This document shows, piece by piece, positions 1 through 64,000 of a stretch of DNA of 64,000 nt. How positions within the stretch are numbered: the stretch's first letter is position 1; every line of letters begins with the position of its first letter. Origin of the DNA: Aquiluna sp. KACHI24 (GTDB lineage: Bacteria > Actinomycetota > Actinomycetes > Actinomycetales > Microbacteriaceae). The stretch is taken from NCBI RefSeq assembly GCF_025997915.1, contig NZ_AP026677.1, positions 62,001 through 126,000 of the forward strand, given 5' to 3'. A program made the position numbers and the translations under genes. Under the pieces are notes generated by a model. The model was not told the DNA's origin. It did not search any database and was given only the letters and a program-made list of their open reading frames with translations.

Positions 1-1
1 T

Positions 2-553
2 GGGATTCCCGGCAGGGCTTATTCTGCTGTGTCGACACCTCCAGACGGAACAGTTGTTATGTACTCGGCAACAACTGGTGAGTGGTATGCCGGTGATCCC
101 ATTATTGATCGTTCGTCAGAAACTTCACCGCGAATTCAAACCAGATTGAACCCACTCGTGATCGGTCTGTGTAATGCTGGCGTTGCCGATTTAGTAGTCG
201 CTACGATGAACAGCTCAGCAGACGGTGCAGTGGATTTGAAGTGTGGCACTAGCGCCGAGGGATATGTACACATAAGAGCAAGGCACCAAACGGCGTGGGA
301 AAACCAGAAGGGCAGCGGGGGACTTTGGGATGACTTTATGGTTTGGGCCACAACAAATGCATTAGCTGCGCCCTCGTTGGTAATCAATTTCGCAGGATCA
401 AAGAGGTGCTACACCACACCACTTGTAGTGTTCAAATACGTAAACGGGGCACCTCAATATGTAAAAACCTTCAACCCCACTATCATCGTCTCCTCTAACA
501 ACAAGAAAGTGATAACTTCCATCCCAACAAACACACCGAGCTGCCAAGGCTAG
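2..553 (+). CDS. C-terminal part of a probable polymorphic toxin (5' end outside window)
   Basis: The frame is open from base 2, so this is probably the 3' end of a longer gene; the GTG at 29 has no good ribosome site. The visible ~183 residues contain GYVHIRARH (two His and Arg), a following W..DFM.WAT helix, and a terminal strand VITSIPT. This order (H..RH, a middle helix, a C-terminal VITxxPT strand) resembles BECR-fold nuclease toxin domains (EndoU/colicin D-like) at the ends of secreted polymorphic toxins. Four Cys fit an exported protein. A small gene starts 5 bases after the stop, the usual place for an immunity gene. The family call is by pattern memory only; a surface-protein tail is the alternative. 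Confidence 0.5.
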   Translation, partial: GIPGRAYSAVSTPPDGTVVMYSATTGEWYAGDPIIDRSSETSPRIQTRLNPLVIGLCNAGVADLVVATMNSSADGAVDLKCGTSAEGYVHIRARHQTAWENQKGSGGLWDDFMVWATTNALAAPSLVINFAGSKRCYTTPLVVFKYVNGAPQYVKTFNPTIIVSSNNKKVITSIPTNTPSCQG

Positions 554-558
554 TCAAT

Positions 559-825
559 TTGGGACCAGACGAGATTGTTTTTTCATTCAATTGGACGCGC
601 TGGCCGTTCGTGGAGGTAGGCGAATCCTCCTTGAGGAATCAGTTGGAGCCAAATTTGGTCTCAGACTTGCAAGACTGGTGTGACTTTATGCTTGCCAACT
701 TCGATGAACGAGACGGCTTCTCAACTCCTCAAGCCAGAGAGCGAGCCTCCAATCAATACGAGAATCTTTGTAGGCGTTTAGAGGCGAGCAAGATAGCGTT
801 CAGCACCGACAATTGGTGGAGCTAG
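559..825 (+). CDS. Small acidic protein, candidate immunity protein
   Basis: An 88-residue ORF with a TTG start, 5 bases after the upstream stop. Aromatic-rich N-terminus (FSFNWTRWPF), then a helical stretch LVSDLQDWCDFMLANF and a second helix ERASNQYENLCRRLEASK. This resembles short actinobacterial proteins with the plan W.F/Y-G..PL - W...L - A...L.R.L that are usually annotated hypothetical. No signal peptide or membrane segment, so cytosolic. The tight spacing after a putative toxin domain suggests it neutralises that toxin; this is inference from context. TTG is the only start giving a full-length frame. Confidence 0.55.
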   Translation: MGPDEIVFSFNWTRWPFVEVGESSLRNQLEPNLVSDLQDWCDFMLANFDERDGFSTPQARERASNQYENLCRRLEASKIAFSTDNWWS

Positions 826-839
826 AACGACTCCAATTG
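810..839 (+). other. Stem-loop at the end of the candidate immunity gene
   Basis: CAATTGG (810-816) and GAG (819-821) pair with CTCCAATTG (831-839), leaving a TG bulge and a 9-base loop. It spans the stop codon region at 823-825. There is no T-run after it, so it may end the transcript only weakly. CCAATTGAATTGG (833-845) next to it is itself a palindrome with a one-base centre. Confidence 0.3.
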
Positions 840-1367
840 AATTGGAAACCTCAGGCAGCTCCATGCTCGCAACTTCAGTCAGGTGGCAATCTGGCGGGCC
901 CCAGTGGCGAAGCTCCTTCATTTCAAAACCAAGGCTAATCTGGAGCGAACCGGGACTCCGTGGTCATAGGGCAACCCAGAACCTTGGAGTGCGGATTTGA
1001 ATGGCACCGAGATGCCGGGAATCAGTGATGTTCTAAGAGTTGGCAAAAAAGTCTTCTTGACCTATGACATCGTCGGTCGTGGGATAAAGCAATTTCACAA
1101 TGCCTACCCATATCTTGACCTGACGGCACTTGGTCGCCAAGAGGCTTGGGAAAAACCAAGCGGTCGAAGCAGACCCCTTGGACTTCAAGCGGGTGGCCCA
1201 GGAATGAAACTGCCAGATCAATACGGCAAGTAACAAGAGGGGCCTGTCCACGCCCTGGCGAGGAAATTGGCAGTCAATGCGAAAAACATTCTTTGGGTAA
1301 AGCCCCCACCCACATGGATTCAGTTAGCTCTCCTAATCTCGCGCTAGTCGGGTGACAAAATGGCTAC
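826..1367. other. 542-base stretch with no supported gene
   Basis: Short ORFs exist on both strands (997-1233 +, 1146-1355 +, 1033-1251 -, 778-921 -) but none has a convincing start site, hydrophobic pattern, motif or uniform coding look, and they overlap each other. It could be decayed sequence between a toxin/immunity cassette and the core chromosome, possibly remnants of further cassettes. The promoter of pdxH should lie at its right end; I do not see clear -35/-10 boxes. Confidence 0.5.
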
Positions 1368-2021
1368 ATGGAATCCTTAGAGCGTCACGAAGACTACGGC
1401 CAGGAGCTGTTGGACGAATCACACTTGCTCGCTGATCCAATCGAGCAGTTCAAGCTATGGCTCAAAGAGGCTGAGCAGTCGAACATCTATGAACCAAATG
1501 CATTCGTGCTCGGAACCGTGGATCCTGAAAACCATCCGCGCTCAAGGACCGTTCTTCTAAAGGGCGTGGGTGAAGAGGGGTTCTTCTTTGCCAGCAACTA
1601 CCTGTCCCGAAAGGGGGAGGCGTTAGCTGCAAACCCATACGTGAGCTGTGTTTTTGGTTGGTACTCGATCTACAGACAGGTTCTGATTCAAGGTCGGGCA
1701 CACAAGGTGAGTGCTGAAGAGTCCGATGCCTACTTCAACTCAAGGCCAAGAGAGTCGAGAGTGGCTGCCTGGTCTTCGCACCAGTCTCAGCCAATTGAGT
1801 CTCGAGCAGCCCTGGATGCCCAGTTCGAATCTGCGCTGGAGCGATACCCGGGTGAGGATGTTCCGAGACCTGCGCACTGGGGCGGCTATTTGATCGTCCC
1901 CAACCGAATCGAGTTCTGGAAGGGTCGCTCTAATCGCATGCATGACCGCATTGAGTTCTCACGGACCATTGCCGATTCAGGTGTAGTCAGCGAGTGGCAG
2001 GTGCAGCGGCTGCAGCCCTAA
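1368..2021 (+). CDS. pdxH: Pyridoxamine 5'-phosphate oxidase
   Basis: 217 residues, the normal length for PdxH, which oxidises pyridoxine/pyridoxamine 5'-phosphate to pyridoxal 5'-phosphate using FMN and O2 in the cytosol. Visible family signatures: RSRTVLLKG near residue 58 and SRKGEAL (FMN phosphate contacts), YRQVLIQG, SHQSQPI, and the C-terminal block WGGYLIVP..IEFWKGRSNRMHDR that closes the active site. Starts at ATG 1368. It converges with the aldehyde dehydrogenase gene, with only 3 bases between the stops. A complete PdxH and no PdxST in view fits a B6 salvage role here. Confidence 0.95.
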   Translation: MESLERHEDYGQELLDESHLLADPIEQFKLWLKEAEQSNIYEPNAFVLGTVDPENHPRSRTVLLKGVGEEGFFFASNYLSRKGEALAANPYVSCVFGWYSIYRQVLIQGRAHKVSAEESDAYFNSRPRESRVAAWSSHQSQPIESRAALDAQFESALERYPGEDVPRPAHWGGYLIVPNRIEFWKGRSNRMHDRIEFSRTIADSGVVSEWQVQRLQP

Positions 2022-2024
2022 CTT

Positions 2025-3563
2025 CTAGGCAACTTCTGGGTACCTAGATCCATCTGCAAAGTTTCCGTACAGACGGCCCTCACCTTCTGTTACCGACTGC
2101 ACCAGCAGGTCTCCACCAACAAAGCAACCACGCCAGCTTGCACCGCGACCACCGAACACCTCTGCCTTGTCACCACGGCTTCTTGGCTTGTTGATCCCAA
2201 ACTTGAAGGCTTGCGACTCTTCTCGGACCCTCTCCGCGAAGGCCATGTCATCTGTTGCAACCGAGCTAACCAGGTTTCCATTCGACACATTCATGGCTGC
2301 AAGTAGCTCGGCCTCGGTGTCAACCAGAACAACAGAGTCAAGTGGCCCAAATGGTTCGGAGTGGTGAATCGACCAAGACTTCGGAGGCTCCAAGAGTGTC
2401 ATCGGTGCCACATACGCCGAGGTGTCTTGCCCATCTAGGAACGTGCCTGAACTTAGCTTGCCGCGGTAAAGCGGCACACCACCACGGTTTACTGCCTCAT
2501 CAAAGGCTTCGTTTAGTTCTTTGGCTTTCTTTGCGGAGATTACGGAGCTGAAGTGCAGATCCGGATAGTCATCGTTCGGATCTTGGACCGCAAGTGGGTG
2601 ACCAAAGCGCAGGTTCTTCACTACCTCCAGGTACATTTCTAAGAATTCTGGGAAGAGTTCACGCTGGACCACATAACGTGGGTAGGCGGTGCAGCGCTGT
2701 TTGCCGTATTCAAAACCCTTGGTTAGGTGCGCTGCCAGCTCAGACCAGTTGGAGTAGTTCCAAATACCCCAGGAGTTCAAGCCTTCCTGTTCCAAAATGT
2801 GACGCTTAGCCAGCGAAGTCAGTGAGCTAGCCGCGGCGCGACCATTATTGCGACCACCAACAAACGCAAGGGCTCCGAGCTCTGGTGAGCTAACTAGCGC
2901 TGGAGCCAGCTCTGAACCCGAACCCGAGATCAGGGTGACCGGCAGACCCGCCCGCGCCATCAGCGCGTGCGAAAGAGTTAGTGCATGAAACCCACCCTGA
3001 CTTGGAGTCTTAGCAATCACCGCGTTGCCTGCTAGCAGTTGGACGAGCTCGGCGTGAACCAGAACGCTTAGCGGGTAGTTCCAAGAAGCGATATTTGATA
3101 CCGGTCCAGACAGCGGGGTTCGACCTTGAATTTGACGATCGATTTCACCGAGGTACCACTCCACGCCTTCGATACAGCGGTCGACATCGGCACAAGCCAG
3201 CTTCCAAGGTTTACCAATTTCCCAAACCAGAAGCTGTGCAATGGTGTCTCTGTGTTCGCGCAGTAATTCGACGGCTTTCGCTACCCGGTTCTTCCGCTCA
3301 TCTAGCGTTACCTTGCCCCAGGTGGTGTGCATCTTTGATGCCTTGTGAACGGCATCCTGAGTCTGCTTCAAATTGAGCATGGATGGGCCCACGATGGTTG
3401 ATTGATCAACTGGCGTGAGATGATTGGCCTGGTTTCCCAATACCACCCATTCGCCACCAATCAGGTTGCGAATGGATTGTTGATCAAATGCCTCGGGTGC
3501 TGCCTGACGAGCGCGATTGAAGACCGATTGAAAATCAGTGCCCTGCTTTAGATGTAGTCCCAT
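2025..3563 (-). CDS. Aldehyde dehydrogenase superfamily protein with divergent active-site motif
   Basis: 512 residues, full length for an NAD(P)-dependent ALDH. SWNYP (proton-relay Asn), LEQEGLNSWG at the place of the usual LELGGK (general-base Glu), KQRCTAYPR with the nucleophile Cys, and EPFGP (cofactor ribose Glu) are all visible, so the catalytic set is complete, but the double glycine after the Glu is changed. An N-terminal extension of ~30 residues precedes IGGEWV. Substrate unknown; it sits alone, convergent with pdxH. ATG at 3563. It is unlike the other ALDHs of this window (37.4 kb, 50.9 kb), so it is not a recent duplicate. Confidence 0.85.
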   Translation of the reverse strand: MGLHLKQGTDFQSVFNRARQAAPEAFDQQSIRNLIGGEWVVLGNQANHLTPVDQSTIVGPSMLNLKQTQDAVHKASKMHTTWGKVTLDERKNRVAKAVELLREHRDTIAQLLVWEIGKPWKLACADVDRCIEGVEWYLGEIDRQIQGRTPLSGPVSNIASWNYPLSVLVHAELVQLLAGNAVIAKTPSQGGFHALTLSHALMARAGLPVTLISGSGSELAPALVSSPELGALAFVGGRNNGRAAASSLTSLAKRHILEQEGLNSWGIWNYSNWSELAAHLTKGFEYGKQRCTAYPRYVVQRELFPEFLEMYLEVVKNLRFGHPLAVQDPNDDYPDLHFSSVISAKKAKELNEAFDEAVNRGGVPLYRGKLSSGTFLDGQDTSAYVAPMTLLEPPKSWSIHHSEPFGPLDSVVLVDTEAELLAAMNVSNGNLVSSVATDDMAFAERVREESQAFKFGINKPRSRGDKAEVFGGRGASWRGCFVGGDLLVQSVTEGEGRLYGNFADGSRYPEVA

Positions 3564-3628
3564 TCATCATCGAACGTCTAGCTGGTTGATTAGCTTCCCC
3601 ACGTAGCTCAATCGTTATAACCATTGGG

Positions 3629-3880
3629 CTAGCGAAAACTGATTTTTTTGGCGTTCATGATCACTTTGATGCGGGCGATCGAGGACTTAGATATGCCTTC
3701 TAATTCGGTTAGCTCGGTCAGTGTGATCTTTCTAAGGTCACTGACCTTGTATAGCTTGGCGTCTACCAGTGCCTTCCGAGCTGGGGCAGTGAGACCAATC
3801 TTTCGCCATTCGCCATCAAGTGCCCCATACGCGCTCATGTCAATCGGGACATAACGGCGTTTGGGCTGAGGCTTGACCAT
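3629..3880 (-). CDS. Small HhH protein resembling the RNA polymerase alpha C-terminal domain
   Basis: 83 residues. After a basic N-terminus (MVKPQPKRRYVP) comes IGLTAPARKAL...KLYKVSDLRKITLTEL with the second hairpin TELEGISKSSIARIKVIM. That layout (helix, 'L..L..IT..EL..L.GIS..S...I') is the helix-hairpin-helix pair of the RpoA C-terminal domain and of many small actinobacterial HhH proteins. A nucleic-acid-binding role follows from the fold; the target is unknown. ATG at 3880. It stands alone between the ALDH and the large secreted protein genes, same strand. Confidence 0.7.
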   Translation of the reverse strand: MVKPQPKRRYVPIDMSAYGALDGEWRKIGLTAPARKALVDAKLYKVSDLRKITLTELTELEGISKSSIARIKVIMNAKKISFR

Positions 3881-3926
3881 TTGCCTAGTCTAGGGACCCC
3901 GAGTTACCCGGCTTCCGGTATGTCAA

Positions 3927-6788
3927 TTAGTCCTTTGAGCCGAATATTTCTATAAATACTGACCGGTGCCTGGCCCCAACACCTGATGCCGGCCAAGCCT
4001 TTGTGGTGTAGCTGGCATTTGGATACATCGCTCTGATTCGATCGCAAGCAGCCTTAGCTCTGCTCAGGGCAAGTAGTCGATCGGACTCGGTTGCCTTGGT
4101 TGAAGATGTTGTGCCGGTGCAAATTACCTTTGACGCCTGTCCCATGCCTGAGACCTTTGCTCTCAATCGGGAGCCAAGCGAAGCGGTAATTGTTGATCGA
4201 TCACCCTGGAAGCCGGAAAGGCGCATTCGGCTCCAACTGGCTCTTGGGGAAGGCGATTCCAGTACTGGAGTTTCTTCAATAACGGTTTGGGCTTTCGCGA
4301 TGGATTCAAATGCCTCGAGGAACGTTAGAGAACCACCGCCGTCAACGACCATGTCCAAGTCGTATTTTCCAACCTTTAGGGATGGGAGTCGAAGAGTAAT
4401 TTCGGTTGCCGACGAACTCTCGACCTTCACCGGTTGGCCGGCGATCGAGATTTTGCTGATCAGGTTCAGTCTTCTTCCAAACAGCGTTACCTGCTCACTG
4501 GCACCCTCCTCCAAAACTCGTTTTGAGAAGGAGTTGATTTCGGGCAGCAGCGGGGTAGTCCGGATCGGATTGGACTGTGGAGCGGTTGCCGGGATTATCG
4601 AGTTTCCGGTCAAGGTACCCGCTTGATAGACCCCGTTTAGGAATGCCCTCTGAGTAATCGTGGCTGACTGACCAGGGGCTAGTCCAGTGACTGTCAGCGG
4701 GATGGTACTTCCCGAGGGCGCTCCAGCGGTCACTGTTCCTGCCGTGATGGTTGGGGTATCCCAGCTGTACTGAGCGTCATAGTTTGTGATGTTGACGGTG
4801 AAGCCATCAACGGTCGCAACTGGTGCGCTGAATGCTGGAGCTGGTGGCACGTTGGCTGCGGTGATCACCGGGTCTTCGGTGAATTGGATAACCAATTCAC
4901 CGTTCCTAGTGGCATTTCCAATCACGCGAACCGTGTCGCCAACAATCTGCCAAGCGGTTGCCCCAGCAACGATGTCGGGGTTAGTGATGGTCAGCAGAAT
5001 TGGAATGCTGGCGTCAACCACATACTTTGGCGTATTGACATCGTCACCCTTGGCCCAGGTGACAGCCAGGTTTACAAAGTAGTCCTTGGAGTTATTGATT
5101 CTGGCCTTCGCGAGCTCGTCATTTAGCAATCTCCAAAAGATCACCTCGGTGCCCGGCGCCAGTGCGCCATTTGGAATTTGAATCCTGACCGAGTTACTTG
5201 AACCGGCGGCCACCGTCACGTCGATGCTTTGATTTGCCGCAATGTTCCAGGTCAAAACCTTGGATGCCCCTTGACTTGTGTTTAGACCCAAAAGGGAGTT
5301 CTGCACCCACTGAGCGGTGAGGTTCGGGTTCGTTGCTCCGACCGTGTAGGTAGCACCAGGTGCATAGAGCGTGCTTCCCTCTTTCCAGCCGGTGAAGGTG
5401 AAGTTGGTTCTGGTGGGTCCGGCAGGAATGGTGAAGGTTTCACCGACCGCTAGAGTGCCACCGGCTGGCAACGGGCTCGTTTCTGCCAGAGTGCCCGATA
5501 GATAGGTCAAGGTTCTGGTTTGAGTAATTCCAGGTCTCACCGTGATTGGGAGCGATGCCGGCCCAGCACCAAATGGGTTAAGTGCGCGCAATCTGACGTT
5601 GTAGTTGGTGAAGTTTGTCAGGTTCGGGATGGTGATTGGTGAGGCAACCGATGCTGGGTTTCGGGTGATCCAAGTCTGGCCATCATCAAGTGAGTAGGCG
5701 TAATTGGTGATGGCCATGCCGCCATCGTTATCCGGTGCAGCAAAGTCAATTGAAACCGAACCGTCACCGGCAGCATAAGCCTGGTTGGTCGGTCTCGAGG
5801 GTGTGCCGGTTGGCACTACAGATCTACCCAGTGAAGACGCTGCTCCGGCTGAGTTTCTGGCGGACACACGAATCGTGTATGCAGTTCCGTTGGTTAGACC
5901 GGTAACGGTTGAAGTTCTGGCTGTGCCCGGTACTGTTCCAAAAACCTTGTAGGTGGAGTCGGGCTGACTGGTCTCTTTGTATTCGATTAGGTAGTCATCA
6001 ACTGCACCTCCAGCCCCCGGGTCCTTCCAGGAGACTGTGATCTGACGATCTCCCGGTGACACCGGAAGGTTCGCATTGCTAAGTGGATAACGGAACAGCA
6101 CAGCGGTGCCATCTGGAAAGTCCCAAGCTCCGTTTGGAATTGCAGGGGAAAAGCGGTTTCCGCTACACGCAACCGTGCAGCTGTTGAATGGGTCAGCAAT
6201 CTGTGGGCTAGAGGACCTGACAGCATCGCCCCAGATCAAATTGCGGCTTGCTGGCTGAAGATCCTCCAGGGAAACGCTGAAGTCACCGTTTGAGATGTTT
6301 CCCGAACTGTTGGTGAAGCCGGTGATGTGCTGATTCAGAATCAGGTAGCCGCTGTGCAGAATGTCCTTTGGGTCCGAGACACTGCGACCCACGGCCACCT
6401 CACCACCTGGGTAATCGAGCAGTGGAATGTTGTTGAGAACTCCCGACCAGTTCTCCTCACCGCCGTTTCCCTGACCTGGGGGGACATAGCCATTTCCACC
6501 CATGGGCAGGATGTAAATGAAGGTTTCGCCACTGATTGGGTAGACGTCAAGGGTCTGAATGGCATCAACCTGCGCGTACCAGCTCACGTTGTTTTGGTAA
6601 AACAACCTGGTGATCTCTTGGTCATTACCCATAAAGACCGCGAAGTCATTGTCTGCCAATACCTTCAGCTGAACCTGGTTAAACACCGGCCCAGCAGGAG
6701 GTTGCGGAGCGTTGGCTTGGGCCGCAACCGGAACTAGAGTCTGGACCAAACCAACTAGCAGTGAAAGCAGTAGAACCTTGATCTTCAT
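3927..6788 (-). CDS. Large secreted FN3/InlB-repeat/IPT protein with a C-terminal OmpA-like two-cysteine domain
   Basis: 953 residues. Signal peptide 1-26 (hydrophobic core VLLLSLLVGLVQTLV, cleavage after QANA). Then an unknown N-terminal region to about 240, two fibronectin III domains (about 245-330 and 333-420; VSWKDPGAGG and FAAPDNDGG), an InlB B-repeat-like segment (about 424-492; FTGWKEG), a mixed region, an IPT/TIG domain (about 750-815; FGRRL.LISKISIAG) and a C-terminal domain (about 850-951) with the strand-helix-strand-helix-strand order of OmpA. In it Cys890 follows the second strand and Cys915 sits in the helix SRAKAAC. No LPxTG-like tail, so wall attachment probably relies on the OmpA-like end. 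Function beyond surface display is unknown. Confidence 0.75.
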   Translation of the reverse strand: MKIKVLLLSLLVGLVQTLVPVAAQANAPQPPAGPVFNQVQLKVLADNDFAVFMGNDQEITRLFYQNNVSWYAQVDAIQTLDVYPISGETFIYILPMGGNGYVPPGQGNGGEENWSGVLNNIPLLDYPGGEVAVGRSVSDPKDILHSGYLILNQHITGFTNSSGNISNGDFSVSLEDLQPASRNLIWGDAVRSSSPQIADPFNSCTVACSGNRFSPAIPNGAWDFPDGTAVLFRYPLSNANLPVSPGDRQITVSWKDPGAGGAVDDYLIEYKETSQPDSTYKVFGTVPGTARTSTVTGLTNGTAYTIRVSARNSAGAASSLGRSVVPTGTPSRPTNQAYAAGDGSVSIDFAAPDNDGGMAITNYAYSLDDGQTWITRNPASVASPITIPNLTNFTNYNVRLRALNPFGAGPASLPITVRPGITQTRTLTYLSGTLAETSPLPAGGTLAVGETFTIPAGPTRTNFTFTGWKEGSTLYAPGATYTVGATNPNLTAQWVQNSLLGLNTSQGASKVLTWNIAANQSIDVTVAAGSSNSVRIQIPNGALAPGTEVIFWRLLNDELAKARINNSKDYFVNLAVTWAKGDDVNTPKYVVDASIPILLTITNPDIVAGATAWQIVGDTVRVIGNATRNGELVIQFTEDPVITAANVPPAPAFSAPVATVDGFTVNITNYDAQYSWDTPTITAGTVTAGAPSGSTIPLTVTGLAPGQSATITQRAFLNGVYQAGTLTGNSIIPATAPQSNPIRTTPLLPEINSFSKRVLEEGASEQVTLFGRRLNLISKISIAGQPVKVESSSATEITLRLPSLKVGKYDLDMVVDGGGSLTFLEAFESIAKAQTVIEETPVLESPSPRASWSRMRLSGFQGDRSTITASLGSRLRAKVSGMGQASKVICTGTTSSTKATESDRLLALSRAKAACDRIRAMYPNASYTTKAWPASGVGARHRSVFIEIFGSKD

Positions 6789-6870
6789 CAGCGTCGCCTA
6801 TCTAGCACTCACAAAGGTGAGCGCTGGTTAGCCGAAGGCTAAAACCCCATGTTCCGCAGAGGGAATTTCA

Positions 6871-6905
6871 ATACACCTGTTATGCACTTCTCATACACGT
6901 GTTAT
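6871..6905. promoter_or_regulatory. Direct repeats upstream of the FN3 surface protein gene
   Basis: ATACACCTGTTAT (6871-6883) and ATACACGTGTTAT (6893-6905) differ by one base and are 22 bases apart, two turns of the helix. They lie about 85-120 bases upstream of the minus-strand start at 6788, between that gene and the NUDIX gene. This spacing is typical for cooperative binding by a dimeric regulator; the regulator is unknown. A small hairpin TTAGCC-GAA-GGCTAA lies nearer the gene (about 6829-6843). Confidence 0.4.
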
Positions 6906-6909
6906 TCGG

Positions 6910-7401
6910 TTATCCGCTGATGCGTTGCTCTGGTAAGACGGTGGTGGTGAGGCCATCGTGGTTCAAGATCTGGTCGAATCGCTCGGCTAGATCAACCGGA
7001 TAGACAGTCTCCGAAGTTTGAGATGGCTCGGCGAAAGACCACCATTTGAAACGAAGAAACGATTGCTGCTCAACTTCAGTGAGCAGTGCCGGTGCGGGTT
7101 CAAACCGATGGGCACGCAAGGTGAAGAAGAATTCGCGCTGTCGATACAACTGCCCCATGAATTCAAAACTGGCTACTCGTTCCCAGAGTGGTTCGCCCGA
7201 AACCTGAGCGTGGAACCCAGTTTCTTCGAATAGTTCCCTGGCTGCGGCTTGGTGAAAACTTTCGCTATCTTCCAGCCCGCCCCCTGGCGTGAACCACCAG
7301 TGACCTTTTGCCGGTTGAGTCGGGTCACTGCCAGCAAGCAGCAAGATTTCGTTTTGCTCGCTCAGCAGTAAAACCCTTGCGACGTCTCTCACCAGCTCCA
7401 T
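6910..7401 (-). CDS. NUDIX hydrolase
   Basis: The Nudix box GX5EX7REUXEEXGU is complete: GGGLEDSE followed by RELFEETGF. The family hydrolyses nucleoside diphosphate-linked compounds with Mg2+. ~163 residues from the ATG at 7401, which begins directly before the first strand (VRDVARVLLL); a GTG at 7428 in the same frame would add nine residues and cannot be excluded. The hydrophobic first strand, the TPGGGLED loop and a C-terminal WW-like end (RFKWWSF) fit small sanitising Nudix enzymes. Substrate cannot be told. Confidence 0.85.
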   Translation of the reverse strand: MELVRDVARVLLLSEQNEILLLAGSDPTQPAKGHWWFTPGGGLEDSESFHQAAARELFEETGFHAQVSGEPLWERVASFEFMGQLYRQREFFFTLRAHRFEPAPALLTEVEQQSFLRFKWWSFAEPSQTSETVYPVDLAERFDQILNHDGLTTTVLPEQRISG

Positions 7402-7515
7402 TTCACAAAGCCTAGTCACGTGATTCACAGTCGGCTCGGGGCCAAGTCACAGGAACAGCTCGTAGTGTGAGCGGGTTGACTCTATTGAGCGCTTCGCAGC
7501 GCAGGAGAGGGCAGG

Positions 7516-8454
7516 ATGCGTAAAAAGCGCTGGCCAATAGTTCTAGGTTTACTGATTGCAATTTCCGCAGTTGGAGCAATCTTCGTTGCACCCAATTTCG
7601 CCCCCAAGCCGGAGTATGAAACCTATGAGGTGATCCGCACCGAGGTCATCAAGACCGTCTCCGCGAATGGTCAGTTAGCCGAGACTGAATTACTCTCCTA
7701 TGGCACCGCCGCGCAACCAATTCTCAGTTCCGTGAATGGTTCCCCCGCTGCCCCAGCCCAGTTTGGTGCAGCACTAGAGGTTGAATCCATCGAGGTCGAT
7801 CTGGGCGAGTTGGTTGAGAGCGGTCAGCTACTTTTCACCTATCTTGACCAACTCGGTCGCGAGGTTGAAGTCGAGGCTATTGACTCCGGCGTGGTGCGAT
7901 CGATCGATACCTCGGCGGGGCTCAGGACCGCAACCTCAGTTCTCACCATCGGCAGCGATGAGCCAATCGTTTCGGTGTTTGTGAGTGAGTACGATGCCGA
8001 CTTGGTCAAGCTTGGTCAGATTGCCAACGTTGAGTTAGATGCCATCAATGCTGAGTTTTCAGGAGAGGTTCTTCGGGTCGGCCAAGTTGCCCAATCTGTC
8101 AGCGGCATCAAGCAGTATGAAGTTTTGCTTCAGGTTTCAAAGCTGCCGCAAGGAGCTCGCTTCGGCATGAGTGCCACCGCTGAGATTGAGGTTGAAACCA
8201 AGGCCGATGTGTTTGCCGTGCCGTTGAGTGCTCTAGTTGGTGAGGACGAACCACAGGTTGATTTGCTGAGAGTCGACCAAGATGGTAACCAAAGTGTTGA
8301 GCGAGTAAGCATCGAGCTTGGGCTCTTCGGCGATAGCTACGCCGAGGTGACCAAAGGTCTAAGCGAGGGCGATCAAGTCATAACGGGTATCAGCGGCACG
8401 ATCCCGGGACCTGTGAACTTTGGACCTCCTCCAGGAGCGCGCCAGAGTGACTAA
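7516..8454 (+). CDS. MacA-like membrane fusion/adaptor protein of an ABC exporter
   Basis: 312 residues. One N-terminal membrane segment (IVLGLLIAISAVGAIFVA), then a lipoyl/barrel-sandwich half (GELVESGQLLFTYLD), no long coiled-coil hairpin, and beta-barrel and membrane-proximal domains (GMSATAEIEV, GLSEGDQVITG). In Gram-positives such proteins work with a MacB-type ABC transporter to move peptides or lipophilic compounds out through the envelope. ATG at 7516 with GGAG just upstream. It overlaps the ATPase gene by 8 bases (GTGACTAA), so the three genes 7516-10302 form one coupled operon. Confidence 0.85.
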   Translation: MRKKRWPIVLGLLIAISAVGAIFVAPNFAPKPEYETYEVIRTEVIKTVSANGQLAETELLSYGTAAQPILSSVNGSPAAPAQFGAALEVESIEVDLGELVESGQLLFTYLDQLGREVEVEAIDSGVVRSIDTSAGLRTATSVLTIGSDEPIVSVFVSEYDADLVKLGQIANVELDAINAEFSGEVLRVGQVAQSVSGIKQYEVLLQVSKLPQGARFGMSATAEIEVETKADVFAVPLSALVGEDEPQVDLLRVDQDGNQSVERVSIELGLFGDSYAEVTKGLSEGDQVITGISGTIPGPVNFGPPPGARQSD

Positions 8455-9139
8455 CGCTGTTGTCAGCCTCAAGGATGTGCGACGCGAATACCTGGTTGGC
8501 GATCAGGTAACGGTCGCTCTAGACGGCATCGATCTAGAGATTCAAACCGGGGAATACGTTGCAATCGTCGGACCTTCCGGTAGCGGTAAGTCGACCATGA
8601 TGAATTTGATTGGCTGTCTCGACAGGCCGAGCTCTGGAGTAGTTGAGATATCAGGCTCATCAACCCAAGAGCTCAACGATGATCAGCTGACCGCGCTTCG
8701 GTCCAAGTCAATCGGATTTGTGTTTCAACAGTTTCAACTCTTGCCCAACACCACCGCCATCGAGAACGTAATGGCACCACTTTTGTATCAGGGCATTCCC
8801 TCCGGCAAGGCGCGACAGCGGGCCGCGGAGATGCTTTCGCAGCTGGGGTTGGCTGAGCGCCTGAACTTTGATCGCAACCGACTATCTGGTGGGCAGCAGC
8901 AGCGAGTCGCCATCGCCAGAGCGCTGGTTACCGAGCCAGATATCGTGCTGGCAGATGAACCAACCGGTGCTCTTGACTCCAAAACCGGCGCGCAGGTAAT
9001 TGAATTGCTGCAGCAGCTGCATCGAGATGGAAGAACCATCATTTTGATCACCCATGATCTTGAGATTGCGGCGAGCGCACCTCGAAGAGTTTTCTTGCGC
9101 GATGGAAAAATCGAGCGAGACGAGAGGGGTGCAGCGTGA
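8447..9139 (+). CDS. MacB/LolD-type ABC transporter ATP-binding protein
   Basis: 230 residues from GTG 8447; an upstream in-frame start at 8420 would overlap the adaptor gene further, while AGGAG at about 8434-8438 is well placed for 8447. Walker A GPSGSGKST, Q-loop FVFQQF, signature LSGGQQQR, Walker B IVLADEPTGALD, H-loop ILITHD. This is the single-ATPase type that pairs with a FtsX-like permease to give mechanotransmission or export. Overlaps the permease gene by four bases (GTGA). Confidence 0.92.
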   Translation: MTNAVVSLKDVRREYLVGDQVTVALDGIDLEIQTGEYVAIVGPSGSGKSTMMNLIGCLDRPSSGVVEISGSSTQELNDDQLTALRSKSIGFVFQQFQLLPNTTAIENVMAPLLYQGIPSGKARQRAAEMLSQLGLAERLNFDRNRLSGGQQQRVAIARALVTEPDIVLADEPTGALDSKTGAQVIELLQQLHRDGRTIILITHDLEIAASAPRRVFLRDGKIERDERGAA

Positions 9140-10302
9140 ATCTGCTTGGCACCGCACGGCTAGCGCTCAATCGAATCTGGGCCACAAAGACTCGATCGCT
9201 ATTGACCATGTTGGGTGTTGTGATTGGCGTTGCCGCAATCGTTGCCCTCACCTCAATCGTTGATGGCGCATCACAGGGCATCAACAAATCTCTTGCCACC
9301 CTTGGCACTAATCAGCTCAACATCTCAGCCATGGCTCCAGATGCGTTGACCGAGCAAGATGCCGAGGCTCTGGCAAAGCTCGAGGGCGTTGCCGTGATGT
9401 TTATGCAGTCCCAGAACGAAGGCACGATTGCGACATCGGAGGCCCGGGTAAGTGCCAGATTGGTCGGGGTCTCCAAGGACTACTTCGAGGCAGTAAAGCC
9501 AGAGCTGGCACTCGGCTCATACCTTTCTTCTAATCCTGCTGCGCTGCAATCTAGAGATGTCGTCTTTGGAGCCGATGCCGCCAATGATCTAGGCCTCGAT
9601 GCAACCATGCTGGGCGAGACGGTGAAACTAAACGGTCAAGCATTCCGGTTGGTTGGAGTCTTGGATGACCAGGCTGGTTTTGGAACGTCGGGTCGGGTTT
9701 ACGTGAGCCTGGATGCAGCCAGAAAGATCTTTAGCCAATACCCCTACGTTTCCTCGATCGTGATTCAGGCAACGACCGCAGAGGGTGTTGACGCACTTCA
9801 GGTTGCGGCAGACAGACTGCTGCGTGAGCGATACGGGCTATCTGATTCAACCGATGCTCGATACACAATCACCAATCAGGCCTCCCTGCTATCCGCAGTT
9901 AGCAGCATCACTGACACGTTGGGTCTTTTGCTAACCGGCATTGCTGCGATCAGCTTGATCGTTGGTGGCATTGGAATCATGAACATCATGCTGGTCTCGG
10001 TTCGTGAGCGAACCAGGGAGATTGGGGTTCGCCGAGCGATTGGCGCTAAGCAAAAAGATATCCTCACCCAATTTCTGATCGAGGCCGTGGTGCTGTCTTT
10101 GGCCGGAGGTGTAGTCGGGCTGATACTTGGAGAAATTGCCGCATTCTTCCTCGCCATCTTGGGCGATTGGGAATTTTCGATTCGTATGGACACAATTTCT
10201 CTGGCCCTGGGCTTTTCCTTGGCAGTGGGAGTTCTTTTCGGAGTTTGGCCAGCCCGGACCGCATCTCGCCTAGAGCCAATTGATGCTCTGCGGTTTGAAT
10301 AG
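9136..10302 (+). CDS. MacB-like ABC transporter permease (FtsX family)
   Basis: 388 residues. First membrane segment near residues 20-42 (LLTMLGVVIGVAAIVALTSI), a large extracytoplasmic domain (about 45-260), then three C-terminal membrane segments with the FtsX signature GGIGIMNIMLVSVRERTREI and GVRRAIGAK. The topology 1+3 and the MacB_PCD-type middle domain identify it as partner of the upstream ATPase and adaptor. GTG start at 9136 within the ATPase stop. Substrate unknown; antibiotics or peptides are usual. Confidence 0.92.
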   Translation: MNLLGTARLALNRIWATKTRSLLTMLGVVIGVAAIVALTSIVDGASQGINKSLATLGTNQLNISAMAPDALTEQDAEALAKLEGVAVMFMQSQNEGTIATSEARVSARLVGVSKDYFEAVKPELALGSYLSSNPAALQSRDVVFGADAANDLGLDATMLGETVKLNGQAFRLVGVLDDQAGFGTSGRVYVSLDAARKIFSQYPYVSSIVIQATTAEGVDALQVAADRLLRERYGLSDSTDARYTITNQASLLSAVSSITDTLGLLLTGIAAISLIVGGIGIMNIMLVSVRERTREIGVRRAIGAKQKDILTQFLIEAVVLSLAGGVVGLILGEIAAFFLAILGDWEFSIRMDTISLALGFSLAVGVLFGVWPARTASRLEPIDALRFE

Positions 10303-10323
10303 CAGTAGTCCTAAGCTTTGAGT

Positions 10324-11706
10324 ATGGACAGACCAAAGAATTCGCTCAGCTTTTTAGGTGCCACGGAGACTGTGACCGGTAGCCGATACCTGATTGAATC
10401 CAACGGCAAGCGAATCTTGATTGACTGTGGTTTGTTTCAGGGCTACAAGAACCTTCGCCTAAAAAACTGGCAAGAGTTCCCGGTTCCACCAGACAGCATC
10501 GATTTGGTGCTGATCACGCACGCTCACCTTGATCACTCCGGCTATGTTCCAGCCCTGGTCAAGCATGGTTTCCGCGGCCAGGTTCTGATGTCCACCGGCA
10601 CCGCAGAGCTGTGCGAGATCATGTGGCGAGACAGCGCTCACCTCTTAGAAGAAGAGGCAGAAAGAGCCAATCGCAAGGGCTATTCAAAGCACAAGCCCGC
10701 AAAGCCGCTATACAACCTGGACGATGTCGAGCATGCTCTGGACCTTGTCAGAACCGTGCACTTTGACAAAGAGGTGGAGCTAACCCCAGGCATCAAGGCA
10801 ACGTACATCCATGCCGGCCACATCCTTGGCGCGGCCCAGCTCTCACTAAACGTGAATGGCAAAGTTATTCATTTTTCTGGAGACATGGGTAGAGCAGCCG
10901 ACCCACTTTTGAATCCACCGGCAGATCTCAGGCAGTGCGACATTCTGGTCACCGAGTCCACCTACGGTGACCGGGACCACCCGAATATCGATCCCGAACT
11001 AGAGCTCAAGCCAATTCTGAAAGAGGTTTTAGAACGCGGCGGTACGGTCGTGATTCCCGCCTTTGCCGTTGGTCGAACTCAAGCCTTGATGCTGCACACC
11101 TATCGCTTGATGCAGCGCGGTGAGATACCAACGGTTCCGATATTTGTAAACAGTCCGATGGCTGAAAATGTCACGTCGATGTATCGGAGGCACCAGGAGG
11201 AGCACCGAATCAACCTCGAAGAATTCGAGGCTATGTATTCAGTTGCCAAGATGGTTCACAGCGTCGAAGAATCAAAAGAGCTAAACGATCGCAAGGGAGC
11301 CAAGATCATCATCGCCGCCAGCGGCATGATGACCGGAGGCAGAGTGCTGCACCACGTCATCGCCTATGGAGCAGATCCCAAGAATGCCATTGTGATCTCT
11401 GGTTACCAGGCTGGCGGAACCCGAGGTCGACTGTTGGCCGAGGGGGCAACATCACTTCGCATTTTCGGTCGAGATGTTCCGATACGCGCCGAAGTCTTCC
11501 AGCTCGAGACCCTATCTGGGCATGCCGATTCTGGCGAGCTAATTGCTTGGATGAAAACCGCTCCGAAGCCGCCGGCCCAGACCTATGTCACTCACGGCGA
11601 GCCCGCTGCCAGTGATCGCATGAGATTTAGGATCGAGTCTGAGCTTGGTTGGAAAGCCAGAGCTCCTTTTGACCGTGAGGTCATCGACATCGACAATCCA
11701 AGTTAG
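10324..11706 (+). CDS. MBL-fold beta-CASP hydrolase (RNase J/CPSF-73-like)
   Basis: About 460 residues from ATG 10324 (a TTG six bases upstream is in frame). Metallo-beta-lactamase motif THAHLDHSG, later zinc ligands HAGHILGAAQ and FSGDMG, and the C-terminal block TYVTHGEPAASDRM with the RNA-metabolising MBL domain. Beta-CASP features are VIPAFAVGRTQ and ASGMMTGGR. Members act on RNA (endo- or exonuclease). Single gene between the MacAB operon and sua5, with 17 bases to the latter. Confidence 0.88.
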   Translation: MDRPKNSLSFLGATETVTGSRYLIESNGKRILIDCGLFQGYKNLRLKNWQEFPVPPDSIDLVLITHAHLDHSGYVPALVKHGFRGQVLMSTGTAELCEIMWRDSAHLLEEEAERANRKGYSKHKPAKPLYNLDDVEHALDLVRTVHFDKEVELTPGIKATYIHAGHILGAAQLSLNVNGKVIHFSGDMGRAADPLLNPPADLRQCDILVTESTYGDRDHPNIDPELELKPILKEVLERGGTVVIPAFAVGRTQALMLHTYRLMQRGEIPTVPIFVNSPMAENVTSMYRRHQEEHRINLEEFEAMYSVAKMVHSVEESKELNDRKGAKIIIAASGMMTGGRVLHHVIAYGADPKNAIVISGYQAGGTRGRLLAEGATSLRIFGRDVPIRAEVFQLETLSGHADSGELIAWMKTAPKPPAQTYVTHGEPAASDRMRFRIESELGWKARAPFDREVIDIDNPS

Positions 11707-11723
11707 AAGAAGCCGTTAGCCAA

Positions 11724-12653
11724 GTGGTGACTGAGATTTCAAGGGCTGCCAAGGCGCTCCAAGAGGGCCACCTTGTCGCTATGCCAACGGAAACCGTTTA
11801 TGGTCTCGCTGCAGATGCCACTAATCCTGACGCTGTTGCCAGGATATATGCGGTCAAGGGAAGACCTGCCGATCATCCGTTGATTGTGCATTTTTCAAAC
11901 TCCGATCTAATCACCAAGTGGGCCGCTGAAGTTCCTGAGTATGCAAAGCAATTGGCAAAGGCATTTTGGCCAGGACCAATGAGCCTGGTGTTGAAAAGAA
12001 CAGAACTTGCCGGGGACTTTATAACGGGCGGGCAGGACACCGTCGCGCTTAGAGTGCCCTCACACCCGGTGGCACTAAAGCTTTTGAGTGAGTTTGAACA
12101 ATTAGGCGGTTTAGGCGCTGCGGCTCCAAGTGCCAATCGCTTTGGCAAGGTTTCTCCAACCAACGCGACTGCAGTCCGAGCGGAGCTTGGCGAATACCTA
12201 TCCTCAGAGGATGTGATCTTGGAGGGCGGGGATTCTGAGGTTGGCATCGAGTCGACAATCATCGACTGCACTACCGAGACTCCAAAACTTCTAAGGCTCG
12301 GCGCGATTACTGCCGACATGATCACGCAGGTGACCAATCGCGAGGTCGCGAGAGGTGGCTCTAATATTCGGGTGAGCGGATCCCTCGCATCACACTATGC
12401 GCCAAATGCCAGGGTGGTGTTAGACCAGGTTGTTTCGCCGGGTGAGGGTTTGATTGCACTTGCGAGCGAACCGACGCCGGACTCAGTGATACGACTGATT
12501 GCACCAGTTGATGTTGAGGGCTATGCCCAGCAGCTCTACTTCGCTCTAAGACAAGCCGATGCGCTTGGTCTTAGTCGAGTGGTGGCGATTACCCCCAAGG
12601 GTGAAGGACTAGCGGAAGCGATTCGAGACAGGCTGCAACGAGCCAGTTTCTAG
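11724..12653 (+). CDS. L-threonylcarbamoyladenylate synthase (Sua5/YwlC type)
   Basis: 309 residues. Makes threonylcarbamoyl-AMP from Thr, bicarbonate and ATP for the t6A37 modification of ANN-decoding tRNAs. YrdC signature: MPTETVYGLAADA, KGRPADHPLIVH, FWPGPMSLVLKR, LRVPSHP, AAPSANRFGKVSPT and the C-terminal Sua5 extension after SGSLASHYAPNARVVL. Two adjacent GTG codons (11724, 11727) are possible starts. The stop overlaps the convergent MFS gene by four bases. Confidence 0.93.
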   Translation: MVTEISRAAKALQEGHLVAMPTETVYGLAADATNPDAVARIYAVKGRPADHPLIVHFSNSDLITKWAAEVPEYAKQLAKAFWPGPMSLVLKRTELAGDFITGGQDTVALRVPSHPVALKLLSEFEQLGGLGAAAPSANRFGKVSPTNATAVRAELGEYLSSEDVILEGGDSEVGIESTIIDCTTETPKLLRLGAITADMITQVTNREVARGGSNIRVSGSLASHYAPNARVVLDQVVSPGEGLIALASEPTPDSVIRLIAPVDVEGYAQQLYFALRQADALGLSRVVAITPKGEGLAEAIRDRLQRASF

Positions 12654-13885
12654 GCGTTTTCACTTTCGGTGATTTTGCCCTGCAGTCCGACGATGAAGCG
12701 GAAGCCAATTAGCGAGAGCGCAAAACAAATTGCACCACCAACAAAGAATGGCAATCGCAGGTCAATGCTCGCAATTGCACCACCTAGCAGCGAGCCAATC
12801 GGCATCAAACCCCAAACCAAAGTTCTTCTTGTGCCGTGAATGCGACCAAAAAGCTCGGTTGGAATTACCTGGTGATAGGTGGCCATTAGAAGCACATTCC
12901 ACATGGTGATGATCGCGGTCCCCAGTGTTACCAGAGCTGCGAGCACCCAGTAATTTGGCGAGAGCCCTTGGAAGATGACAAGCAGCGATGAAATTGACAT
13001 CGAAATTGCCATCACCTTAGTCCTACCAAACCTTCTGGAAATTCGGTGCGAGATCACTGAACCCAAAAGTGCACCGAATGCTGGCATCGCAAACAGGACT
13101 CCGAAAAGTGCAACGGGCACATCCAGAGTCTCGGTCAGGAACAAGACCATTGTTGAAGATGAGGCGGAGAAGAAGAATCCGATTGACGAAGTAAGTAGAA
13201 CTAGCTTCAGCAGAGTCTTGTCCTCATAGAGGTAGCGAATGCCAAAGCGAACATCGGACCAAAAACTCTTTTTGTCTTCGGTTTTGGGAGCCGGCTCAGA
13301 GTTTGCGTACTGCAGCGGAATGGTGAGCACCAGCAGCACCGCAACCAGAACTCCAAGAGCCCCAAAGAAAAATGGCAGCGTAATTGAGATGGCAAACAGC
13401 AGTCCACTCAGTGGCGCACCGACAAATTCTCCGAGCGTGACCGAGGTGACCTGCAATCTCGAGTTGCCTTGTTCTAGTTGATCCTTCTCAAGAACCTGCG
13501 GAATCATCGATTGCAAGGTGGTGTCGTAGATGACCTCACCAACACCAAACATGAACGTTGTCAGGAGCAATAGCGGCAGCGAGATGAAGTCAAAGCCAAC
13601 GGCAAAGGCGAGTAGCAGAGCTGCTGACAATCGCACGCTGTTTGCTACCGCCAGCATCTGACGGCGATTGATTCGGTCAACTAGACCGCCAACCGGGATA
13701 GCGAACAGCAACCACGGCAGCATCACAATTGCAGCGATGCTGGAAATCCAAAACGGATCTTTGGTCAAGGTGGTAGCCAGCAGTGGCACAGAGGTTTTTA
13801 GGAGACCATCTGAAACGTTGCTTGCGGCACTTGAAGACCAAAGCTTTTGAAAGGATGAGCTGAATTTTGTATTGCTATTACTCAA
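12650..13885 (-). CDS. MFS transporter (drug/siderophore exporter type)
   Basis: 411 residues with about 12 membrane segments. The N-terminal block KLWSSSAASNVSDGLLKTS and motif A GGLVDRINRRQML resemble the EntS/tetracycline-macrolide efflux branch of the major facilitator superfamily. Central loop (EPAPKTEDKKSFWSD) is short and charged. TTG start at 13885 directly abuts the stop of the YciI gene, so the pair is cotranscribed. Exported compound unknown. Confidence 0.85.
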   Translation of the reverse strand: MSNSNTKFSSSFQKLWSSSAASNVSDGLLKTSVPLLATTLTKDPFWISSIAAIVMLPWLLFAIPVGGLVDRINRRQMLAVANSVRLSAALLLAFAVGFDFISLPLLLLTTFMFGVGEVIYDTTLQSMIPQVLEKDQLEQGNSRLQVTSVTLGEFVGAPLSGLLFAISITLPFFFGALGVLVAVLLVLTIPLQYANSEPAPKTEDKKSFWSDVRFGIRYLYEDKTLLKLVLLTSSIGFFFSASSSTMVLFLTETLDVPVALFGVLFAMPAFGALLGSVISHRISRRFGRTKVMAISMSISSLLVIFQGLSPNYWVLAALVTLGTAIITMWNVLLMATYHQVIPTELFGRIHGTRRTLVWGLMPIGSLLGGAIASIDLRLPFFVGGAICFALSLIGFRFIVGLQGKITESENA

Positions 13886-14215
13886 TTACTGTCCTAAAAA
13901 TGCGCGAAGTTCAACGCGTCGATTGCAGGCTTTAGATCCTGCCATGGCTAGTTCTTTGGCTTGATCTAGTGAGTCGGCGTTGATTAGCCAAAAGCCCGAG
14001 TAGAACTGGTTTGAATCAAAAAGTGACCCAGACTCGATCTGTTCTTCACCCTTTGTGTTGTCAATCAAGAAGGCATTTGTGGGAGCTGCGATTCCAGCAG
14101 CATAGATCCAGTTGCCGTTTTGCTGAAGCCCATCGTTGAAGGCGTCAATTGCCGCCATCTCGTGTGATGAGCCGGAGTTTATTTGGTCGTCAATGACAAA
14201 TATCACAAAGCGCAT
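13886..14215 (-). CDS. YciI/YCII-related domain protein
   Basis: 109 residues: MRFVIFVIDD start, AIDAFNDGLQQNGNW, GFWLINADSLDQAKELA and a closing RVELRAFL strand, the ferredoxin-like YCII pattern also found in the PhzB/DGPF family (sigma-factor-associated). Cytosolic; enzymatic role unknown for most members. ATG at 14215; the following MFS transporter begins with the next base after its stop, so they form a two-gene operon. Confidence 0.8.
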   Translation of the reverse strand: MRFVIFVIDDQINSGSSHEMAAIDAFNDGLQQNGNWIYAAGIAAPTNAFLIDNTKGEEQIESGSLFDSNQFYSGFWLINADSLDQAKELAMAGSKACNRRVELRAFLGQ

Positions 14216-14276
14216 CCCCTAAGCCTAGAGATAGCTCGCTGGGCAAGATACTTAACTCATCGATTTTGGGAGAAAC

Positions 14277-14681
14277 ATGACTCGTTGGCACGAACATCCA
14301 GCAACCAAGCTCTTTGGCAAGGGACAGCTTTCAATCGGACAGCGAGCTGCTGATGGTCTGCGCAACGGGATGGGATCTTGGACCTTCGTATTCACATCCC
14401 TGATATTTCTTGGTGTCTGGATGTATTTCAACGGGGACTCCGGGTTTGATCCGTTCCCGTTTATCTTGTTGAACTTGGTGCTGTCCTGTGTGGCAGCGCT
14501 CCAGGGGGCAATCCTGCTGATTGCAGCTAAGCGCGAAGACCAGATCAACTCTGAGTTGGCGGTTCACACCTTTCAGGTGGATCAGGAGAATTTGGAGTTA
14601 ACCAAGCAGGTGCACGAGCTATCGCTTCGAATCGAGAAGCTCACACAAGAGGTTCACCAGATGATCAGGGACAAGAACTAG
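14277..14681 (+). CDS. DUF1003 membrane protein
   Basis: 134 residues. N-terminal cytosolic stretch (HEHPATKLFGKGQLSIG), two membrane segments (TFVFTSLIFLGVWMYF and PFILLNLVLSCVAALQGAILLIA), the DUF1003 mark AAKREDQINSELA right after, and a C-terminal coiled coil (ENLELTKQVHELSLRIEKL). ATG at 14277 preceded by GGGAGAAAC. Function unknown for the family. Convergent with sucrose phosphorylase, overlapping by four bases. Confidence 0.88.
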   Translation: MTRWHEHPATKLFGKGQLSIGQRAADGLRNGMGSWTFVFTSLIFLGVWMYFNGDSGFDPFPFILLNLVLSCVAALQGAILLIAAKREDQINSELAVHTFQVDQENLELTKQVHELSLRIEKLTQEVHQMIRDKN

Positions 14682-16138
14682 AAGCTGGCCAGCCCTTCAA
14701 CTCCCTCGTAAACGGTGCTCTCGCCGTTGATGACCGAAGTAATTCGGAACTTTGGATTCTTGAACGCAAAGCTCAAGGTCAGCTTGTCTTCACCTTTAGT
14801 CCAAGACAGCTCCATGCTGTCCTCCCCGGTGACACTCCAGCCAAACTGACCCTCAAATGCCGGATGCTTACGAACTCTTGCGAGTGCAATGATGGCCTTG
14901 GTGACCGGTTGCTCTAGAGCCTGTGCAATTTCATCAGGGGTGTAGTTGTGACGATTCACATCACGACCTTGACCAGTCTTGCGGAATAGCTCCTGGTCAT
15001 CCATTCCGTTGAACAGCCCCACGTAGTAAACCTGTGGCTCACCCGGTAAGAAGAACTGCACCGCACGCATAATCACGTAGGCGGTGTCATTGGCGACGAT
15101 GTTTGGCAGGGTGGCATTGATCTGGTGTGGCAGTGAGAACCACTGCGGAATCACGCTGGCAATTGCCGAGTGACCACCGGTATTCCGCTCGGCCACCTTG
15201 AAGATTTCAGCCATCTCGTCCTGAGTAATCAGGCCGGGACGGCCACCGATTGGACCACCATCGATGACTCCATAACCATCGTGGGTATCCAGGACGTTGA
15301 GGCAGTTGTTTGGGCGAAGCTTGAACCAGTTGTCCAGCCGATCAACAGTGCCAGTGAAGAACGAGTGCAGAAGTAGCGGTGCGGTCTGGAAGTCATAGAT
15401 CAAATCAACCAGCGGTGCAATGTCTAGCTGCTGGGTGTAGTGAGCGTGGACCTCAACCAAGACCCTCATGTCATAGGAGTGAATCAGGTCGGTGATTTCT
15501 TTCACAAACTCCAAAGTCTCCTTGGTCATAAAGGAGTCGGTGCCCGGGGTCTTGACCGCATAGCCCACGGCATCGAGGCGAACTACCTTTACGCCGCCGG
15601 ACTTCAGCGCTTCAAGAATGCGCTTGAGGTAAGCCATTCCCTGCTCGTGCTTGATATCGACATCTACCTGGCTAGGCATGAAGGTAGTCCATACCAAGCG
15701 ACGCTTGCCGGCAACCTCGTAAGCGGTGAAGGGGAATCCAGGGCGAGGTCTGTAGAAGGATGTGATCATCTCCTCGGTGCCACCGTTTGGAAAGACGGTG
15801 TCGAAGGTTAGAAAAAGACCGTTGTATTCAGAGGCGTCTCCCTTTTCCTGCCAGTCCAAAAACTCAGGGGAGAGGTTAGATGCATGGTTCACAATCAAAT
15901 CGGCGGTGAGCTCATGGGTCTGTGAAATGCGGTTGAAGTCAGACCAGGTGCCAAGACGTGGGTCAACGATGGTGTGGTCGATTGGGTCGAAGCCGGCGTC
16001 GTCGCCATCGTATGGGTGGAAGAACGGCAGCACGTGGATGCCATCGAAGTCCTTCAAAGGACCCTGCAGTAGTTTCTCGATTTCAGAGAGATTGCCACCA
16101 ACTCGTTCCGCATAAACCAGAATGCTTGTGCCTGCCAA
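14678..16138 (-). CDS. gtfA: Sucrose phosphorylase (GH13_18)
   Basis: 486 residues, normal for the family, which cleaves sucrose with phosphate to glucose 1-phosphate and fructose by a double-displacement. Visible: HVLPFFHPYDGDDAGFDP near the N-terminus, LIVNHAS, the nucleophile in VRLDAVGYAVK, the acid/base Glu in LVEVHAHY, and LDTHDGYGVID (transition-state Asp). TTG start at 16138 with GGAGG four bases before it. A LacI-type operator lies 43-56 bases upstream (16181-16194). No sucrose transporter adjoins; the sugar ABC importer at 24.3-27.4 kb is a candidate supplier (inference). A glucosylglycerate-type phosphorylase is the alternative. Confidence 0.88.
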   Translation of the reverse strand: MAGTSILVYAERVGGNLSEIEKLLQGPLKDFDGIHVLPFFHPYDGDDAGFDPIDHTIVDPRLGTWSDFNRISQTHELTADLIVNHASNLSPEFLDWQEKGDASEYNGLFLTFDTVFPNGGTEEMITSFYRPRPGFPFTAYEVAGKRRLVWTTFMPSQVDVDIKHEQGMAYLKRILEALKSGGVKVVRLDAVGYAVKTPGTDSFMTKETLEFVKEITDLIHSYDMRVLVEVHAHYTQQLDIAPLVDLIYDFQTAPLLLHSFFTGTVDRLDNWFKLRPNNCLNVLDTHDGYGVIDGGPIGGRPGLITQDEMAEIFKVAERNTGGHSAIASVIPQWFSLPHQINATLPNIVANDTAYVIMRAVQFFLPGEPQVYYVGLFNGMDDQELFRKTGQGRDVNRHNYTPDEIAQALEQPVTKAIIALARVRKHPAFEGQFGWSVTGEDSMELSWTKGEDKLTLSFAFKNPKFRITSVINGESTVYEGVEGLASF

Positions 16139-16180
16139 GAGTCCTCCAAGTGCTAAGTCACAGCTAAGAATAGTGCTAAC

Positions 16181-16194
16181 TGTTAACGCTTACA
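16181..16194 (-). promoter_or_regulatory. LacI/cre-type operator upstream of sucrose phosphorylase
   Basis: TGTTAACGCTTACA fits every defined position of the LacI/CcpA-family consensus TGWNANCGNTNWCA and is a near palindrome. It overlaps the last codons of the sensor kinase gene and lies just upstream of the minus-strand gtfA start. A LacI/GalR regulator encoded elsewhere probably represses gtfA without sucrose; inference. Confidence 0.5.
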
Positions 16195-17287
16195 GAGTCC
16201 GCTTCAGTGACACTTTCAACTCGGTTCGATCGGCCACAGAACCAAGAGACCAGTCGCCTCCAAATTGGCTGACCCACTCATCGATGATTGCAAATCCAGC
16301 ACCGGGAACCAATCCGCTTTCAAGCGGCCTGCCATCGTTTCTAACCGTGATTTGAATTTCACTATCTAGCTCTCGAATTTCAACCTGAACCTCGCTAGCA
16401 CTGCCATGTTTGGCAGCATTCAGAAGAGCCTGTTCCACGATTCGGTAGGCAGCCAACTTTTCTGAGAGCTTTAGGCTGCCGTGCTCTGAGAGCTGAAGTG
16501 AAATATTGATGGCTTTGCGGTAGCGGGAGAACAGGTCGTCGAGGGCAGGTCGAAGGGAGGGGCCATCGAGTTCAGGAACCAGTTGTCTTGACACGTTTCT
16601 AACATCGAATTGTCTAATGCGCTCGATCTCATCGATGTAGGCCTGGGCAATTGAGCGTTCTTGATCACCCAGTTTTTCGACAGACTTTTGCATCTGCATG
16701 CCAAGTAGCACGAGGTCCGATTGCAATCGGTCGTGAAGGAAATCTGCAATCTGCCTGCGGACATCCTCTTGAGCGGATATCAACTTTCCGCGCTGAATCT
16801 CCAGCGATGCCTTGGCAGCTTGGGCTGCGCTCACCTGCTCTGCCAGCCGAAGGCTGGAGACACCGAGGGTGATGTGCACTGTGAAATACAAAAGCACCGA
16901 GATGGCAAAAATGCGCGCCAAAGAAGCGGGATCTCGCCAATAGTCCGGGGTGTACTCATTGATGGAGATCTTGCGAGCCAGCGCCATGGCAAGACCGAAT
17001 GCCACTGCCCCCATCAGGTAAATCCGACTCAAGAATTTTGGGAAGCGCTCCCCAAGCTTCTTCAACCCAAAGAGGGTTGAGAGTGCGAGCGCAAAAGCAA
17101 TCACAATTGATGGCACTGTGGCAATAATCTGAATCGGTTGTGCAAATTGCCCAGCTGCCCTAGCTATTGCAATCACGGTGGCAAAGTTCACCAGGATTTG
17201 AAACAGGGTCAGAAACACCGCCATCGGCAGCGGCCGAAGTGGCCAGGCTCGAAAGACTAGGTCGATGTTTCTAAAGAACCCAAACAC
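16190..17287 (-). CDS. Sensor histidine kinase (NarL/DesK-type)
   Basis: 365 residues. About four membrane segments (20-43, 52-74, 88-105, 124-145) without a large extracytoplasmic domain, a short coiled coil, then the HisKA_3-type box RQIADFLHDRLQSDL with His185 as phosphorylation site, and an HATPase domain (VEQALLNAAKHGSASEVQV, G-box LVPGAGFAIIDEW). It autophosphorylates and passes phosphate to the response regulator encoded just upstream; the genes share one base. The signal is probably sensed in the membrane. GTG start at 17287. Confidence 0.9.
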   Translation of the reverse strand: MFGFFRNIDLVFRAWPLRPLPMAVFLTLFQILVNFATVIAIARAAGQFAQPIQIIATVPSIVIAFALALSTLFGLKKLGERFPKFLSRIYLMGAVAFGLAMALARKISINEYTPDYWRDPASLARIFAISVLLYFTVHITLGVSSLRLAEQVSAAQAAKASLEIQRGKLISAQEDVRRQIADFLHDRLQSDLVLLGMQMQKSVEKLGDQERSIAQAYIDEIERIRQFDVRNVSRQLVPELDGPSLRPALDDLFSRYRKAINISLQLSEHGSLKLSEKLAAYRIVEQALLNAAKHGSASEVQVEIRELDSEIQITVRNDGRPLESGLVPGAGFAIIDEWVSQFGGDWSLGSVADRTELKVSLKRTL

Positions 17288-17949
17288 TAGTCAAGGCCCC
17301 TGGTTTCACGCAGGAATCGAAGCACCGCTGCGGTTCTAAGATCGGTCCCTGGCCGTGGGTTTGGAATCAAGATTTTGTAGCACTTCGAGAGCTCTTGCCT
17401 CACGGTGACCGGAGCTAGAGACAGCTGCTTTGCAATCTCGGTAGCATCCAACCCGGTTGCTGCCAGTGAAATAACCTGACGCTGTCTTGGTGAAAGTGCG
17501 GCAGCTAGGTTGTCGCTTTCAGCGGGCTCAAAGTGCGAATTTGGATCAGAGACATTCAGGCCCAGCGCAGTAGCCTGCAAAACCTGGACAAGGTATTCAA
17601 TTGAGAGGGTTGCAGACTTCTGAATTGCTGACCAGCCGTATCCGAACTGCGCGGGGAGTGAGCTTAGGTAGCCGGCCGATATGTGCTGCGAGAGCAAGAC
17701 AATACCCAGGTGTTCATTCTTTTCTCTAAGTCCAAGCGCTAACTCAATTCCCGAGATCGACTCCGGTCCGAGGGAGATGTCAATCAACGCCGCATCAAAG
17801 GATTGTTTACTAGCAAGGTCAAAAGCGGCATCCGATGAGCTGGCACTAGAAATCGAGAGAATCGCTGGGTTTAGGGCTAGGGAGTTACCGAGCAAGCCGA
17901 GCAGGGCTTCGTCATTCTCAACATAGAGAAGCTTTAGTCCTCTGGCCAT
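17287..17949 (-). CDS. Two-component response regulator, LuxR/NarL family
   Basis: 220 residues. Receiver domain with phospho-acceptor Asp57 (AALIDISLG), acidic pair VENDE, Ser/Lys switch positions (LLSQH, IQKSA). C-terminal LuxR helix-turn-helix LSPRQRQVISLAATGLDATEIAKQL... The DNA-binding end is extended by a basic tail. ATG 17949 with AGGAGG seven bases before. It heads a two-gene operon with the kinase. Targets unknown; the sucrose phosphorylase next in line is possible but has its own operator. Confidence 0.9.
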   Translation of the reverse strand: MARGLKLLYVENDEALLGLLGNSLALNPAILSISSASSSDAAFDLASKQSFDAALIDISLGPESISGIELALGLREKNEHLGIVLLSQHISAGYLSSLPAQFGYGWSAIQKSATLSIEYLVQVLQATALGLNVSDPNSHFEPAESDNLAAALSPRQRQVISLAATGLDATEIAKQLSLAPVTVRQELSKCYKILIPNPRPGTDLRTAAVLRFLRETRGLD

Positions 17950-18010
17950 GGCCGCCTCCTAGTCAGAAACTAGCAGCTGATGTGAAGCAGATAAAAGCTG
18001 CGAACAGTTG

Positions 18011-19411
18011 TTAGTTGGCCTTGATGACCATCCGAGCAACATTCAGCGCACCGCCAAGTACCGCGGGGATGCCACCGCCGGGGTGAACCGAGGCACCGAC
18101 CTTGTAAAGCCAGGGTCTAAAAATGGAGCGGTACTGCGGCGAGTGAAAAGGACCTGATTGCCAGAGTTTGCGAGTCTTCCCATACAGAGCACCGCCTGGT
18201 CCACCCCAGGCCGAGAAATACTCCGGGGTCAGAGTGATGTAATCGTCGAAGAGCTCGTCAATTGGCCTATCAAGCCCAACTACATCGCTGATTCGATCCA
18301 GTTCTGCTCTAACCCACTCGCTGTTTAGGTCGTAGTGTTTGCCATCTGCCGGAGCGGTTAGCAAAACCGCGACCGTTGGATTTTGGTTTGGGTAAATCTC
18401 ACCTGGTCGGTAGTAGTTCAAAAAGGCCATGGTCTGTCTTGGGGGCACAGACTTCGACAGCGCCTGATGCAGTTCATCGCCGCTGTCTGGCATGACCACC
18501 GAGTGAGTTACAAAGTTTTCAGGTAGTGGCTCTTTCAAAACTGCATATATAGCCACCCCAGAGCAGGATCGCTTGGGCCATGTCTTTGGCTCTTTACCCA
18601 TCACAATCCTCAGCTGCTCTGGGTCCAGACTGCTCACCACGAGATTGGGTTGATACACAGCTTTGTCGGTGATGACCTTGCCTTTTGAAAGGCTCGTCAC
18701 AATTTCCCCGAGGTGAATCTCGGCCCCTGCCGCTCTCGCGAGTTTGGCCAGTGACTGCGCGATTTCGTTCACTCCACCCTCTGGCACCGAGATGCCCTGC
18801 GATGACATCACCGCGGTGATTGAGGCATAGAGCGCGATGGTGTCCTTGGGGGCGATGCCGGCATTGAGGGTGTGGATGGCGATTACCTCTTTGAGGTCTT
18901 CGTCCATCCAGGTCAGCGACTTGAGGTATTTGTCGGTAGTCAGGTTTAGACCGTATCGAGAGAAGATCTTGCTCACCGAAGGAAGCGACTTAGCGCTAAA
19001 TGGTGAGGTGGTGAGAAGGTTGGTGATGTCCTGCGCGAGGTCAGCATGCTCTCTCTCAAAGCGCTGCCACTGAGCATGCCAGGGGTGACTCTCAGGGACC
19101 GGGATCGTGACTCTGTGACCTTTGTAGAAGTACTCGCCAACCTCATTCAACTTGCTCAATTTGAGCGGAGCGACTTGATTAGCGTTGCCACCAAGTTGGT
19201 CGTATTCGGCATAGAGCTTTTCTAGTACCCCCGGGAAGGTAACGAGCGCAGGACCGGTATCCATGCGCTGACCCAAAACTTCAACTCTTCTTGACTTGCC
19301 ACCAAGCCAATCATTGCGCTCAATGACTGTGACTTTATGACCAGCCTGAGCAATCAGGGCGGCGCTCGCTAAACCAGAGAGTCCAGCACCTAAGACAACT
19401 ACGTGTTTCAT
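18011..19411 (-). CDS. CrtI-family carotenoid desaturase (CrtI or CrtD-like)
   Basis: 466 residues. N-terminal FAD-binding VLGAGLSGLASAALIAQAG, ERNDWLGGKSRR, and C-terminal GASVHPGGGIPAVLGGALNVA, all hallmarks of phytoene desaturase-type enzymes. Being placed after a UbiA-type lycopene elongase, with a four-base overlap, it resembles the crtD-lyeJ pair of C50 carotenoid (bacterioruberin) synthesis as well as the crtI-crtEb pair of decaprenoxanthin synthesis. No crtE, crtB or cyclase is in the window, so the substrate (phytoene or an elongated lycopene) is open. Confidence 0.82.
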   Translation of the reverse strand: MKHVVVLGAGLSGLASAALIAQAGHKVTVIERNDWLGGKSRRVEVLGQRMDTGPALVTFPGVLEKLYAEYDQLGGNANQVAPLKLSKLNEVGEYFYKGHRVTIPVPESHPWHAQWQRFEREHADLAQDITNLLTTSPFSAKSLPSVSKIFSRYGLNLTTDKYLKSLTWMDEDLKEVIAIHTLNAGIAPKDTIALYASITAVMSSQGISVPEGGVNEIAQSLAKLARAAGAEIHLGEIVTSLSKGKVITDKAVYQPNLVVSSLDPEQLRIVMGKEPKTWPKRSCSGVAIYAVLKEPLPENFVTHSVVMPDSGDELHQALSKSVPPRQTMAFLNYYRPGEIYPNQNPTVAVLLTAPADGKHYDLNSEWVRAELDRISDVVGLDRPIDELFDDYITLTPEYFSAWGGPGGALYGKTRKLWQSGPFHSPQYRSIFRPWLYKVGASVHPGGGIPAVLGGALNVARMVIKAN

Positions 19412-20250
19412 GGGTAGAGACCGAAAACCAACCCAACGACCAGCTGGAAGCCGCCGACCGCTCCGGCGACGTAGGGGAAGGCAATTGAATACTTATATAA
19501 GGAGTGCGCCTTCTCAGGTGTTGGCTCTTTGTAGAGCGGTGCCACCAATAGGTAGGCGATGATGGCATTCGCGATCGCAACTGGGATATTCACAACTGCA
19601 AACAGTGCAATCGAAATCGCCCACCAGATGGTTGACCAAATGGCTGTCTTTTTCACTCCGAGGTGGACGGCGGTGGTGACGATGCCGGTGTCACTGTCTT
19701 GCGGGATATCTTGAATTGCATCGTAGGCGTGCTTGGCAACGCTCCATGCCATTAGGCCAATCACCAACCACCAGTTCGGCTCAACACCAAGAGCGAGCGG
19801 CAAGAATGCTAGCGGGAAGGCGTAGTCGGTATTTGAAAGTGCATCCAAGTACTTCCTCGCCTTGAAGCGAAGCGGTGGTGCTGAGTAGAAGGTGAAGAAA
19901 AGTGAGTAGGCAACCATCCATGCCGTGGCCTGCCAGGGGAGCGTGATTGCGAAATAAATCAAGAAGGGGACGTTGGTCAAGACCGTTGTGATCCAGATTG
20001 GTCTTACCTCGTTGGGGAAGATGTGGGCACCTTCATAGCCGCCTTTTCGGGCATTTATGTTGTCGGTCTCTTGATCAAAGATGTCGTTGATGCCGTAGAT
20101 CAATAGATTGAATGGGAAAGTTACCCAAATCAAAATCGGTAGCACGCGCCAATCCCACAGGTAGCCCGCAAGCCACATACCCACCACGGTGGTGCCAATG
20201 GTGTTGATCCATAGCACTGGGCGGGAGATTTCGATTAGGCGTCTTAGCAC
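19408..20250 (-). CDS. UbiA-type prenyltransferase, probable lycopene elongase
   Basis: 280 residues with 8-9 membrane segments. The two Asp-rich motifs are NDIFDQETD and DAIQDIPQD, which bind the Mg2+-diphosphate of the prenyl donor. The spacing and the FPFNLLIYGINDIFD context match lycopene elongase/1,2-hydratase (CrtEb/LyeJ) more than menaquinone MenA. It would add C5 units to lycopene ends to give C45/C50 carotenoids. GTG start at 20250; divergent from rlmN with 57 bases between starts. It overlaps the downstream desaturase gene (ATGA). Confidence 0.8.
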   Translation of the reverse strand: MLRRLIEISRPVLWINTIGTTVVGMWLAGYLWDWRVLPILIWVTFPFNLLIYGINDIFDQETDNINARKGGYEGAHIFPNEVRPIWITTVLTNVPFLIYFAITLPWQATAWMVAYSLFFTFYSAPPLRFKARKYLDALSNTDYAFPLAFLPLALGVEPNWWLVIGLMAWSVAKHAYDAIQDIPQDSDTGIVTTAVHLGVKKTAIWSTIWWAISIALFAVVNIPVAIANAIIAYLLVAPLYKEPTPEKAHSLYKYSIAFPYVAGAVGGFQLVVGLVFGLYP

Positions 20251-20307
20251 TCAACCAGCCTACGCTCAGTTCTCTAGAACCTAGACTTATCTGGTCTTAG
20301 GAGTCCC

Positions 20308-21486
20308 ATGACTGATGTTCGCCAGGTAAAGCCCCGCACTGAGGGCTGGACTCAGCGTAAAGACGAGAGTGGCAAGCCACTTTTGCAGTTCAACGAGGTA
20401 AAGCGCGGTAAGCCACCGGTTCACCTGGCCGACCTAACCATCGAGGAACGCACCGAGCGAATCAAAGAACTCGGCATTCCAGGCTTTAGGGCCAAGCAGA
20501 TTTCCACCCACTACTTCACCCACTACACCCAGGACCCAGAGAAGATGACTGACCTTCCAAAGGAGGGTCGCGAAGAGTTGGTCAAGAAGGTTTTGCCACC
20601 GCTTTTGACCGAGGTAAAAAGACTCAAGACCGACAAGGGCGACACCATCAAGTTCCTTTGGAGGCTATTTGATGGAGCGCTAGTCGAGTCAGTTTTGATG
20701 CGCTATTCAAACCGCATCACGCTTTGTATTTCCTCTCAGGCTGGTTGTGGCATGAACTGTCCCTTCTGTGCAACCGGTCAGGCCGGCCTGACAAGAAACA
20801 TGTCTGCGGCCGAGATTGTCGACCAGGTGGTCAGGGCGAACGAGGCGATCAGAGCCGGCGAGCTTGGCCCTATGCGTCACGAAGATGAGCGCGTGAGCAA
20901 CATTGTTTTCATGGGCATGGGCGAACCACTTGCCAATTACCCAAAGTTGATGAGTGCAATCCGGACCATGGTCGAACCCCAACCAAATGGTCTTGGCATG
21001 AGCGCCAGACACATCACGGTTTCAACGGTTGGTCTGGTGCCAGGCATCGAAAAGCTTGCTCAAGAGGACCTTCCGCTTACCTTCGCACTGTCCCTGCATG
21101 CGCCAGATGATCAGCTTCGCGATGAGCTGATTCCAGTGAACTCGAAGTGGAAGGTGGACGAGGCTCTCGATGCCGCCAAGGCCTACTTCGACAAGACGGG
21201 CCGTCGAGTCTCAATCGAGTACGCCCTGATCAAAGACATGAATGATCACAAGTGGCGAGCGGAGCTGCTTGCCCAAAAACTCAATGAGAGAGGTAAGGGT
21301 TGGGTCCATGTAAACCCAATCCCACTCAACCCAACACCAGGTTCGGTTTGGACCTCATCCACCAAAGAGCAGATGAACATTTTCTTGGACACCCTAGAGG
21401 CTGCCGGGATCCCAACGACTCTGCGCGACACCCGCGGTAAAGAGATTGATGGAGCCTGCGGACAACTAGCCGCAACCGAAGCCTAG
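20308..21486 (+). CDS. rlmN: 23S rRNA (adenine2503-C2)/tRNA A37 methyltransferase
   Basis: 392 residues. Radical-SAM cluster motif CGMNCPFC, preceded by the N-terminal accessory domain ([12 protein letters not shown]), [10 protein letters not shown], and the C-terminal catalytic Cys in [14 protein letters not shown]. It methylates A2503 of 23S rRNA by ping-pong through a methyl-cysteine. ATG 20308 with TTAGGAG upstream. An N-terminal extension of ~40 residues before the conserved start of other RlmN proteins is usual in actinobacteria. Confidence 0.96.
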
Positions 21487-21518
21487 CGAAAGTTGTCTAG
21501 ACCCCCTAGACTAAGCGC

Positions 21519-22565
21519 ATGACTGAAATCAAGTTTGGGTTAGACACCTTCGGAGACATGACCGTTGATGACAGCGGTAAGCCAAAGTCAGCAGGCCAGG
21601 TCATCAGAGACCTAGTCGATCAAGCCGTTCTAGCCGATGAGCTCGGCCTCAACTCCATCAACGTCGGTGAGCATCACCGCGATGACTTCGCAGTCTCAGC
21701 ACCAGACACAGTCTTGGCCGGTATTGCAACAGTTACCAAGAACATCAAGCTCGGCACCGGTGTGACCGTGCTCTCCTCAGAGGACCCAGTTCGGGTCTAC
21801 CAAAGATTTGCAACCATCGATGCACTTTCCAAGGGCCGCGCTGAGATCACCGCAGGCCGCGGTTCCTTCATTGAATCGTTCCCACTTTTTGGTTACGAGC
21901 TATCCGACTACCACGTGCTGTTTGAGGAAAAACTTGAGCTCTTGGTTGAGCTTCTCAAGGAGCAGCCGGTTACTTGGTCTGGCACAACCAGAGCGGGACT
22001 TCAAAACCAAGAGGTCTATCCCAAGACTGAGCGTGGCGCAATCCCACTTCGAGTCGGTGTAGGTGGTTCGCCAGAGTCGGTAGTTCGGGCTGCGCGCCTG
22101 GGTATTCCAATGGCTCTTGCAATCATCGGTGGCGACCCTGCAAGGTTCGCTCCTTTTGCAAGGCTCTACAAAGAGTCGCTGGAGAAGTTTGGTCGGTCAG
22201 ACCTTCCAGTTTCTATCCACTCCCCGGGTCACATCGCTGACACCGATGAGCAAGCCATCGAAGAACTTTGGCCTCACTACGAAGCTATGTTTGGTCGCAT
22301 TGGTCGTGAGCGTGGTTGGGGTCCAACCACCAAGGCGCACTACCTGCAAGAGGTGCACCACGGCTCGCTATATGTTGGATCAGTAGAGACCGTTGCCCAA
22401 AAGATCGCCTATGCGATTCGTTCTGTTGGTGCTGAGCGTTTTGACCTCAAGTACTCAAACGGACCGCTCTCGCACTCAAAGCTGATGCACTCCATTGAGC
22501 TCTATGCCACTCAGGTGGTACCGCGAGTTCAGGAGCTTTTGGCTGTCGAAGACGTTTGGGTCTAG
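21519..22565 (+). CDS. LLM-class flavin-dependent oxidoreductase
   Basis: 348 residues, bacterial luciferase-like TIM barrel. LGLNSINVGEHHRDDFAVS, KLGTGVTVLSSEDPVRVYQ, RAEITAGRGSFIESFPLFG, and a C-terminal YVGSVETVAQKI are typical of the MsnO8/alkanal-type group using FMN. Natural substrate unknown; these are often listed as putative luciferase-like monooxygenases. ATG 21519. Convergent with the next gene, overlapping four bases. Confidence 0.88.
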   Translation: MTEIKFGLDTFGDMTVDDSGKPKSAGQVIRDLVDQAVLADELGLNSINVGEHHRDDFAVSAPDTVLAGIATVTKNIKLGTGVTVLSSEDPVRVYQRFATIDALSKGRAEITAGRGSFIESFPLFGYELSDYHVLFEEKLELLVELLKEQPVTWSGTTRAGLQNQEVYPKTERGAIPLRVGVGGSPESVVRAARLGIPMALAIIGGDPARFAPFARLYKESLEKFGRSDLPVSIHSPGHIADTDEQAIEELWPHYEAMFGRIGRERGWGPTTKAHYLQEVHHGSLYVGSVETVAQKIAYAIRSVGAERFDLKYSNGPLSHSKLMHSIELYATQVVPRVQELLAVEDVWV

Positions 22566-24100
22566 CTTTCCAAAACGGCCATCGCGGCATTGTGTCCGCC
22601 GATGCCGCTTACAGCACCACCGCGTCTGGCGCTTGATCCGCAGAAGAAGACTTGGTCCACTCCGGTCGACACTCCCCATCGCGATTCTGGTGTTGCTAGT
22701 TCTTCGTCGTCTTCGACGAATGGCCAGCTAAGTGGAGAGTGGAAGATGTTTCCACCGGGCAAACCAAGCGCGTCTTCTAGGTCCTGGGTGGTCTTGGTCT
22801 CGATGCAAAGCTCACCACTTGGAGCTTTGAAGATAAGGTCCTCAATTGATTCTGCCAGTACTGAGTTCAGTGACTTCAGGACTGCCGCCTGGGCCTTCTC
22901 CCTGAGCTCGTCATTGCCGTATTTCGCAACTAGAGAATGCGGCATGTGAAGGGCGAAGACGGTCAGGGTTTGAGCACCTGACTCTATGAGTTCAGGGCCA
23001 AGAATGCTTGGGTCAGTGAGCGAGTGGCAATAGATTTCGCAGGGCAGTGGGTCCGGGATCTCGCCGCTTTCAGCCGCCTTGTAGGCGGCTTCAAGCTGGT
23101 CAAAGTTTTCGTTGATGTGGAAGGTTCCACCAAAGGCCGCCTCTGGAGACACCGATGAATCTTTTAGTTTCGGCAGTCGAGTGAGCAACATGTTGACCTT
23201 GACCTGAGCGCCCTGAACCTTCTCAGGCTCAACGTTTGGGATCAGTTTTGAAAGCTGGTTTTTGGAGATGCCACTTAGAACAAAGTCAGCCGAAACCTTT
23301 TGGACCTCACCCGATATTTCAAACTCAACCTCACGAGTTGGGCTGATGGATAGCACTCGTGCTCCGGTTCGTAGCTGTGCACCAAAGCGCTTTGCAGCCT
23401 CAGCTATTGAACCTGAGACCTGACCCATGCCACCCACCGGGATGTTCCAGTCACCAGTCCCGCCACCAATCACGTGATACAAAAAGCATCGGTTGGCATC
23501 GAGTTCCTGGTCCGAGTTTGGTGCGAAGGTTCCAATCAGAGCGTCGGTTAGCACCACACCTCTGACTAAATCAGATTCAAAGCTCTCGGCGATGACATCG
23601 CCGATCGGCCCTTCAAAGAATGTTTCGAAGTCTGGGCCAAGGAGAGCTTTGACCTCGGATCTTGTCTTTAAGGGCTCTAAGACGGTGGGAAAGAGCTTTT
23701 GAGCGATGGCCTCGGTCTTGGTGTAAAACGCATTCCAAGCTGCAAAGTCCTTTTTCGAGAAGGCCTCAAACGACTTGCTGGTCGCAGACTGATCAGCCTT
23801 ATCAACCAGCAGCCCAGCTGTCCCGTGCGGGTCTGGGGTGTAGGAGGAGTAGCGCCTCGGGGCGAGAGTGATTTCAAGACCCAAGTCGTCAATAATCTGC
23901 TTGGGCAAAAGGCTCACTAGGTAGCTGTAACGGGAGAGCTTGGCGTCAATACCATCGAAGGTGTAGCTCGAAGTTGCAGCGCCTCCGAGATAGTCGAGCT
24001 TTTCTAAGAGCAGCACTCGCTTACCTGCCTTGGCAAGGTAAGCCGCCGAAACCAGGGCGTTGTGTCCGCCGCCAACAATTACCACGTCGTAGTGCTGCAT
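22562..24100 (-). CDS. FAD-dependent oxidoreductase of the phytoene dehydrogenase/PYROXD2 group (COG1233)
   Basis: 512 residues. Rossmann start VVIVGGGHNALVSAAYLAKAG, EKLDYLGGAATS, and a C-terminal FCGSSARRGGAVSGIGGHNAA. The long middle part (FEAFSKKDFAAWNAFYTKTE) belongs to the PYROXD2-like rather than the CrtI branch, so a carotenoid role is not implied. Substrate unknown. Divergent from the sugar-binding protein gene; its start lies about 100 bases from that promoter. Confidence 0.8.
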   Translation of the reverse strand: MQHYDVVIVGGGHNALVSAAYLAKAGKRVLLLEKLDYLGGAATSSYTFDGIDAKLSRYSYLVSLLPKQIIDDLGLEITLAPRRYSSYTPDPHGTAGLLVDKADQSATSKSFEAFSKKDFAAWNAFYTKTEAIAQKLFPTVLEPLKTRSEVKALLGPDFETFFEGPIGDVIAESFESDLVRGVVLTDALIGTFAPNSDQELDANRCFLYHVIGGGTGDWNIPVGGMGQVSGSIAEAAKRFGAQLRTGARVLSISPTREVEFEISGEVQKVSADFVLSGISKNQLSKLIPNVEPEKVQGAQVKVNMLLTRLPKLKDSSVSPEAAFGGTFHINENFDQLEAAYKAAESGEIPDPLPCEIYCHSLTDPSILGPELIESGAQTLTVFALHMPHSLVAKYGNDELREKAQAAVLKSLNSVLAESIEDLIFKAPSGELCIETKTTQDLEDALGLPGGNIFHSPLSWPFVEDDEELATPESRWGVSTGVDQVFFCGSSARRGGAVSGIGGHNAAMAVLES

Positions 24101-24175
24101 AGCCCGAGTTTATTGGGTTCTAGGGGCATTGCTGATCGCTTGCACCGAGAAGAATTTGAGGCAATGTTGTCCGTT

Positions 24176-24216
24176 TTGTTTCTTTTTTGTCTTTTCGTGA
24201 TAATTTCGTTACGAGA
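24176..24216 (+). promoter_or_regulatory. Promoter and operator of the sugar ABC operon
   Basis: TTGTTT (24176-24181) and GATAAT (24199-24204), 17 bases apart, form a good sigma-A promoter. TTTCGTTACGAGA (24204-24216), a 13-base near-palindrome around TCGT-T-ACGA, begins at the end of the -10 box and would cover the transcription start, the classic place for a repressor. A 5' leader of about 70 bases follows. Regulator unknown, probably LacI- or ROK-type. Confidence 0.5.
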
Positions 24217-24280
24217 ATCTGCTGTTTTAGCAAATTCTCAGGGCTACTCTGGTGCCAAGAGTCCATTCTTAGGAGGTTCA

Positions 24281-25585
24281 ATGCTGAACAAAATCGCAGG
24301 TCACGAAGTTGACCGCCGCTCCCTACTAAAGGGTGCAGCTGCCGGTGGTCTAGGTATCGCCGGTGCCACCATGTTGGCTGGTTGTGCAACTGGTGGATCC
24401 AGTGGCCCAATCGCTTTCGGTGCACGTACCGTTGACGAGTCCCCAACCATTCAGTTGAAGGGTCTAGTAGACGCTTACATTGCAAAGACCGGTAACGAAG
24501 TTACCTACAACGCAACTGAGTCAAACGCTTTCCAGAACAACCTGTCCCAGTACCTACAGGGAACCCCAGACGACTGCTTCCAGTGGATGGCCGGTTTCCG
24601 TATGCAGTTCTTCGCAGACCAGGGCCTACTAGTAGACCTATCTGACGTCTGGAACGAGATTGGTGACCAGTACAACGAGAGCTACAAGATCGCTGCAACC
24701 GGTTCAGACGGCAAGCAGTACTTCGTGCCTCAGAGCTGGTACCCATGGGGTCTTCACTTCCGCAAGTCCATGATGGCTGAGATCGGCCTAGACCCAGAGA
24801 GCATCTACAACTGGGATGACTTCATGGGTGCACTTGCCGAGCTAAAGGGCAAGGGCCTAATCGGTCTAGCCTCAGCTGACAAGGGTGGCTGGGAAGCCAT
24901 GGGAACCTTCGACATCCTGAACGCACGTATCAACGGATACCAGTTCCACGTCGACCTACTTGCAGGTCGCGAGAAGTGGACCGATGACCGTGTCAAGGAA
25001 GTGTTCTCCTACTGGGAGAAGCTACTGCCTTACATGAACACCAACGTTTTGGACCTTGAGTGGGACGGCGCAATGCAGCTGCTATTGCAGAAGCAGGCCG
25101 GATTCTTCTTCAACGGTTCATGGTTCGGTGCCAACTTCAAGGAGCAGAGCCAGGAAGACTACGACGACCTATGGGTAGTTCCATTCCCAGAGATCAACCC
25201 TGAGTTCGCTCGCGACACCATCGACGCTCCAATCGACGGCTTCTGTGTAGCGAAGAACGGTGCAAACAACGAGGGTGGTAAGGACCTAGCTAAGTTCGCC
25301 GGAGACAAGGAAGGTATGCAGGCAATGCTTGACACCGGAATTCCTATGACCTCGGCTAACAAGAACCAGGACACCTCAACCTACGACGCATTCCAGCTGC
25401 AGCAGCTAGCTGTTATGAACGAGGCGAAGTACATCACCCAGTTCCTAGACCGCGACACCCGCCCTGACTTTGCTGGCCCAATTGTTGGACCTGCATTCCA
25501 GAGCTGGTTCAAAGACCCATCGAGCACCAACGAGATCCTTGAGTCGCTTCAGTCTCAGTGGGATGCTCTACCTGCTCTGAGCTAG
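24281..25585 (+). CDS. Sugar ABC transporter substrate-binding lipoprotein (CUT1)
   Basis: 434 residues from ATG 24281, which has a perfect AGGAGG four bases before it; a longer frame from 24062 is not credible. Tat-type signal (DRRSLLKG) ending in a lipobox LAGC, so exported folded and lipid-anchored. Mature part is a cluster B/D solute-binding protein (SWYPWGLHFRKSMMAEIGL, YNWDDFMGALAELKGKG, GSWFGANF). Leucine is mostly CTA and the codon set is tight, shared with the rhodopsin gene, suggesting very high expression. Two permease genes follow; no ATPase gene is near, so a shared MsmK-type ATPase must serve. Sugar unknown; the sucrose phosphorylase at 14.7 kb makes sucrose or an alpha-glucoside a fair guess. 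Confidence 0.92.
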   Translation: MLNKIAGHEVDRRSLLKGAAAGGLGIAGATMLAGCATGGSSGPIAFGARTVDESPTIQLKGLVDAYIAKTGNEVTYNATESNAFQNNLSQYLQGTPDDCFQWMAGFRMQFFADQGLLVDLSDVWNEIGDQYNESYKIAATGSDGKQYFVPQSWYPWGLHFRKSMMAEIGLDPESIYNWDDFMGALAELKGKGLIGLASADKGGWEAMGTFDILNARINGYQFHVDLLAGREKWTDDRVKEVFSYWEKLLPYMNTNVLDLEWDGAMQLLLQKQAGFFFNGSWFGANFKEQSQEDYDDLWVVPFPEINPEFARDTIDAPIDGFCVAKNGANNEGGKDLAKFAGDKEGMQAMLDTGIPMTSANKNQDTSTYDAFQLQQLAVMNEAKYITQFLDRDTRPDFAGPIVGPAFQSWFKDPSSTNEILESLQSQWDALPALS

Positions 25586-25607
25586 TCGATAGGTAACAAA
25601 GAGCAAC

Positions 25608-26531
25608 ATGTCTCAATTGAAAACGGCGGCGGCGAACACCCAGGTGGCTCGCCGCCGCCGCTTCTTTTCCTCGCGTGACAAGATCACGCTTGGCTTCTTT
25701 ATTGGAATCCCAACCTTCTTGCACATCGCACTGGTTTGGTTCCCCGCCATCGCCACCATCTACCTCTCTTTTACCTATTGGACCGGTATCAAGATCGAGG
25801 ACATTCAATGGGCAGGCCTGGCGAACTACGAAAACATCTTCTTCAACACCCCGATCTTTTATGACGCGCTTCGCGTCAACGTGATCTGGCTTCTTTGGTT
25901 CTTCGTCATCGCAACACCGCTGGGTGTCTTGCTGGCGTATCAGATTGACCGAGAGATTCGCGGCCACAAGTTTTATCAATCCGCGTACTACCTACCGGTA
26001 GTGCTCTCCTTGGCAGTGACCGGAATCATCTGGAACTTCCTACTGAGACCCGATGGATTTGTGAATGGTCTGTTAGGCCTTCCAATTGCCGAGGCGATCT
26101 CCTTCTTTGGAGATGACAACTACAACATCTGGGTCATCATGATCATGGCGTCCTGGCGGCACATCGGTTACATCATGCTGCTTTACTTAGCTGGTCTTAA
26201 GGCCATCGATGCCAGCCTCAGAGAAGCTGCAGCTTTGGATGGTGCCACCGAGTGGCAGACCTTCCTGAAGGTCATTCTGCCCGCGATGCGCCCGGTTAAC
26301 ATCATCATCTTGGTGATCACAATCATCGAATCACTGCGTGCCTTCGACATGGTCTACATCATCTATGGCGGCCGCGGCGGCCTCCCGATTCTTGGTGTTC
26401 TGGTATTTGAAAACATCGCCGGTGAGGGAGCTTCGATGAAGGGTGCCGCCTACGCGGTGATTCTCTTCCTGCTCTCAATCGTGCCGATCATCACCTACCT
26501 GAACCAGCAGTTCAAGGAGGACGTCCGATGA
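25608..26531 (+). CDS. Sugar ABC transporter permease (MalF type)
   Basis: 307 residues, six membrane segments; EAA loop LREAAALDGATEWQTFLKVILPA, which contacts the ATPase. ATG 25608, 22 bases after the binding-protein stop. Its codons 6-18 are built from a perfect 12-base GC inverted repeat, followed by a T-rich stretch, giving an Ala-rich then Arg-rich N-terminus. Overlaps the next permease gene by four bases (ATGA). Confidence 0.92.
   Translation: MSQLKTAAANTQVARRRRFFSSRDKITLGFFIGIPTFLHIALVWFPAIATIYLSFTYWTGIKIEDIQWAGLANYENIFFNTPIFYDALRVNVIWLLWFFVIATPLGVLLAYQIDREIRGHKFYQSAYYLPVVLSLAVTGIIWNFLLRPDGFVNGLLGLPIAEAISFFGDDNYNIWVIMIMASWRHIGYIMLLYLAGLKAIDASLREAAALDGATEWQTFLKVILPAMRPVNIIILVITIIESLRAFDMVYIIYGGRGGLPILGVLVFENIAGEGASMKGAAYAVILFLLSIVPIITYLNQQFKEDVR
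25624..25660 (+). other. GC-rich hairpin inside the first codons of the permease gene
   Basis: CGGCGGCGGCGA (25624-25635) and TCGCCGCCGCCG (25649-25660) pair perfectly over 12 bases with a 13-base loop, followed by CTTCTTTTCC. It starts 16 bases into the permease gene. Hairpins between a binding-protein gene and its permease genes commonly protect the upstream mRNA or partly stop transcription; here it lies inside coding sequence. It would favour far more binding protein than permease. Confidence 0.6.
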
Positions 26532-27412
26532 GCATGATGGTTAGGGACAAGAAGAAAGCCCACGCTCAGCAGATCAAGGATCGAATCATCTCGATCTTTA
26601 TCGGAATCTTCGCGTTGGTTTGGCTCTTCCCAATTGTCTGGACGCTGTGGTCCAGCCTTCGCCCATACTCTGAGATTCGTGCCGGCGGTGTTTTTTCACC
26701 ACCTCAGGAGCTTGGTCTTTTCAACTACACCAACGCTATTGAGCGCATGGATCTGCCCAGGTATTTCTGGAACACGGCAATCATTACGATTCCGGCAGTG
26801 TTCCTAATCCTGCTATTTGGTTCACTCATCGCCTTCGTCGTAACGAGGTATTCATTCAAGTTCAACGTTGCGATGCTGCTGTTGTTCACGGCTGGTAACT
26901 TGCTACCCGCGCAGCTGGTCTTCATTCCGGTGTTCAAGATGTACCTTGCGATTGGTGACGCTGTTGGGGATCGACGATTCTTATATGACTCACCACTTGG
27001 TGTGATTTTGATTCACGTCGCTTTCCAAATGGGCTTTGCAACCTTTGTGCTCTCGTCCTATATGAAGACGATTCCTAAAGAGATTTCCGAGTCGGCCATG
27101 GTTGACGGAGCATCGGTATTCACCCACTTCTTCAAGGTGATGCTGCCGCTACTGAGACCACCGCTAGCCTCATTGGCAGTGCTGATGACTACCTGGATCT
27201 ACAACGACTTCTTCTGGGCGCTGGTTCTGATGTCGACTGATAACAAGCGACCTATTACCTCGGCACTAGGACGTCTGCAGGGCGAGTTCGTAACCGACTA
27301 CAACCTGCTGGCAGCAGGTGCGATGATCGCCGCGATTCCGACTTTGGTCGTCTTCTTTATCCTCAGGAAGCAGTTTGTTTCCGGTCTAACTCTTGGTGCA
27401 ACCAAGGGTTAG
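26528..27412 (+). CDS. Sugar ABC transporter permease (MalG type)
   Basis: 294 residues, six membrane segments; EAA loop ISESAMVDGASVFTHFFKVMLP. Second half of the heterodimeric channel. ATG at 26528 overlapping the previous stop. Carries an unusual insert LAIGDAVGDRRFLYDSP in a periplasmic loop. Ends convergent with the P450 gene, overlapping by four bases. Confidence 0.92.
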   Translation: MSMMVRDKKKAHAQQIKDRIISIFIGIFALVWLFPIVWTLWSSLRPYSEIRAGGVFSPPQELGLFNYTNAIERMDLPRYFWNTAIITIPAVFLILLFGSLIAFVVTRYSFKFNVAMLLLFTAGNLLPAQLVFIPVFKMYLAIGDAVGDRRFLYDSPLGVILIHVAFQMGFATFVLSSYMKTIPKEISESAMVDGASVFTHFFKVMLPLLRPPLASLAVLMTTWIYNDFFWALVLMSTDNKRPITSALGRLQGEFVTDYNLLAAGAMIAAIPTLVVFFILRKQFVSGLTLGATKG

Positions 27413-28593
27413 GCAGAGACGAAAACGCTCTCGTAACCACGTAGCACAAACGTCGGTCTTCTGACCGGCTCTGCCGCGAGCTCAAGGTTTGGGTACCGCT
27501 TGACTAGAGCCGGTAGCGAGGTCGTCATTTCCATTCGAGCCAGTGGTGCTCCGATGCAGAAGTGGATGCCAGCACCGAAGCCGATGTGAGGGTTCGGATC
27601 ACGAGTGAGATCGAGCTGATCTGGATTCTCAAACACAGTTTCATCACGACCAGCACTTCCCAAGAGCGCCGCGATCTTTTGACCCTCAGCGATCACAACC
27701 CCACCGATCTCGGTGTCTTCGGTTGCGGTTCTTTCAAACAGGTGCAGCGGGGCATCAAAGCGCAAGAACTCATCAACGGCTGTCGCTGCAAGCTCATCGG
27801 GCCTAGCCTTCAACAGGGCTAGCTGCTCAGGGTTTTTGAGTGTTGCAACCATGCCGTTGCCAAAGCCGTTGACGCTCGCCTCATGCCCTGCGTTCAGAAG
27901 CAAAACGCAGGTGGCAATCAGCTCATGGGCATTTAGCTTTTCGCCATCCTCTTCAACCATTGCAAGGTCTGTGATTAGGTCGGTGCCAGGGTTTCGCTTG
28001 CGCTCAAGCATCAGCGAGTGAACGTATTCGGCGAACTCCTCTGAGGCCTTGATTGCCTCTGCCTTGTCTTCGTCACTTGGACTGACCTCATACATTTTTA
28101 CGATCGACTGCGACCACGGTCTTAGTAGGTGCTCATCGCTATCGGGGAACCCGAGCATCGAGGCGATTACCTTTACTGGGAGTGGCTCAGCAAAGTCGGC
28201 AATTAGATCGAAACTGCCGCCCGCGCGCAACTTCTCCTCAATCGCATCCAGCAGCATGTTGGTCAGCCGCTCAACATCTGGGCGAAGGCTCTCGATCTTC
28301 TTTGGGTTGAACGCCTTCATTACCAAAGAGCGCAGTCTGGTGTGTTTTGGTGGCTCAGAGTCCAAGATCGAATCGGCGTGGAGCCAGTTGAAGGTCTCCC
28401 AGGTGGTGGCTGGCTGCTTGGGTTGAAAGATGCGACCCAGCGATCTGGTTCTGAGTACGGCATTGGCATCTTTATGCGTGGCCGCCAGGAAAATGTTCAG
28501 CTTTTCATCCCAGACCGGCTTGCCGATAGCACGAAGCTCTTTGAGGGCTGGGTATGGGTTTTCAATAAACCCAGGGTCTTGCATGTTTAGCAA
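27409..28593 (-). CDS. Cytochrome P450
   Basis: 394 residues, a soluble bacterial class I P450. Heme loop FGAGIHFCIG with thiolate Cys346, ExxR helix EFLR (275-278), I-helix oxygen groove AGHEAS (235-240) where the usual final Thr is Ser. TTG start at 28593 fits GGAGG eight bases before; an ATG three codons in is the alternative. It begins directly after the stop of the nitroreductase gene, so the two redox genes form an operon. No ferredoxin gene is adjacent. Substrate unknown. Confidence 0.92.
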   Translation of the reverse strand: MLNMQDPGFIENPYPALKELRAIGKPVWDEKLNIFLAATHKDANAVLRTRSLGRIFQPKQPATTWETFNWLHADSILDSEPPKHTRLRSLVMKAFNPKKIESLRPDVERLTNMLLDAIEEKLRAGGSFDLIADFAEPLPVKVIASMLGFPDSDEHLLRPWSQSIVKMYEVSPSDEDKAEAIKASEEFAEYVHSLMLERKRNPGTDLITDLAMVEEDGEKLNAHELIATCVLLLNAGHEASVNGFGNGMVATLKNPEQLALLKARPDELAATAVDEFLRFDAPLHLFERTATEDTEIGGVVIAEGQKIAALLGSAGRDETVFENPDQLDLTRDPNPHIGFGAGIHFCIGAPLARMEMTTSLPALVKRYPNLELAAEPVRRPTFVLRGYESVFVSA

Positions 28594-29331
28594 TTACTTA
28601 GCCTCCAGCTTGATTTTGCTAATGTCCAGTCGATCTGCTTTGAAGCTGTTTACGTGGTGGTCAGATGGATAACCCAGTGCGATCCCGCAAAGCAGTTTGT
28701 ATTGCTCGGGGACATCAAATTCTGCTCGCACCGGAGGTGCCCAGATTGCACTGGCTCCCTGAGCGCAGGTTCCAAGACCGTGAGCGTGAGCGGAAAGCAT
28801 CAGGTTCTGCATGAACAATCCAGCATCTGAAACCGAGTGCACACCGAGACCTGAGTGCGTGAAGATGAAGAGCGAAACCGGGGCGCCAAAAAACTCATAG
28901 TTTCTTGCCCACTGGGCACTTCTGGCCTCACGGTCATCGCGCTTGATGCCGATGTGACCATACAGTTCAGCGCCAACTCGTGCCGATCTTGGCTTTAGAT
29001 CCTTGGGGTAGTTGCGTTCAATCTTGTAATCAGACTGGGGTAGTCCATAGCGGGTAAAGAAGAGTTTGATCTTGCCCCAGATACCAGCTGCCAAAGCCTT
29101 ATCCGCAGCCTCCCAGCGAGCGAGAAACTCCTTGCTGATTCGATCCCTGACCTCACCTTTTGCAACTGCAACCAGGTACGGTCTGGTGTTTGACCAGGAA
29201 GGTGCCGTCATGGCATCTTCGAGCAAAATATCGATCAGCTCATCAGGAACTGGGGTGGGTAGAAAGTCTCTGGTGGTGCGCCTGGATGCCGCGAACTCGC
29301 GCCACTTTTTTGGCTCTAGATTGTGGGTCAC
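28594..29331 (-). CDS. Nitroreductase family protein
   Basis: 245 residues, FMN-dependent NAD(P)H oxidoreductase. N-terminal SRRTTRDFLPTPVPDELI, DAMTAPSWSNTRPY (FMN contacts), and a C-terminal GIALGYP block. GTG start at 29331. Upstream member of the operon with the P450; electron donor or modification of a common substrate is possible but unproven. Divergent from the P-type ATPase gene. Confidence 0.88.
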   Translation of the reverse strand: MTHNLEPKKWREFAASRRTTRDFLPTPVPDELIDILLEDAMTAPSWSNTRPYLVAVAKGEVRDRISKEFLARWEAADKALAAGIWGKIKLFFTRYGLPQSDYKIERNYPKDLKPRSARVGAELYGHIGIKRDDREARSAQWARNYEFFGAPVSLFIFTHSGLGVHSVSDAGLFMQNLMLSAHAHGLGTCAQGASAIWAPPVRAEFDVPEQYKLLCGIALGYPSDHHVNSFKADRLDISKIKLEAK

Positions 29332-29363
29332 CTATCAAGACTAACGCTTGAAAAATAGGCTTC

Positions 29364-29388
29364 AGCACCGAAGCCGCGCTTCGGTGCT
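29364..29388. other. Perfect stem-loop just upstream of the P-type ATPase start
   Basis: AGCACCGAAG (29364-29373) and CTTCGGTGCT (29379-29388) form a 10-base perfect stem with a CCGCG loop, ending 11 bases before the ATG at 29400 and directly before the ribosome site AGGTTGAG. It lies in the shared region between divergent genes. It may be an mRNA leader structure or a protein-binding palindrome. Confidence 0.45.
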
Positions 29389-29399
29389 AGGTTGAGAAA

Positions 29400-31814
29400 A
29401 TGGCAACTCAACAAGCCCATGGTCTCAGCTCCCAGGCTGCAAAAATTCGCCTTTTGCAGGATGGACCAAACCAGCTGGTCAAAGAATCCAAAACTGGGCC
29501 TTGGCTCAGGGTGCTGAAGATTCTGAGCGAACCAATGTTGATTCTTTTGGGCATCGCCACCGCCGTGTCATTTCTTATTGCTGAGCCCGTCGAAGCTGCC
29601 GTCTTAGCTCTGATGATTGGTTTCATAGTCTTGACCACCATCTATCAAGAGGGCAAAGCGGAGAAGGCGCTTCGAGCCCTGAAGTCACTCTCTGCGCCTT
29701 TGGCCACCGTGCAGCGCGATGGGGTCTGGCAAAAGATTCCAGCGAGTGAGCTGGTGGTTGGCGATCTGATTCGCATTGCCGAGGGCGATCGCATACCTGC
29801 AGATGCCAGAGTCCTGGAATCAAGCAATCTCTCGATCGATGAGTCCTCGCTGACTGGAGAGTCGCTTGCGGTCACTCGCTCTCACGATGAGCTGGTCTCA
29901 GCGGGAACCTTGGTTGTCAGCGGTAGGGCCGAGGCCCTGATTGAAGCCACAGGCAGCAAGACAACCCTTGGACAAATCGGGGTATCGCTCAAAACCATCA
30001 AGCCTCAGCGCACCTCGGTGCAGCAGCAAATCGATAAGGCCGTGAAGCTGATAGCCATCATCGCCATTAGCTTCTCGTTACTTGTCTCCACAGTGGTTTT
30101 CTTCTCACGAGGGGATCTTGTCGACAGCATTCTGGCTGGGCTTTCTCTTGCAATGGCGATGATTCCCGAAGAGTTTCCAGTTGTTCTAACGCTGTTCTTC
30201 GCACTCGGTGCCTGGCGAATGTCACACGAAAAGGTGTTAGCAAGGCGATCTGCAGTTATTGAAACCCTTGGGTCTGCCACGGTGATCTGCACCGACAAGA
30301 CCGGCACCTTGACCATGAACTCAATGTCGATAGATCAACTGCTACCAACCGGCAGCGAGCAGGACCTGAACTTCTTTGCAGGTCTCGCCAGTCCGACCAA
30401 ATCCTTTGATCCTGTCGATGCAGCGTTTACAACTCTTAGCACCGAACACTCATTGAAGCTGGTGAAGGAGTATGCCCTTGGCAATGACCTACTAGCGATG
30501 ACGATGGTTTGGGAGGCAGAGGATCACTATGTGCTGGCCTGCAAGGGAGCTCCAGAGGCGGTTGCGAGACTCTCTGGTGCCGATGCCAAATCCGTAATTG
30601 ATCAGGTTGAGAAGTTAGCTGTTGGTGGTCGAAGGATCCTTGCTGTTGCAGGAGCAAGAATCTCGAAAGACCAACCACTTCCCGAAAACCAAACTGATCT
30701 AGATCTTGAGTTTCAAGGTTTGGTTGCGCTTCGTGATCAGGTAAGGCCAGGGGTTCCCGAGGCACTTGCTGAAGCCAAGGCCGCAGGCATCAGAGTGCTG
30801 ATGATGACTGGAGATTTCTCGGCAACCGCAATCGAGATAGCCCAGGAGATTGGTCTTGAGACCAATAACACCTTGACTGGGCAAGAGATTGATCAGCTGG
30901 GCGATGCCGAGCTGATCGAGAGGGTCAAGGATCTAACTATCTGCTCGCGAGTAACGCCAGCTCAGAAACTAAGGGTGATTCACGCCCTGAAATCAGCAGG
31001 TGAAGTTGTAGTCATGACCGGTGATGGCATCAATGACGCTCCGGCATTGAAGCTTGCAAACATCTCCATCGCAATGGGACTTCGCGGCACCGATGTCGCT
31101 CGTGAAGCATCCGATTTGATTTTGACCGATGACAACTTTGCATCGATAGTCGCTGGAATCAAAAGAGGCCGAACAATCTATGCCTCACTGAAGAAGGCCT
31201 TTGCCTACATCCTCGCGATCCATGTGCCGCTACTGGGCATGGCAGTGATTCCAATCCTGGTGCTGGACTGGCCCATTGTGTTGTTACCAGCGATGGTTGC
31301 CTTCATCGAGATGGTCGTTGACCCTGCCTGCACCATTGTGTTTCAGGCTGAACCGGCAGATCCAAAGATCATGCAGCAAAAACCAAGGCCGGTGAATGAG
31401 GGTCTGTTCTCCAAGAAAACTCTTCGCATTGCACTTTTCCAGGGCCTGTCGGTGTTGGCGATAGCGGCTGCAGTCTTCCTCGGCGGCGTCTCTATGGAGT
31501 ACGAAGATGATCAGGTGCGGACACTGACCTTCGTTTATTTGATTTTGGCGAATGTCTTCTTAATCTTGACCAATAGGTCTTGGACGATGCCAACTTTCAA
31601 GATCTTCTTCACGCGCAAGAACCCAACAGTGAAGTGGATAGTTGGATTGGCCCTGCTGGCGCTGGTTCTGATCGTGCAGCTACCGATTGCTCGCGAGGCA
31701 TTCTCGCTGGGTGCAATTGGTATTGGAGAGTGGCTAGTGCCATTTGTCCTGAGCTATTTGAGCATCGCTTGGTTTGATGTTTACAAATCGCTCAGGCCAA
31801 ATGCACTGCGTTAG
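29400..31814 (+). CDS. P2-type cation-transporting ATPase (Ca2+-ATPase-like)
   Basis: 804 residues. Short N-terminal cation_ATPase_N (GLSSQAAKIRLLQDGPNQL), actuator TGES (SSLTGESLAV), M4 motif MIPEEFPVVL, phosphorylation motif DKTGTLT, hinge GDGINDAPAL, and about ten membrane segments including C-terminal Cation_ATPase_C. PEEFP instead of PEGLP places it in the bacterial Ca2+/Mn2+-like P2 group rather than heavy-metal P1B. ATG 29400. Ion specificity cannot be told. Its stop overlaps the end of the small ORF on the other strand. Confidence 0.9.
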   Translation: MATQQAHGLSSQAAKIRLLQDGPNQLVKESKTGPWLRVLKILSEPMLILLGIATAVSFLIAEPVEAAVLALMIGFIVLTTIYQEGKAEKALRALKSLSAPLATVQRDGVWQKIPASELVVGDLIRIAEGDRIPADARVLESSNLSIDESSLTGESLAVTRSHDELVSAGTLVVSGRAEALIEATGSKTTLGQIGVSLKTIKPQRTSVQQQIDKAVKLIAIIAISFSLLVSTVVFFSRGDLVDSILAGLSLAMAMIPEEFPVVLTLFFALGAWRMSHEKVLARRSAVIETLGSATVICTDKTGTLTMNSMSIDQLLPTGSEQDLNFFAGLASPTKSFDPVDAAFTTLSTEHSLKLVKEYALGNDLLAMTMVWEAEDHYVLACKGAPEAVARLSGADAKSVIDQVEKLAVGGRRILAVAGARISKDQPLPENQTDLDLEFQGLVALRDQVRPGVPEALAEAKAAGIRVLMMTGDFSATAIEIAQEIGLETNNTLTGQEIDQLGDAELIERVKDLTICSRVTPAQKLRVIHALKSAGEVVVMTGDGINDAPALKLANISIAMGLRGTDVAREASDLILTDDNFASIVAGIKRGRTIYASLKKAFAYILAIHVPLLGMAVIPILVLDWPIVLLPAMVAFIEMVVDPACTIVFQAEPADPKIMQQKPRPVNEGLFSKKTLRIALFQGLSVLAIAAAVFLGGVSMEYEDDQVRTLTFVYLILANVFLILTNRSWTMPTFKIFFTRKNPTVKWIVGLALLALVLIVQLPIAREAFSLGAIGIGEWLVPFVLSYLSIAWFDVYKSLRPNALR

Positions 31815-31927
31815 CGGTAGTTAGCAAAGAGTGTTGGAAACAGGGCACCGAATAGCAGTGCCGCTGGGAGACTCAAACTTAGGACTAGTGCTTGCACTAC
31901 GTCCCAGTCAATTTTGAACTTCTTCAT
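31811..31927 (-). CDS. 38-residue single-span membrane protein downstream of the rhodopsin gene
   Basis: ATG at 31927, stop at 31811-31813. A very strong ribosome site (CTAGGAGGGGAA) precedes the ATG. The peptide starts basic (MKKFKIDW), then one hydrophobic helix (VVQALVLSLSLPAALLFGAL) and ends FANYR. It lies 66 bases after the rhodopsin stop on the same strand, but just past a terminator hairpin, so it is made either by read-through or from its own promoter. Too short for usual gene callers. Function unknown; a small rhodopsin- or membrane-associated subunit is possible. Confidence 0.65.
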   Translation of the reverse strand: MKKFKIDWDVVQALVLSLSLPAALLFGALFPTLFANYR

Positions 31928-31939
31928 TTCCCCTCCTAG

Positions 31940-31974
31940 AAAAGCACACGGCCGGGGATCGCTCCCCGGCCGTG
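31940..31974 (-). terminator. Rho-independent terminator of the rhodopsin gene
   Basis: CACGGCCGGGG (31947-31957) and CCCCGGCCGTG (31964-31974) form an 11-base perfect stem with a six-base loop; read on the minus strand it is followed by TGCTTTTC. It is about 20 bases past the rhodopsin stop and ends next to the ribosome site of the small ORF. Confidence 0.8.
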
Positions 31975-31993
31975 GCATTAGACATTGTGTTGC

Positions 31994-32779
31994 TTAGTGC
32001 TTGAACTCTGACTTAGCGAACTCAGCGTCATCCTCAGCGCTCTTGATACGAGCGATGGTGAAGATGATTAGGCCGAATAGACACTTAGCCAAGATGTCAG
32101 CAATGGTGTAACCAGTCTCGCGTAGAACGAAGCCGCTCTCGTCGAAGCCAGTGGCGTTCATGTTGAAGATGAACGAGATTGGGTAGACACCCCAGGTTGC
32201 TAGAAGAAGAAGACGTAGCTCCTTGATCTTGCGCTGGACTGCCTCGGACTGACCTGCAAGACCCTTACCTAGCTCTACGAATAGTACGTAAAGGATGTAT
32301 AGGAATGGGATGGTCGATAGCAGACCCCATAGTGGTGCGTCACCCTCGTATAGAAGGTTTAGCTGAGCGTCACCTGGGTAGCCAAGACCGATCATCAGGG
32401 CTGCAGCTGGAACTAGCTTGGTTAGCAAGCTGCGCTGTACTGCTGCGGCCAGAGCCAAAACGGCGATTGTCTCAACTAGTAGCAGTGGAACGGTTAGGAA
32501 CCAGTCCACGTAACGGTATCCAACGTTGTAGGCGACTACACCCATGCCATCGGTACCGAAGGCGTGCTTGAAGTCGTCGAACATTCTGAAGTAGTGGTAA
32601 GCAGCGATTGCGGTCACGGTACCGGAGACCATTACGGCCATGCGGTAACGAGGTGCAACGCGCTCACGCGCTACGAACAAGAAAATGGAGGTGAATAGCA
32701 TGCTCGCGATACCAAGAGAGAGCATGTTGTAAACAAGGGTGTACGACCCATTGCTCATAAATTCAGATAGTGAACCCAC
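31994..32779 (-). CDS. Actinorhodopsin-type light-driven proton pump
   Basis: 261 residues, seven membrane helices. Retinal Schiff-base Lys232 (ILAKCLFG); proton acceptor Asp92, Thr96 and donor Glu103 (VDWFLTVPLLLVE), the DTE pump signature; His62 next to the acceptor; Leu100 at the tuning position, so green-absorbing. Long final loop and tail (SAEDDAEFAKSEFKH). GTG start at 32779 with GAAAGGA upstream. Codon use is very biased, suggesting abundant product. No retinal-forming blh gene is in the window. Typical of freshwater planktonic actinobacteria; it pumps protons out to support ATP synthesis and uptake. Confidence 0.96.
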   Translation of the reverse strand: MGSLSEFMSNGSYTLVYNMLSLGIASMLFTSIFLFVARERVAPRYRMAVMVSGTVTAIAAYHYFRMFDDFKHAFGTDGMGVVAYNVGYRYVDWFLTVPLLLVETIAVLALAAAVQRSLLTKLVPAAALMIGLGYPGDAQLNLLYEGDAPLWGLLSTIPFLYILYVLFVELGKGLAGQSEAVQRKIKELRLLLLATWGVYPISFIFNMNATGFDESGFVLRETGYTIADILAKCLFGLIIFTIARIKSAEDDAEFAKSEFKH

Positions 32780-32890
32780 GTGAATCCTTTCAATGTTTCT
32801 GATTTAGGTAAGTCAGAAGCATTGATTCGTCGAAGTTTGTAGCTTCCTCGGCGAACCGCGCCTCTTTGCACGACTCACGCTTACTAACAA

Positions 32891-32920
32891 CCTCAGAAGA
32901 ATCCTGAGTGCTTCCTGAGA
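32891..32920 (-). promoter_or_regulatory. Repeats upstream of the rhodopsin gene
   Basis: TCCTGAG occurs at 32902-32908 and 32913-32919, 11 bases apart, with an inverted copy CTCAG at 32892-32896. Direct repeats at 11-base spacing are typical of OmpR/PhoB-type winged-helix regulators. They are 112-140 bases upstream of the rhodopsin GTG, in a 160-base region otherwise free of genes. Which regulator binds is unknown. Confidence 0.4.
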
Positions 32921-32941
32921 GTCATAACGTTTTGGTAACGG

Positions 32942-33394
32942 CTAGTACTGGAGGGAGAGCACACCGGAGCGAATTGCGCTCACATTCTGAACAAATCCAA
33001 ACTCCACAAAGGTCTTGCCCTTCGGGTTCAGGTTGAGTTTTGTTCTACCGGCCTCAAGCCACTTCCCCGAGGAATCTCTGAGCTCAAGCCAAATTTCACG
33101 CTCGCCAACTAGGCGTCCGTGATTCACGAACTCGATTCGGATCGTGTTTACAAATTGGCCAGCTGTGACGTCAATGGACTCCGGCTCGAGGCCACCTATT
33201 GCCTCAATGCGTCCGCATTCCAAAACCACGCACTCTGAGATTTCGGTGCGATCGATCTGAGTCACAACGTAGCGAGGGTTCTCCACCAGGGCGTTCTGAA
33301 GCAACAGGGCTAAAAGCAGCACAACCGATAGTGCGAAGGAGATCAGCATGGAGGTGCGCTGACCAACCTGGGTCAATAGCCATGGCCTTTTCAC
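32942..33394 (-). CDS. Small membrane-anchored extracytoplasmic protein, unknown function
   Basis: About 150 residues from GTG 33394, which has GAGG five bases before it; an ATG at 33433 in the same frame adds 13 residues. Basic N-terminus (KRPWLLTQVGQRT), one membrane helix (MLISFALSVVLLLALLLQ), then an outside domain rich in beta strands with a Cys pair (ECVVLEC) and GEREIWLELRDSSGKWL. The second part looks like an immunoglobulin-like or FxLYD-type fold. Not recognised. It is immediately upstream of the rhodopsin promoter region, same strand. Confidence 0.6.
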   Translation of the reverse strand: MKRPWLLTQVGQRTSMLISFALSVVLLLALLLQNALVENPRYVVTQIDRTEISECVVLECGRIEAIGGLEPESIDVTAGQFVNTIRIEFVNHGRLVGEREIWLELRDSSGKWLEAGRTKLNLNPKGKTFVEFGFVQNVSAIRSGVLSLQY

Positions 33395-33468
33395 TTGCAC
33401 CTCTTTCCGACCTATAAGGGTAGCGCTCCGCATGCCAATAGCTCGATTTCAGCAGGTAGCCTTAGAGG

Positions 33469-34389
33469 GTGCAAAAAGACCTAATCAAAATCCACCCAGA
33501 TGTTCAGCGCGCAATCAACCAGAACAAGCCAGTGGTGGCACTTGAATCCACCATCATCTCTCACGGCCTGCCAAGACCCAGAAACTACGAGGCAGCCCAG
33601 GAGTTCGAGCAGATTCTGCGCGACAAAGGTGTAGTCCCAGCAACCATCGCTGTCATCGACGGAGTTGCGAACATCGGTCTTGACGCCAAGGGTCTCGACA
33701 TCATTGCCAATCAAGACATCGCCAAAGCTTCAGTGCGCGATCTCCCGATTTTGGCTGCCAAGGGAATCTCGGGTGCTACGACGGTGGCATCTACCGCTCA
33801 CCTTGCAGGTCTTGCCGGTGTAAGGGTCTTTGCAACTGGTGGCCTTGGTGGTGTCCACCGCGGAGCCCAAGAAACTTTTGATGAGTCAGCAGATCTAAGC
33901 GTGCTAGCAAACACCCCAATTGCTGTCGTATCCGCTGGCGTGAAGAGCGTCTTGGACATCGCGGCAACCCTAGAGCGCCTCGAGACGCTGAGCGTGCCAG
34001 TGGTTGGTTACGGCACCAAGATCTTCCCAAGCTTCTGGCTTCGCGAGTCTGAGTTCACTCTCGACTGGAGCGTTGACTCAGCCGATGAGATCGCAAAGAT
34101 CATGGCCGCACAGGACCTAGTTGGCGAAGGCGGCGGCATCGTGGTTGCAAACCCAGTTCCTGCGGATAAGGCCTGGGACAAGAGGGAACACGATGAGGTT
34201 TTGGCCAAGGCATTTGCTGCAGCTGAAGCTGCCGGTGTTCGAGGCAAGGCCGTGACTCCGTTCCTGCTGGGCTTCATTGTTGAAGCATCGCAGGGCCGCT
34301 CACTTGAGGTGAACCTAGATCTTGCTCGCAACAACGTTTCGGTTGCTGCCGACATCGCTATCGCCTGGTCAAAGCTCGAGCTCGACTAA
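33469..34389 (+). CDS. psuG: Pseudouridine-5'-phosphate glycosidase
   Basis: 306 residues. Splits pseudouridine 5'-phosphate to uracil and ribose 5-phosphate. Family blocks: VALESTIISHGLPRPRN, PATIAVIDG, KGISGATTVAST, FATGGLGGVHRGA, and VVSAGVKSVLDI, NPVPAD. GTG start at 33469. The kinase gene begins directly after its stop, giving a two-gene pseudouridine degradation operon that works on RNA breakdown products. Confidence 0.95.
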   Translation: MQKDLIKIHPDVQRAINQNKPVVALESTIISHGLPRPRNYEAAQEFEQILRDKGVVPATIAVIDGVANIGLDAKGLDIIANQDIAKASVRDLPILAAKGISGATTVASTAHLAGLAGVRVFATGGLGGVHRGAQETFDESADLSVLANTPIAVVSAGVKSVLDIAATLERLETLSVPVVGYGTKIFPSFWLRESEFTLDWSVDSADEIAKIMAAQDLVGEGGGIVVANPVPADKAWDKREHDEVLAKAFAAAEAAGVRGKAVTPFLLGFIVEASQGRSLEVNLDLARNNVSVAADIAIAWSKLELD

Positions 34390-35262
34390 ATGCCAAAAGC
34401 CTTGGTTGTTGGAGATGTCATCGAAGACATCTTGGTCATGCCGCATTCTGCAATCCGGGCTGATACCGACACCCAATCAACCATCAGAGTTTCCTTCGGT
34501 GGATCTGGTGCGAACTTTGCCTGCTGGCTAGCGTCAGAAAAAGTAGAGGTTGAGCTGGTAGCCAGAGTTGGAGAGTCAGATAAAGCTCGAGTCGAGACAG
34601 ATCTACTCGCGTATGGCGTCAACCCAAACCTGCAGTTTGATCAAAAGCTGCCCACTGGGTCAATCGTGGTTTTGGTTGAGGGGCAGCAGCGAAGTTTTCT
34701 AACTGACCGCGGAGCGAACACCAAGCTCGACACCTCGGCCATCAAAGACTTTCCTGAGGTTTTGTATCTGTCTGGCTACTCGCTCTTTGGGAGCATTCCC
34801 GAGACTGAATTCTCAGGCTTGATTGCAAAGGCCAAGGCTGCCGGGTCAATGGTGGTTCTGGATCCTGGAAGCGCTGGATTTATCAACGACTTCGGGGTTG
34901 GCAAATTCCTGACCGTGACTCAGGGAGTTGACCTCATCACTCCGTCTTTGGAGGAGGGGCGAATTCTGACCGGTGAAGATCGTCCTGAAGTAATTGCTGC
35001 GGCGCTCGCTGAACGTTACAAGATGGTCGCGCTAACCCTGGGTGAGCGCGGAGTTGTTATCGCCCAAGAAGGTAGCGTTCAGCGCATCGACGCCTTCTCG
35101 GCGGATCTCGTCGATGCCACCGGAGCGGGCGATGCCTTTGCCGCGGGCCTAGTTGCAAAGCTAATGCAAGGAGCATCTTTTGAGGATGCGGCTAGGCATG
35201 GCGTTAGACGGGGTGCTGTTGCAGTGACGCTAGTTGGTGGAAGACCAGCCAAGCTTTCTTAG
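34390..35262 (+). CDS. psuK: PfkB-family carbohydrate kinase, probable pseudouridine kinase
   Basis: 290 residues. PfkB signatures: GGSGANFACWLA near the N-terminus and DATGAGDAFAAGLVAKL near the C-terminus (anion hole, base Asp). ATG at 34390 abuts the psuG stop. In this position it should phosphorylate pseudouridine to the PsuG substrate. Convergent with the metallopeptidase-like gene, overlapping by four bases. Confidence 0.88.
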   Translation: MPKALVVGDVIEDILVMPHSAIRADTDTQSTIRVSFGGSGANFACWLASEKVEVELVARVGESDKARVETDLLAYGVNPNLQFDQKLPTGSIVVLVEGQQRSFLTDRGANTKLDTSAIKDFPEVLYLSGYSLFGSIPETEFSGLIAKAKAAGSMVVLDPGSAGFINDFGVGKFLTVTQGVDLITPSLEEGRILTGEDRPEVIAAALAERYKMVALTLGERGVVIAQEGSVQRIDAFSADLVDATGAGDAFAAGLVAKLMQGASFEDAARHGVRRGAVAVTLVGGRPAKLS

Positions 35263-36560
35263 AGGTATTTGTTGCCGAGGCTTCTTATATAAGGAGCGAG
35301 CTTTAGATAGAACTCGGCTGGGGTCAAACCGTATTGATTCTTGAAAGCGATCTTCCAATCGGTTTGATTGGTTGCCCGAATAAAGTCCAGATAATCTTCG
35401 ATGCCACCAACTGCGATCAGGGCCTGTGCAGCAATCGCACCAAGTCCGTACTGATTGAAGGCTTCTCGGTTCTCTGGGTCAGCCTCCATTAGCTCAAATA
35501 CCTTGGCGATATCTTCGTTTGAGGCAGTCTTCGCCCAGGTTCTAAATCTCGTTGGGTCAACAGTGCCGGTCCCGAATGGGTCGAACGCTGGTGAGGTCAG
35601 GTAGAACTGCTCAGACAGACGACCGTTTCTATCGGTTGACCCATAGCCAAGAGCAAAACCAAAGAAGGTCGGTGCACCCTCGTTTAGCCAAAGCGGCATC
35701 AGAACATTTGGTTTGTAGAGCGAATTCTGCACCATGTGGAAGTGCTCATGGATAGCGGTGTGATCAGCAATCGCATAGCGATTGCCAGACGAGTGAATGC
35801 AGTTGAAGTAGATCGGGTTGCCAGCTTTGTCCTTGGATGCAAAGCCCAGGATGCACTGGTCCTTTGCTCCAGACCGCGCAAGATAGCCAGTGATGCCACC
35901 GGGCAGATCACCGCCGAGCTCGAGGCGCTTTTGCTCTGCCCACTCGGCATCCTTTTCACTGAACAGGACAACCGTGAAGTTTTTGGTGAAGACATCTGCC
36001 CAGAGTCTCGAAGCTTTCGTGATCAGCGACTTCTCTCTTGTAACGCCAGCAGCGGGAACATTTGGACCAACGTGGTAGTCGATAGCCACCGAGGATTGGG
36101 CACTCGACTCGTAGCGCTCCAGCACCCTGCTGGTTGCAGTTCTGGCTACCCAGTTGACATCAAGATTGTCAAAGCTGAGGGCAGTTGCGGGATAGCTGGG
36201 AACGGTTAGAACTAGATTCACCTTGCCGATGTTTGAGGTGATCTTGGTGGTTTGGGTGATGCTGGTCACCGAGAGCGAAGACACTCTGGCTTTTGCGTAA
36301 CTGCAGAAAGACTTAGCTTTGGCAAGTGCGGCAGTCTTTTCTTTGGTGGTGGGACTCAATTTCGTAAACCCGACACAGCTCAATTTTGTAGTTGCCGGGT
36401 TTTGGAAAAGAAGAGCACTCAGTGCACTCTTGTTGGCACTTGAGATGGTCGCGGCGGAGTTTACGACCGTTTTGGTGATGGTTTGGTTGCTTAGGGCAGC
36501 TGCAGGAGTCGCAACCGGAAGCAGTGCTAGCAATAAACCGACTGCTATTAGCTTTTTCAA
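35259..36560 (-). CDS. Secreted HExxH (gluzincin-like) protein with an N-terminal OmpA-like two-cysteine domain
   Basis: 433 residues. Signal peptide 1-22 (LIAVGLLLALLPVATPAAA). Residues about 30-120 form the OmpA-like module with Cys62 (KLSC) and Cys86 (AKAKSFC). Further on, HEHFH (271-275) is a zinc-binding HExxH and NEG with Glu294 is 19 residues later, the gluzincin arrangement; two more Cys (236, 254) flank it. So a zinc peptidase is likely, though the rest of the fold is not recognised. TTG start at 36560 with AGGAGG seven bases before. It follows the half-ALDH gene by nine bases, thus is probably read with the deoC operon. Confidence 0.7.
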   Translation of the reverse strand: MKKLIAVGLLLALLPVATPAAALSNQTITKTVVNSAATISSANKSALSALLFQNPATTKLSCVGFTKLSPTTKEKTAALAKAKSFCSYAKARVSSLSVTSITQTTKITSNIGKVNLVLTVPSYPATALSFDNLDVNWVARTATSRVLERYESSAQSSVAIDYHVGPNVPAAGVTREKSLITKASRLWADVFTKNFTVVLFSEKDAEWAEQKRLELGGDLPGGITGYLARSGAKDQCILGFASKDKAGNPIYFNCIHSSGNRYAIADHTAIHEHFHMVQNSLYKPNVLMPLWLNEGAPTFFGFALGYGSTDRNGRLSEQFYLTSPAFDPFGTGTVDPTRFRTWAKTASNEDIAKVFELMEADPENREAFNQYGLGAIAAQALIAVGGIEDYLDFIRATNQTDWKIAFKNQYGLTPAEFYLKLAPYIRSLGNKYL

Positions 36561-36569
36561 GAAGTCCTC

Positions 36570-37421
36570 CTAGTGCCCCTTGGGGTGCCAGACCGTCTTC
36601 ACCTCCATGAGGCTAAGAATGTGCTCAAGCGATCCCCTATTGCCCAATCTCGCATAGCTGTTAGCGCGAATAACTCGCTTTATGGTCTCCGCGGCCATAA
36701 TTTCGAGCTCAACCGCGTTTGACGAGCCCTCAAGATCGATTGCGTTCACGTCCTGATGGGCGGCGAGCCAGGAGCCGATCTCCTTTTCGCTGCCGGTGAG
36801 CATGTTCACAACTCCACCAGGTAGGTCACTGGTTGATAGCACCTCAGTCAGCGTGATTGCGCTCAGTGGGAGTTTCTCGCTTGCCACAACCACAACCGTG
36901 TTTCCTGACACGATGGCCGGGGCGATTGAGTTCACCAGTCCAACTAGAGCACTCTCTTGAGGAGCTAGCACTGCGACAACCCCCGTAGGTTGGTTAGTCG
37001 AAATGTTGAAGAAGGGGCCAGCAACTGGGTTCATGCTTCCGGCCACGGAGTCGATCTTGTCGGACCAACCCGCGTGCCAAACCCAGGAGTCGATGGCGGC
37101 ATCCACCTCGGCGTTGGCCTTTGATGCAGAGACTCCAGTCATGGCTCTGATCTCGGAGACAAACTGCTCTCTGCGACCCTCGAGCATCTCAGCGATGCGA
37201 TAGAGGATCTGGCCGCGGTTATACGCGGTCGCCGATGCCCAACCAGGTTGAGCAGCGCGAGCGGCGACCACGGCATCACGAGCGTCCTTGCGGGAGCCCT
37301 GAGCAACATTGGCTAGGAACTTACCCTGGTGATCGTTTAGCTCGTAGGTGCGGCCAGACTCGCTTCTTGGGAACTTGCCACCGATGTAGAGCTTGTAAGT
37401 CTTTCTGACATCTAGACGCAT
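36570..37421 (-). CDS. Short ALDH-like protein lacking the catalytic half
   Basis: 283 residues against about 480 for ALDH. It contains the N-terminal and cofactor parts (IGGKFPRSESGR, GVVAVLAPQES, IVSGNTVVVV) but no cysteine at all, no Glu-GG motif, and ends after a short tail (SLMEVKTVWHPKGH). The tail is not a random break: such short partners follow a full ALDH beside deoC in many actinobacteria (recalled). ALDH16 proteins carry a catalytic and a non-catalytic ALDH domain in one chain; this pair looks like the split form. A structural or regulatory subunit is inferred. Shares one base with the upstream ALDH gene. Confidence 0.7.
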   Translation of the reverse strand: MRLDVRKTYKLYIGGKFPRSESGRTYELNDHQGKFLANVAQGSRKDARDAVVAARAAQPGWASATAYNRGQILYRIAEMLEGRREQFVSEIRAMTGVSASKANAEVDAAIDSWVWHAGWSDKIDSVAGSMNPVAGPFFNISTNQPTGVVAVLAPQESALVGLVNSIAPAIVSGNTVVVVASEKLPLSAITLTEVLSTSDLPGGVVNMLTGSEKEIGSWLAAHQDVNAIDLEGSSNAVELEIMAAETIKRVIRANSYARLGNRGSLEHILSLMEVKTVWHPKGH

Positions 37422-38857
37422 CAGTTGCCTCCCTTGAGATAAGCCAGCAGGCCGTGGCGGCCACCCTCTCGGCCATAGCCAGATTCCTTGAAGCCACCAA
37501 ATGGGCTGGTCGGATCAAACTGGTTAAACGTGTTCGCCCAGACCACACCAGCATTTAGTTGGTCGGCAAGCTTGAGGATTCTCGAACCCTTTTCGGTCCA
37601 AATTCCTGCGCTCAAACCAAACGGGGTGTTGTTGGCCTTGGTCACCGCCTCGGCTGGGGTGCGGAAAGTCATGACACTCAAAACCGGCCCGAAGATCTCC
37701 TCGCGGGCCACGGTGTTGGCTGGTCCAACACCGCTGATCAAAGTCGGTCTGAACCAAAAGCCACTTCTTGGTAGCTCACAGTTCGGAGCCCAGAGCTCAC
37801 CACCCTCTGAAGCCCCCTGCTTCACTAGTGACTCGATCTTTTCCAGCTGCGCTCGTGAGTTGATGGCACCGATGTCGGTGTTCTTATCCATCGGATCACC
37901 GACGCGTAGTGACTCCATGCGCTTTTTGAGCTTCTTCAAAAACTCATCGTGAATCGATTCTTGAACCAGAAGTCTCGAACCTGCACAGCAGACGTGACCT
38001 TGGTTGAAGAAGATTCCGTTTACAACACCCTCAACCGCCTGATCCAAAGCGGCATCATCAAACACGATGTTCGCAGCCTTGCCGCCAAGCTCCAGGGTGA
38101 CCTTCTTGTTGGTGCCGGCAACCGCCTTCGCGATCACTCGACCCACATCGGTTGAACCGGTGAAAGCAACCTTGTTGACATCTGGGTGCTTGACCAGTGC
38201 TGCACCGGTGTCACCAAAGCCAGTCACGATGTTGACAACGCCTTCTGGGAGCTCGGCCTGTTGGCAGATCTCTGCAAACAGCAAAGCGGTCAGCGGGGTG
38301 CTTTCCGCGGGCTTTAGCACGACGGTGTTTCCAGCAGCCAGTGCCGGAGCAACCTTCCAGGCCAACATCATCAGTGGGAAGTTCCAGGGGATTACTTGAG
38401 CCGCAACACCGTGGGCCTTGGGGTTAGCACCCAGACCTGCGTAGTCAAGCTTGTCTGCCCAACCGGCGTAGTAGAAGAACCAGGCCGCCACCGTTGGAAT
38501 ATCGAAATCGCGGGTCTCTTTGATTGGCTTACCGTTGTTTAGAGTCTCGGCTACAGCTAGCTCGCGGCCGCGCTCTTGAATAATTCTGGCGATGCGATAG
38601 AGGTACTTGCCGCGCTCTGAACCAGGTAGCTTGCCCCACACCTTTTCATAGGCGTGACGAGCAGCCTTGACGGCAGCATCAACATCCTTGTCACTGCCAT
38701 GCGAAATCTCAGCCAGAACCTCTTCGGTTGCCGGGTTGATGGTCTGGTAGAGGTTTGCCGGCTTTGTGAACTTGCCACCGATGAAGTGGCCATAGTTCTT
38801 TTCAAAACTAACCAGGGAGCGAGACTCCGGAGCTGGTGCATATTCGAACATGGTCAT
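37421..38857 (-). CDS. NAD-dependent aldehyde dehydrogenase of the deoC operon
   Basis: 478 residues with complete active site: VIPWNFPLMM, LELGGKAANIVF (Glu), FNQGHVCCAGSRL (Cys), EEIFGPV, NPF-like end FGGFKESGYGREGG. Placed directly after deoC (three bases), so oxidation of the acetaldehyde made by DeoC is the natural role (inference from context). ATG 38857. Confidence 0.92.
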   Translation of the reverse strand: MTMFEYAPAPESRSLVSFEKNYGHFIGGKFTKPANLYQTINPATEEVLAEISHGSDKDVDAAVKAARHAYEKVWGKLPGSERGKYLYRIARIIQERGRELAVAETLNNGKPIKETRDFDIPTVAAWFFYYAGWADKLDYAGLGANPKAHGVAAQVIPWNFPLMMLAWKVAPALAAGNTVVLKPAESTPLTALLFAEICQQAELPEGVVNIVTGFGDTGAALVKHPDVNKVAFTGSTDVGRVIAKAVAGTNKKVTLELGGKAANIVFDDAALDQAVEGVVNGIFFNQGHVCCAGSRLLVQESIHDEFLKKLKKRMESLRVGDPMDKNTDIGAINSRAQLEKIESLVKQGASEGGELWAPNCELPRSGFWFRPTLISGVGPANTVAREEIFGPVLSVMTFRTPAEAVTKANNTPFGLSAGIWTEKGSRILKLADQLNAGVVWANTFNQFDPTSPFGGFKESGYGREGGRHGLLAYLKGGN

Positions 38858-38860
38858 CCT

Positions 38861-39826
38861 TTAGTCCACTGTCACATAGTCGGGGCCGGAGTAGTGGCCA
38901 GTCTTGAGCTTCTGTCGCTGCATCAAAACATCGTTCAGTAGTGATGAGGCTCCGAATCTGAAAAGGTCTGGGTTCAGCCAGGTTTCACCCGCGGTCTCTT
39001 TGACAACGACTAGGTATTTGATCGCATCCTTGGCTGTTCTGATTCCGCCCGCCGGCTTCACGCCGATTAGTTCGCCGGTCTCTTCATACCAATCCCGAAC
39101 GGCCTGCAGCATCAACATGGTGATTGGGATGGTGGCATTTACGCTTACCTTGCCGGTCGATGTCTTAATGAAATCGCCACCGGCAAGCATCGCCAGGTAG
39201 CTGGCTCGGCGGATGTTGTCGTAGGTCTGAAGCTCTCCGGTCTCCAAAATCACCTTGAGGTGCGCATAGCTTCCATCAGTTCGCTTGCAAGCTTCTTTTA
39301 CGGCAACGATCTGTTTATAAACCTCGAGGTAATCGCCGGAGAGGAAAGCTCCTCGATCGATAACCATGTCGATTTCATCCGCACCTGCTCGAACCGCATC
39401 CTTGGTGTCTTCGAGCTTCACCTTCAAACTCGCTCTGCCCGATGGGAATGCTGTTGCTACGGCGGCAACGTAAACACCGGAGTCACCCAGCGTGGCCTTG
39501 GCAAATTTCACCATGTCGCCATAGACGCAGATCGCAGCAGGACGAGGGGTGCTTAGGTCGGTTGGATCTGGGGTGAGTGCCTTCAGACAAAGACTCTTCA
39601 CTCGCTCCGGAGTGTCCATGCCCTCCAAGGTGGTGAGGTCCATCATCTTGATAGCTGCATCTAATGCCCAGGCCTTGGATGAGGTTTTGATTGACCTAGT
39701 CCCAAGCGATGCGGCTCTGGCCTCGAGGCCAACTTTGTCTACACCTGGAAGTGAGTGCAGCCAGCGGCGCAAACTCTGATTTGTGATCCGAGAGCCGACG
39801 ATGGCTTCCGGTGAAATTGAACGCAA
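38861..39826 (-). CDS. deoC: Deoxyribose-phosphate aldolase
   Basis: 321 residues, the long form. Cleaves 2-deoxyribose 5-phosphate to glyceraldehyde 3-phosphate and acetaldehyde. Schiff-base region FIKTSTGK (Lys) and LKVILETGEL, GADEIDMVIDRGA; VKPAGGIRTAKDAI near the end. TTG start at 39826 with AGGAG five bases before. First of four minus-strand genes running to 35259: deoC, ALDH, half-ALDH and the secreted HExxH protein. Confidence 0.95.
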   Translation of the reverse strand: MRSISPEAIVGSRITNQSLRRWLHSLPGVDKVGLEARAASLGTRSIKTSSKAWALDAAIKMMDLTTLEGMDTPERVKSLCLKALTPDPTDLSTPRPAAICVYGDMVKFAKATLGDSGVYVAAVATAFPSGRASLKVKLEDTKDAVRAGADEIDMVIDRGAFLSGDYLEVYKQIVAVKEACKRTDGSYAHLKVILETGELQTYDNIRRASYLAMLAGGDFIKTSTGKVSVNATIPITMLMLQAVRDWYEETGELIGVKPAGGIRTAKDAIKYLVVVKETAGETWLNPDLFRFGASSLLNDVLMQRQKLKTGHYSGPDYVTVD

Positions 39827-39859
39827 TTTTGCTCCTTGCAGTACCTAGCCAGCCTACTC

Positions 39860-40702
39860 CTAGGCCAGGAACTTCACACCGGTAAGTTCTTCGCTGCTGG
39901 CCCATAGCTTCGAGGCAAGTTCGAGGTTTCTTGATCGGGTTGATCCCCTGAGCAACTTGGGCTCACCCCACAGCTCCCACTTTGGTCCAACAAACTCTCC
40001 GCCCTTCAGCGAAGCATCGGTCGCGGCGCGTAGTTGACTTCGGGCACCCGCTTTTGCGGTTTGGGCAAATCGGTCAAACTGGTGTGGGAAGTTCTCTTGC
40101 AGCCCGGTGATTGCCCATCCCGGATGGGCCGCAATTGACTGAACCTTTGAACCTGAAAGTCTCGCTCTGACATCTAACTCTCTTGCAAACAGAAGGCAGG
40201 CAAGCTTGGTGTCGGCATAGCGCTGCCAACGGTCATAACTCGATTCCTCGGCCCCACGCAGCTCATCCACGTCTGCGCTTTTGAGCTTTCCTCGGCGGTG
40301 AACCACCGAGGAGAGGCTGATCACTCTGCCATTCACGGCGTCCAGTTTTTGCCAAAGCAGGGCGGTGAGCAAAAAGTGCCCAATGTGGTTTGTTGCCATT
40401 TGAGACTCGATGCCCTCGATCGAGAGTTTGAAATCAGGGCCCATCAGTCCCGCGTTGTTCATGAGTAAATCAACCGAGTCGACACTCTTGGCAAACTCTC
40501 GAACCGAGTCCAGGTTGGAGATATCCAGAACAACCTCTGAGATTTTGGAGTCCGGGTTTAGCGCTCTGATGCGGTCGGCCGCTTTGGTTAGGCGCTCTTC
40601 GCGCCTAGCAACCATGGTCACCTGATAACCGAGCTCGGCAAGCGCTTTTGCGGACTCGAAACCTAGACCCGAACTTGCTCCGGTTATCAAAGCGTGTTTC
40701 AT
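39860..40702 (-). CDS. Short-chain dehydrogenase/reductase (retinol dehydrogenase-like)
   Basis: About 280 residues from ATG 40702 (AGAGG nine bases before); ATG 40720 is in frame but has no ribosome site. Rossmann ITGASSGLGFESAKALAELG, NNAG (LLMNNAGLMG), catalytic Ser (ISLSSVVHRRG) and a YADTKLA motif giving YxxxK. The extra length after the core and RGAEESSYDRWQRYADTKLA resemble the retinol/protochlorophyllide reductase-like SDRs. Divergent from the MFS gene. Confidence 0.88.
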   Translation of the reverse strand: MKHALITGASSGLGFESAKALAELGYQVTMVARREERLTKAADRIRALNPDSKISEVVLDISNLDSVREFAKSVDSVDLLMNNAGLMGPDFKLSIEGIESQMATNHIGHFLLTALLWQKLDAVNGRVISLSSVVHRRGKLKSADVDELRGAEESSYDRWQRYADTKLACLLFARELDVRARLSGSKVQSIAAHPGWAITGLQENFPHQFDRFAQTAKAGARSQLRAATDASLKGGEFVGPKWELWGEPKLLRGSTRSRNLELASKLWASSEELTGVKFLA

Positions 40703-40753
40703 GAGATTCAACCTCTTCATTGAGTCGGCTTTACCCCAGATTTAGCCTCGCCT

Positions 40754-40772
40754 TTCGGCACGCCTAACCTAA
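40754..40772 (+). promoter_or_regulatory. Possible DtxR/IdeR iron box upstream of the MFS transporter
   Basis: TTCGGCACGCCTAACCTAA agrees with the iron-box consensus TTAGGTTAGGCTAACCTAA at 14 of 19 positions, with the right half CTAACCTAA perfect. It lies between divergent SDR and MFS genes, 23 bases before the MFS start. If real, this MFS gene is iron-regulated, for example a siderophore transporter. The left half is poor. Confidence 0.3.
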
Positions 40773-40794
40773 TACATTTTCGGTTTTAGACTGA

Positions 40795-42003
40795 GTGCAA
40801 TTACTCAAAGGTCGAGGTAAATTGCAAGCCAGTTCAAGGTTGACGCTTCGGCTTGGCATAACCCAAATCATCGGTTGGGGGTCCGGTTTTTATCTGCCGG
40901 CCATCCTGGCAGTCCCAATCTCAAAATCAATTGGGGTTTCAACCGAGACCTTCTTCTGGGCTTTCACGGTTTCTCTTCTGGTCTCCGGGTTGGTGGGGCC
41001 AAGGATCGGTCGCCTTATAGATATGTATGGTGGCCGCAAGGTTTTACCTTGGGGCAATCTCGCATTCTTCCTGGGGTTGGTGCTGCTTGCACTCAGTACC
41101 AACGAACTCATGCTCTTTATCGCCTGGGCGGTAATTGGTGTTGGCGGTTCGATGAGTAATTACGACTCCGCTTTCGCGACCGCAGTTGCGTTTTTCAAGG
41201 AGAACTCGAACCGAGTTATAGCCGGCATCACAGTATTTGCCGGTTTTTCCTCAACCATTTCTTGGCCTCTCACCAGCTTCATCAACTCCGAATTTGGTTG
41301 GCAAACGGCGGTGCTGTTCTGGGCCGCTATGCACCTATTTATTTCTCTACCGCTGCATGCCACGATCCCTCGCAGCGAGCAGCGCGAAATCGACACCATG
41401 ACTGGGCCGGTTCAAAAGATCATCAAGCGCGGTCTCAAGTTCGACAAACTACTAATTGTTTTTGCTCTGATGTTTGCCCTCGAAGGATTCATCGTCTCTT
41501 CGGTGAACACCACCCTGCCCTTCTTGCTGACCGAGCTCGGAGCAAGTGAGCAGCTAGCGTTGCTGGCCGCCGTGATCCTTGGTCCCTCGCAGGTATTTGC
41601 TCGCATCCTGCTGGTTGCCTTGGGCAAGAAAACCGGACCGATCACGGTCGCCGCAATATCAATTGCCGCTCACCCGCTGGGTGTGATTTTGATTTTGCTG
41701 TTTGGAGTCAATGGCCTGCTTGGTTTTGTGATCTTGCACGGCATCGGGGTTGGTTTGAACCCGTTCATTCGAGGCTCACTGCCGCTTTTGTTCTTCGGTG
41801 CCCAAAGCTATGGCCAGCGTCAGGGCTATGTGATGATGCTGAGCAAAATAATCGGAGCCCTCTCGCCAACCCTGTTGACCCTGATGGTCTTGGCTGATCC
41901 GAAGGCGGCCATCATTACAACCCTCACCATGGGACTTGGCGCTGGAGTGCTACTCATTTGGGTAGCCGCTTTGGCAAAAGCCAAGGGCATCAGCGCGAAT
42001 TAA
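40795..42003 (+). CDS. MFS transporter
   Basis: 402 residues, about 12 membrane segments. LTLRLGITQIIGWGSGFYLPAI start, motif A GRLIDMYGGRKVL, and a charged central loop (IPRSEQREIDTMTGPVQKIIKRG). GTG at 40795; a TTG at codon 10 with GAGG just before is an alternative start. The possible iron box overlaps its promoter. Substrate unknown. Ends convergent with the hydrolase gene, overlapping 14 bases. Confidence 0.85.
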   Translation: MQLLKGRGKLQASSRLTLRLGITQIIGWGSGFYLPAILAVPISKSIGVSTETFFWAFTVSLLVSGLVGPRIGRLIDMYGGRKVLPWGNLAFFLGLVLLALSTNELMLFIAWAVIGVGGSMSNYDSAFATAVAFFKENSNRVIAGITVFAGFSSTISWPLTSFINSEFGWQTAVLFWAAMHLFISLPLHATIPRSEQREIDTMTGPVQKIIKRGLKFDKLLIVFALMFALEGFIVSSVNTTLPFLLTELGASEQLALLAAVILGPSQVFARILLVALGKKTGPITVAAISIAAHPLGVILILLFGVNGLLGFVILHGIGVGLNPFIRGSLPLLFFGAQSYGQRQGYVMMLSKIIGALSPTLLTLMVLADPKAAIITTLTMGLGAGVLLIWVAALAKAKGISAN

Positions 42004-42592
42004 GATCCCTGGGGTCAGCGCTCTCAACCCAATTCCACAGTCCCTGCCACGGCCCGAAGCCATCGTCCAGCGAGAAGTGCCCGGCACTAGGGAAGATAAC
42101 CGCTTCGAGTCCTAGAGCCTCTTCGTAAATGCCGATGCCCCTTGGAAGCCAGTGGTCCTTATCGCTGGCAATGATGGTCAAACTCTTTGCAAATTCAAAA
42201 GCTGAATTGACTAGGTCAGGGTCATTTAGGCCCAGTGGCTCACCTTCGATGTTTGGGTTCTGACCGATCGGGTCTGGGTCTGGCGGTGCAACAAGAAGCA
42301 CGCGGTCAAATGGCGTAGTGAAGCGACCTTCTTTCGCGGCAAGCAGCCAGTTCATGCAGCCAAGTGAGTGAGCGATGGCAATCTTCTCGCCGCCATGAAC
42401 CTCGTCCATCATGTCGGCTTCTTGCGAGATGAGGTTTTGCCAGTCAGCGGTCACTGGATTGTCCGGTGCTGGGAACTGCGGATACCAAACCTGGTGACCC
42501 CGATTGCGCAGGGTCTGGGCAGTTAGTCGAAGCCAATGACCCTCTGGTCGCTTGTTGGTATAACCATGGTGAAGCAGCACTTTTTTCACCAT
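41990..42592 (-). CDS. RBBP9/YdeN-type alpha/beta hydrolase
   Basis: 200 residues. LLHHGYTNKRPEGHW (oxyanion part), nucleophile elbow AHSLGC, and a late His in SAGHFSLDDGFG; the Asp of the triad is in IIASDKDHWLP. Serine hydrolase of the RBBP9/YdeN family; substrate unknown. ATG 42592. Single gene upstream of the surface operon, opposite strand. Confidence 0.88.
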   Translation of the reverse strand: MVKKVLLHHGYTNKRPEGHWLRLTAQTLRNRGHQVWYPQFPAPDNPVTADWQNLISQEADMMDEVHGGEKIAIAHSLGCMNWLLAAKEGRFTTPFDRVLLVAPPDPDPIGQNPNIEGEPLGLNDPDLVNSAFEFAKSLTIIASDKDHWLPRGIGIYEEALGLEAVIFPSAGHFSLDDGFGPWQGLWNWVESADPRDLNSR

Positions 42593-42653
42593 TTCAATCT
42601 ACTCCGACACGTATTAGTTCCATTTTCGCTGCAAACCTTCGGCTAGCCGTATG

Positions 42654-42667
42654 TGTCAGATATGACA
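42654..42667. promoter_or_regulatory. Palindrome upstream of the surface-sortase operon
   Basis: TGTCAGATATGACA has perfect five-base arms around GATA. It is 49-62 bases before the ATG at 42716, where promoter or operator elements are expected. Regulator unknown. Confidence 0.35.
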
Positions 42668-42715
42668 ACATCGCCGGCGGTAGATTTGATTAGTTTTATG
42701 ACCCGAGGGGAACAA

Positions 42716-45700
42716 ATGGGTAGAAGAGTGCTTGCTGGTAGGCGTGGTCTGGCTGGCTGGATTATCGGAGCGCTTCTAGCCAGCACCTTGTTTCTCCAGT
42801 CGCCAGTGTCACCAAGTGTTGAGGCGGCATCTGCCGCGAGTTTGTCGGGAACTTGTGCTGCAAACTACGGCATTTCCGTCGAACCTCTTCACGGAGATTT
42901 TGCTTACATCGACAAGAAGGCGAACCCTGACTTTGCCGGAATGTACCTGGGGTACAAGGTCACAACCGTTTCGAATGCAGTTACGGTAAGCATTGCTGCT
43001 ACAACTGGTCAGTCGAAAGCTATCTCCTCGCTGAAGGAAACCTCCAAGGGCCTAGGCCAAATTAATGGTTCGCCCGGGAAGAGTGCTTTTTTCCTGTATG
43101 AACCTTACGTGCCACCAAGTCGTAACCAGTCTGCGGACCCTTCAACGATCACGGTTACGGTCCAGTTTCCTGGAGGTTCGTGCACCGCAACTGACTCAAT
43201 CGCTAGCTCCGAGCCGACTATCGCAGCCAATCCAAACAAGATTTACAGTGGTCAAGTAGCTGCTCCTTCGAGCACTCCAGTTGGACCTGGGTCACGTATT
43301 TACGTGAAACTCACGGGAAATACGGGAACAATTGGTTCGGGGCCGAGGGGTAATCGTGAAATTAACCTTGCACCGGTAACTGTTTTGGCTAACTTCGACT
43401 TCAATGCCTGGTCCCTTACGGCAGTCCGATTTAAGAGCGCTAACACTTTGTGCGGGGACAACGGTCTAGTCAAGGATGTCCTTTTTCTCAGCACGACCAC
43501 GACTCCTAGCAGCCTGAACTGCAATGGACTTTACTCACTCGTTTACGAGTTCACGGCAAAAACCGCGGGTAGTTATCTCGCTTCTGCAAGCAAAATAAAC
43601 GCTTTTGCCTACATCGCCTCGGGCAACCTGATAAAGCACACGACACCTTTCTCATCCGACATCTTGATTCCCCGAGTTGCCAGTGGGGCCTCTGTTTACA
43701 CCGAGCAGGACACCATTGACAACGTTGTGTCTAACGTGCTGAACAACGCGACTCCAGAGTTCACTGCCAATGATTCCTTTGCCATTACGCCGACCAATAA
43801 CGCTGTTACTTTTTCGCCATTCACCTTTATCGGACAAGTAGCCGACATTGATTGGACTCAGACCTGCCTGATTGACCCAGCCAACGCCGCTAACTGCTCA
43901 GATGGCCCTTACGGCGTTAAGGAATACGACCCTCTGGACGACAGCTTCTCGGCAAACAATGTCGGTTCATATCAATTAGTCACGACGGCAGCCGGTAAGA
44001 GATTGCGATTCACGCCTGCCAGCAACTTCAATTCGGGTGCTGGAAAAGAGACGTCAATCCAATTCAGCGTCAAGGACCAATCGAATCCAGTGAAGACCAC
44101 GATTGCCTCGGCTTTCGTAACTGTGACCTCATCCTTCATCGCCTACCCCGTGGATATGAGTACCCCAGAGGGTGCCCAAACCGAGAGTCCAGTGCTGCAG
44201 ACATCAAACGCCCAGAGCGGCATAGCTTCCACCTGCTTTGTAGGGCCGTCGGGTTGCGTGACAACCCTGACTGTTACTGGTCAGGGCACTTGGAGCCTTG
44301 GAGGTTCGGCTTCAAGCCCAACGATCATCTTCACCCCAGCGGCTGGATTCACGGGAAATGCATCCATTGACTTCAAGGTGACCGATGTTGGAGGCCGAAC
44401 AAGCCAGGCAACAGTGACTGTAAATGTGTACTCTGTGCCAACCATCCAAGCTGTAAACCTTTCTGTCCCGCAGGGTGGAAAGGCTTCCATCAGTCCGACG
44501 GTTGCTGGCGGCACCGCCCCTTACCACTACTGCATATCTGAAACAGTTCCGATTGCCGCATCTTGCAATGTAAACCAGGTCTCCACGTCTAATGCTCTAT
44601 GGCAGTTCAACGGGGGAGTTGTTTCCGTTAGCCCAGCTGCGAATTTCACAGGCACCGAGACTGTTTACATAGCGGTCGTAGATGCCCGATCCCAAGTGGC
44701 ATCCAATTCGGCCACGATAACGATCACTCCGCCATCCGCACCAACTATCCAGAACTCGACAACGAACACCAATACAGCTATTCGTGTGACTTTGTCGCCT
44801 GTCATCACGGCTTCAACGAGCTACACGCTTTACCTGATCTCCAACTCAGCCTCTGTCTCTTCAACCACCACGGCTGCAGGATCTTGGTTGATTAGCGGCG
44901 CCCAAGTTTCTTTCCTGAGCTACAACAACTTCACTGGCTCAGCGACTATCAATGTTCAGGTTGTGGATGCCATTGGCCAGGGCGGCACGGCAACAATGAC
45001 TGTGAACGTTACTGCCCCATCTGCTCCAACTGTCACTGGCCCCTCAGCATCAACAACCACGACTTCTCCCGTCACACTAACACCAGTGGGTTCATCAACG
45101 CTTCCATTGACCTACTGTCTTGAGAACCCTTCCTCACAGGGGTCCTGTGCAAGCGGCAACCCAGTCAATCAGGGTGGAGTCGGTGGTTGGTCCCGCACCA
45201 ATAACCAGGTGACATTTACTGCGATTGTCGGTTTCACAGGCTCTGCAACTATTTCAATTATCGTCACCGACACCTTGGGCCAGACTGGTTCAGCCACCTT
45301 GACGGTTACCGTAAACGACGCCAGTTTCGGCGCTCAGGGAGTTCTGGATGTTCTGACACATGCTGCATCGTCAATAACGAACAACACCGCAACTCTGAAT
45401 GGTTCTGGTTACGCACCTGGCTCGGGAACTGCAACCTTCTGGTTCTGTTACGACACCACCTCAAACCTGGCTACCTGTAATCCAGTTGCGGCAACACCCT
45501 CCTCTGCTACGGCGGGTAACTCTGCATCAATTTCCTATGCAGTTACCGGCCTCACAGCGGGTACCACCTATTACTTCAAGGCCATGGCGCACAGCGGAAC
45601 CACCGCCAGCGGCACGATTTTGAACTTCACGACCACTGGTGTTGCACCTACCACGCCTGCACCAACCCCGACTCCAACTTCAGACCCAGGACCAGCTATT

Positions 45701-47360
45701 CCAGCCGAGCCAAAGCTCTGTACTCCAAAGACGGAAACCTTAGATGCGGAGCTAGGACTCGTTGGTGTGATCACTCGACTGTTCACATCAGCAGCGACAT
45801 TTGCTTCGCAGACCTTTGGCTTCTTGCTTGAGCCGGTGATGAACAGTTCGGTCGGAAGTGCACTGCTAGCGGCGCAGCCTGCTCTGGCTAACCCATTACT
45901 TGGTTCGAACACCATGGTTGAGGTCGGACAGACCACCGTCACTCAGATGTTCAAAGCCGCAGCACCGACGAAGTCAACCTCGACCCTAGACTCCAGCACC
46001 ATCGAGCTAAGTGCCGGTTCGACCTCCGGTGAGTTGGTACTGACCAGCAAGACTGGCGAGGACCTATCGCTCCTGGATGCTCAGTTCACTGACTTCACCG
46101 CGACCACTGAGTTCTCTGGATCAGATTTCAACAACCCGCTGACCTGGCAGAAGCTTGGTTACGGTGCAATGTGTTGGAAGCTCGAGCCATTCTCTGACGC
46201 TGACTACTTCTTCACCCTGCCTTACCCACTGCAGTTGCCTGCTGGCGCAGCAGCGGGAGAGTGGGGAGTACTCGAACGTAATCGTGAAGGCAGGATCATT
46301 GACTGCTCGTAGCGAGGATTACCAAACCGACACTGTCTTTGCTTCTCCTCAGCCAGGGCAGCGAGTGTTTGCTGACATCAACGCCAACGGCATCTTTGAC
46401 CCAGGCGGCAAGGACTGGCGACAAGGCGATCTCACACATCGTGATCTGCGCCAAGTTGAAGGGTGCTCCTGCACCAAGCACCCAGGCCACTGCGTCACCG
46501 ACGGTTTCACCTACTCCTAGCGTGACTCCGACGCCTACTCCAACTTCAAACCGCGACTCCAACACCAACTGGAACCGCGACTCCAACCCCTAGCCCAACG
46601 GCCACGGTTACCCCATCGGCTTCGCCTACTGCGACTCCAACTCAGACCCCAAGCCCAACTGCAACTCCGACCCCCAACGGTTACTCCAACCTTCAAGCCG
46701 GAACCGCTGAAGGGTGAGGACTGCGTCTGGCCAGAGCCGACCACGAAGCCAAAGATTGCTGAACCGACTCCAATTCCGACCACATCGAACCCACCGATTG
46801 TGATCAAGTTGAATCCGTTCACTCCTTCGCCATCACCTACTCCGTCACCGACTGGCACTGCGTCGCCGACACCATCACCTACTGGTACTGCAACGCCAAC
46901 CCCGTCTCCTACCGGAACTTCGACACCAACTCCAAGTCCAACGGGAACGGCTACTCCGACGCCAAGTCCGACCGGAACCGCTAACCCGACTCCATCGCCA
47001 ACAACGACGGTCACTCCAACCCCATCACCAACCGGTACTGCTAACCCAGTGCCACCGATCTCTTCGGATGACAGCCTGCCCTGTACTCCAAATGAGACCT
47101 ATGGTGCTGCGCTGTTGGTATCGAACGGCACCGCGACTACCTGTTTGAGAACCACGTCGCTTGCTCTGTTTAACATTGCCTTTGCTCCTTTTGAGGCTGA
47201 GCAAGAGCCAGAGTTTGAAACCGAAAGCTCTGAGGCTGTCGTGATCATGCCAAATGAGCTGGCTGACACTGGTTTTGATAACGGACTGCTCGCACTTCTT
47301 GCGATGCTGATGGCAGGATTTGGTTACCTAGCCATTCGAGTATCGAGAAGGCGTGACTAA
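42716..47360 (+). CDS. Large LAxTG surface protein with Ig-like repeats and PT-rich stalk (frame broken four times)
   Basis: Starts at ATG 42716 (AGGGGAAC upstream); signal peptide LAGWIIGALLASTLFLQS. Then Ig/cadherin-like repeats with VTAPSAPTVTG and FTGSATI (about 43.7-45.3 kb), a late FN3-like part, a conserved end domain, a Pro/Thr stalk (46.5-47.05 kb), and the tail LADTGFDNGLLALLAMLMAG plus RRRD, a class E sortase signal. As read, the frame stops at 46312. It is restored by removing one base each at GGGG 46263-46266, GG 46412-46413, AAA 46548-46550 and AA 46676-46677; each is +1 and each piece joins without losing conserved sequence. So one ~1546-residue protein, either mis-sequenced or recently broken. 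Confidence 0.75.
46836..47045 (+). repeat. Seven tandem 30-base repeats coding PTPSPTGTAx
   Basis: Seven copies at an exact 30-base period encode the decapeptide PTPSPTGTA(S/T/N), copy 6 being PTPSPTTTVT. They form the end of the wall-spanning stalk. Third codon positions differ between copies, so the protein repeat is kept by selection. Copy number could vary by slippage. Short irregular PT stretches precede it from about 46510. Confidence 0.9.
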
Positions 47361-48026
47361 GAAACTCATTGCAACCCTTGGGGAGCTGCTGCTAATAGCG
47401 GCAGCTCTTCTTGGTTTGTATCTGCTCTATCAGGTGTGGTTTTCAAATGTTCGTGCTGACCTAAGCGCCAATGAACTCGCACTGCAGATTGAGAGTGAGT
47501 TTGAATTACGGGATCCAAAGCCACTCAATCTGATGTGGTTGTGGAGCCTGACGTCACGTCGGCTTCAGCGCCAAAGCGAGCAATTGGGCTTTTGTATATC
47601 CCAAGGTTGAAAGCCGATGTTTGGAATACCCCAATCATCTCCGATGTCTCCGGAAGAGCGCTGTCAATTGGAGTTGGTCATTATCCGATGACAGCTTTAC
47701 CGGGTGAGCCAGGAAACTTTGCGATCGCAGGCCACCGAGCGACAAATGGCGAACCCTTCGCAAAATTCGAAAAGTTGGTTGCGGGCGACTTGGTTTTTGT
47801 GCAAACCAAGGCGGGTTTTTTCACCTATGAGCTGATCGCCGATCAGAAGATTCAAGAACGTGAGGTTTGGGTTCTAGATTCAAATCCCAAAGGCCTTGCC
47901 GAGGCCGGAGAGTCACTTATCACCTTGACATCTTGCGATCCTCGATGGAACTCCACCAGGCGTTGGGCTTGGTGGGGGAAGCTCGTTGAGTTTTCCACCG
48001 AGAGACCAGAGGAGTTAGTGAAGTGA
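47353..48026 (+). CDS. srtE: Class E sortase (one frameshift)
   Basis: Part 1 (47353 to about 47532): GTG start overlapping the surface-protein stop by eight bases, MTKKLIATLGELL and one membrane helix (LLIAAALLGLYLLYQVW). Part 2 (from about 47533): IGLLYIPRL, GHYPMTALPGEPGNFAIAGHRATNG (His), and LTSCDPRWNSTRRW with the catalytic Cys and Arg. The frames join at about 47530 with a missing base (or two extra). Class E sortases attach LAxTG proteins to the wall; the substrate is the adjoining gene. Product would be about 223 residues. Overlaps the next gene by four bases. Confidence 0.8.
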
Positions 48027-48236
48027 TTTTTCCCTGGCTCTATCGGATGCTCCCTGGCAAACAGGCTTGCGAAATGGATTCAACTTCTTGTACTGACTGG
48101 CTTGGTCATTACAGCCTTGATGCTTTGGGTTTTTCCTGCACTTGATGCTCAGTTGAGCACTCCAACTGTGGAGAGCTCCATGGATAGTTTCAAATCAACT
48201 AGCCTTGAATTGGCTAGAGAAGGAGTCCCCCAATGA
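48023..48236 (+). CDS. Small membrane protein between sortase and protease (one frameshift)
   Basis: GTG at 48023 overlaps the sortase stop (GTGA). As read it stops early, but dropping one A of AAA (48059-48061) gives a ~70-residue protein: IFPWLYRMLPGNRLAKW, then helix LLVLTGLVITALMLWVFPAL, and a tail ending REGVPQ. WxxxLPG...K..-LxxWVFP recalls the small protein found beside class E sortase genes in other actinobacteria (memory). Its stop (48234-48236) overlaps the protease ATG by four bases, so all four genes look translationally coupled. Confidence 0.6.
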
Positions 48237-50209
48237 CGATGAGAAAACTAATTGCGGCAGTGCTGCTGGCCTCATTGGCAATCTCTACTCCAGCCATCGC
48301 GAATAACGGCAAGGGCAAGGGGCCAGAGACCACACCTGCCGCCGAGAAGACTTCGCAGGGTAATGATAAAGAGCCGGTCATCGCGCCAACTCCTAACACC
48401 GAGGTCGCCGAAAAGGCGCAAGAGCAGGCCGTTGCCAAGGCCGAAGAGAAAAAGAATGTTGCCGAGGAAAAGGTAGCCGAGGCTGTTGCCGTAAAGGAAG
48501 AAGCCAAGGAAGCCGTAGCCGCTCAGAAGGCTGCCGAGCAAGAAGTGAAGAAGCTAGAAGAGCAGGTCAAGAGCTCTGCAGCAACCCCGGCCATAAAGTC
48601 TGCCCTGGACCAGGCCAAGGAGCGCGCCGAGGCAGCTGCTATCGAGGCAAAGGAAAAGACTAAAGAAGCAACTGTCACCTCCAAGGAGGCGGCATCTGCA
48701 AAGGCTGCAGCTGCGGCCGCGGCCAGTGCGGCCAAGGCGTTGAACAAGGTCAAGGGCGCAGCTCCTGGCTGTATTGAACTTATCGAGACCGGTAAGCCAA
48801 GCTCAGAGTCTTGCGAGGTTTCCCGCTATGTCATTAGGTTCAATGCTGGAGTTGACCCAGACCTTCAAGTCAAGGGCATGAAGGCCATCAAGATCCCAGT
48901 GAAGACGACTTTGAAGGGCGTATTTTCGGGCGCGGTTGCTGATATAAATGCTGGTCAACTAAAGGCACTGGTTGCCAGCGGCAAGATCCGCAGTGTGGAG
49001 CAGGATTATGAAATCAAGCTAGACCCAACAGCCGCGGGGGACACTCAGCTAAACGCTACATGGGGTCTGGATCGTATTGACCAAACCGCACTCCCACTAT
49101 CCGGGAGCTACACCAACCCCAACACCGGTTCAGGGGTCAAGGCCTACATCGTTGACACGGGTGTGCTCACATCTCATTCAGAGTTTGCCGGTCGCATCGC
49201 AAGCGGATTCACTGCTGTTTCAGATGCCAACGGTGTGAATGACTGCAATGGTCACGGAACTCACGTAGCCGGAACGGTCGCAGGTGCCACCTATGGAGTA
49301 GCCAAGCTGGCCACAGTTGTCCCGGTTAGGGTTTTGGACTGTGCCGGTTCTGGGTATCTCTCGAGCGTAATCTCCGGTCTTGACTGGATCGGCAGCAATC
49401 ACGCTGCTGGCACTCCAGCTGTTGTGAACATGAGTCTGGGTGGTGGCGCGAGCTCAACCCTCGACTCAGCCGTTGAGGCTTTGGTTTCAAAGGGTCTAAC
49501 GGTTGTGGTTGCCGCTGGTAACTCGGCAGCTGATGCCTGCACATCCTCACCAGCTAGAACTCCAGGTGCGCTAACTATTGCTGCCAGCAACAGCACCGAT
49601 GGATTCGCATCCTTCTCAAACTTCGGATCTTGTGTTGATTTGATTGCCCCAGGTGTTTCCATCACCTCGGCTTGGATCGGATCTTCCACTGCCACAGCTC
49701 AGATCAGCGGCACCTCGATGGCTTCCCCTCACGTTGCAGGACTAGTTGCCTCGGCAATGACTGCGGGCTACCTTGCTCCAAATCAAGTTGAGTTCGTGAT
49801 CGAATCCGGTGCTGCAGGTTCGGCTATCTCGTCAGCCCCTGCCGGAACCGCAAACCTATTGGCTCAGGTTGTTGCCTTGGCACCAACTGAGCCAAAGCCC
49901 GAGGTTCCAACCGAGTCAGTGACCGTGCCAGTTGCTCCAGTCCTAACCGAGGCAGCGTTTTCCAAGAACACGGCCAGAATCAGCTGGACCATTTCACCAG
50001 ATGGTGGATCACCGCTTCTCTCACACAGTGTGAGGGTTTGGGAGCGCGGTCAGCTGGTTCGCAAGGTTGATGTTGCAGCGAATGTCACAACTGCACGACT
50101 CACCGGTTTGAAGTGGGGCGTGAGCTATACCTTCACCGTTGTCGCTACAAACGCAATCGGAACCAGTGTTGACTCTGCAGTCACGAGTGCCTACACACCT
50201 AGGAGATAG
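48233..50209 (+). CDS. Secreted subtilisin-like serine protease (S8) with coiled-coil N-region and C-terminal FN3
   Basis: 658 residues. Signal peptide 1-24 (LIAAVLLASLAISTPAIA); a long Ala/Lys/Glu-rich coiled coil (about 40-180); an I9-type propeptide (about 195-265; YVIRFNAGVD, VEQDYEIKLD); catalytic domain with Asp (AYIVDTGV), His (NGHGTHVAGTV) and Ser (GTSMASPHVAG); FN3 domain (about 565-655). ATG 48233 preceded by AAGGAGTC. The coiled coil may tether the enzyme to the wall or membrane. Last gene of the surface operon; a role in processing the LAxTG protein or other surface proteins is inferred. Confidence 0.9.
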   Translation: MTMRKLIAAVLLASLAISTPAIANNGKGKGPETTPAAEKTSQGNDKEPVIAPTPNTEVAEKAQEQAVAKAEEKKNVAEEKVAEAVAVKEEAKEAVAAQKAAEQEVKKLEEQVKSSAATPAIKSALDQAKERAEAAAIEAKEKTKEATVTSKEAASAKAAAAAAASAAKALNKVKGAAPGCIELIETGKPSSESCEVSRYVIRFNAGVDPDLQVKGMKAIKIPVKTTLKGVFSGAVADINAGQLKALVASGKIRSVEQDYEIKLDPTAAGDTQLNATWGLDRIDQTALPLSGSYTNPNTGSGVKAYIVDTGVLTSHSEFAGRIASGFTAVSDANGVNDCNGHGTHVAGTVAGATYGVAKLATVVPVRVLDCAGSGYLSSVISGLDWIGSNHAAGTPAVVNMSLGGGASSTLDSAVEALVSKGLTVVVAAGNSAADACTSSPARTPGALTIAASNSTDGFASFSNFGSCVDLIAPGVSITSAWIGSSTATAQISGTSMASPHVAGLVASAMTAGYLAPNQVEFVIESGAAGSAISSAPAGTANLLAQVVALAPTEPKPEVPTESVTVPVAPVLTEAAFSKNTARISWTISPDGGSPLLSHSVRVWERGQLVRKVDVAANVTTARLTGLKWGVSYTFTVVATNAIGTSVDSAVTSAYTPRR

Positions 50210-50269
50210 CAACATTTCTACAGGGGCTATCTGAGTAAGGTTGCCCACCGTGATATCAATATTTCTAGT

Positions 50270-50287
50270 TAGCTAAGACTAGCTAAG
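50270..50287. promoter_or_regulatory. Operator repeats upstream of the toxin-antitoxin genes
   Basis: TAGCTAAG at 50270-50277 and 50280-50287, 10 bases apart, on the same face of the helix; the first is part of the palindrome TTAGCTAA. They are 14-31 bases before the antitoxin ATG. Phd/YefM antitoxins bind such short repeats to repress their own operon. Confidence 0.6.
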
Positions 50288-50300
50288 TTATGCTCTCCAC

Positions 50301-50570
50301 ATGACTTACGTATTCAACATGCATGATGCGAAAACCAAGCTCTCGAAACTTGTGGAACTTGCAGAGAGCGGTCAAAGGGTTCAAATCGCTAGGAACGGCA
50401 AAGTGGTCGTGGAGCTCAATGTTGTTGCGAAGAAGAGCAGACCGCTCTTTGGTGAATTCAAGCCACTGAATATCTGGACGTCCGAGGATTTCGATGAGCC
50501 TGTCCAGGAGTGGATTGATGCTTTTGCAATTTCACAAAGTGAACTAGAACTACAAAGTAACAAAAAGTGA
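50301..50570 (+). CDS. Phd/YefM-family antitoxin
   Basis: 89 residues. VFNMHDAKTKLSKLVELAESGQRVQIARNGKVV is the Phd/YefM DNA-binding and dimer core; the C-terminal half (EDFDEPVQEWIDAF) is the disordered part that wraps the toxin. ATG 50301. Overlaps the toxin gene by four bases (GTGA), as usual for such pairs. Confidence 0.9.
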   Translation: MTYVFNMHDAKTKLSKLVELAESGQRVQIARNGKVVVELNVVAKKSRPLFGEFKPLNIWTSEDFDEPVQEWIDAFAISQSELELQSNKK

Positions 50571-50944
50571 GTCAGCTCCTTTTTGACACAAACGCTCTCG
50601 TTTTTTACACAACGCTTGATAGGCGAATTGGCAAGAAAACAATCGCTTTGCTAAATCGTTCTGAACTTTTCTACTCTCCACTTAGCCTTATCGAGCTGAG
50701 CCTAAAGAACAGAAGATCGACTCGGCCATCTCCTGAGTTGCAAATACAGGAACTTGAATCACTGGGTATTGAGGAGCTCCAAGTCGACTCTGGAGTAGCA
50801 GCGAATTTGTTAGAGCTGGAAACCTTAGACCCCTTTGACTTGGCATTGGTCGCTCAAGCAAAACATCGCGGAATGCTGTTTCTGACGTCAGACCAGCGAA
50901 TCTTGAATTCTGATTTGAAGTTTGTTAGAGATCTGACTGACTAA
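50567..50944 (+). CDS. PIN-domain toxin (VapC family)
   Basis: 125 residues. First acidic strand LLFDTNALVFYT (Asp), Glu in SLIELSLK, and third acidic block LDPFDLALVAQA with LTSDQRI after it. Mg2+-dependent RNase that cleaves tRNA or rRNA when free of antitoxin. GTG start. With a Phd-type antitoxin this is the common PIN-Phd mix. Converges with the gabD gene, overlapping by four bases; different strand and base use suggest later acquisition. Confidence 0.9.
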   Translation: MSQLLFDTNALVFYTTLDRRIGKKTIALLNRSELFYSPLSLIELSLKNRRSTRPSPELQIQELESLGIEELQVDSGVAANLLELETLDPFDLALVAQAKHRGMLFLTSDQRILNSDLKFVRDLTD

Positions 50945-52417
50945 ACGGTCGGGTCAGCAATACCAACATAGACAGTCTCGAGATACTCCTCGATACCCTC
51001 TTGTGATCCCTCACGACCAAGACCTGATTGCTTGACGCCACCGAATGGTCCTGCTGGGTTTGATACCAAGCCGGTATTCAAACCAAACATGCCGACCTCG
51101 AGACCCTCGGCCAGGCGAAGTCCTCGGTTGAGGTCTTTGGTGAAGGCATAGGCGACAAGACCATACTCGGTGTTATTCGCCATCTTGACTGCTTCGGCCT
51201 CAGTCTTGAAGGTGCAGATTGGTGCGACTGGACCAAAGATCTCATTTTGCAAAATGTCACAGCTCTCTGGGACAGAAACCAGCACTGTTGGTGGGTAGAA
51301 GTAACCCTCACCGGAAGGAATCTCCCACCTAGCAAAACCTTGGCACCCTTGGACTTGGCATCCTCAACGAGGGCGTGAATACCCTGACGAGCACGCTCTT
51401 CGATTAGTGGTCCGATGTTTGAACCCTCATCTAGACCGCGGCCAACCTTGAGAGCTGACATGCGCTGGCTGAGCTTTTGACCAAACTCATCGGCAACGCT
51501 TTCGTGGACGATAAATCGGTTCGCTGCTGTGCAGGCCTCACCCATGTTGCGAAGCTTTGCGAGCATCGCGCCCTCAACTGCCTTATCGATGTCGGCATCT
51601 TCAAAGACCAAAAACGGTGCATTGCCACCAAGCTCCATCGAAACGCGCAATACCTGGTGAGCAGAGTCTGCAATCAGCTTGCGACCAACTGGGGTAGAAC
51701 CGGTGAACGAAAGCTTTCTGAGTCGGTCGTCTTTGATAAGTGGACCGGTGACCTCTTGAGGGTTAGTGGTCGTGATTACATTCAGCACACCCTTTGGAAG
51801 CCCCAGATCCTCCAAAACCGTTGCAAATAGTTGCGAGGTGAGTGGAGTGAGTGCTGCTGGCTTTAGCACCATGGTGCAGCCAGCTGCGATGGCCGGTGCA
51901 ATCTTTCTGGTTGCCATTGCAAGCGGGAAGTTCCAGGGGGTAATCAAAAGTGCTGGACCGACCGGCTTCTTTAGGACCATTAGGCGGTTCTTGCCATCTG
52001 GGGCAGTTGAGTAGCGACCGTAGATCCTTGGTGCCTCTTCGGAGAACCAACGTAGGAACTCGGCTCCGTAGGCTACTTCACCCTTGGCTTCAGCAAATGG
52101 CTTACCCATTTCCATCGACATCAGCATATCGCAAAGTCATCTGCCATCGCGGTCACTTTTTCAAAGGCTGCGCGAAGTAGCTCCGCTCTCACGCGAGGAG
52201 CGGTCTTGGCCCAGTCTGCCTGGGCTTCGTGAGCGGCAGCTAGAGCTGCTTGACCGTCTTCGTAGGAGGCATCTGAGATGGTCTTCAGGACCTGGCCGGT
52301 CGCAGGATCGATGACATCTAGAGTCTTTCCGCTGGATGACTCTCGCCACTCACCACCAACAAAAACACCGGTTGGAACTAGGTCAAGAACACGTTTTTCA
52401 TCTGCGGGGGTAAACAC
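50941..52417 (-). CDS. gabD: Succinate-semialdehyde dehydrogenase-like ALDH, gene broken by two frameshifts
   Basis: Three pieces make one complete ALDH of about 490 residues: 52417-52121 (FVGGEWRESSSGKTL), 52127 to about 51330 (LMSMEMGKPFAEAKGEV, LITPWNFPLAMATRK, MELGGNAPFLVF with Glu, MGEACTAANRF with Cys) and about 51325-50941 (EIFGPVAPI, FGGVKQSGLGREGS). EMGKPxAEAxGEV and GEAC are GabD marks. The first break (52121-52128) is AT duplicated or one base lost; the second, at GGG near 51328, lacks one G. GTG start after AAGGAG; directly follows copA. Oxidises succinate semialdehyde if intact. Confidence 0.75.
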
Positions 52418-54508
52418 TTACGACTCCTTCGTCTTACTACCATCTTGCCATCTCAACCGAAGTGCATTGGCCACCACTGATACCGAGGAGAAGGCCATGG
52501 CAGCTCCCGCGAGCATCGGGTTCAGCAGCCCCATCGCTGCAACGGGAATTAGCAGCACGTTATAGCCAAAGGCCCAACCTAGGTTTTGGAAGATATTGCG
52601 ATGGGTGCGCTTTGCAAGCTTTAGCGCAAATGGAATCGCGCTGGGGGAGTCGTCCAAGATAGTGATCGAGCTAGCAGCCTGAGCGGCATGGGCACCGGAG
52701 CCCATGGCAATCGACGCTCTGGCGGCACTCAGAGCAGCAACATCGTTGATGCCATCACCGATCATGACGCTGTCCTTGGTGCGCTTTACGACTTCGAGCT
52801 TTTCTTCTGGGCTGACTCCGCCTTGGAACGAATTGATGCCCAGCACCTTCGCCACTTCTTCAACTCGCCTGGGAGCATCTCCCGAAAGCAGCATGGTCTC
52901 AAATCCAAGCTCGGTTAGATCGGAGACTACTTCTTTGGCTCCTGGCCTTAGCTCATCGCTCAGTTCGATAAGTCCATGAGCCCAACCCTCCCAGGAGACA
53001 ACTACCAGGGTGTTTGGTCCGACTAGCGAAAGCGCTTCATCGAGCTCGGCTTGGTTCTCATAGCGTTGCGGTTTACCAACATGGACTTCAATGCCGTCCA
53101 CCATTCCAATCAACCCAACGCCTGCGACCTCTTTGACATCGCTTGCGGTCTTTGCGCTGGAGAGCTTTGAGATTGCCTTTGCCACGGGGTGCTTCGATCC
53201 AGCCTCAACCGCTGCGGCATAAGCCAACATTGTCGCTGCCCCAACACCGCCAAGACCTCGAGAGTTCACAACTCTGAGCTCACCATCGGTGAGGGTTCCG
53301 GTCTTATCAAAGATCACTGTCTTGGTCTTGGCTAAGTCCCTAAGTGAATCTGGGTTTCGAATCACTACTGAGCGCTTGGCTCCGACTGAGGTTGCTACCA
53401 CCAGGCTCATTGGAACGGCAATACCCAGAGCACAGGGACAGGCAATTACCAAAACCGCGACAGCTGCCTCAAAGCCCTTGGTCCAATCACCCAGAAGTCC
53501 CCAGCCAATAAATGTGGCAAGGGCAATGACGATTACCGCTGGCACAAACACAGCAGAGATTCGATCGGTTAGCGAAGCCAACTTGGTCTTTTGACTGGTT
53601 GCCTCGCGAACAAGATCAGCAATCTGACTGAGTCTCGAAGTCGAACTGGTTGATTGTGCGAGCACCTTTATCTCGCCAGATAGTGATGTGGTGCCGGCAG
53701 TTATCAGAGCGCCAGATACCAACTCCACCGGGAGCGATTCTCCCGTCAGGGTAGAGGTATCTAAGGTTGCATTGGCACTTTGCAGCAGGCCATCCACTGG
53801 AACTCGTTCGCCGGCTGCAACTAGAACCAAATCACCATTTTTGATTGCAGCAGTATCGATTTCGACCCGCATACCATCACGCTCGACGATGGCTTTTTGG
53901 GGGATGGCACCTAGTAGCGCACGGACTGAGTCGGTCGCGCTGCGTCTTGCTCGAACCTCGATGTAGCGACCAATTAGCACCACAGTTGGCACAACTGCCG
54001 CCACCTCAAAATAGGTGTGGTGCATGCCTGAGAAAATCAAATAGACCGAGTACGCATAAGCAACCGTGGAGCCAAGTGAAACCAGGGTGTCCATGGTGCT
54101 ACTGAGGTGACGCAGGTTTTTGATGGCCGCGATGTGAAATGGTGCAGCCACATAGAAGAACACCGGTGTTGAGAGTGCAAATACCAACCAGTGCACGTCT
54201 GGGAAGCTCAGCTGCGGAATCATGGCAAAGGCCATCGCTAGTGCAGATAGCACCGAACCAATCCACAGCTTGGGCTTCAGTGCCTGAAGTTCAGGTTTAC
54301 CCTCACCAACCTTGTAGCCGGCATCTTCAACTGCCCTTTTGACCAAGTCGAGATCGAGGGCAGAGTCGAATTGAAGGTGGGCCTTCTCGGTCGCGAAGTC
54401 AACGTAAGCGCTAACCCCGGGGACCTTGTTCAGGCTCTTTTCAACTCTTCTGGCGCATGCTGTGCAGGTCATGCCCTCAATCTCGAGCTCGGTCAGGTTA
54501 TTAGGCAT
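52418..54508 (-). CDS. copA: Copper-exporting P1B-type ATPase
   Basis: 696 residues. One N-terminal HMA domain with GMTCTAC (12-18), eight membrane helices, CPC motif (VIACPCALG) for Cu+, TGES, DKTGTLT, and GDGINDVAAL. HP motif KHPVAKA. Exports Cu+. Overlaps copZ by eight bases. With copZ and the ArsR-type gene it forms one operon, followed by gabD. Confidence 0.95.
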   Translation of the reverse strand: MPNNLTELEIEGMTCTACARRVEKSLNKVPGVSAYVDFATEKAHLQFDSALDLDLVKRAVEDAGYKVGEGKPELQALKPKLWIGSVLSALAMAFAMIPQLSFPDVHWLVFALSTPVFFYVAAPFHIAAIKNLRHLSSTMDTLVSLGSTVAYAYSVYLIFSGMHHTYFEVAAVVPTVVLIGRYIEVRARRSATDSVRALLGAIPQKAIVERDGMRVEIDTAAIKNGDLVLVAAGERVPVDGLLQSANATLDTSTLTGESLPVELVSGALITAGTTSLSGEIKVLAQSTSSTSRLSQIADLVREATSQKTKLASLTDRISAVFVPAVIVIALATFIGWGLLGDWTKGFEAAVAVLVIACPCALGIAVPMSLVVATSVGAKRSVVIRNPDSLRDLAKTKTVIFDKTGTLTDGELRVVNSRGLGGVGAATMLAYAAAVEAGSKHPVAKAISKLSSAKTASDVKEVAGVGLIGMVDGIEVHVGKPQRYENQAELDEALSLVGPNTLVVVSWEGWAHGLIELSDELRPGAKEVVSDLTELGFETMLLSGDAPRRVEEVAKVLGINSFQGGVSPEEKLEVVKRTKDSVMIGDGINDVAALSAARASIAMGSGAHAAQAASSITILDDSPSAIPFALKLAKRTHRNIFQNLGWAFGYNVLLIPVAAMGLLNPMLAGAAMAFSSVSVVANALRLRWQDGSKTKES

Positions 54509-54722
54509 TTAGGGTTGCGAAACCTGTTGCCTTGTAGCCAGCCTCGGCTACTGCATCTGAGAGCTGGTCATTGCTAACGCCATCAACCTCAACCTCTGCT
54601 TTGCCGGCAGCGTGGTCAACGTTTACCGCGCCGACGCCAGCGAGTGCGGTCAGTTCCTTAGTAATGCTCATTGCGCAGTGACCGCAGGTCATGCCTTCGA
54701 TTTGAATTTCTACCTTTGCCAT
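54501..54722 (-). CDS. copZ: Copper chaperone, HMA-domain protein
   Basis: 73 residues. beta-alpha-beta HMA fold with metal site GMTCGHC, closing VAEAGYKATG. Delivers Cu+ to CopA. ATG 54722; follows the regulator gene by 15 bases and overlaps copA. Confidence 0.93.
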   Translation of the reverse strand: MAKVEIQIEGMTCGHCAMSITKELTALAGVGAVNVDHAAGKAEVEVDGVSNDQLSDAVAEAGYKATGFATLNA

Positions 54723-54737
54723 TTCTGGGCCTTTCTT

Positions 54738-55073
54738 TTAGTTGAACAGATTTGCAATTTGGCCCCAGCGATCTCTGTTGATCGAGTACCAAACCCAAGT
54801 GCCGCGGCGCTCGCGGGATATCAATCCGACGTCCGTGAGTTTCTTCAGGTGGTGACTGACTGTTGGCTGGGTCAAAGCCAATGGCCCAGTTAGATCGCAG
54901 ACGCAGGACTCTTGCTTCTCGGCTTTGGCGATCATGGCAAGAAGCTGCAATCTAGTCGGGTCAGCGACTGCCTTTAAAAGCTCAGCAATGCTTTCAGCAC
55001 TGGTTCGAGCCAACGGTTCTGCGCCTGGTGCGGGAGCGCACTCCAGAAGCTGAAGTGGAATCTTGGTCACCAA
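54738..55073 (-). CDS. ArsR/SmtB-family metal(loid)-sensing repressor
   Basis: 111 residues. Winged helix with ALTQPTVSHHLKKL recognition helix; ESCVCDL gives Cys57 and Cys59, plus Cys12 in the N-terminal LLECAP, a set like the three-Cys As(III) sites of actinobacterial ArsR. GTG start at 55073. It heads the copZ-copA-gabD operon and is divergent from aquaporin-arsC, with one palindromic operator between them. Whether it senses arsenite, copper or both is open; the motif argues for arsenite. Confidence 0.9.
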   Translation of the reverse strand: MVTKIPLQLLECAPAPGAEPLARTSAESIAELLKAVADPTRLQLLAMIAKAEKQESCVCDLTGPLALTQPTVSHHLKKLTDVGLISRERRGTWVWYSINRDRWGQIANLFN

Positions 55074-55100
55074 TTGTTCACCTAACCCTTATAGACAGTC

Positions 55101-55130
55101 ATCTATGTAGACATAGATACTTGTCTATGT
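55101..55130. promoter_or_regulatory. ArsR operator between divergent metal-resistance operons
   Basis: ATCTATGTAGACATAGAT (55101-55118) has perfect eight-base arms; a third half-site TCTATGT follows at 55124-55130, forming a second overlapping inverted repeat with ACATAGA. It lies 28 bases from both gene starts. Fits ArsR-family 12-2-12-type sites. Controls both the arsR-copZA-gabD and aquaporin-arsC transcripts. Confidence 0.7.
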
Positions 55131-55157
55131 TCAACACTAACTCAGGATTGAAATTCC

Positions 55158-55820
55158 ATGATCGCTGTTCGCCCACTCTTTGCTGAGTATTTGGGCACGG
55201 CTTTGGTTGTCACCACGGTGCTTGGTGCAGCTCACATGGTGACCGAGTTGGCAGCTCCCGAAGCCCTAGGGCTATTGATGATCGCAGTCTCGGTGGGCGC
55301 AGTTTTATTTGGGGCTATCGCAGCCTTTGGTCCAATTTCAGGAGCTCACTTCAACCCCATAGTTTCATTGGCATTCCTACTAAGGCGAGAGCTGGGGGTT
55401 GCCACCTTTTTTGGCTATTTGATGGCTCAAACTCTCGGCGCCATCAGCGGAGCTGCCTTAGCGAATCTAATGTTTGAAAAACCGGCATTTCTAATAAGTG
55501 AGGTCGATCGGCTGGGCACCGGAATCTTCATTGGTGAGGTGATTGCCAGTTTTGGATTGGTGCTTTTGATTTTGCTACTGGTTGATCAAAGCCCGAACCA
55601 AATTCCGGCTGCGGTGGCGCTCTGGATCGTTGCCGGGCACATCTTCACCTCTTCAACCTCATTCACCAACCCTGCGGTGAGCTTGGGTCGCATGCTCTCC
55701 GACGCCGCCAGCTCAATCTCCCCAGCGTCAATGCCCAGTTACCTACTAGCCCAGGTTGTGGGCTTGGGATTGGCACTAGTTGTTTCAACCATCACCAAGA
55801 AGAAAGCAGAAAATGTCTAA
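55158..55820 (+). CDS. Aquaporin-family channel, probable arsenite aquaglyceroporin
   Basis: 220 residues, six membrane helices and two half-helices. NPA motifs: GAHFNPIVSLA (NPI variant) and SFTNPAVSLGRML. FAEYLGTALVVTTVLG start. In the ars context, MIP proteins (AqpS-type) let As(III) leave the cell after arsenate is reduced. ATG 55158. Overlaps arsC by eight bases. No ArsB or Acr3 pump is present, so this channel would be the only exit. Confidence 0.88.
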   Translation: MIAVRPLFAEYLGTALVVTTVLGAAHMVTELAAPEALGLLMIAVSVGAVLFGAIAAFGPISGAHFNPIVSLAFLLRRELGVATFFGYLMAQTLGAISGAALANLMFEKPAFLISEVDRLGTGIFIGEVIASFGLVLLILLLVDQSPNQIPAAVALWIVAGHIFTSSTSFTNPAVSLGRMLSDAASSISPASMPSYLLAQVVGLGLALVVSTITKKKAENV

Positions 55821-56229
55821 CCCAATCGCATCCGTAATGTTTGTCTGTGTCCACAATGCGGGAAGAAGCCAGATGGCTCAGGGCTTCTTGCAGCACCTAG
55901 CCGGTGACCGCATTGAGGTTCGCTCCTCCGGCACCATGCCGGGAAACCAGGTAAACCCATCAGCGGTGGCAGCCATGGCTGAGTTGGGGATCGATATCTC
56001 TGCAGCTAAGCCAAAGGTGTTGACCGATGAGGATGTTCAGGCATCTGACTACGTCATCACCATGGGTTGCGGTGATGCTTGCCCGTTCTACCCAGGCAAG
56101 ACCTACCTTGACTGGCAGCTGCAGGATCCAGCCGGAAAGGGCGTTGAAGATGTTCGTCCAATCCGCGACGAAATCAAGGGTTTGGTCGAGAACCTGATTG
56201 CTGAAATCGATGCAAAAAGAGGCAATTGA
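55813..56229 (+). CDS. arsC: Arsenate reductase, low-molecular-weight phosphatase type
   Basis: 138 residues from ATG 55813 (the frame is open further up but overlaps the aquaporin gene). CX5R loop FVCVHNAGRSQM with Cys12/Arg18; GCGDACPFYPG supplies two more Cys for the disulfide relay, and YLDWQLQDPAGK follows. Reduces arsenate to arsenite with thioredoxin or mycothiol. Followed by an iron box and a terminator. Confidence 0.93.
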   Translation: MSNPIASVMFVCVHNAGRSQMAQGFLQHLAGDRIEVRSSGTMPGNQVNPSAVAAMAELGIDISAAKPKVLTDEDVQASDYVITMGCGDACPFYPGKTYLDWQLQDPAGKGVEDVRPIRDEIKGLVENLIAEIDAKRGN

Positions 56230-56256
56230 CAAAGTAGTTAGGTTTACCTAACCTAT
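56226..56256 (+). promoter_or_regulatory. Iron-regulated promoter with DtxR/IdeR box
   Basis: TTAGGTTTACCTAACCTAT (56238-56256) matches 15 of 19 positions of TTAGGTTAGGCTAACCTAA. TTGACA (56226-56231) and TAACCT (56249-56254), 17 bases apart, give a promoter covered by the box. Fe2+-loaded DtxR/IdeR should shut it. The -35 overlaps the arsC stop. Confidence 0.7.
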
Positions 56257-56258
56257 TC

Positions 56259-56288
56259 AGAGCAGAGGGGCGACCCTCTGCTCTTTTT
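56259..56288 (+). terminator. Terminator-like hairpin between the iron box and the iron-transport genes
   Basis: AGAGCAGAGGG (56259-56269) and CCCTCTGCTCT (56274-56284) form an 11-base stem with a GCGA loop and TTTT after it. It can end the arsC transcript. It also lies right at the expected start of the iron-operon mRNA, 13 bases before the TTG, so no promoter fits after it. Confidence 0.85.
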
Positions 56289-56301
56289 AGTTAGGAAGCA
56301 A

Positions 56302-57324
56302 TTGAAGAAATCACTTGGGGCAGCAATCGCCCTTATGACCGCACTCTCGCTGGCAGGCTGTGCCCCCGCCGCCACCGAATCAACTGAGTCAGCCTCAGAG
56401 ACCGCTTCTTCAGAACCGCTGGTGGTTTATGCAGGTAGAAGCGAAGAGCTGGTTCAACCGCTGATTGATCAGTTCACCGAAGCCACCGGCATTGAGGTTG
56501 AGGTTCGCTACGCAGGTAGTGCAGAGTTGGCAGCTCAGATTTTGGAGGAGGGTGCTAATTCACCAGCCGATGTCTTCTTTGCCCAGGATGCCGGAGCGCT
56601 AGGTGCTGTTTCCAAGGCTGGGCTTTTGAAGACTTTAGATCAGAGCCTTCGCGACTTGGTCTCGCCGGAGTATGGAGCGAAAGATGGCAGTTGGATCGGT
56701 GTTTCAGGCCGGGTTCGAGTCCTGAACTACAACCCTGAGAGGGTTACCGAGCTGCCAAAGTCGGTCTTTGATCTTGCTAACCCTGAGTACCAAGGTCGAG
56801 TTGGCATCGCACCAACTAATGCCTCGTTCCAAGCCTTTGTGACGGCGATGCGATTGATTGAGGGCGAAGCGAAGACCCTTCAGTGGCTTGAGGCCATGAA
56901 GGTCAATGGCGTGGTCTATGAGAAAAACGGTGCGATTTTGGATGCCGTTGAAGCTGGTGAAATCGATTTGGGCCTAATCAACCACTACTACTGGTATGCC
57001 AAGGCCAAAGAGGTCGGGGTTGAGAACCTAAAGTCCAAGATTGCTCAGTTTGAGAGTCAGGATGTTGGAAACCTAAGAAACGTAGCCGGTGTTGGCATTC
57101 TCAGCGAGAACCCAAATGCCAAGGTCTTTGTTGAATACCTGCTTTCTCAGCAGGGCCAGCAGTACTTTGTCGAGCAGACCGGTGAGTACCCGTTGGTGGC
57201 AGGGATTGAGCTTTTGGAGGGCTTGGTTCCACTTAGCGATATCCCGGCTCCAGAGTTTGACCTGAATGACCTAGATGCCCTCGAGCAGACTCTAGAGCTG
57301 ATCAGGCAAGCTGGGCTAATCTAG
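56302..57324 (+). CDS. Ferric iron ABC transporter substrate-binding lipoprotein (FbpA type)
   Basis: 340 residues. Lipoprotein signal ending LAGC; mature part YAGRSEELVQPLIDQF, VRYAGSAELAAQI, DVFFAQDAGALGAV, and the tyrosine cluster NHYYWYAKAK that ligates Fe3+. TTG start at 56302 with AGGAAG just before it. First gene of an iron-uptake operon with fused permease and ATPase. Confidence 0.93.
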   Translation: MKKSLGAAIALMTALSLAGCAPAATESTESASETASSEPLVVYAGRSEELVQPLIDQFTEATGIEVEVRYAGSAELAAQILEEGANSPADVFFAQDAGALGAVSKAGLLKTLDQSLRDLVSPEYGAKDGSWIGVSGRVRVLNYNPERVTELPKSVFDLANPEYQGRVGIAPTNASFQAFVTAMRLIEGEAKTLQWLEAMKVNGVVYEKNGAILDAVEAGEIDLGLINHYYWYAKAKEVGVENLKSKIAQFESQDVGNLRNVAGVGILSENPNAKVFVEYLLSQQGQQYFVEQTGEYPLVAGIELLEGLVPLSDIPAPEFDLNDLDALEQTLELIRQAGLI

Positions 57325-57331
57325 CCAGATA

Positions 57332-58846
57332 ATGCGTAAACCCCCAGTCATTGTTGTAGCACTGGGGGTTTTCGCTTCCCTGGCGGCCCTGCTGCCGCTT
57401 GGCTACTTGCTGATTCGCTTGGGTCAAGGCTTTGACAAGGCAGTGGCTGAACTACTGCGGCCGAGGACCCTGGAGCTATTGGCAAACACGGTTGTTCTGG
57501 TTATCAGCGTGAGCGTGAGCGCCTTAGTGATTGGCTTTTTGCAGGCCTGGTTGGTCACTCGAACAAACCTCAGAGCCCCGGGAGTCTTTGCGGTTTTGGC
57601 TACCCTGCCACTGGCGATCCCAAGCTATGTGATGGCCTTTGCCTTCACTGCCACCTTCCCTGGTTTCAGCGGATTCTTTGCCGCTTGGTTGGTGCTCAGT
57701 CTGGCGACCGCCCCTTATGTATTTATCGCTGTTTCCGCAGCCTTGGTTAGGACCGATGTATCTGCCGAAGAGGTTGCAAGAAGTCTTGGTTTATCCAGAA
57801 TCAAGGTGCTGCTTCGAGTCACCTGGCCACAGGTGCGACCGGCTGCTACCGCATCCTCACTGCTGGTTGCGCTGTATACATTGAGTGAGTTCGGTGCGAT
57901 CTCGATTCTGCGGTTTGATACCTTCACGAGAGCGATCTACAACGCCTATCGATTGAGTTTTGATCGCACCTCTGCAGCGGCCTTGGCACTGGTTTTGATC
58001 ATGCTTACCTTGATGGTGATCTGGTTTGAGCGCCGCTATCGCGGTGACTACTTACCGCAGCGCACCGCAATGCAAAAGCCATCTCGCATTGCTCTGGGGA
58101 CAATGCACCCAGCAGCCGTATTCGTTCTAACTTCGATTGCGATTATTGGGGTGGGAGTGCCGCTCTATTCACTTTTGAACTGGAGCATCATCGGCTCCTC
58201 GACCGCAGATCTAAGCGAGATTGTCGAGGCGCTTGTGGGTTCGGCGACGGTGGCATTTGGGTCCGGCGCACTGATTGCGCTAGTTGGGTTAGCGGTAGTG
58301 ATTTGGGTAGTGAGGTTTCCATCCCCGCTTGCTCGCGCGGTGGAGTTTTCGATTTGGGCAACCCATGCCCTGCCGGCAATTGTGATCGCACTGGCCTTGG
58401 TATTTGTTGGTGCCAACCTACTGCCTTGGGTTTATCAAAGTGTGTGGATGTTGGTCTTTGCCTACCTGATTCTGTTTTTGCCCAATGCGCTCAGTGTTAT
58501 CTCCACTCCAATTGCTCAGGTTCCACGATCTTTGGAACAGGTAGCCAACTCGCTGGGAGTCAGAGGCAATCGCACGCTTTACAAGGTGGTGTTGCCGATG
58601 GCAACACCGGGAATCATCGCGGGTGCAGCTGTGGTGTCATTGACGATTTTGAAGGAGCTACCGGCAACACTGCTGCTTCGACCAACTGAGTTGCAGACCC
58701 TGGCTATCAGGTTGTGGAGCGCAACCGAAGAGCTGCAGTTTGCTCAGGCTGCCCCATATGCCCTGCTTCTGGTATTGCTCGCTGGAATTCCTGCCTTAGC
58801 CTTAAACGCTCAGGCCAGAAAAGCGGTAGCGGAGGTGAGCGACTGA
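57332..58846 (+). CDS. Ferric iron ABC transporter permease (FbpB type)
   Basis: 504 residues, two fused six-helix halves. Two EAA loops: EEVARSLGLSRIKVLLRVTWP and EQVANSLGVRGNRTLYKVVLP region. ATG at 57332, eight bases after fbpA. Its TGA shares one base with the next ATG. Confidence 0.93.
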   Translation: MRKPPVIVVALGVFASLAALLPLGYLLIRLGQGFDKAVAELLRPRTLELLANTVVLVISVSVSALVIGFLQAWLVTRTNLRAPGVFAVLATLPLAIPSYVMAFAFTATFPGFSGFFAAWLVLSLATAPYVFIAVSAALVRTDVSAEEVARSLGLSRIKVLLRVTWPQVRPAATASSLLVALYTLSEFGAISILRFDTFTRAIYNAYRLSFDRTSAAALALVLIMLTLMVIWFERRYRGDYLPQRTAMQKPSRIALGTMHPAAVFVLTSIAIIGVGVPLYSLLNWSIIGSSTADLSEIVEALVGSATVAFGSGALIALVGLAVVIWVVRFPSPLARAVEFSIWATHALPAIVIALALVFVGANLLPWVYQSVWMLVFAYLILFLPNALSVISTPIAQVPRSLEQVANSLGVRGNRTLYKVVLPMATPGIIAGAAVVSLTILKELPATLLLRPTELQTLAIRLWSATEELQFAQAAPYALLLVLLAGIPALALNAQARKAVAEVSD

Positions 58847-59868
58847 TGCTGAAAATCTCAAACCTAGCTATCTCCTATGGCGGAAAGAGTGTGCTTAGCG
58901 ATCTTTCGTTGCACGCCAGCAGGGGAGAGCTAACCGCAATCTTGGGAGCATCAGGCGCTGGTAAGTCGACGCTACTAAGACTGATTGCGGGCTTTGAAAG
59001 ACCCACCTCAGGTGAGATTTGGCTTGATGACACCCAGATAGCTGGTGATCAGGTGTTTGTTGCTCCTGAGCACAGAGGCATCGGGATCGTGCCGCAGGAC
59101 AGCGCGCTGTTTTCTCACCTGAGCGTCGCAGAAAATGTTGGATTTGGTTTGGCCAAATCACCAACCAAGGCGGCCCGAGTTCAGGAGCTCCTAAAACTTG
59201 TAGGACTTGAGGAGTTTGCCAATCGCAAGCCAGCATCGCTTTCGGGTGGGCAGCAGCAGCGAGTGGCACTCGCCAGAGCACTTGCCCCCAAGCCCAAATT
59301 GATTTTGCTAGATGAACCCTTTAGTGCCCTGGATCAAGAGCTCAGAGCGCGACTACGTGATGATGTGAAGCGAGTTCTCAAAGCGGAGAATGCAACCGCA
59401 ATTCTTGTCACTCACGATCAGGAAGAAGCGCTCTCACTAGCCGAGAAGGTAGCGGTACTCAGAGATGGCCGGATCATTCAGGCAGGTGCTCCAACCGAGA
59501 TCTACAACGCTCCGGCGGATCTCGGGATTGCAACCTTCCTTGGTGATTCGGTACTGGTCGACGGGGTCGTGGTTGGGGACAAGATCGAGACTGACCTTGG
59601 AAAGCTCTCCGCACTGAACTCAGTGACCGAGGGTGAGCGTGGGGTAGTTGCGATTCGCTCGGAGAACTTTTATCTGCAGCCAAACCCAAGCGGTGATTCA
59701 GAGGTGGTCGGTCGAGTGTTCTTTGGTCACGACGCTGTGGTTGAGGTGCAGACCCCCAAGCTAAAGATCAGAGCTAGATCAAATGGACCGTTTGCTCCCG
59801 AGGTTGGCATGCGAGTTACGGTTTGGGTGCGTGGAGCAGTGAACTTTTACCCTGCTAGTTCTCAGTGA
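58846..59868 (+). CDS. Ferric iron ABC transporter ATP-binding protein (FbpC type)
   Basis: 340 residues from ATG 58846 (TGATG overlap with the permease). Walker A GASGAGKST, LSGGQQQR, Walker B LILLDEPFSALD, H-loop LVTHDQEEAL; C-terminal TOBE domain (about 245-335). Energises Fe3+ import with the two genes before it. Confidence 0.93.
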   Translation: MLKISNLAISYGGKSVLSDLSLHASRGELTAILGASGAGKSTLLRLIAGFERPTSGEIWLDDTQIAGDQVFVAPEHRGIGIVPQDSALFSHLSVAENVGFGLAKSPTKAARVQELLKLVGLEEFANRKPASLSGGQQQRVALARALAPKPKLILLDEPFSALDQELRARLRDDVKRVLKAENATAILVTHDQEEALSLAEKVAVLRDGRIIQAGAPTEIYNAPADLGIATFLGDSVLVDGVVVGDKIETDLGKLSALNSVTEGERGVVAIRSENFYLQPNPSGDSEVVGRVFFGHDAVVEVQTPKLKIRARSNGPFAPEVGMRVTVWVRGAVNFYPASSQ

Positions 59869-59919
59869 AGCGGTGTCTGAGGGTGAGTCCCGAAGTTAGA
59901 CTTTGGGAGGCCGCAACAG

Positions 59920-60570
59920 TTGGCCAAAGACGGAGAACAATTGAACTGGCTTGACGCGGAACACATCATCACCGCGTTCGGACCGTACTTCGTTTTTGCA
60001 GTCACCTTTGTGATTTTTCTCGAGACCGCCTTCATTTTGACCTCGTTTCTACCAGGTGACTCCCTGCTGTTTCTAACTGGTCTAACCCTCTCCACCACGA
60101 CCCTGTGGCTTCCTGACTGGGCGGGGTTCTTGTTGATTTGGCTTGCAGCATTCCTGGGGACTCAAACCGGTTACTGGGTCGGTTACAAAATCGGACCCCC
60201 GCTATTTGAACGCCGTGAAAACATCTTCATCAACAAGAAGGTGATGGCTAAAACGCACGAGTTCTTTGAGCGCTACGGCACTAGAGCTATTGTGTTGGCC
60301 CGTTTTCTACCCATCCTGCGAGCTTTGATACCAATGCTCGCTGGGATCTCGAAGATGGACACCAAGCGCTTCACCAAGCTCAACTTCATTGGGGCTGTGC
60401 TGTGGATTGGTGTCTTTATGTTCTCCGGTTACCTGCTTGGAAATGTGCCGCTGGTGAAAGAGAACCTTGAGACCACTGTGCTTCTGATCGTGGTGTTCAC
60501 CACCTTGTTGCTACCGGTTGAAATTCTGCGCGACAGACTGGCGAACCGTTTCGCCAAGAGGCGCAAGTAG
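59920..60570 (+). CDS. DedA-family membrane protein
   Basis: 216 residues. SFLPGDSLLFLTG, GYWVGYKIGPPLFER, ARFLPILRALIPMLAGISKM and GAVLWIGVFMFSGYLLG are the SNARE-associated/DedA core with re-entrant helices. Undecaprenyl phosphate flipping is known for some members. TTG start at 59920 with GGGAGG upstream. May be cotranscribed with the next gene, 25 bases on. Confidence 0.9.
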   Translation: MAKDGEQLNWLDAEHIITAFGPYFVFAVTFVIFLETAFILTSFLPGDSLLFLTGLTLSTTTLWLPDWAGFLLIWLAAFLGTQTGYWVGYKIGPPLFERRENIFINKKVMAKTHEFFERYGTRAIVLARFLPILRALIPMLAGISKMDTKRFTKLNFIGAVLWIGVFMFSGYLLGNVPLVKENLETTVLLIVVFTTLLLPVEILRDRLANRFAKRRK

Positions 60571-60595
60571 CCCTCAAGGTTTTACACTTGGTCAA

Positions 60596-61690
60596 ATGCA
60601 AACTGGCTCAAAACTTCTGGCAATCGCAGCACTTATCGCATTACCTCTAGCAGGTTGTTCAGCCCCGGTGCTCACCCCAACCCCAACGGCAACTCAAACT
60701 GTTGAGCCTGAGCCAGAACCAGTATTCATCCCAGCACCGCTAACCGGTGTGCTCTATGCCGAAGAAGATGCTGCGCATCTTGCCCTCCCAGCAGTGCTCG
60801 GCAAGGTTGACAACACCTGGGGAGGTCGACCACAGCTTGCGCTAAACGATGCAGACCTCGTCTATATGACGCGCGTTGAGGGTGGCATGACCCGCATGCT
60901 GCCGGTCTGGCACTCCAGAGTGCCAGAGGCAATTGGACCGATTCGCTCAGTACGTCCAGTCGATGCCGCAATCATCGATCCGTTCAATGGCATCTTCGTC
61001 TACTCCGGAGGACAGTCACCCTTTAAGCGTGCTGCCAAGGACACCGGTTTGGTGATGAGCGATGAAGACACCGAGCAGTCCAACGACACCTACTACCGTG
61101 AAAAGTCTCGCTCGGCTCCATGGAACCTGATGTTCCGCGCTCAGCAGCTGCAGCAAAACTATAAAGACATGCCAGCTCCAACCCCAGGGTTTGAGTTTGA
61201 TGCAGCACCGAGCGCGGTTGCCCTTGGCACTGTTGCAACCGGCATGACCATCAAATACCCCGGCACCATCTCTACTTGGGAGGGTGGATCTGCAGCCTTC
61301 CCATGGGCAGCAGCATCAGAACCAGCTTGGCTGCACACTCTAGACAAGGAAGAGCACTACCAAGAAGGTGGCGACCGTGTTGTCACCAAGAACGTTGTGG
61401 TGCTAGAGGTCGTTCACGACAATAGCTTTATTGATCCAAAGTACGGCGCGATTCCAAAGGCCAAGCTGATTGATAACACCGGCATCGCTCACATCTTCTC
61501 CAATGGCTACTACCTCAAGGCGACTTGGTCCAAGGCAGGGTCAGCTGACCCGATCTTGCTCAAGACAGAAGACGGCCAGCCCATCAAGCTTGCGATTGGT
61601 AACACCTGGATCGAGATGATGGACACTGCCAAGTCCAAGCTGACAATAGTGGCCCCGAAGCCTGAACCAGCAACCTCGTCTGACGAGTAG
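60596..61690 (+). CDS. DUF3048 (YerB-like) lipoprotein
   Basis: 364 residues from ATG 60596. Signal LLAIAALIALPLAGC (lipobox), a PT/PE linker (TPTPTATQTVEPEPEP), then the DUF3048 domain: GKVDNTWGGRPQ, DADLVYMTRVEGGMTR, GPIRSVRPVD and the C-terminal half with WSKAG and GNTWIEMM. Function unknown. A strong terminator follows 10 bases after the stop. Confidence 0.9.
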   Translation: MQTGSKLLAIAALIALPLAGCSAPVLTPTPTATQTVEPEPEPVFIPAPLTGVLYAEEDAAHLALPAVLGKVDNTWGGRPQLALNDADLVYMTRVEGGMTRMLPVWHSRVPEAIGPIRSVRPVDAAIIDPFNGIFVYSGGQSPFKRAAKDTGLVMSDEDTEQSNDTYYREKSRSAPWNLMFRAQQLQQNYKDMPAPTPGFEFDAAPSAVALGTVATGMTIKYPGTISTWEGGSAAFPWAAASEPAWLHTLDKEEHYQEGGDRVVTKNVVVLEVVHDNSFIDPKYGAIPKAKLIDNTGIAHIFSNGYYLKATWSKAGSADPILLKTEDGQPIKLAIGNTWIEMMDTAKSKLTIVAPKPEPATSSDE

Positions 61691-61700
61691 CTGTCCCCTA

Positions 61701-61740
61701 AACAGACAGGGCCTGAGGGTTTTCTCAGGCCCTGTCTGTT
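61701..61740 (+). terminator. Long perfect terminator hairpin
   Basis: AACAGACAGGGCCTGAG (61701-61717) and CTCAGGCCCTGTCTGTT (61724-61740): 17-base stem, loop GGTTTT. Ends the DUF3048 transcript. Only 15 bases separate it from the next ATG. Confidence 0.9.
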
Positions 61741-61755
61741 ATCTACGCTTTACCT

Positions 61756-63492
61756 ATGCAACGTGGGGGTATTCGTTCAACTCTTGCGACCCTTTTCGCG
61801 GTCGCACTATTACTCGCTACAGGATTGAGCGCGAATGCGAAATTGGCATTCGAACCAGACCCCCCGACTGGCGCTGGAAGCGTGGCAATTATCGTGTCCG
61901 AGAAAGGCCTCAACAACTTCAGTGCAATCTCGGCAGCCACAGATGATGAGTCATTTCACTGTGAGGATGCAGCTGATCCAGTCTGCGCTGATGCAAAGCA
62001 CCAGGGAGCCTCTTTATTCATGCCAGTCTGCGCATCCGAGAGCCAGACCCCATGCTTTGAAAAGCTCAGCATCCGAGATGGAGGTTCATGGTCCGATGCT
62101 GTCTTTGTGGGCTATGGAAACGATCGAAAGATAGAGCCCGTTTCCTCAAGTTCGTTGCCACTGGCTACCACGCCATCGCTATTCTCGGCAACGATTGGCG
62201 GTGAAACTCTTACCCTGGTCGTTCGTTACAACCTCACCTATTTCAAAGCAAATGGGAACTGGTCTGCTAATGAAATGACTCTGGATGTGTCTCCTTACGA
62301 GACTGCGTTCGATCCTAGGTTCACTCAAGGTAGGGCCTACACATTCGTAAACGCGGAGGGAAAGCGCTACTTTGCCGGCGGAAGTGGGACCCAACACATC
62401 GAGAGCGCTGCACAGTGCCTATGGTCCGATGAGGGAAAGTGCGGCCTTCGTGCAGATTTTCCCTCCGGAATTGCAATCAGGGCTGAAGTACGTGCCCCAC
62501 TTGAAATCAACGGCTGGTTTGAGGGTCGAATGAAGGACCCCAGAGTTCAAGTATCAAAATCGGCTACATTCCAGCGCATATCCGTGGAGGCCGAGCCAGT
62601 TGAGGTAAATCGAATCAGCTATCGAACGGCATTGGGAAATGTTGATGTGGCTGGCTATCGAGCCTTGAATATCGGCTATAGCGGTCTTCTCGAGGGGCCG
62701 CTGACGCTGTGGTCTGATGCGTGGGGCCAAACGGGGTTCGAGTTCGTAAAGCGTCTTCGAGACCCGATGGGGGATAAATCGAGCGGAAAGAACAACCTTT
62801 GGTCAGTCAAGACAATCATGAACGCAGTGCCGCAACAATGCCTCACGGATTCTGAATCAATCGCTGGATTCGTGGTTACCAACGCCTCTGTTTACTCAGG
62901 CAGTGTGCCCGAATTCAAGGACGGATATCTCAGTTATCAAGTTGCTGGTATGCACTATGAAGCCGATGGTAAGACGCTGAACCTAGGCACCTACGACATG
63001 GTTATGAGATCTGACGTAGCTCGCTGTCTCTACGGTTTTTCCAAGGCACCGATTTCAGCGACTGTTCAAGTAGTGGGGACCGCCGGCGAAGAGAAGGTGG
63101 CCACAACCATTGTGAACGAGCGGGACGGGTGGCTAAAGCTTGCCGCCTATGGGTTCACCTTTTCGGAGAAGGAAGTTCGCGTCACTCTGACTCAGGCCCC
63201 TCAGCCTAAGAAGGTGAGCGCAAACCTATCGAAGTTCACTGGTAAGGCAACCAAGCTAAACGCGTCGCAACGTGCTGCCATCGAATCAATAATTTCTCAG
63301 ACCGAGGCCAACTCGATCGCATCTTGCACCGCATACTTCGTCAAGGCAGCCGACAAGCAGCTCGCCGAGGCTAGAGCAAAGGCGGCGTGTGCATATGCAC
63401 AGGGTCTGAACCCAAAACTGAAGTTCACCTCCACCGCGAAGCAGACCAGGACGAAGGGTCTTGATGGACGAGTCACCGTGGTTTCAAATTGA
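61756..63492 (+). CDS. Secreted cysteine-patterned protein with C-terminal OmpA-like two-cysteine domain
   Basis: 578 residues. Signal peptide 1-28 (LATLFAVALLLATGLSANA). N-terminal domain with the pattern FHC-x5-PVC...MPVC...PCFEKLSI, a long beta-rich middle with further Cys, and a C-terminal module (about 485-578) with Cys524 (IASC) and Cys545 (ARAKAAC). No anchor tail. ATG 61756. Probably leaderless or with a very short leader, as the preceding terminator ends at 61740. Overlaps its downstream paralogue by four bases. Not a recognised family. Confidence 0.7.
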   Translation: MQRGGIRSTLATLFAVALLLATGLSANAKLAFEPDPPTGAGSVAIIVSEKGLNNFSAISAATDDESFHCEDAADPVCADAKHQGASLFMPVCASESQTPCFEKLSIRDGGSWSDAVFVGYGNDRKIEPVSSSSLPLATTPSLFSATIGGETLTLVVRYNLTYFKANGNWSANEMTLDVSPYETAFDPRFTQGRAYTFVNAEGKRYFAGGSGTQHIESAAQCLWSDEGKCGLRADFPSGIAIRAEVRAPLEINGWFEGRMKDPRVQVSKSATFQRISVEAEPVEVNRISYRTALGNVDVAGYRALNIGYSGLLEGPLTLWSDAWGQTGFEFVKRLRDPMGDKSSGKNNLWSVKTIMNAVPQQCLTDSESIAGFVVTNASVYSGSVPEFKDGYLSYQVAGMHYEADGKTLNLGTYDMVMRSDVARCLYGFSKAPISATVQVVGTAGEEKVATTIVNERDGWLKLAAYGFTFSEKEVRVTLTQAPQPKKVSANLSKFTGKATKLNASQRAAIESIISQTEANSIASCTAYFVKAADKQLAEARAKAACAYAQGLNPKLKFTSTAKQTRTKGLDGRVTVVSN

Positions 63493-64000
63493 AGAAACTA
63501 GTTCCCTGGCTCCTCGGGCTAACTCTTGCTCTCAGCTCTGTGCCTGCTATTGCCGAAGATGAGCAATGGCCGCTCCCCAACGAATTTGAGCTAGGGCACC
63601 ATTCGATAGTGATTGAAGACACGGTTGATTTCGGTCAGCTCTTCTCTTCACTCACGGTGTTTGACGAGTCCACATCGAAGCAGCTGAGTTGCGAGTCCTT
63701 GGATGACTTGAATTGCTCAGGTGCGAAGATGATGAGGTTCAATGCGAACTTTGCTAACTGTGAGCGTGCTAATCAGTTCGACTGCGTTGAACAGCTTTCT
63801 ATCAAAACCAACTCAGGTTCTGCCGTTGCAGAATTTGACCGCTACGTCTACTCAGAGCACCCAAACGCTTTCAAGGGAGACGAGAGGCTCCTGCCGGTTG
63901 AAATTGGACAACCATCGGTTTGGCGAATCCCTGGGGCACCCCATGCCGCGGGCGATCTCTATCTGCTCGTTGGTGGTAAACAGGGTTACATCCGATCTGG
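63489..64000 (+). CDS. Secreted paralogue of the preceding gene (3' end outside window)
   Basis: TTG at 63489 overlaps the upstream stop (TTGA). First 171 codons are visible: signal peptide KKLVPWLLGLTLALSSVPAIA, then LSCESLDDLNCSGAKMM, FANCERANQFDCVEQLSI, the same Cys ladder and the same LSI ending as in the preceding protein (HC..PVC..PVC..PCFEKLSI), and a matching strand LYLLVGG (there LTLVV). So a diverged tandem duplicate. The frame is open to the window end. Confidence 0.75.
   Translation, partial: MKKLVPWLLGLTLALSSVPAIAEDEQWPLPNEFELGHHSIVIEDTVDFGQLFSSLTVFDESTSKQLSCESLDDLNCSGAKMMRFNANFANCERANQFDCVEQLSIKTNSGSAVAEFDRYVYSEHPNAFKGDERLLPVEIGQPSVWRIPGAPHAAGDLYLLVGGKQGYIRS

Follow-up and report, generated by a model that had tools for sequence, protein, structure and literature searches.

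A small membrane protein gene conserved behind the actinorhodopsin gene of Aquiluna: a candidate accessory protein of a light-driven pump

Introduction

Ion-pumping rhodopsins are generally regarded as machines made of a single protein. KdpF, a small protein that crosses the membrane once, modulates a membrane transporter. The same is reported of AcrZ, which acts on the AcrB efflux pump (PMC7267776) and is the closest functional model for the locus described here. The likeness to these proteins is one of description and not of one-to-one sequence comparison, and the partner class here would be a rhodopsin.

CydX of cytochrome bd oxidase is reported to be 37 aa long (PMC4325964) and to be required for its enzyme (PMC6005532). 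The small protein that we describe in Aquiluna is of equal size and likewise has one predicted helix, is encoded alongside a large membrane protein and belongs to a class of gene that often goes unannotated. It differs from CydX in three respects. None of 14 members matches a CydX family of Pfam or NCBIfam at E <= 1, and the gene before it is a rhodopsin gene and not cydAB. Moreover, CydX is required, whereas the rhodopsin of Candidatus Aquiluna IMCC13023 apparently pumps without the small protein, and the partnership here is one that we infer.

That rhodopsin, ActR-13023, belongs to the same clade as the one studied here, and its host genome carries the same small gene. It pumps protons when produced in Escherichia coli, and the cloning section of the report mentions the ActR gene only (PMC8113403). 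The terms "hypothetical," "downstream," "adjacent" and "small protein" do not occur in the main text of that paper, and a genomic study of Aquiluna and Rhodoluna (PMC12422013) uses neither "transmembrane" nor "small protein" nor "hypothetical protein." A literature search that covered titles and abstract openings, with subscription journals outside its scope, returned, among the matches listed, no paper on a small protein encoded in an operon with a microbial rhodopsin.

A last system bears on the hairpin that separates the two genes. In the Rhodobacter puf operon, segmental mRNA stability is reported to contribute to unequal product amounts (PMC6238624, citing Klug et al. 1987). There, as here, a hairpin lies between genes of a light-driven system. 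However, the puf effect is experimental, whereas the Aquiluna locus is known from sequence only and its hairpin may be a plain terminator.

Results

The actinorhodopsin locus of KACHI24

The window is the whole stretch of 64,000 nucleotides that we analyzed from Aquiluna sp. KACHI24 (contig NZ_AP026677.1, positions 62,001 to 126,000). Its actinorhodopsin gene (positions 31994 to 32779, minus strand) starts with GTG at 32779 or, alternatively, with ATG at 32758; it matches Pfam Bac_rhodopsin with an E value of 3.5e-35 and is the sole PF01036 match in the genome, a single contig of 1,459,348 bases. Behind it on the same strand lies a gene of 38 codons (31811 to 31927), running from ATG at 31927 to TAA at 31813 to 31811 and encoding the 38-aa protein MKKFKIDWDVVQALVLSLSLPAALLFGALFPTLFANYR. 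A Shine-Dalgarno sequence, AGGAGGGG (31930 to 31937, minus strand), stands 2 nt upstream of the ATG, with an anti-SD pairing energy of -11.3 kcal/mol. Between the two genes, a terminator-like hairpin with a 12-bp stem and a loop of 4 (31947 to 31974, minus strand) begins 19 nt 3' of the rhodopsin stop codon. It is followed by a weak T-run (31946 to 31938), contained in the nine bases, TGCTTTTCT, that separate stem and Shine-Dalgarno sequence. The stretch from 31930 to 31993 is unusually stable (z = -3.85), and none of 200 shuffles folds equally well. The reading frame, ribosome site, hairpin and location on the rhodopsin strand are thus as the original prediction described them.

The small gene converges on a gene for a cation-transporting P-type ATPase (29400 to 31814, plus strand; Pfam), and the 3' ends of the two share 4 nt (31811 to 31814). 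Further along are genes, also assigned by Pfam, for a nitroreductase-family protein (28594 to 29331, minus strand) and, downstream of it, a cytochrome P450 (27409 to 28593, minus strand). Upstream of rhodopsin, positions 32942 to 33433 encode a 163-aa protein without a Pfam match; several relatives have look-alike open reading frames (ORFs) at this place, such as L061:2476-2937, which has no Pfam match either, and L055:2559-3026.

Could such an ORF arise by chance? Within the window, it is the only one that combines a Shine-Dalgarno sequence, a length of 28 to 60 aa and a hydrophobic stretch. Among 20 resampled 64-kb sequences, 3 contain at least one such ORF (mean, 0.25). Taken alone, the small ORF is mildly unusual; it is conservation that raises it above chance.

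The small gene accompanies rhodopsin throughout most of Aquiluna

Rhodopsin is present in 19 of 22 genomes of the genus Aquiluna, and the remaining three, which are incomplete, contain neither rhodopsin nor the small gene. One locus (G008) was left out because it lies at a contig edge, leaving 18 that can be read 3' of rhodopsin, and 16 of these have the small ORF directly behind it. With an additional metagenome-assembled contig (L058), the count is 17 of 19 loci, though these genomes are not independent: the rhodopsins of L058 and G018 are 98% identical. The two loci that lack the gene behind rhodopsin are those of G003 and G007. A profile of the small protein gives a single match per genome at E <= 0.01 and matches 17 genomes of the genus at this threshold, 16 at rhodopsin and the 17th (G003) partially and elsewhere. 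A scan of named genomes yielded 14 loci, 13 labeled Aquiluna or Microbacteriaceae and 1 labeled Auritidibacter; Candidatus Aquiluna IMCC13023 (L061) is among them.

The gene on the far side of the small gene varies. In seven loci (L053, L055 to L059 and L061) it is a same-strand nitroreductase-like gene 9 to 10 nt away, named by resemblance except in L061, where Pfam confirms it. In the window and G017 it is the convergent ATPase gene, and in G010, G009 and G001 it is a convergent DUF3817 gene (Pfam-confirmed in L050 and otherwise named by resemblance). Across these three kinds of downstream gene, rhodopsin is the sole constant neighbor of the small gene.

Beyond Aquiluna, the association was not found. 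Rhodopsin matches occur in 84 of 299 genomes of the family set, 7 of them Aquiluna; the locus set drawn from these leaves out a partial rhodopsin (L146) and weaker matches. Among the 62 loci read from other genera of Microbacteriaceae, none has the small gene behind rhodopsin. Four have some small hydrophobic ORF within 500 nt, none of them similar to the Aquiluna one. The sister genus g11, to which G303 belongs and which we take to be Rhodoluna, has the small gene behind rhodopsin at none of six loci. Profile searches of 396 genomes of the order and 299 of the family gave nothing firm beyond Aquiluna and a few sister-genus genes; weaker matches fall mostly inside long open frames; one example, at E = 0.01, is a frame of 48 aa in G220. 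A search of viral contigs found relatives of neither rhodopsin nor the small protein. The original prediction had proposed looking for the ORF behind rhodopsin genes of both genera, and it is found in Aquiluna and not in g11. Within Aquiluna both the frame and the ribosome site, whose loss in relatives would have counted against the prediction, are conserved.

Two rhodopsins from genomes placed in other genera, L139 (G303) and L144 (G163), are placed among Aquiluna sequences in the rhodopsin tree, which hints at gene transfer.

The small gene bears the marks of coding selection

We compared the 17 copies of the small gene. Synonymous differences (pS = 0.724) exceed nonsynonymous ones (pN = 0.212) overall and in each of 136 pairs, and the median dN/dS is about 0.13 in the 66 unsaturated pairs. 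Entropy is 1.32 at third codon positions versus 0.68 and 0.32 at the others. The other two forward frames are interrupted by stops in 17 and 12 of the 17 genomes. These statistics indicate that the gene is under purifying selection and lead us to reject a non-coding reading of the region, whose DNA also matches no Rfam family at gathering thresholds. In the same genomes, rhodopsin has a pS of 0.487 and a pN of 0.107; by this measure the small protein changes at roughly double the rate of rhodopsin and is under somewhat weaker constraint. We regard it as nearly certain that the gene is coding, conserved and, in Aquiluna, linked to rhodopsin.

The protein is 35 to 38 residues long. Eleven residues are invariant in an alignment of 14 rows: K5, I6, D7, W8, Q12, L16, P21, G27, A28, P31 and Y37. 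AlphaFold2, given 13 rows, models a single helix from residue 8 to 34 with a mean pLDDT of 86.3, in agreement with the one hydrophobic helix first predicted, and the product is probably a single-pass membrane protein. No helix face is significantly conserved (p = 0.09 to 0.23 at 100 degrees). Scans of 14 members against Pfam and NCBIfam gave no significant match: the best were NCBIfam YkgR (NF041474), which 4 of the 14 members hit at E values down to 0.021, and Pfam DUF7333, which 2 of the 14 hit at E values down to 0.018, both short of E <= 0.001. The window protein matches neither database at E <= 1, and the PDB gave no match at E <= 10.

The small gene lies behind the hairpin in most genomes

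A hairpin follows rhodopsin in all 19 Aquiluna loci and, outside Aquiluna, in 58 of the 62 loci read. In 13 of the 17 genomes with the small gene, the gene lies 3' of this hairpin, so that a stable hairpin stands between co-directional genes; anti-SD pairing in these ranges from -8.3 to -11.4 kcal/mol, some values being inflated by extra pairing. In the window, G016, G012 and G011, the gap between stem and Shine-Dalgarno sequence is 8 to 10 nt, which leaves no room for a promoter. Hence, transcription must pass the hairpin or start inside the rhodopsin gene.

In the other four genomes (G010, G001, G009 and G020), the small gene starts 15 to 20 nt past the rhodopsin stop and precedes the hairpin. 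Three of them have an alternative start 9 nt earlier with anti-SD pairing of -5.5 to -8.0 kcal/mol; the value for G001 is -8.6. Since these four form a single clade of the rhodopsin tree (support, 96/95), we conclude that placement before the hairpin reflects one event and not a trend.

Is the terminator specially leaky? By a rough T-run score, in which stems extend into some T-runs, the 13 genomes with the gene after the hairpin equal the other 6 Aquiluna loci (p = 0.90). The median of these 13 is 1.89 versus 0.86 in the 58 loci of other genera (p = 0.004), that is, higher and not lower. T-runs no weaker than those behind other rhodopsins give leakiness no support, and we rejected this idea. 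The partial read-through proposed originally therefore fits the gene order of 13 of 17 genomes and is unneeded in the other 4, and the T-runs lend it nothing.

In the window, the small ORF shares the reading frame of rhodopsin, with 22 open codons between (31811 to 31993), so that read-through of the stop codon would fuse the two proteins. A model of this fusion, made as a docking trial, is too poor for use at a pLDDT of 37; its alignment is shallow, and unpaired small-protein rows start after KIDW. The frame relation is not conserved, all three frames occurring (in 8, 5 and 4 of 17 genomes); hence, the shared frame is probably chance, and we set stop-codon read-through aside.

Probable relatives lie between ilvD and crtB in the sister genus

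A profile search of 67 g11 genomes gave weak matches, two of which are small ORFs that lie between ilvD and crtB and are oriented like ilvD. Such an ORF was present at 4 of 30 crtB places scanned, from a total of 62, the upstream flanks being short in some (L194, L195 and L217). A profile of these four found a fifth, in G696. All five (L174, L175, L203, L216 and L222) encode hydrophobic proteins of 35 to 38 aa on the ilvD strand. Comparison of the Aquiluna profile with the ilvD-crtB profile scored 93%. Single sequences scored 74% (G031, met without a motif filter), 82% (G712), 35% (G696), and 88% and 81% (G725 and G697, both picked by the profile, which favors them). As controls, 123 transmembrane windows taken from other proteins reached at most 21%, and 18 rhodopsin windows stayed under 3%. 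The ilvD-crtB ORFs are likely related to the Aquiluna small protein; any functional tie there could be either to crtB, a carotenoid gene, or to ilvD.

Further small hydrophobic ORFs away from rhodopsin were seen in G303 (L026:1359-1448) and G003 (L162), with a score of 96%, both having been picked by the profile search. G003 is one of the two Aquiluna genomes without the small gene behind rhodopsin.

Discussion

We propose, at a probability of roughly 0.4, that the small protein spans the membrane once, is produced from the rhodopsin operon and serves actinorhodopsin as an accessory protein. Its N terminus would face the cytoplasm, as three lysines in the window protein suggest, and its helix may pack against actinorhodopsin through the invariant Q, L, P and G-A residues, flanked by the conserved ends KIDW and Y. 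Binding is inferred here from linkage and conservation alone. The protein might tune the stability, oligomer assembly or chromophore loading of the pump without being needed for pumping: ActR-13023 is active in E. coli although the small gene was apparently not supplied, so the protein is probably not essential for that activity (PMC8113403, cloning section). It would be made from the rhodopsin transcript. In most genomes this would happen past an intercistronic hairpin that may stop or trim some transcripts; in one clade it would happen directly behind the rhodopsin stop codon.

Several observations count against an accessory role. ActR-13023 pumps apparently without the small protein, and conservation singles out no face of the helix. 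The gene is missing behind rhodopsin at 2 of 19 Aquiluna loci and was not seen at the 62 loci read from other genera, and its probable relatives in g11 lie away from rhodopsin. Might the protein then be a genuine small membrane protein that does other work, in the envelope, transport or stress, whose place beside rhodopsin is an inherited linkage in a compact genome? This is a substantial, if doubtful, possibility. The probable relatives that five genomes of the sister genus carry between ilvD and crtB would fit it, as would the possible relatives elsewhere in G303 and G003 and the two rhodopsins without the gene. However, mere linkage does not readily explain why the pair is kept together while the gene on its far side comes in three kinds, or why the small gene stays by rhodopsin whichever side of the terminator it occupies.

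The nitroreductase-like gene that begins 9 to 10 nt downstream in the seven measured loci raises another explanation: a short leader gene of a nitroreductase-P450 operon, whose translation would matter for the genes downstream while its product would not. Yet the small gene is retained where a convergent ATPase or DUF3817 gene comes next, conservation extends to the amino acid sequence beyond mere maintenance of a frame, and in G003 rhodopsin is followed by a nitroreductase-like gene with no small gene between. We consider a leader improbable. A hydrophobic peptide resembling type I toxins would share the size and single hydrophobic stretch, but the single match per genome, behind rhodopsin, and the conserved polar ends make this very improbable. 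A random ORF, or a 3' region of rhodopsin that encodes no protein, has, for all that 3 of 20 resampled sequences hold something comparable, a negligible probability in the face of coding selection across 17 genomes and no Rfam family at gathering thresholds.

An accessory protein of actinorhodopsin could be part of something larger. It might be the first case of a small accessory subunit dedicated to a proton-pumping microbial rhodopsin, with its dose set by an intercistronic hairpin, and might belong to a wider family whose sister-genus members lie next to carotenoid genes supplying retinal and antenna pigments; we think this full version unlikely.

As a gene kept by the pump in nearly all relatives examined, the small gene is a candidate helper. 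If its product does assist actinorhodopsin, some rhodopsin pumps would have a partner for regulation or assembly that is missing from heterologous studies. At least two of its hosts, KACHI24 and IMCC13023, are in culture, which makes the question testable.
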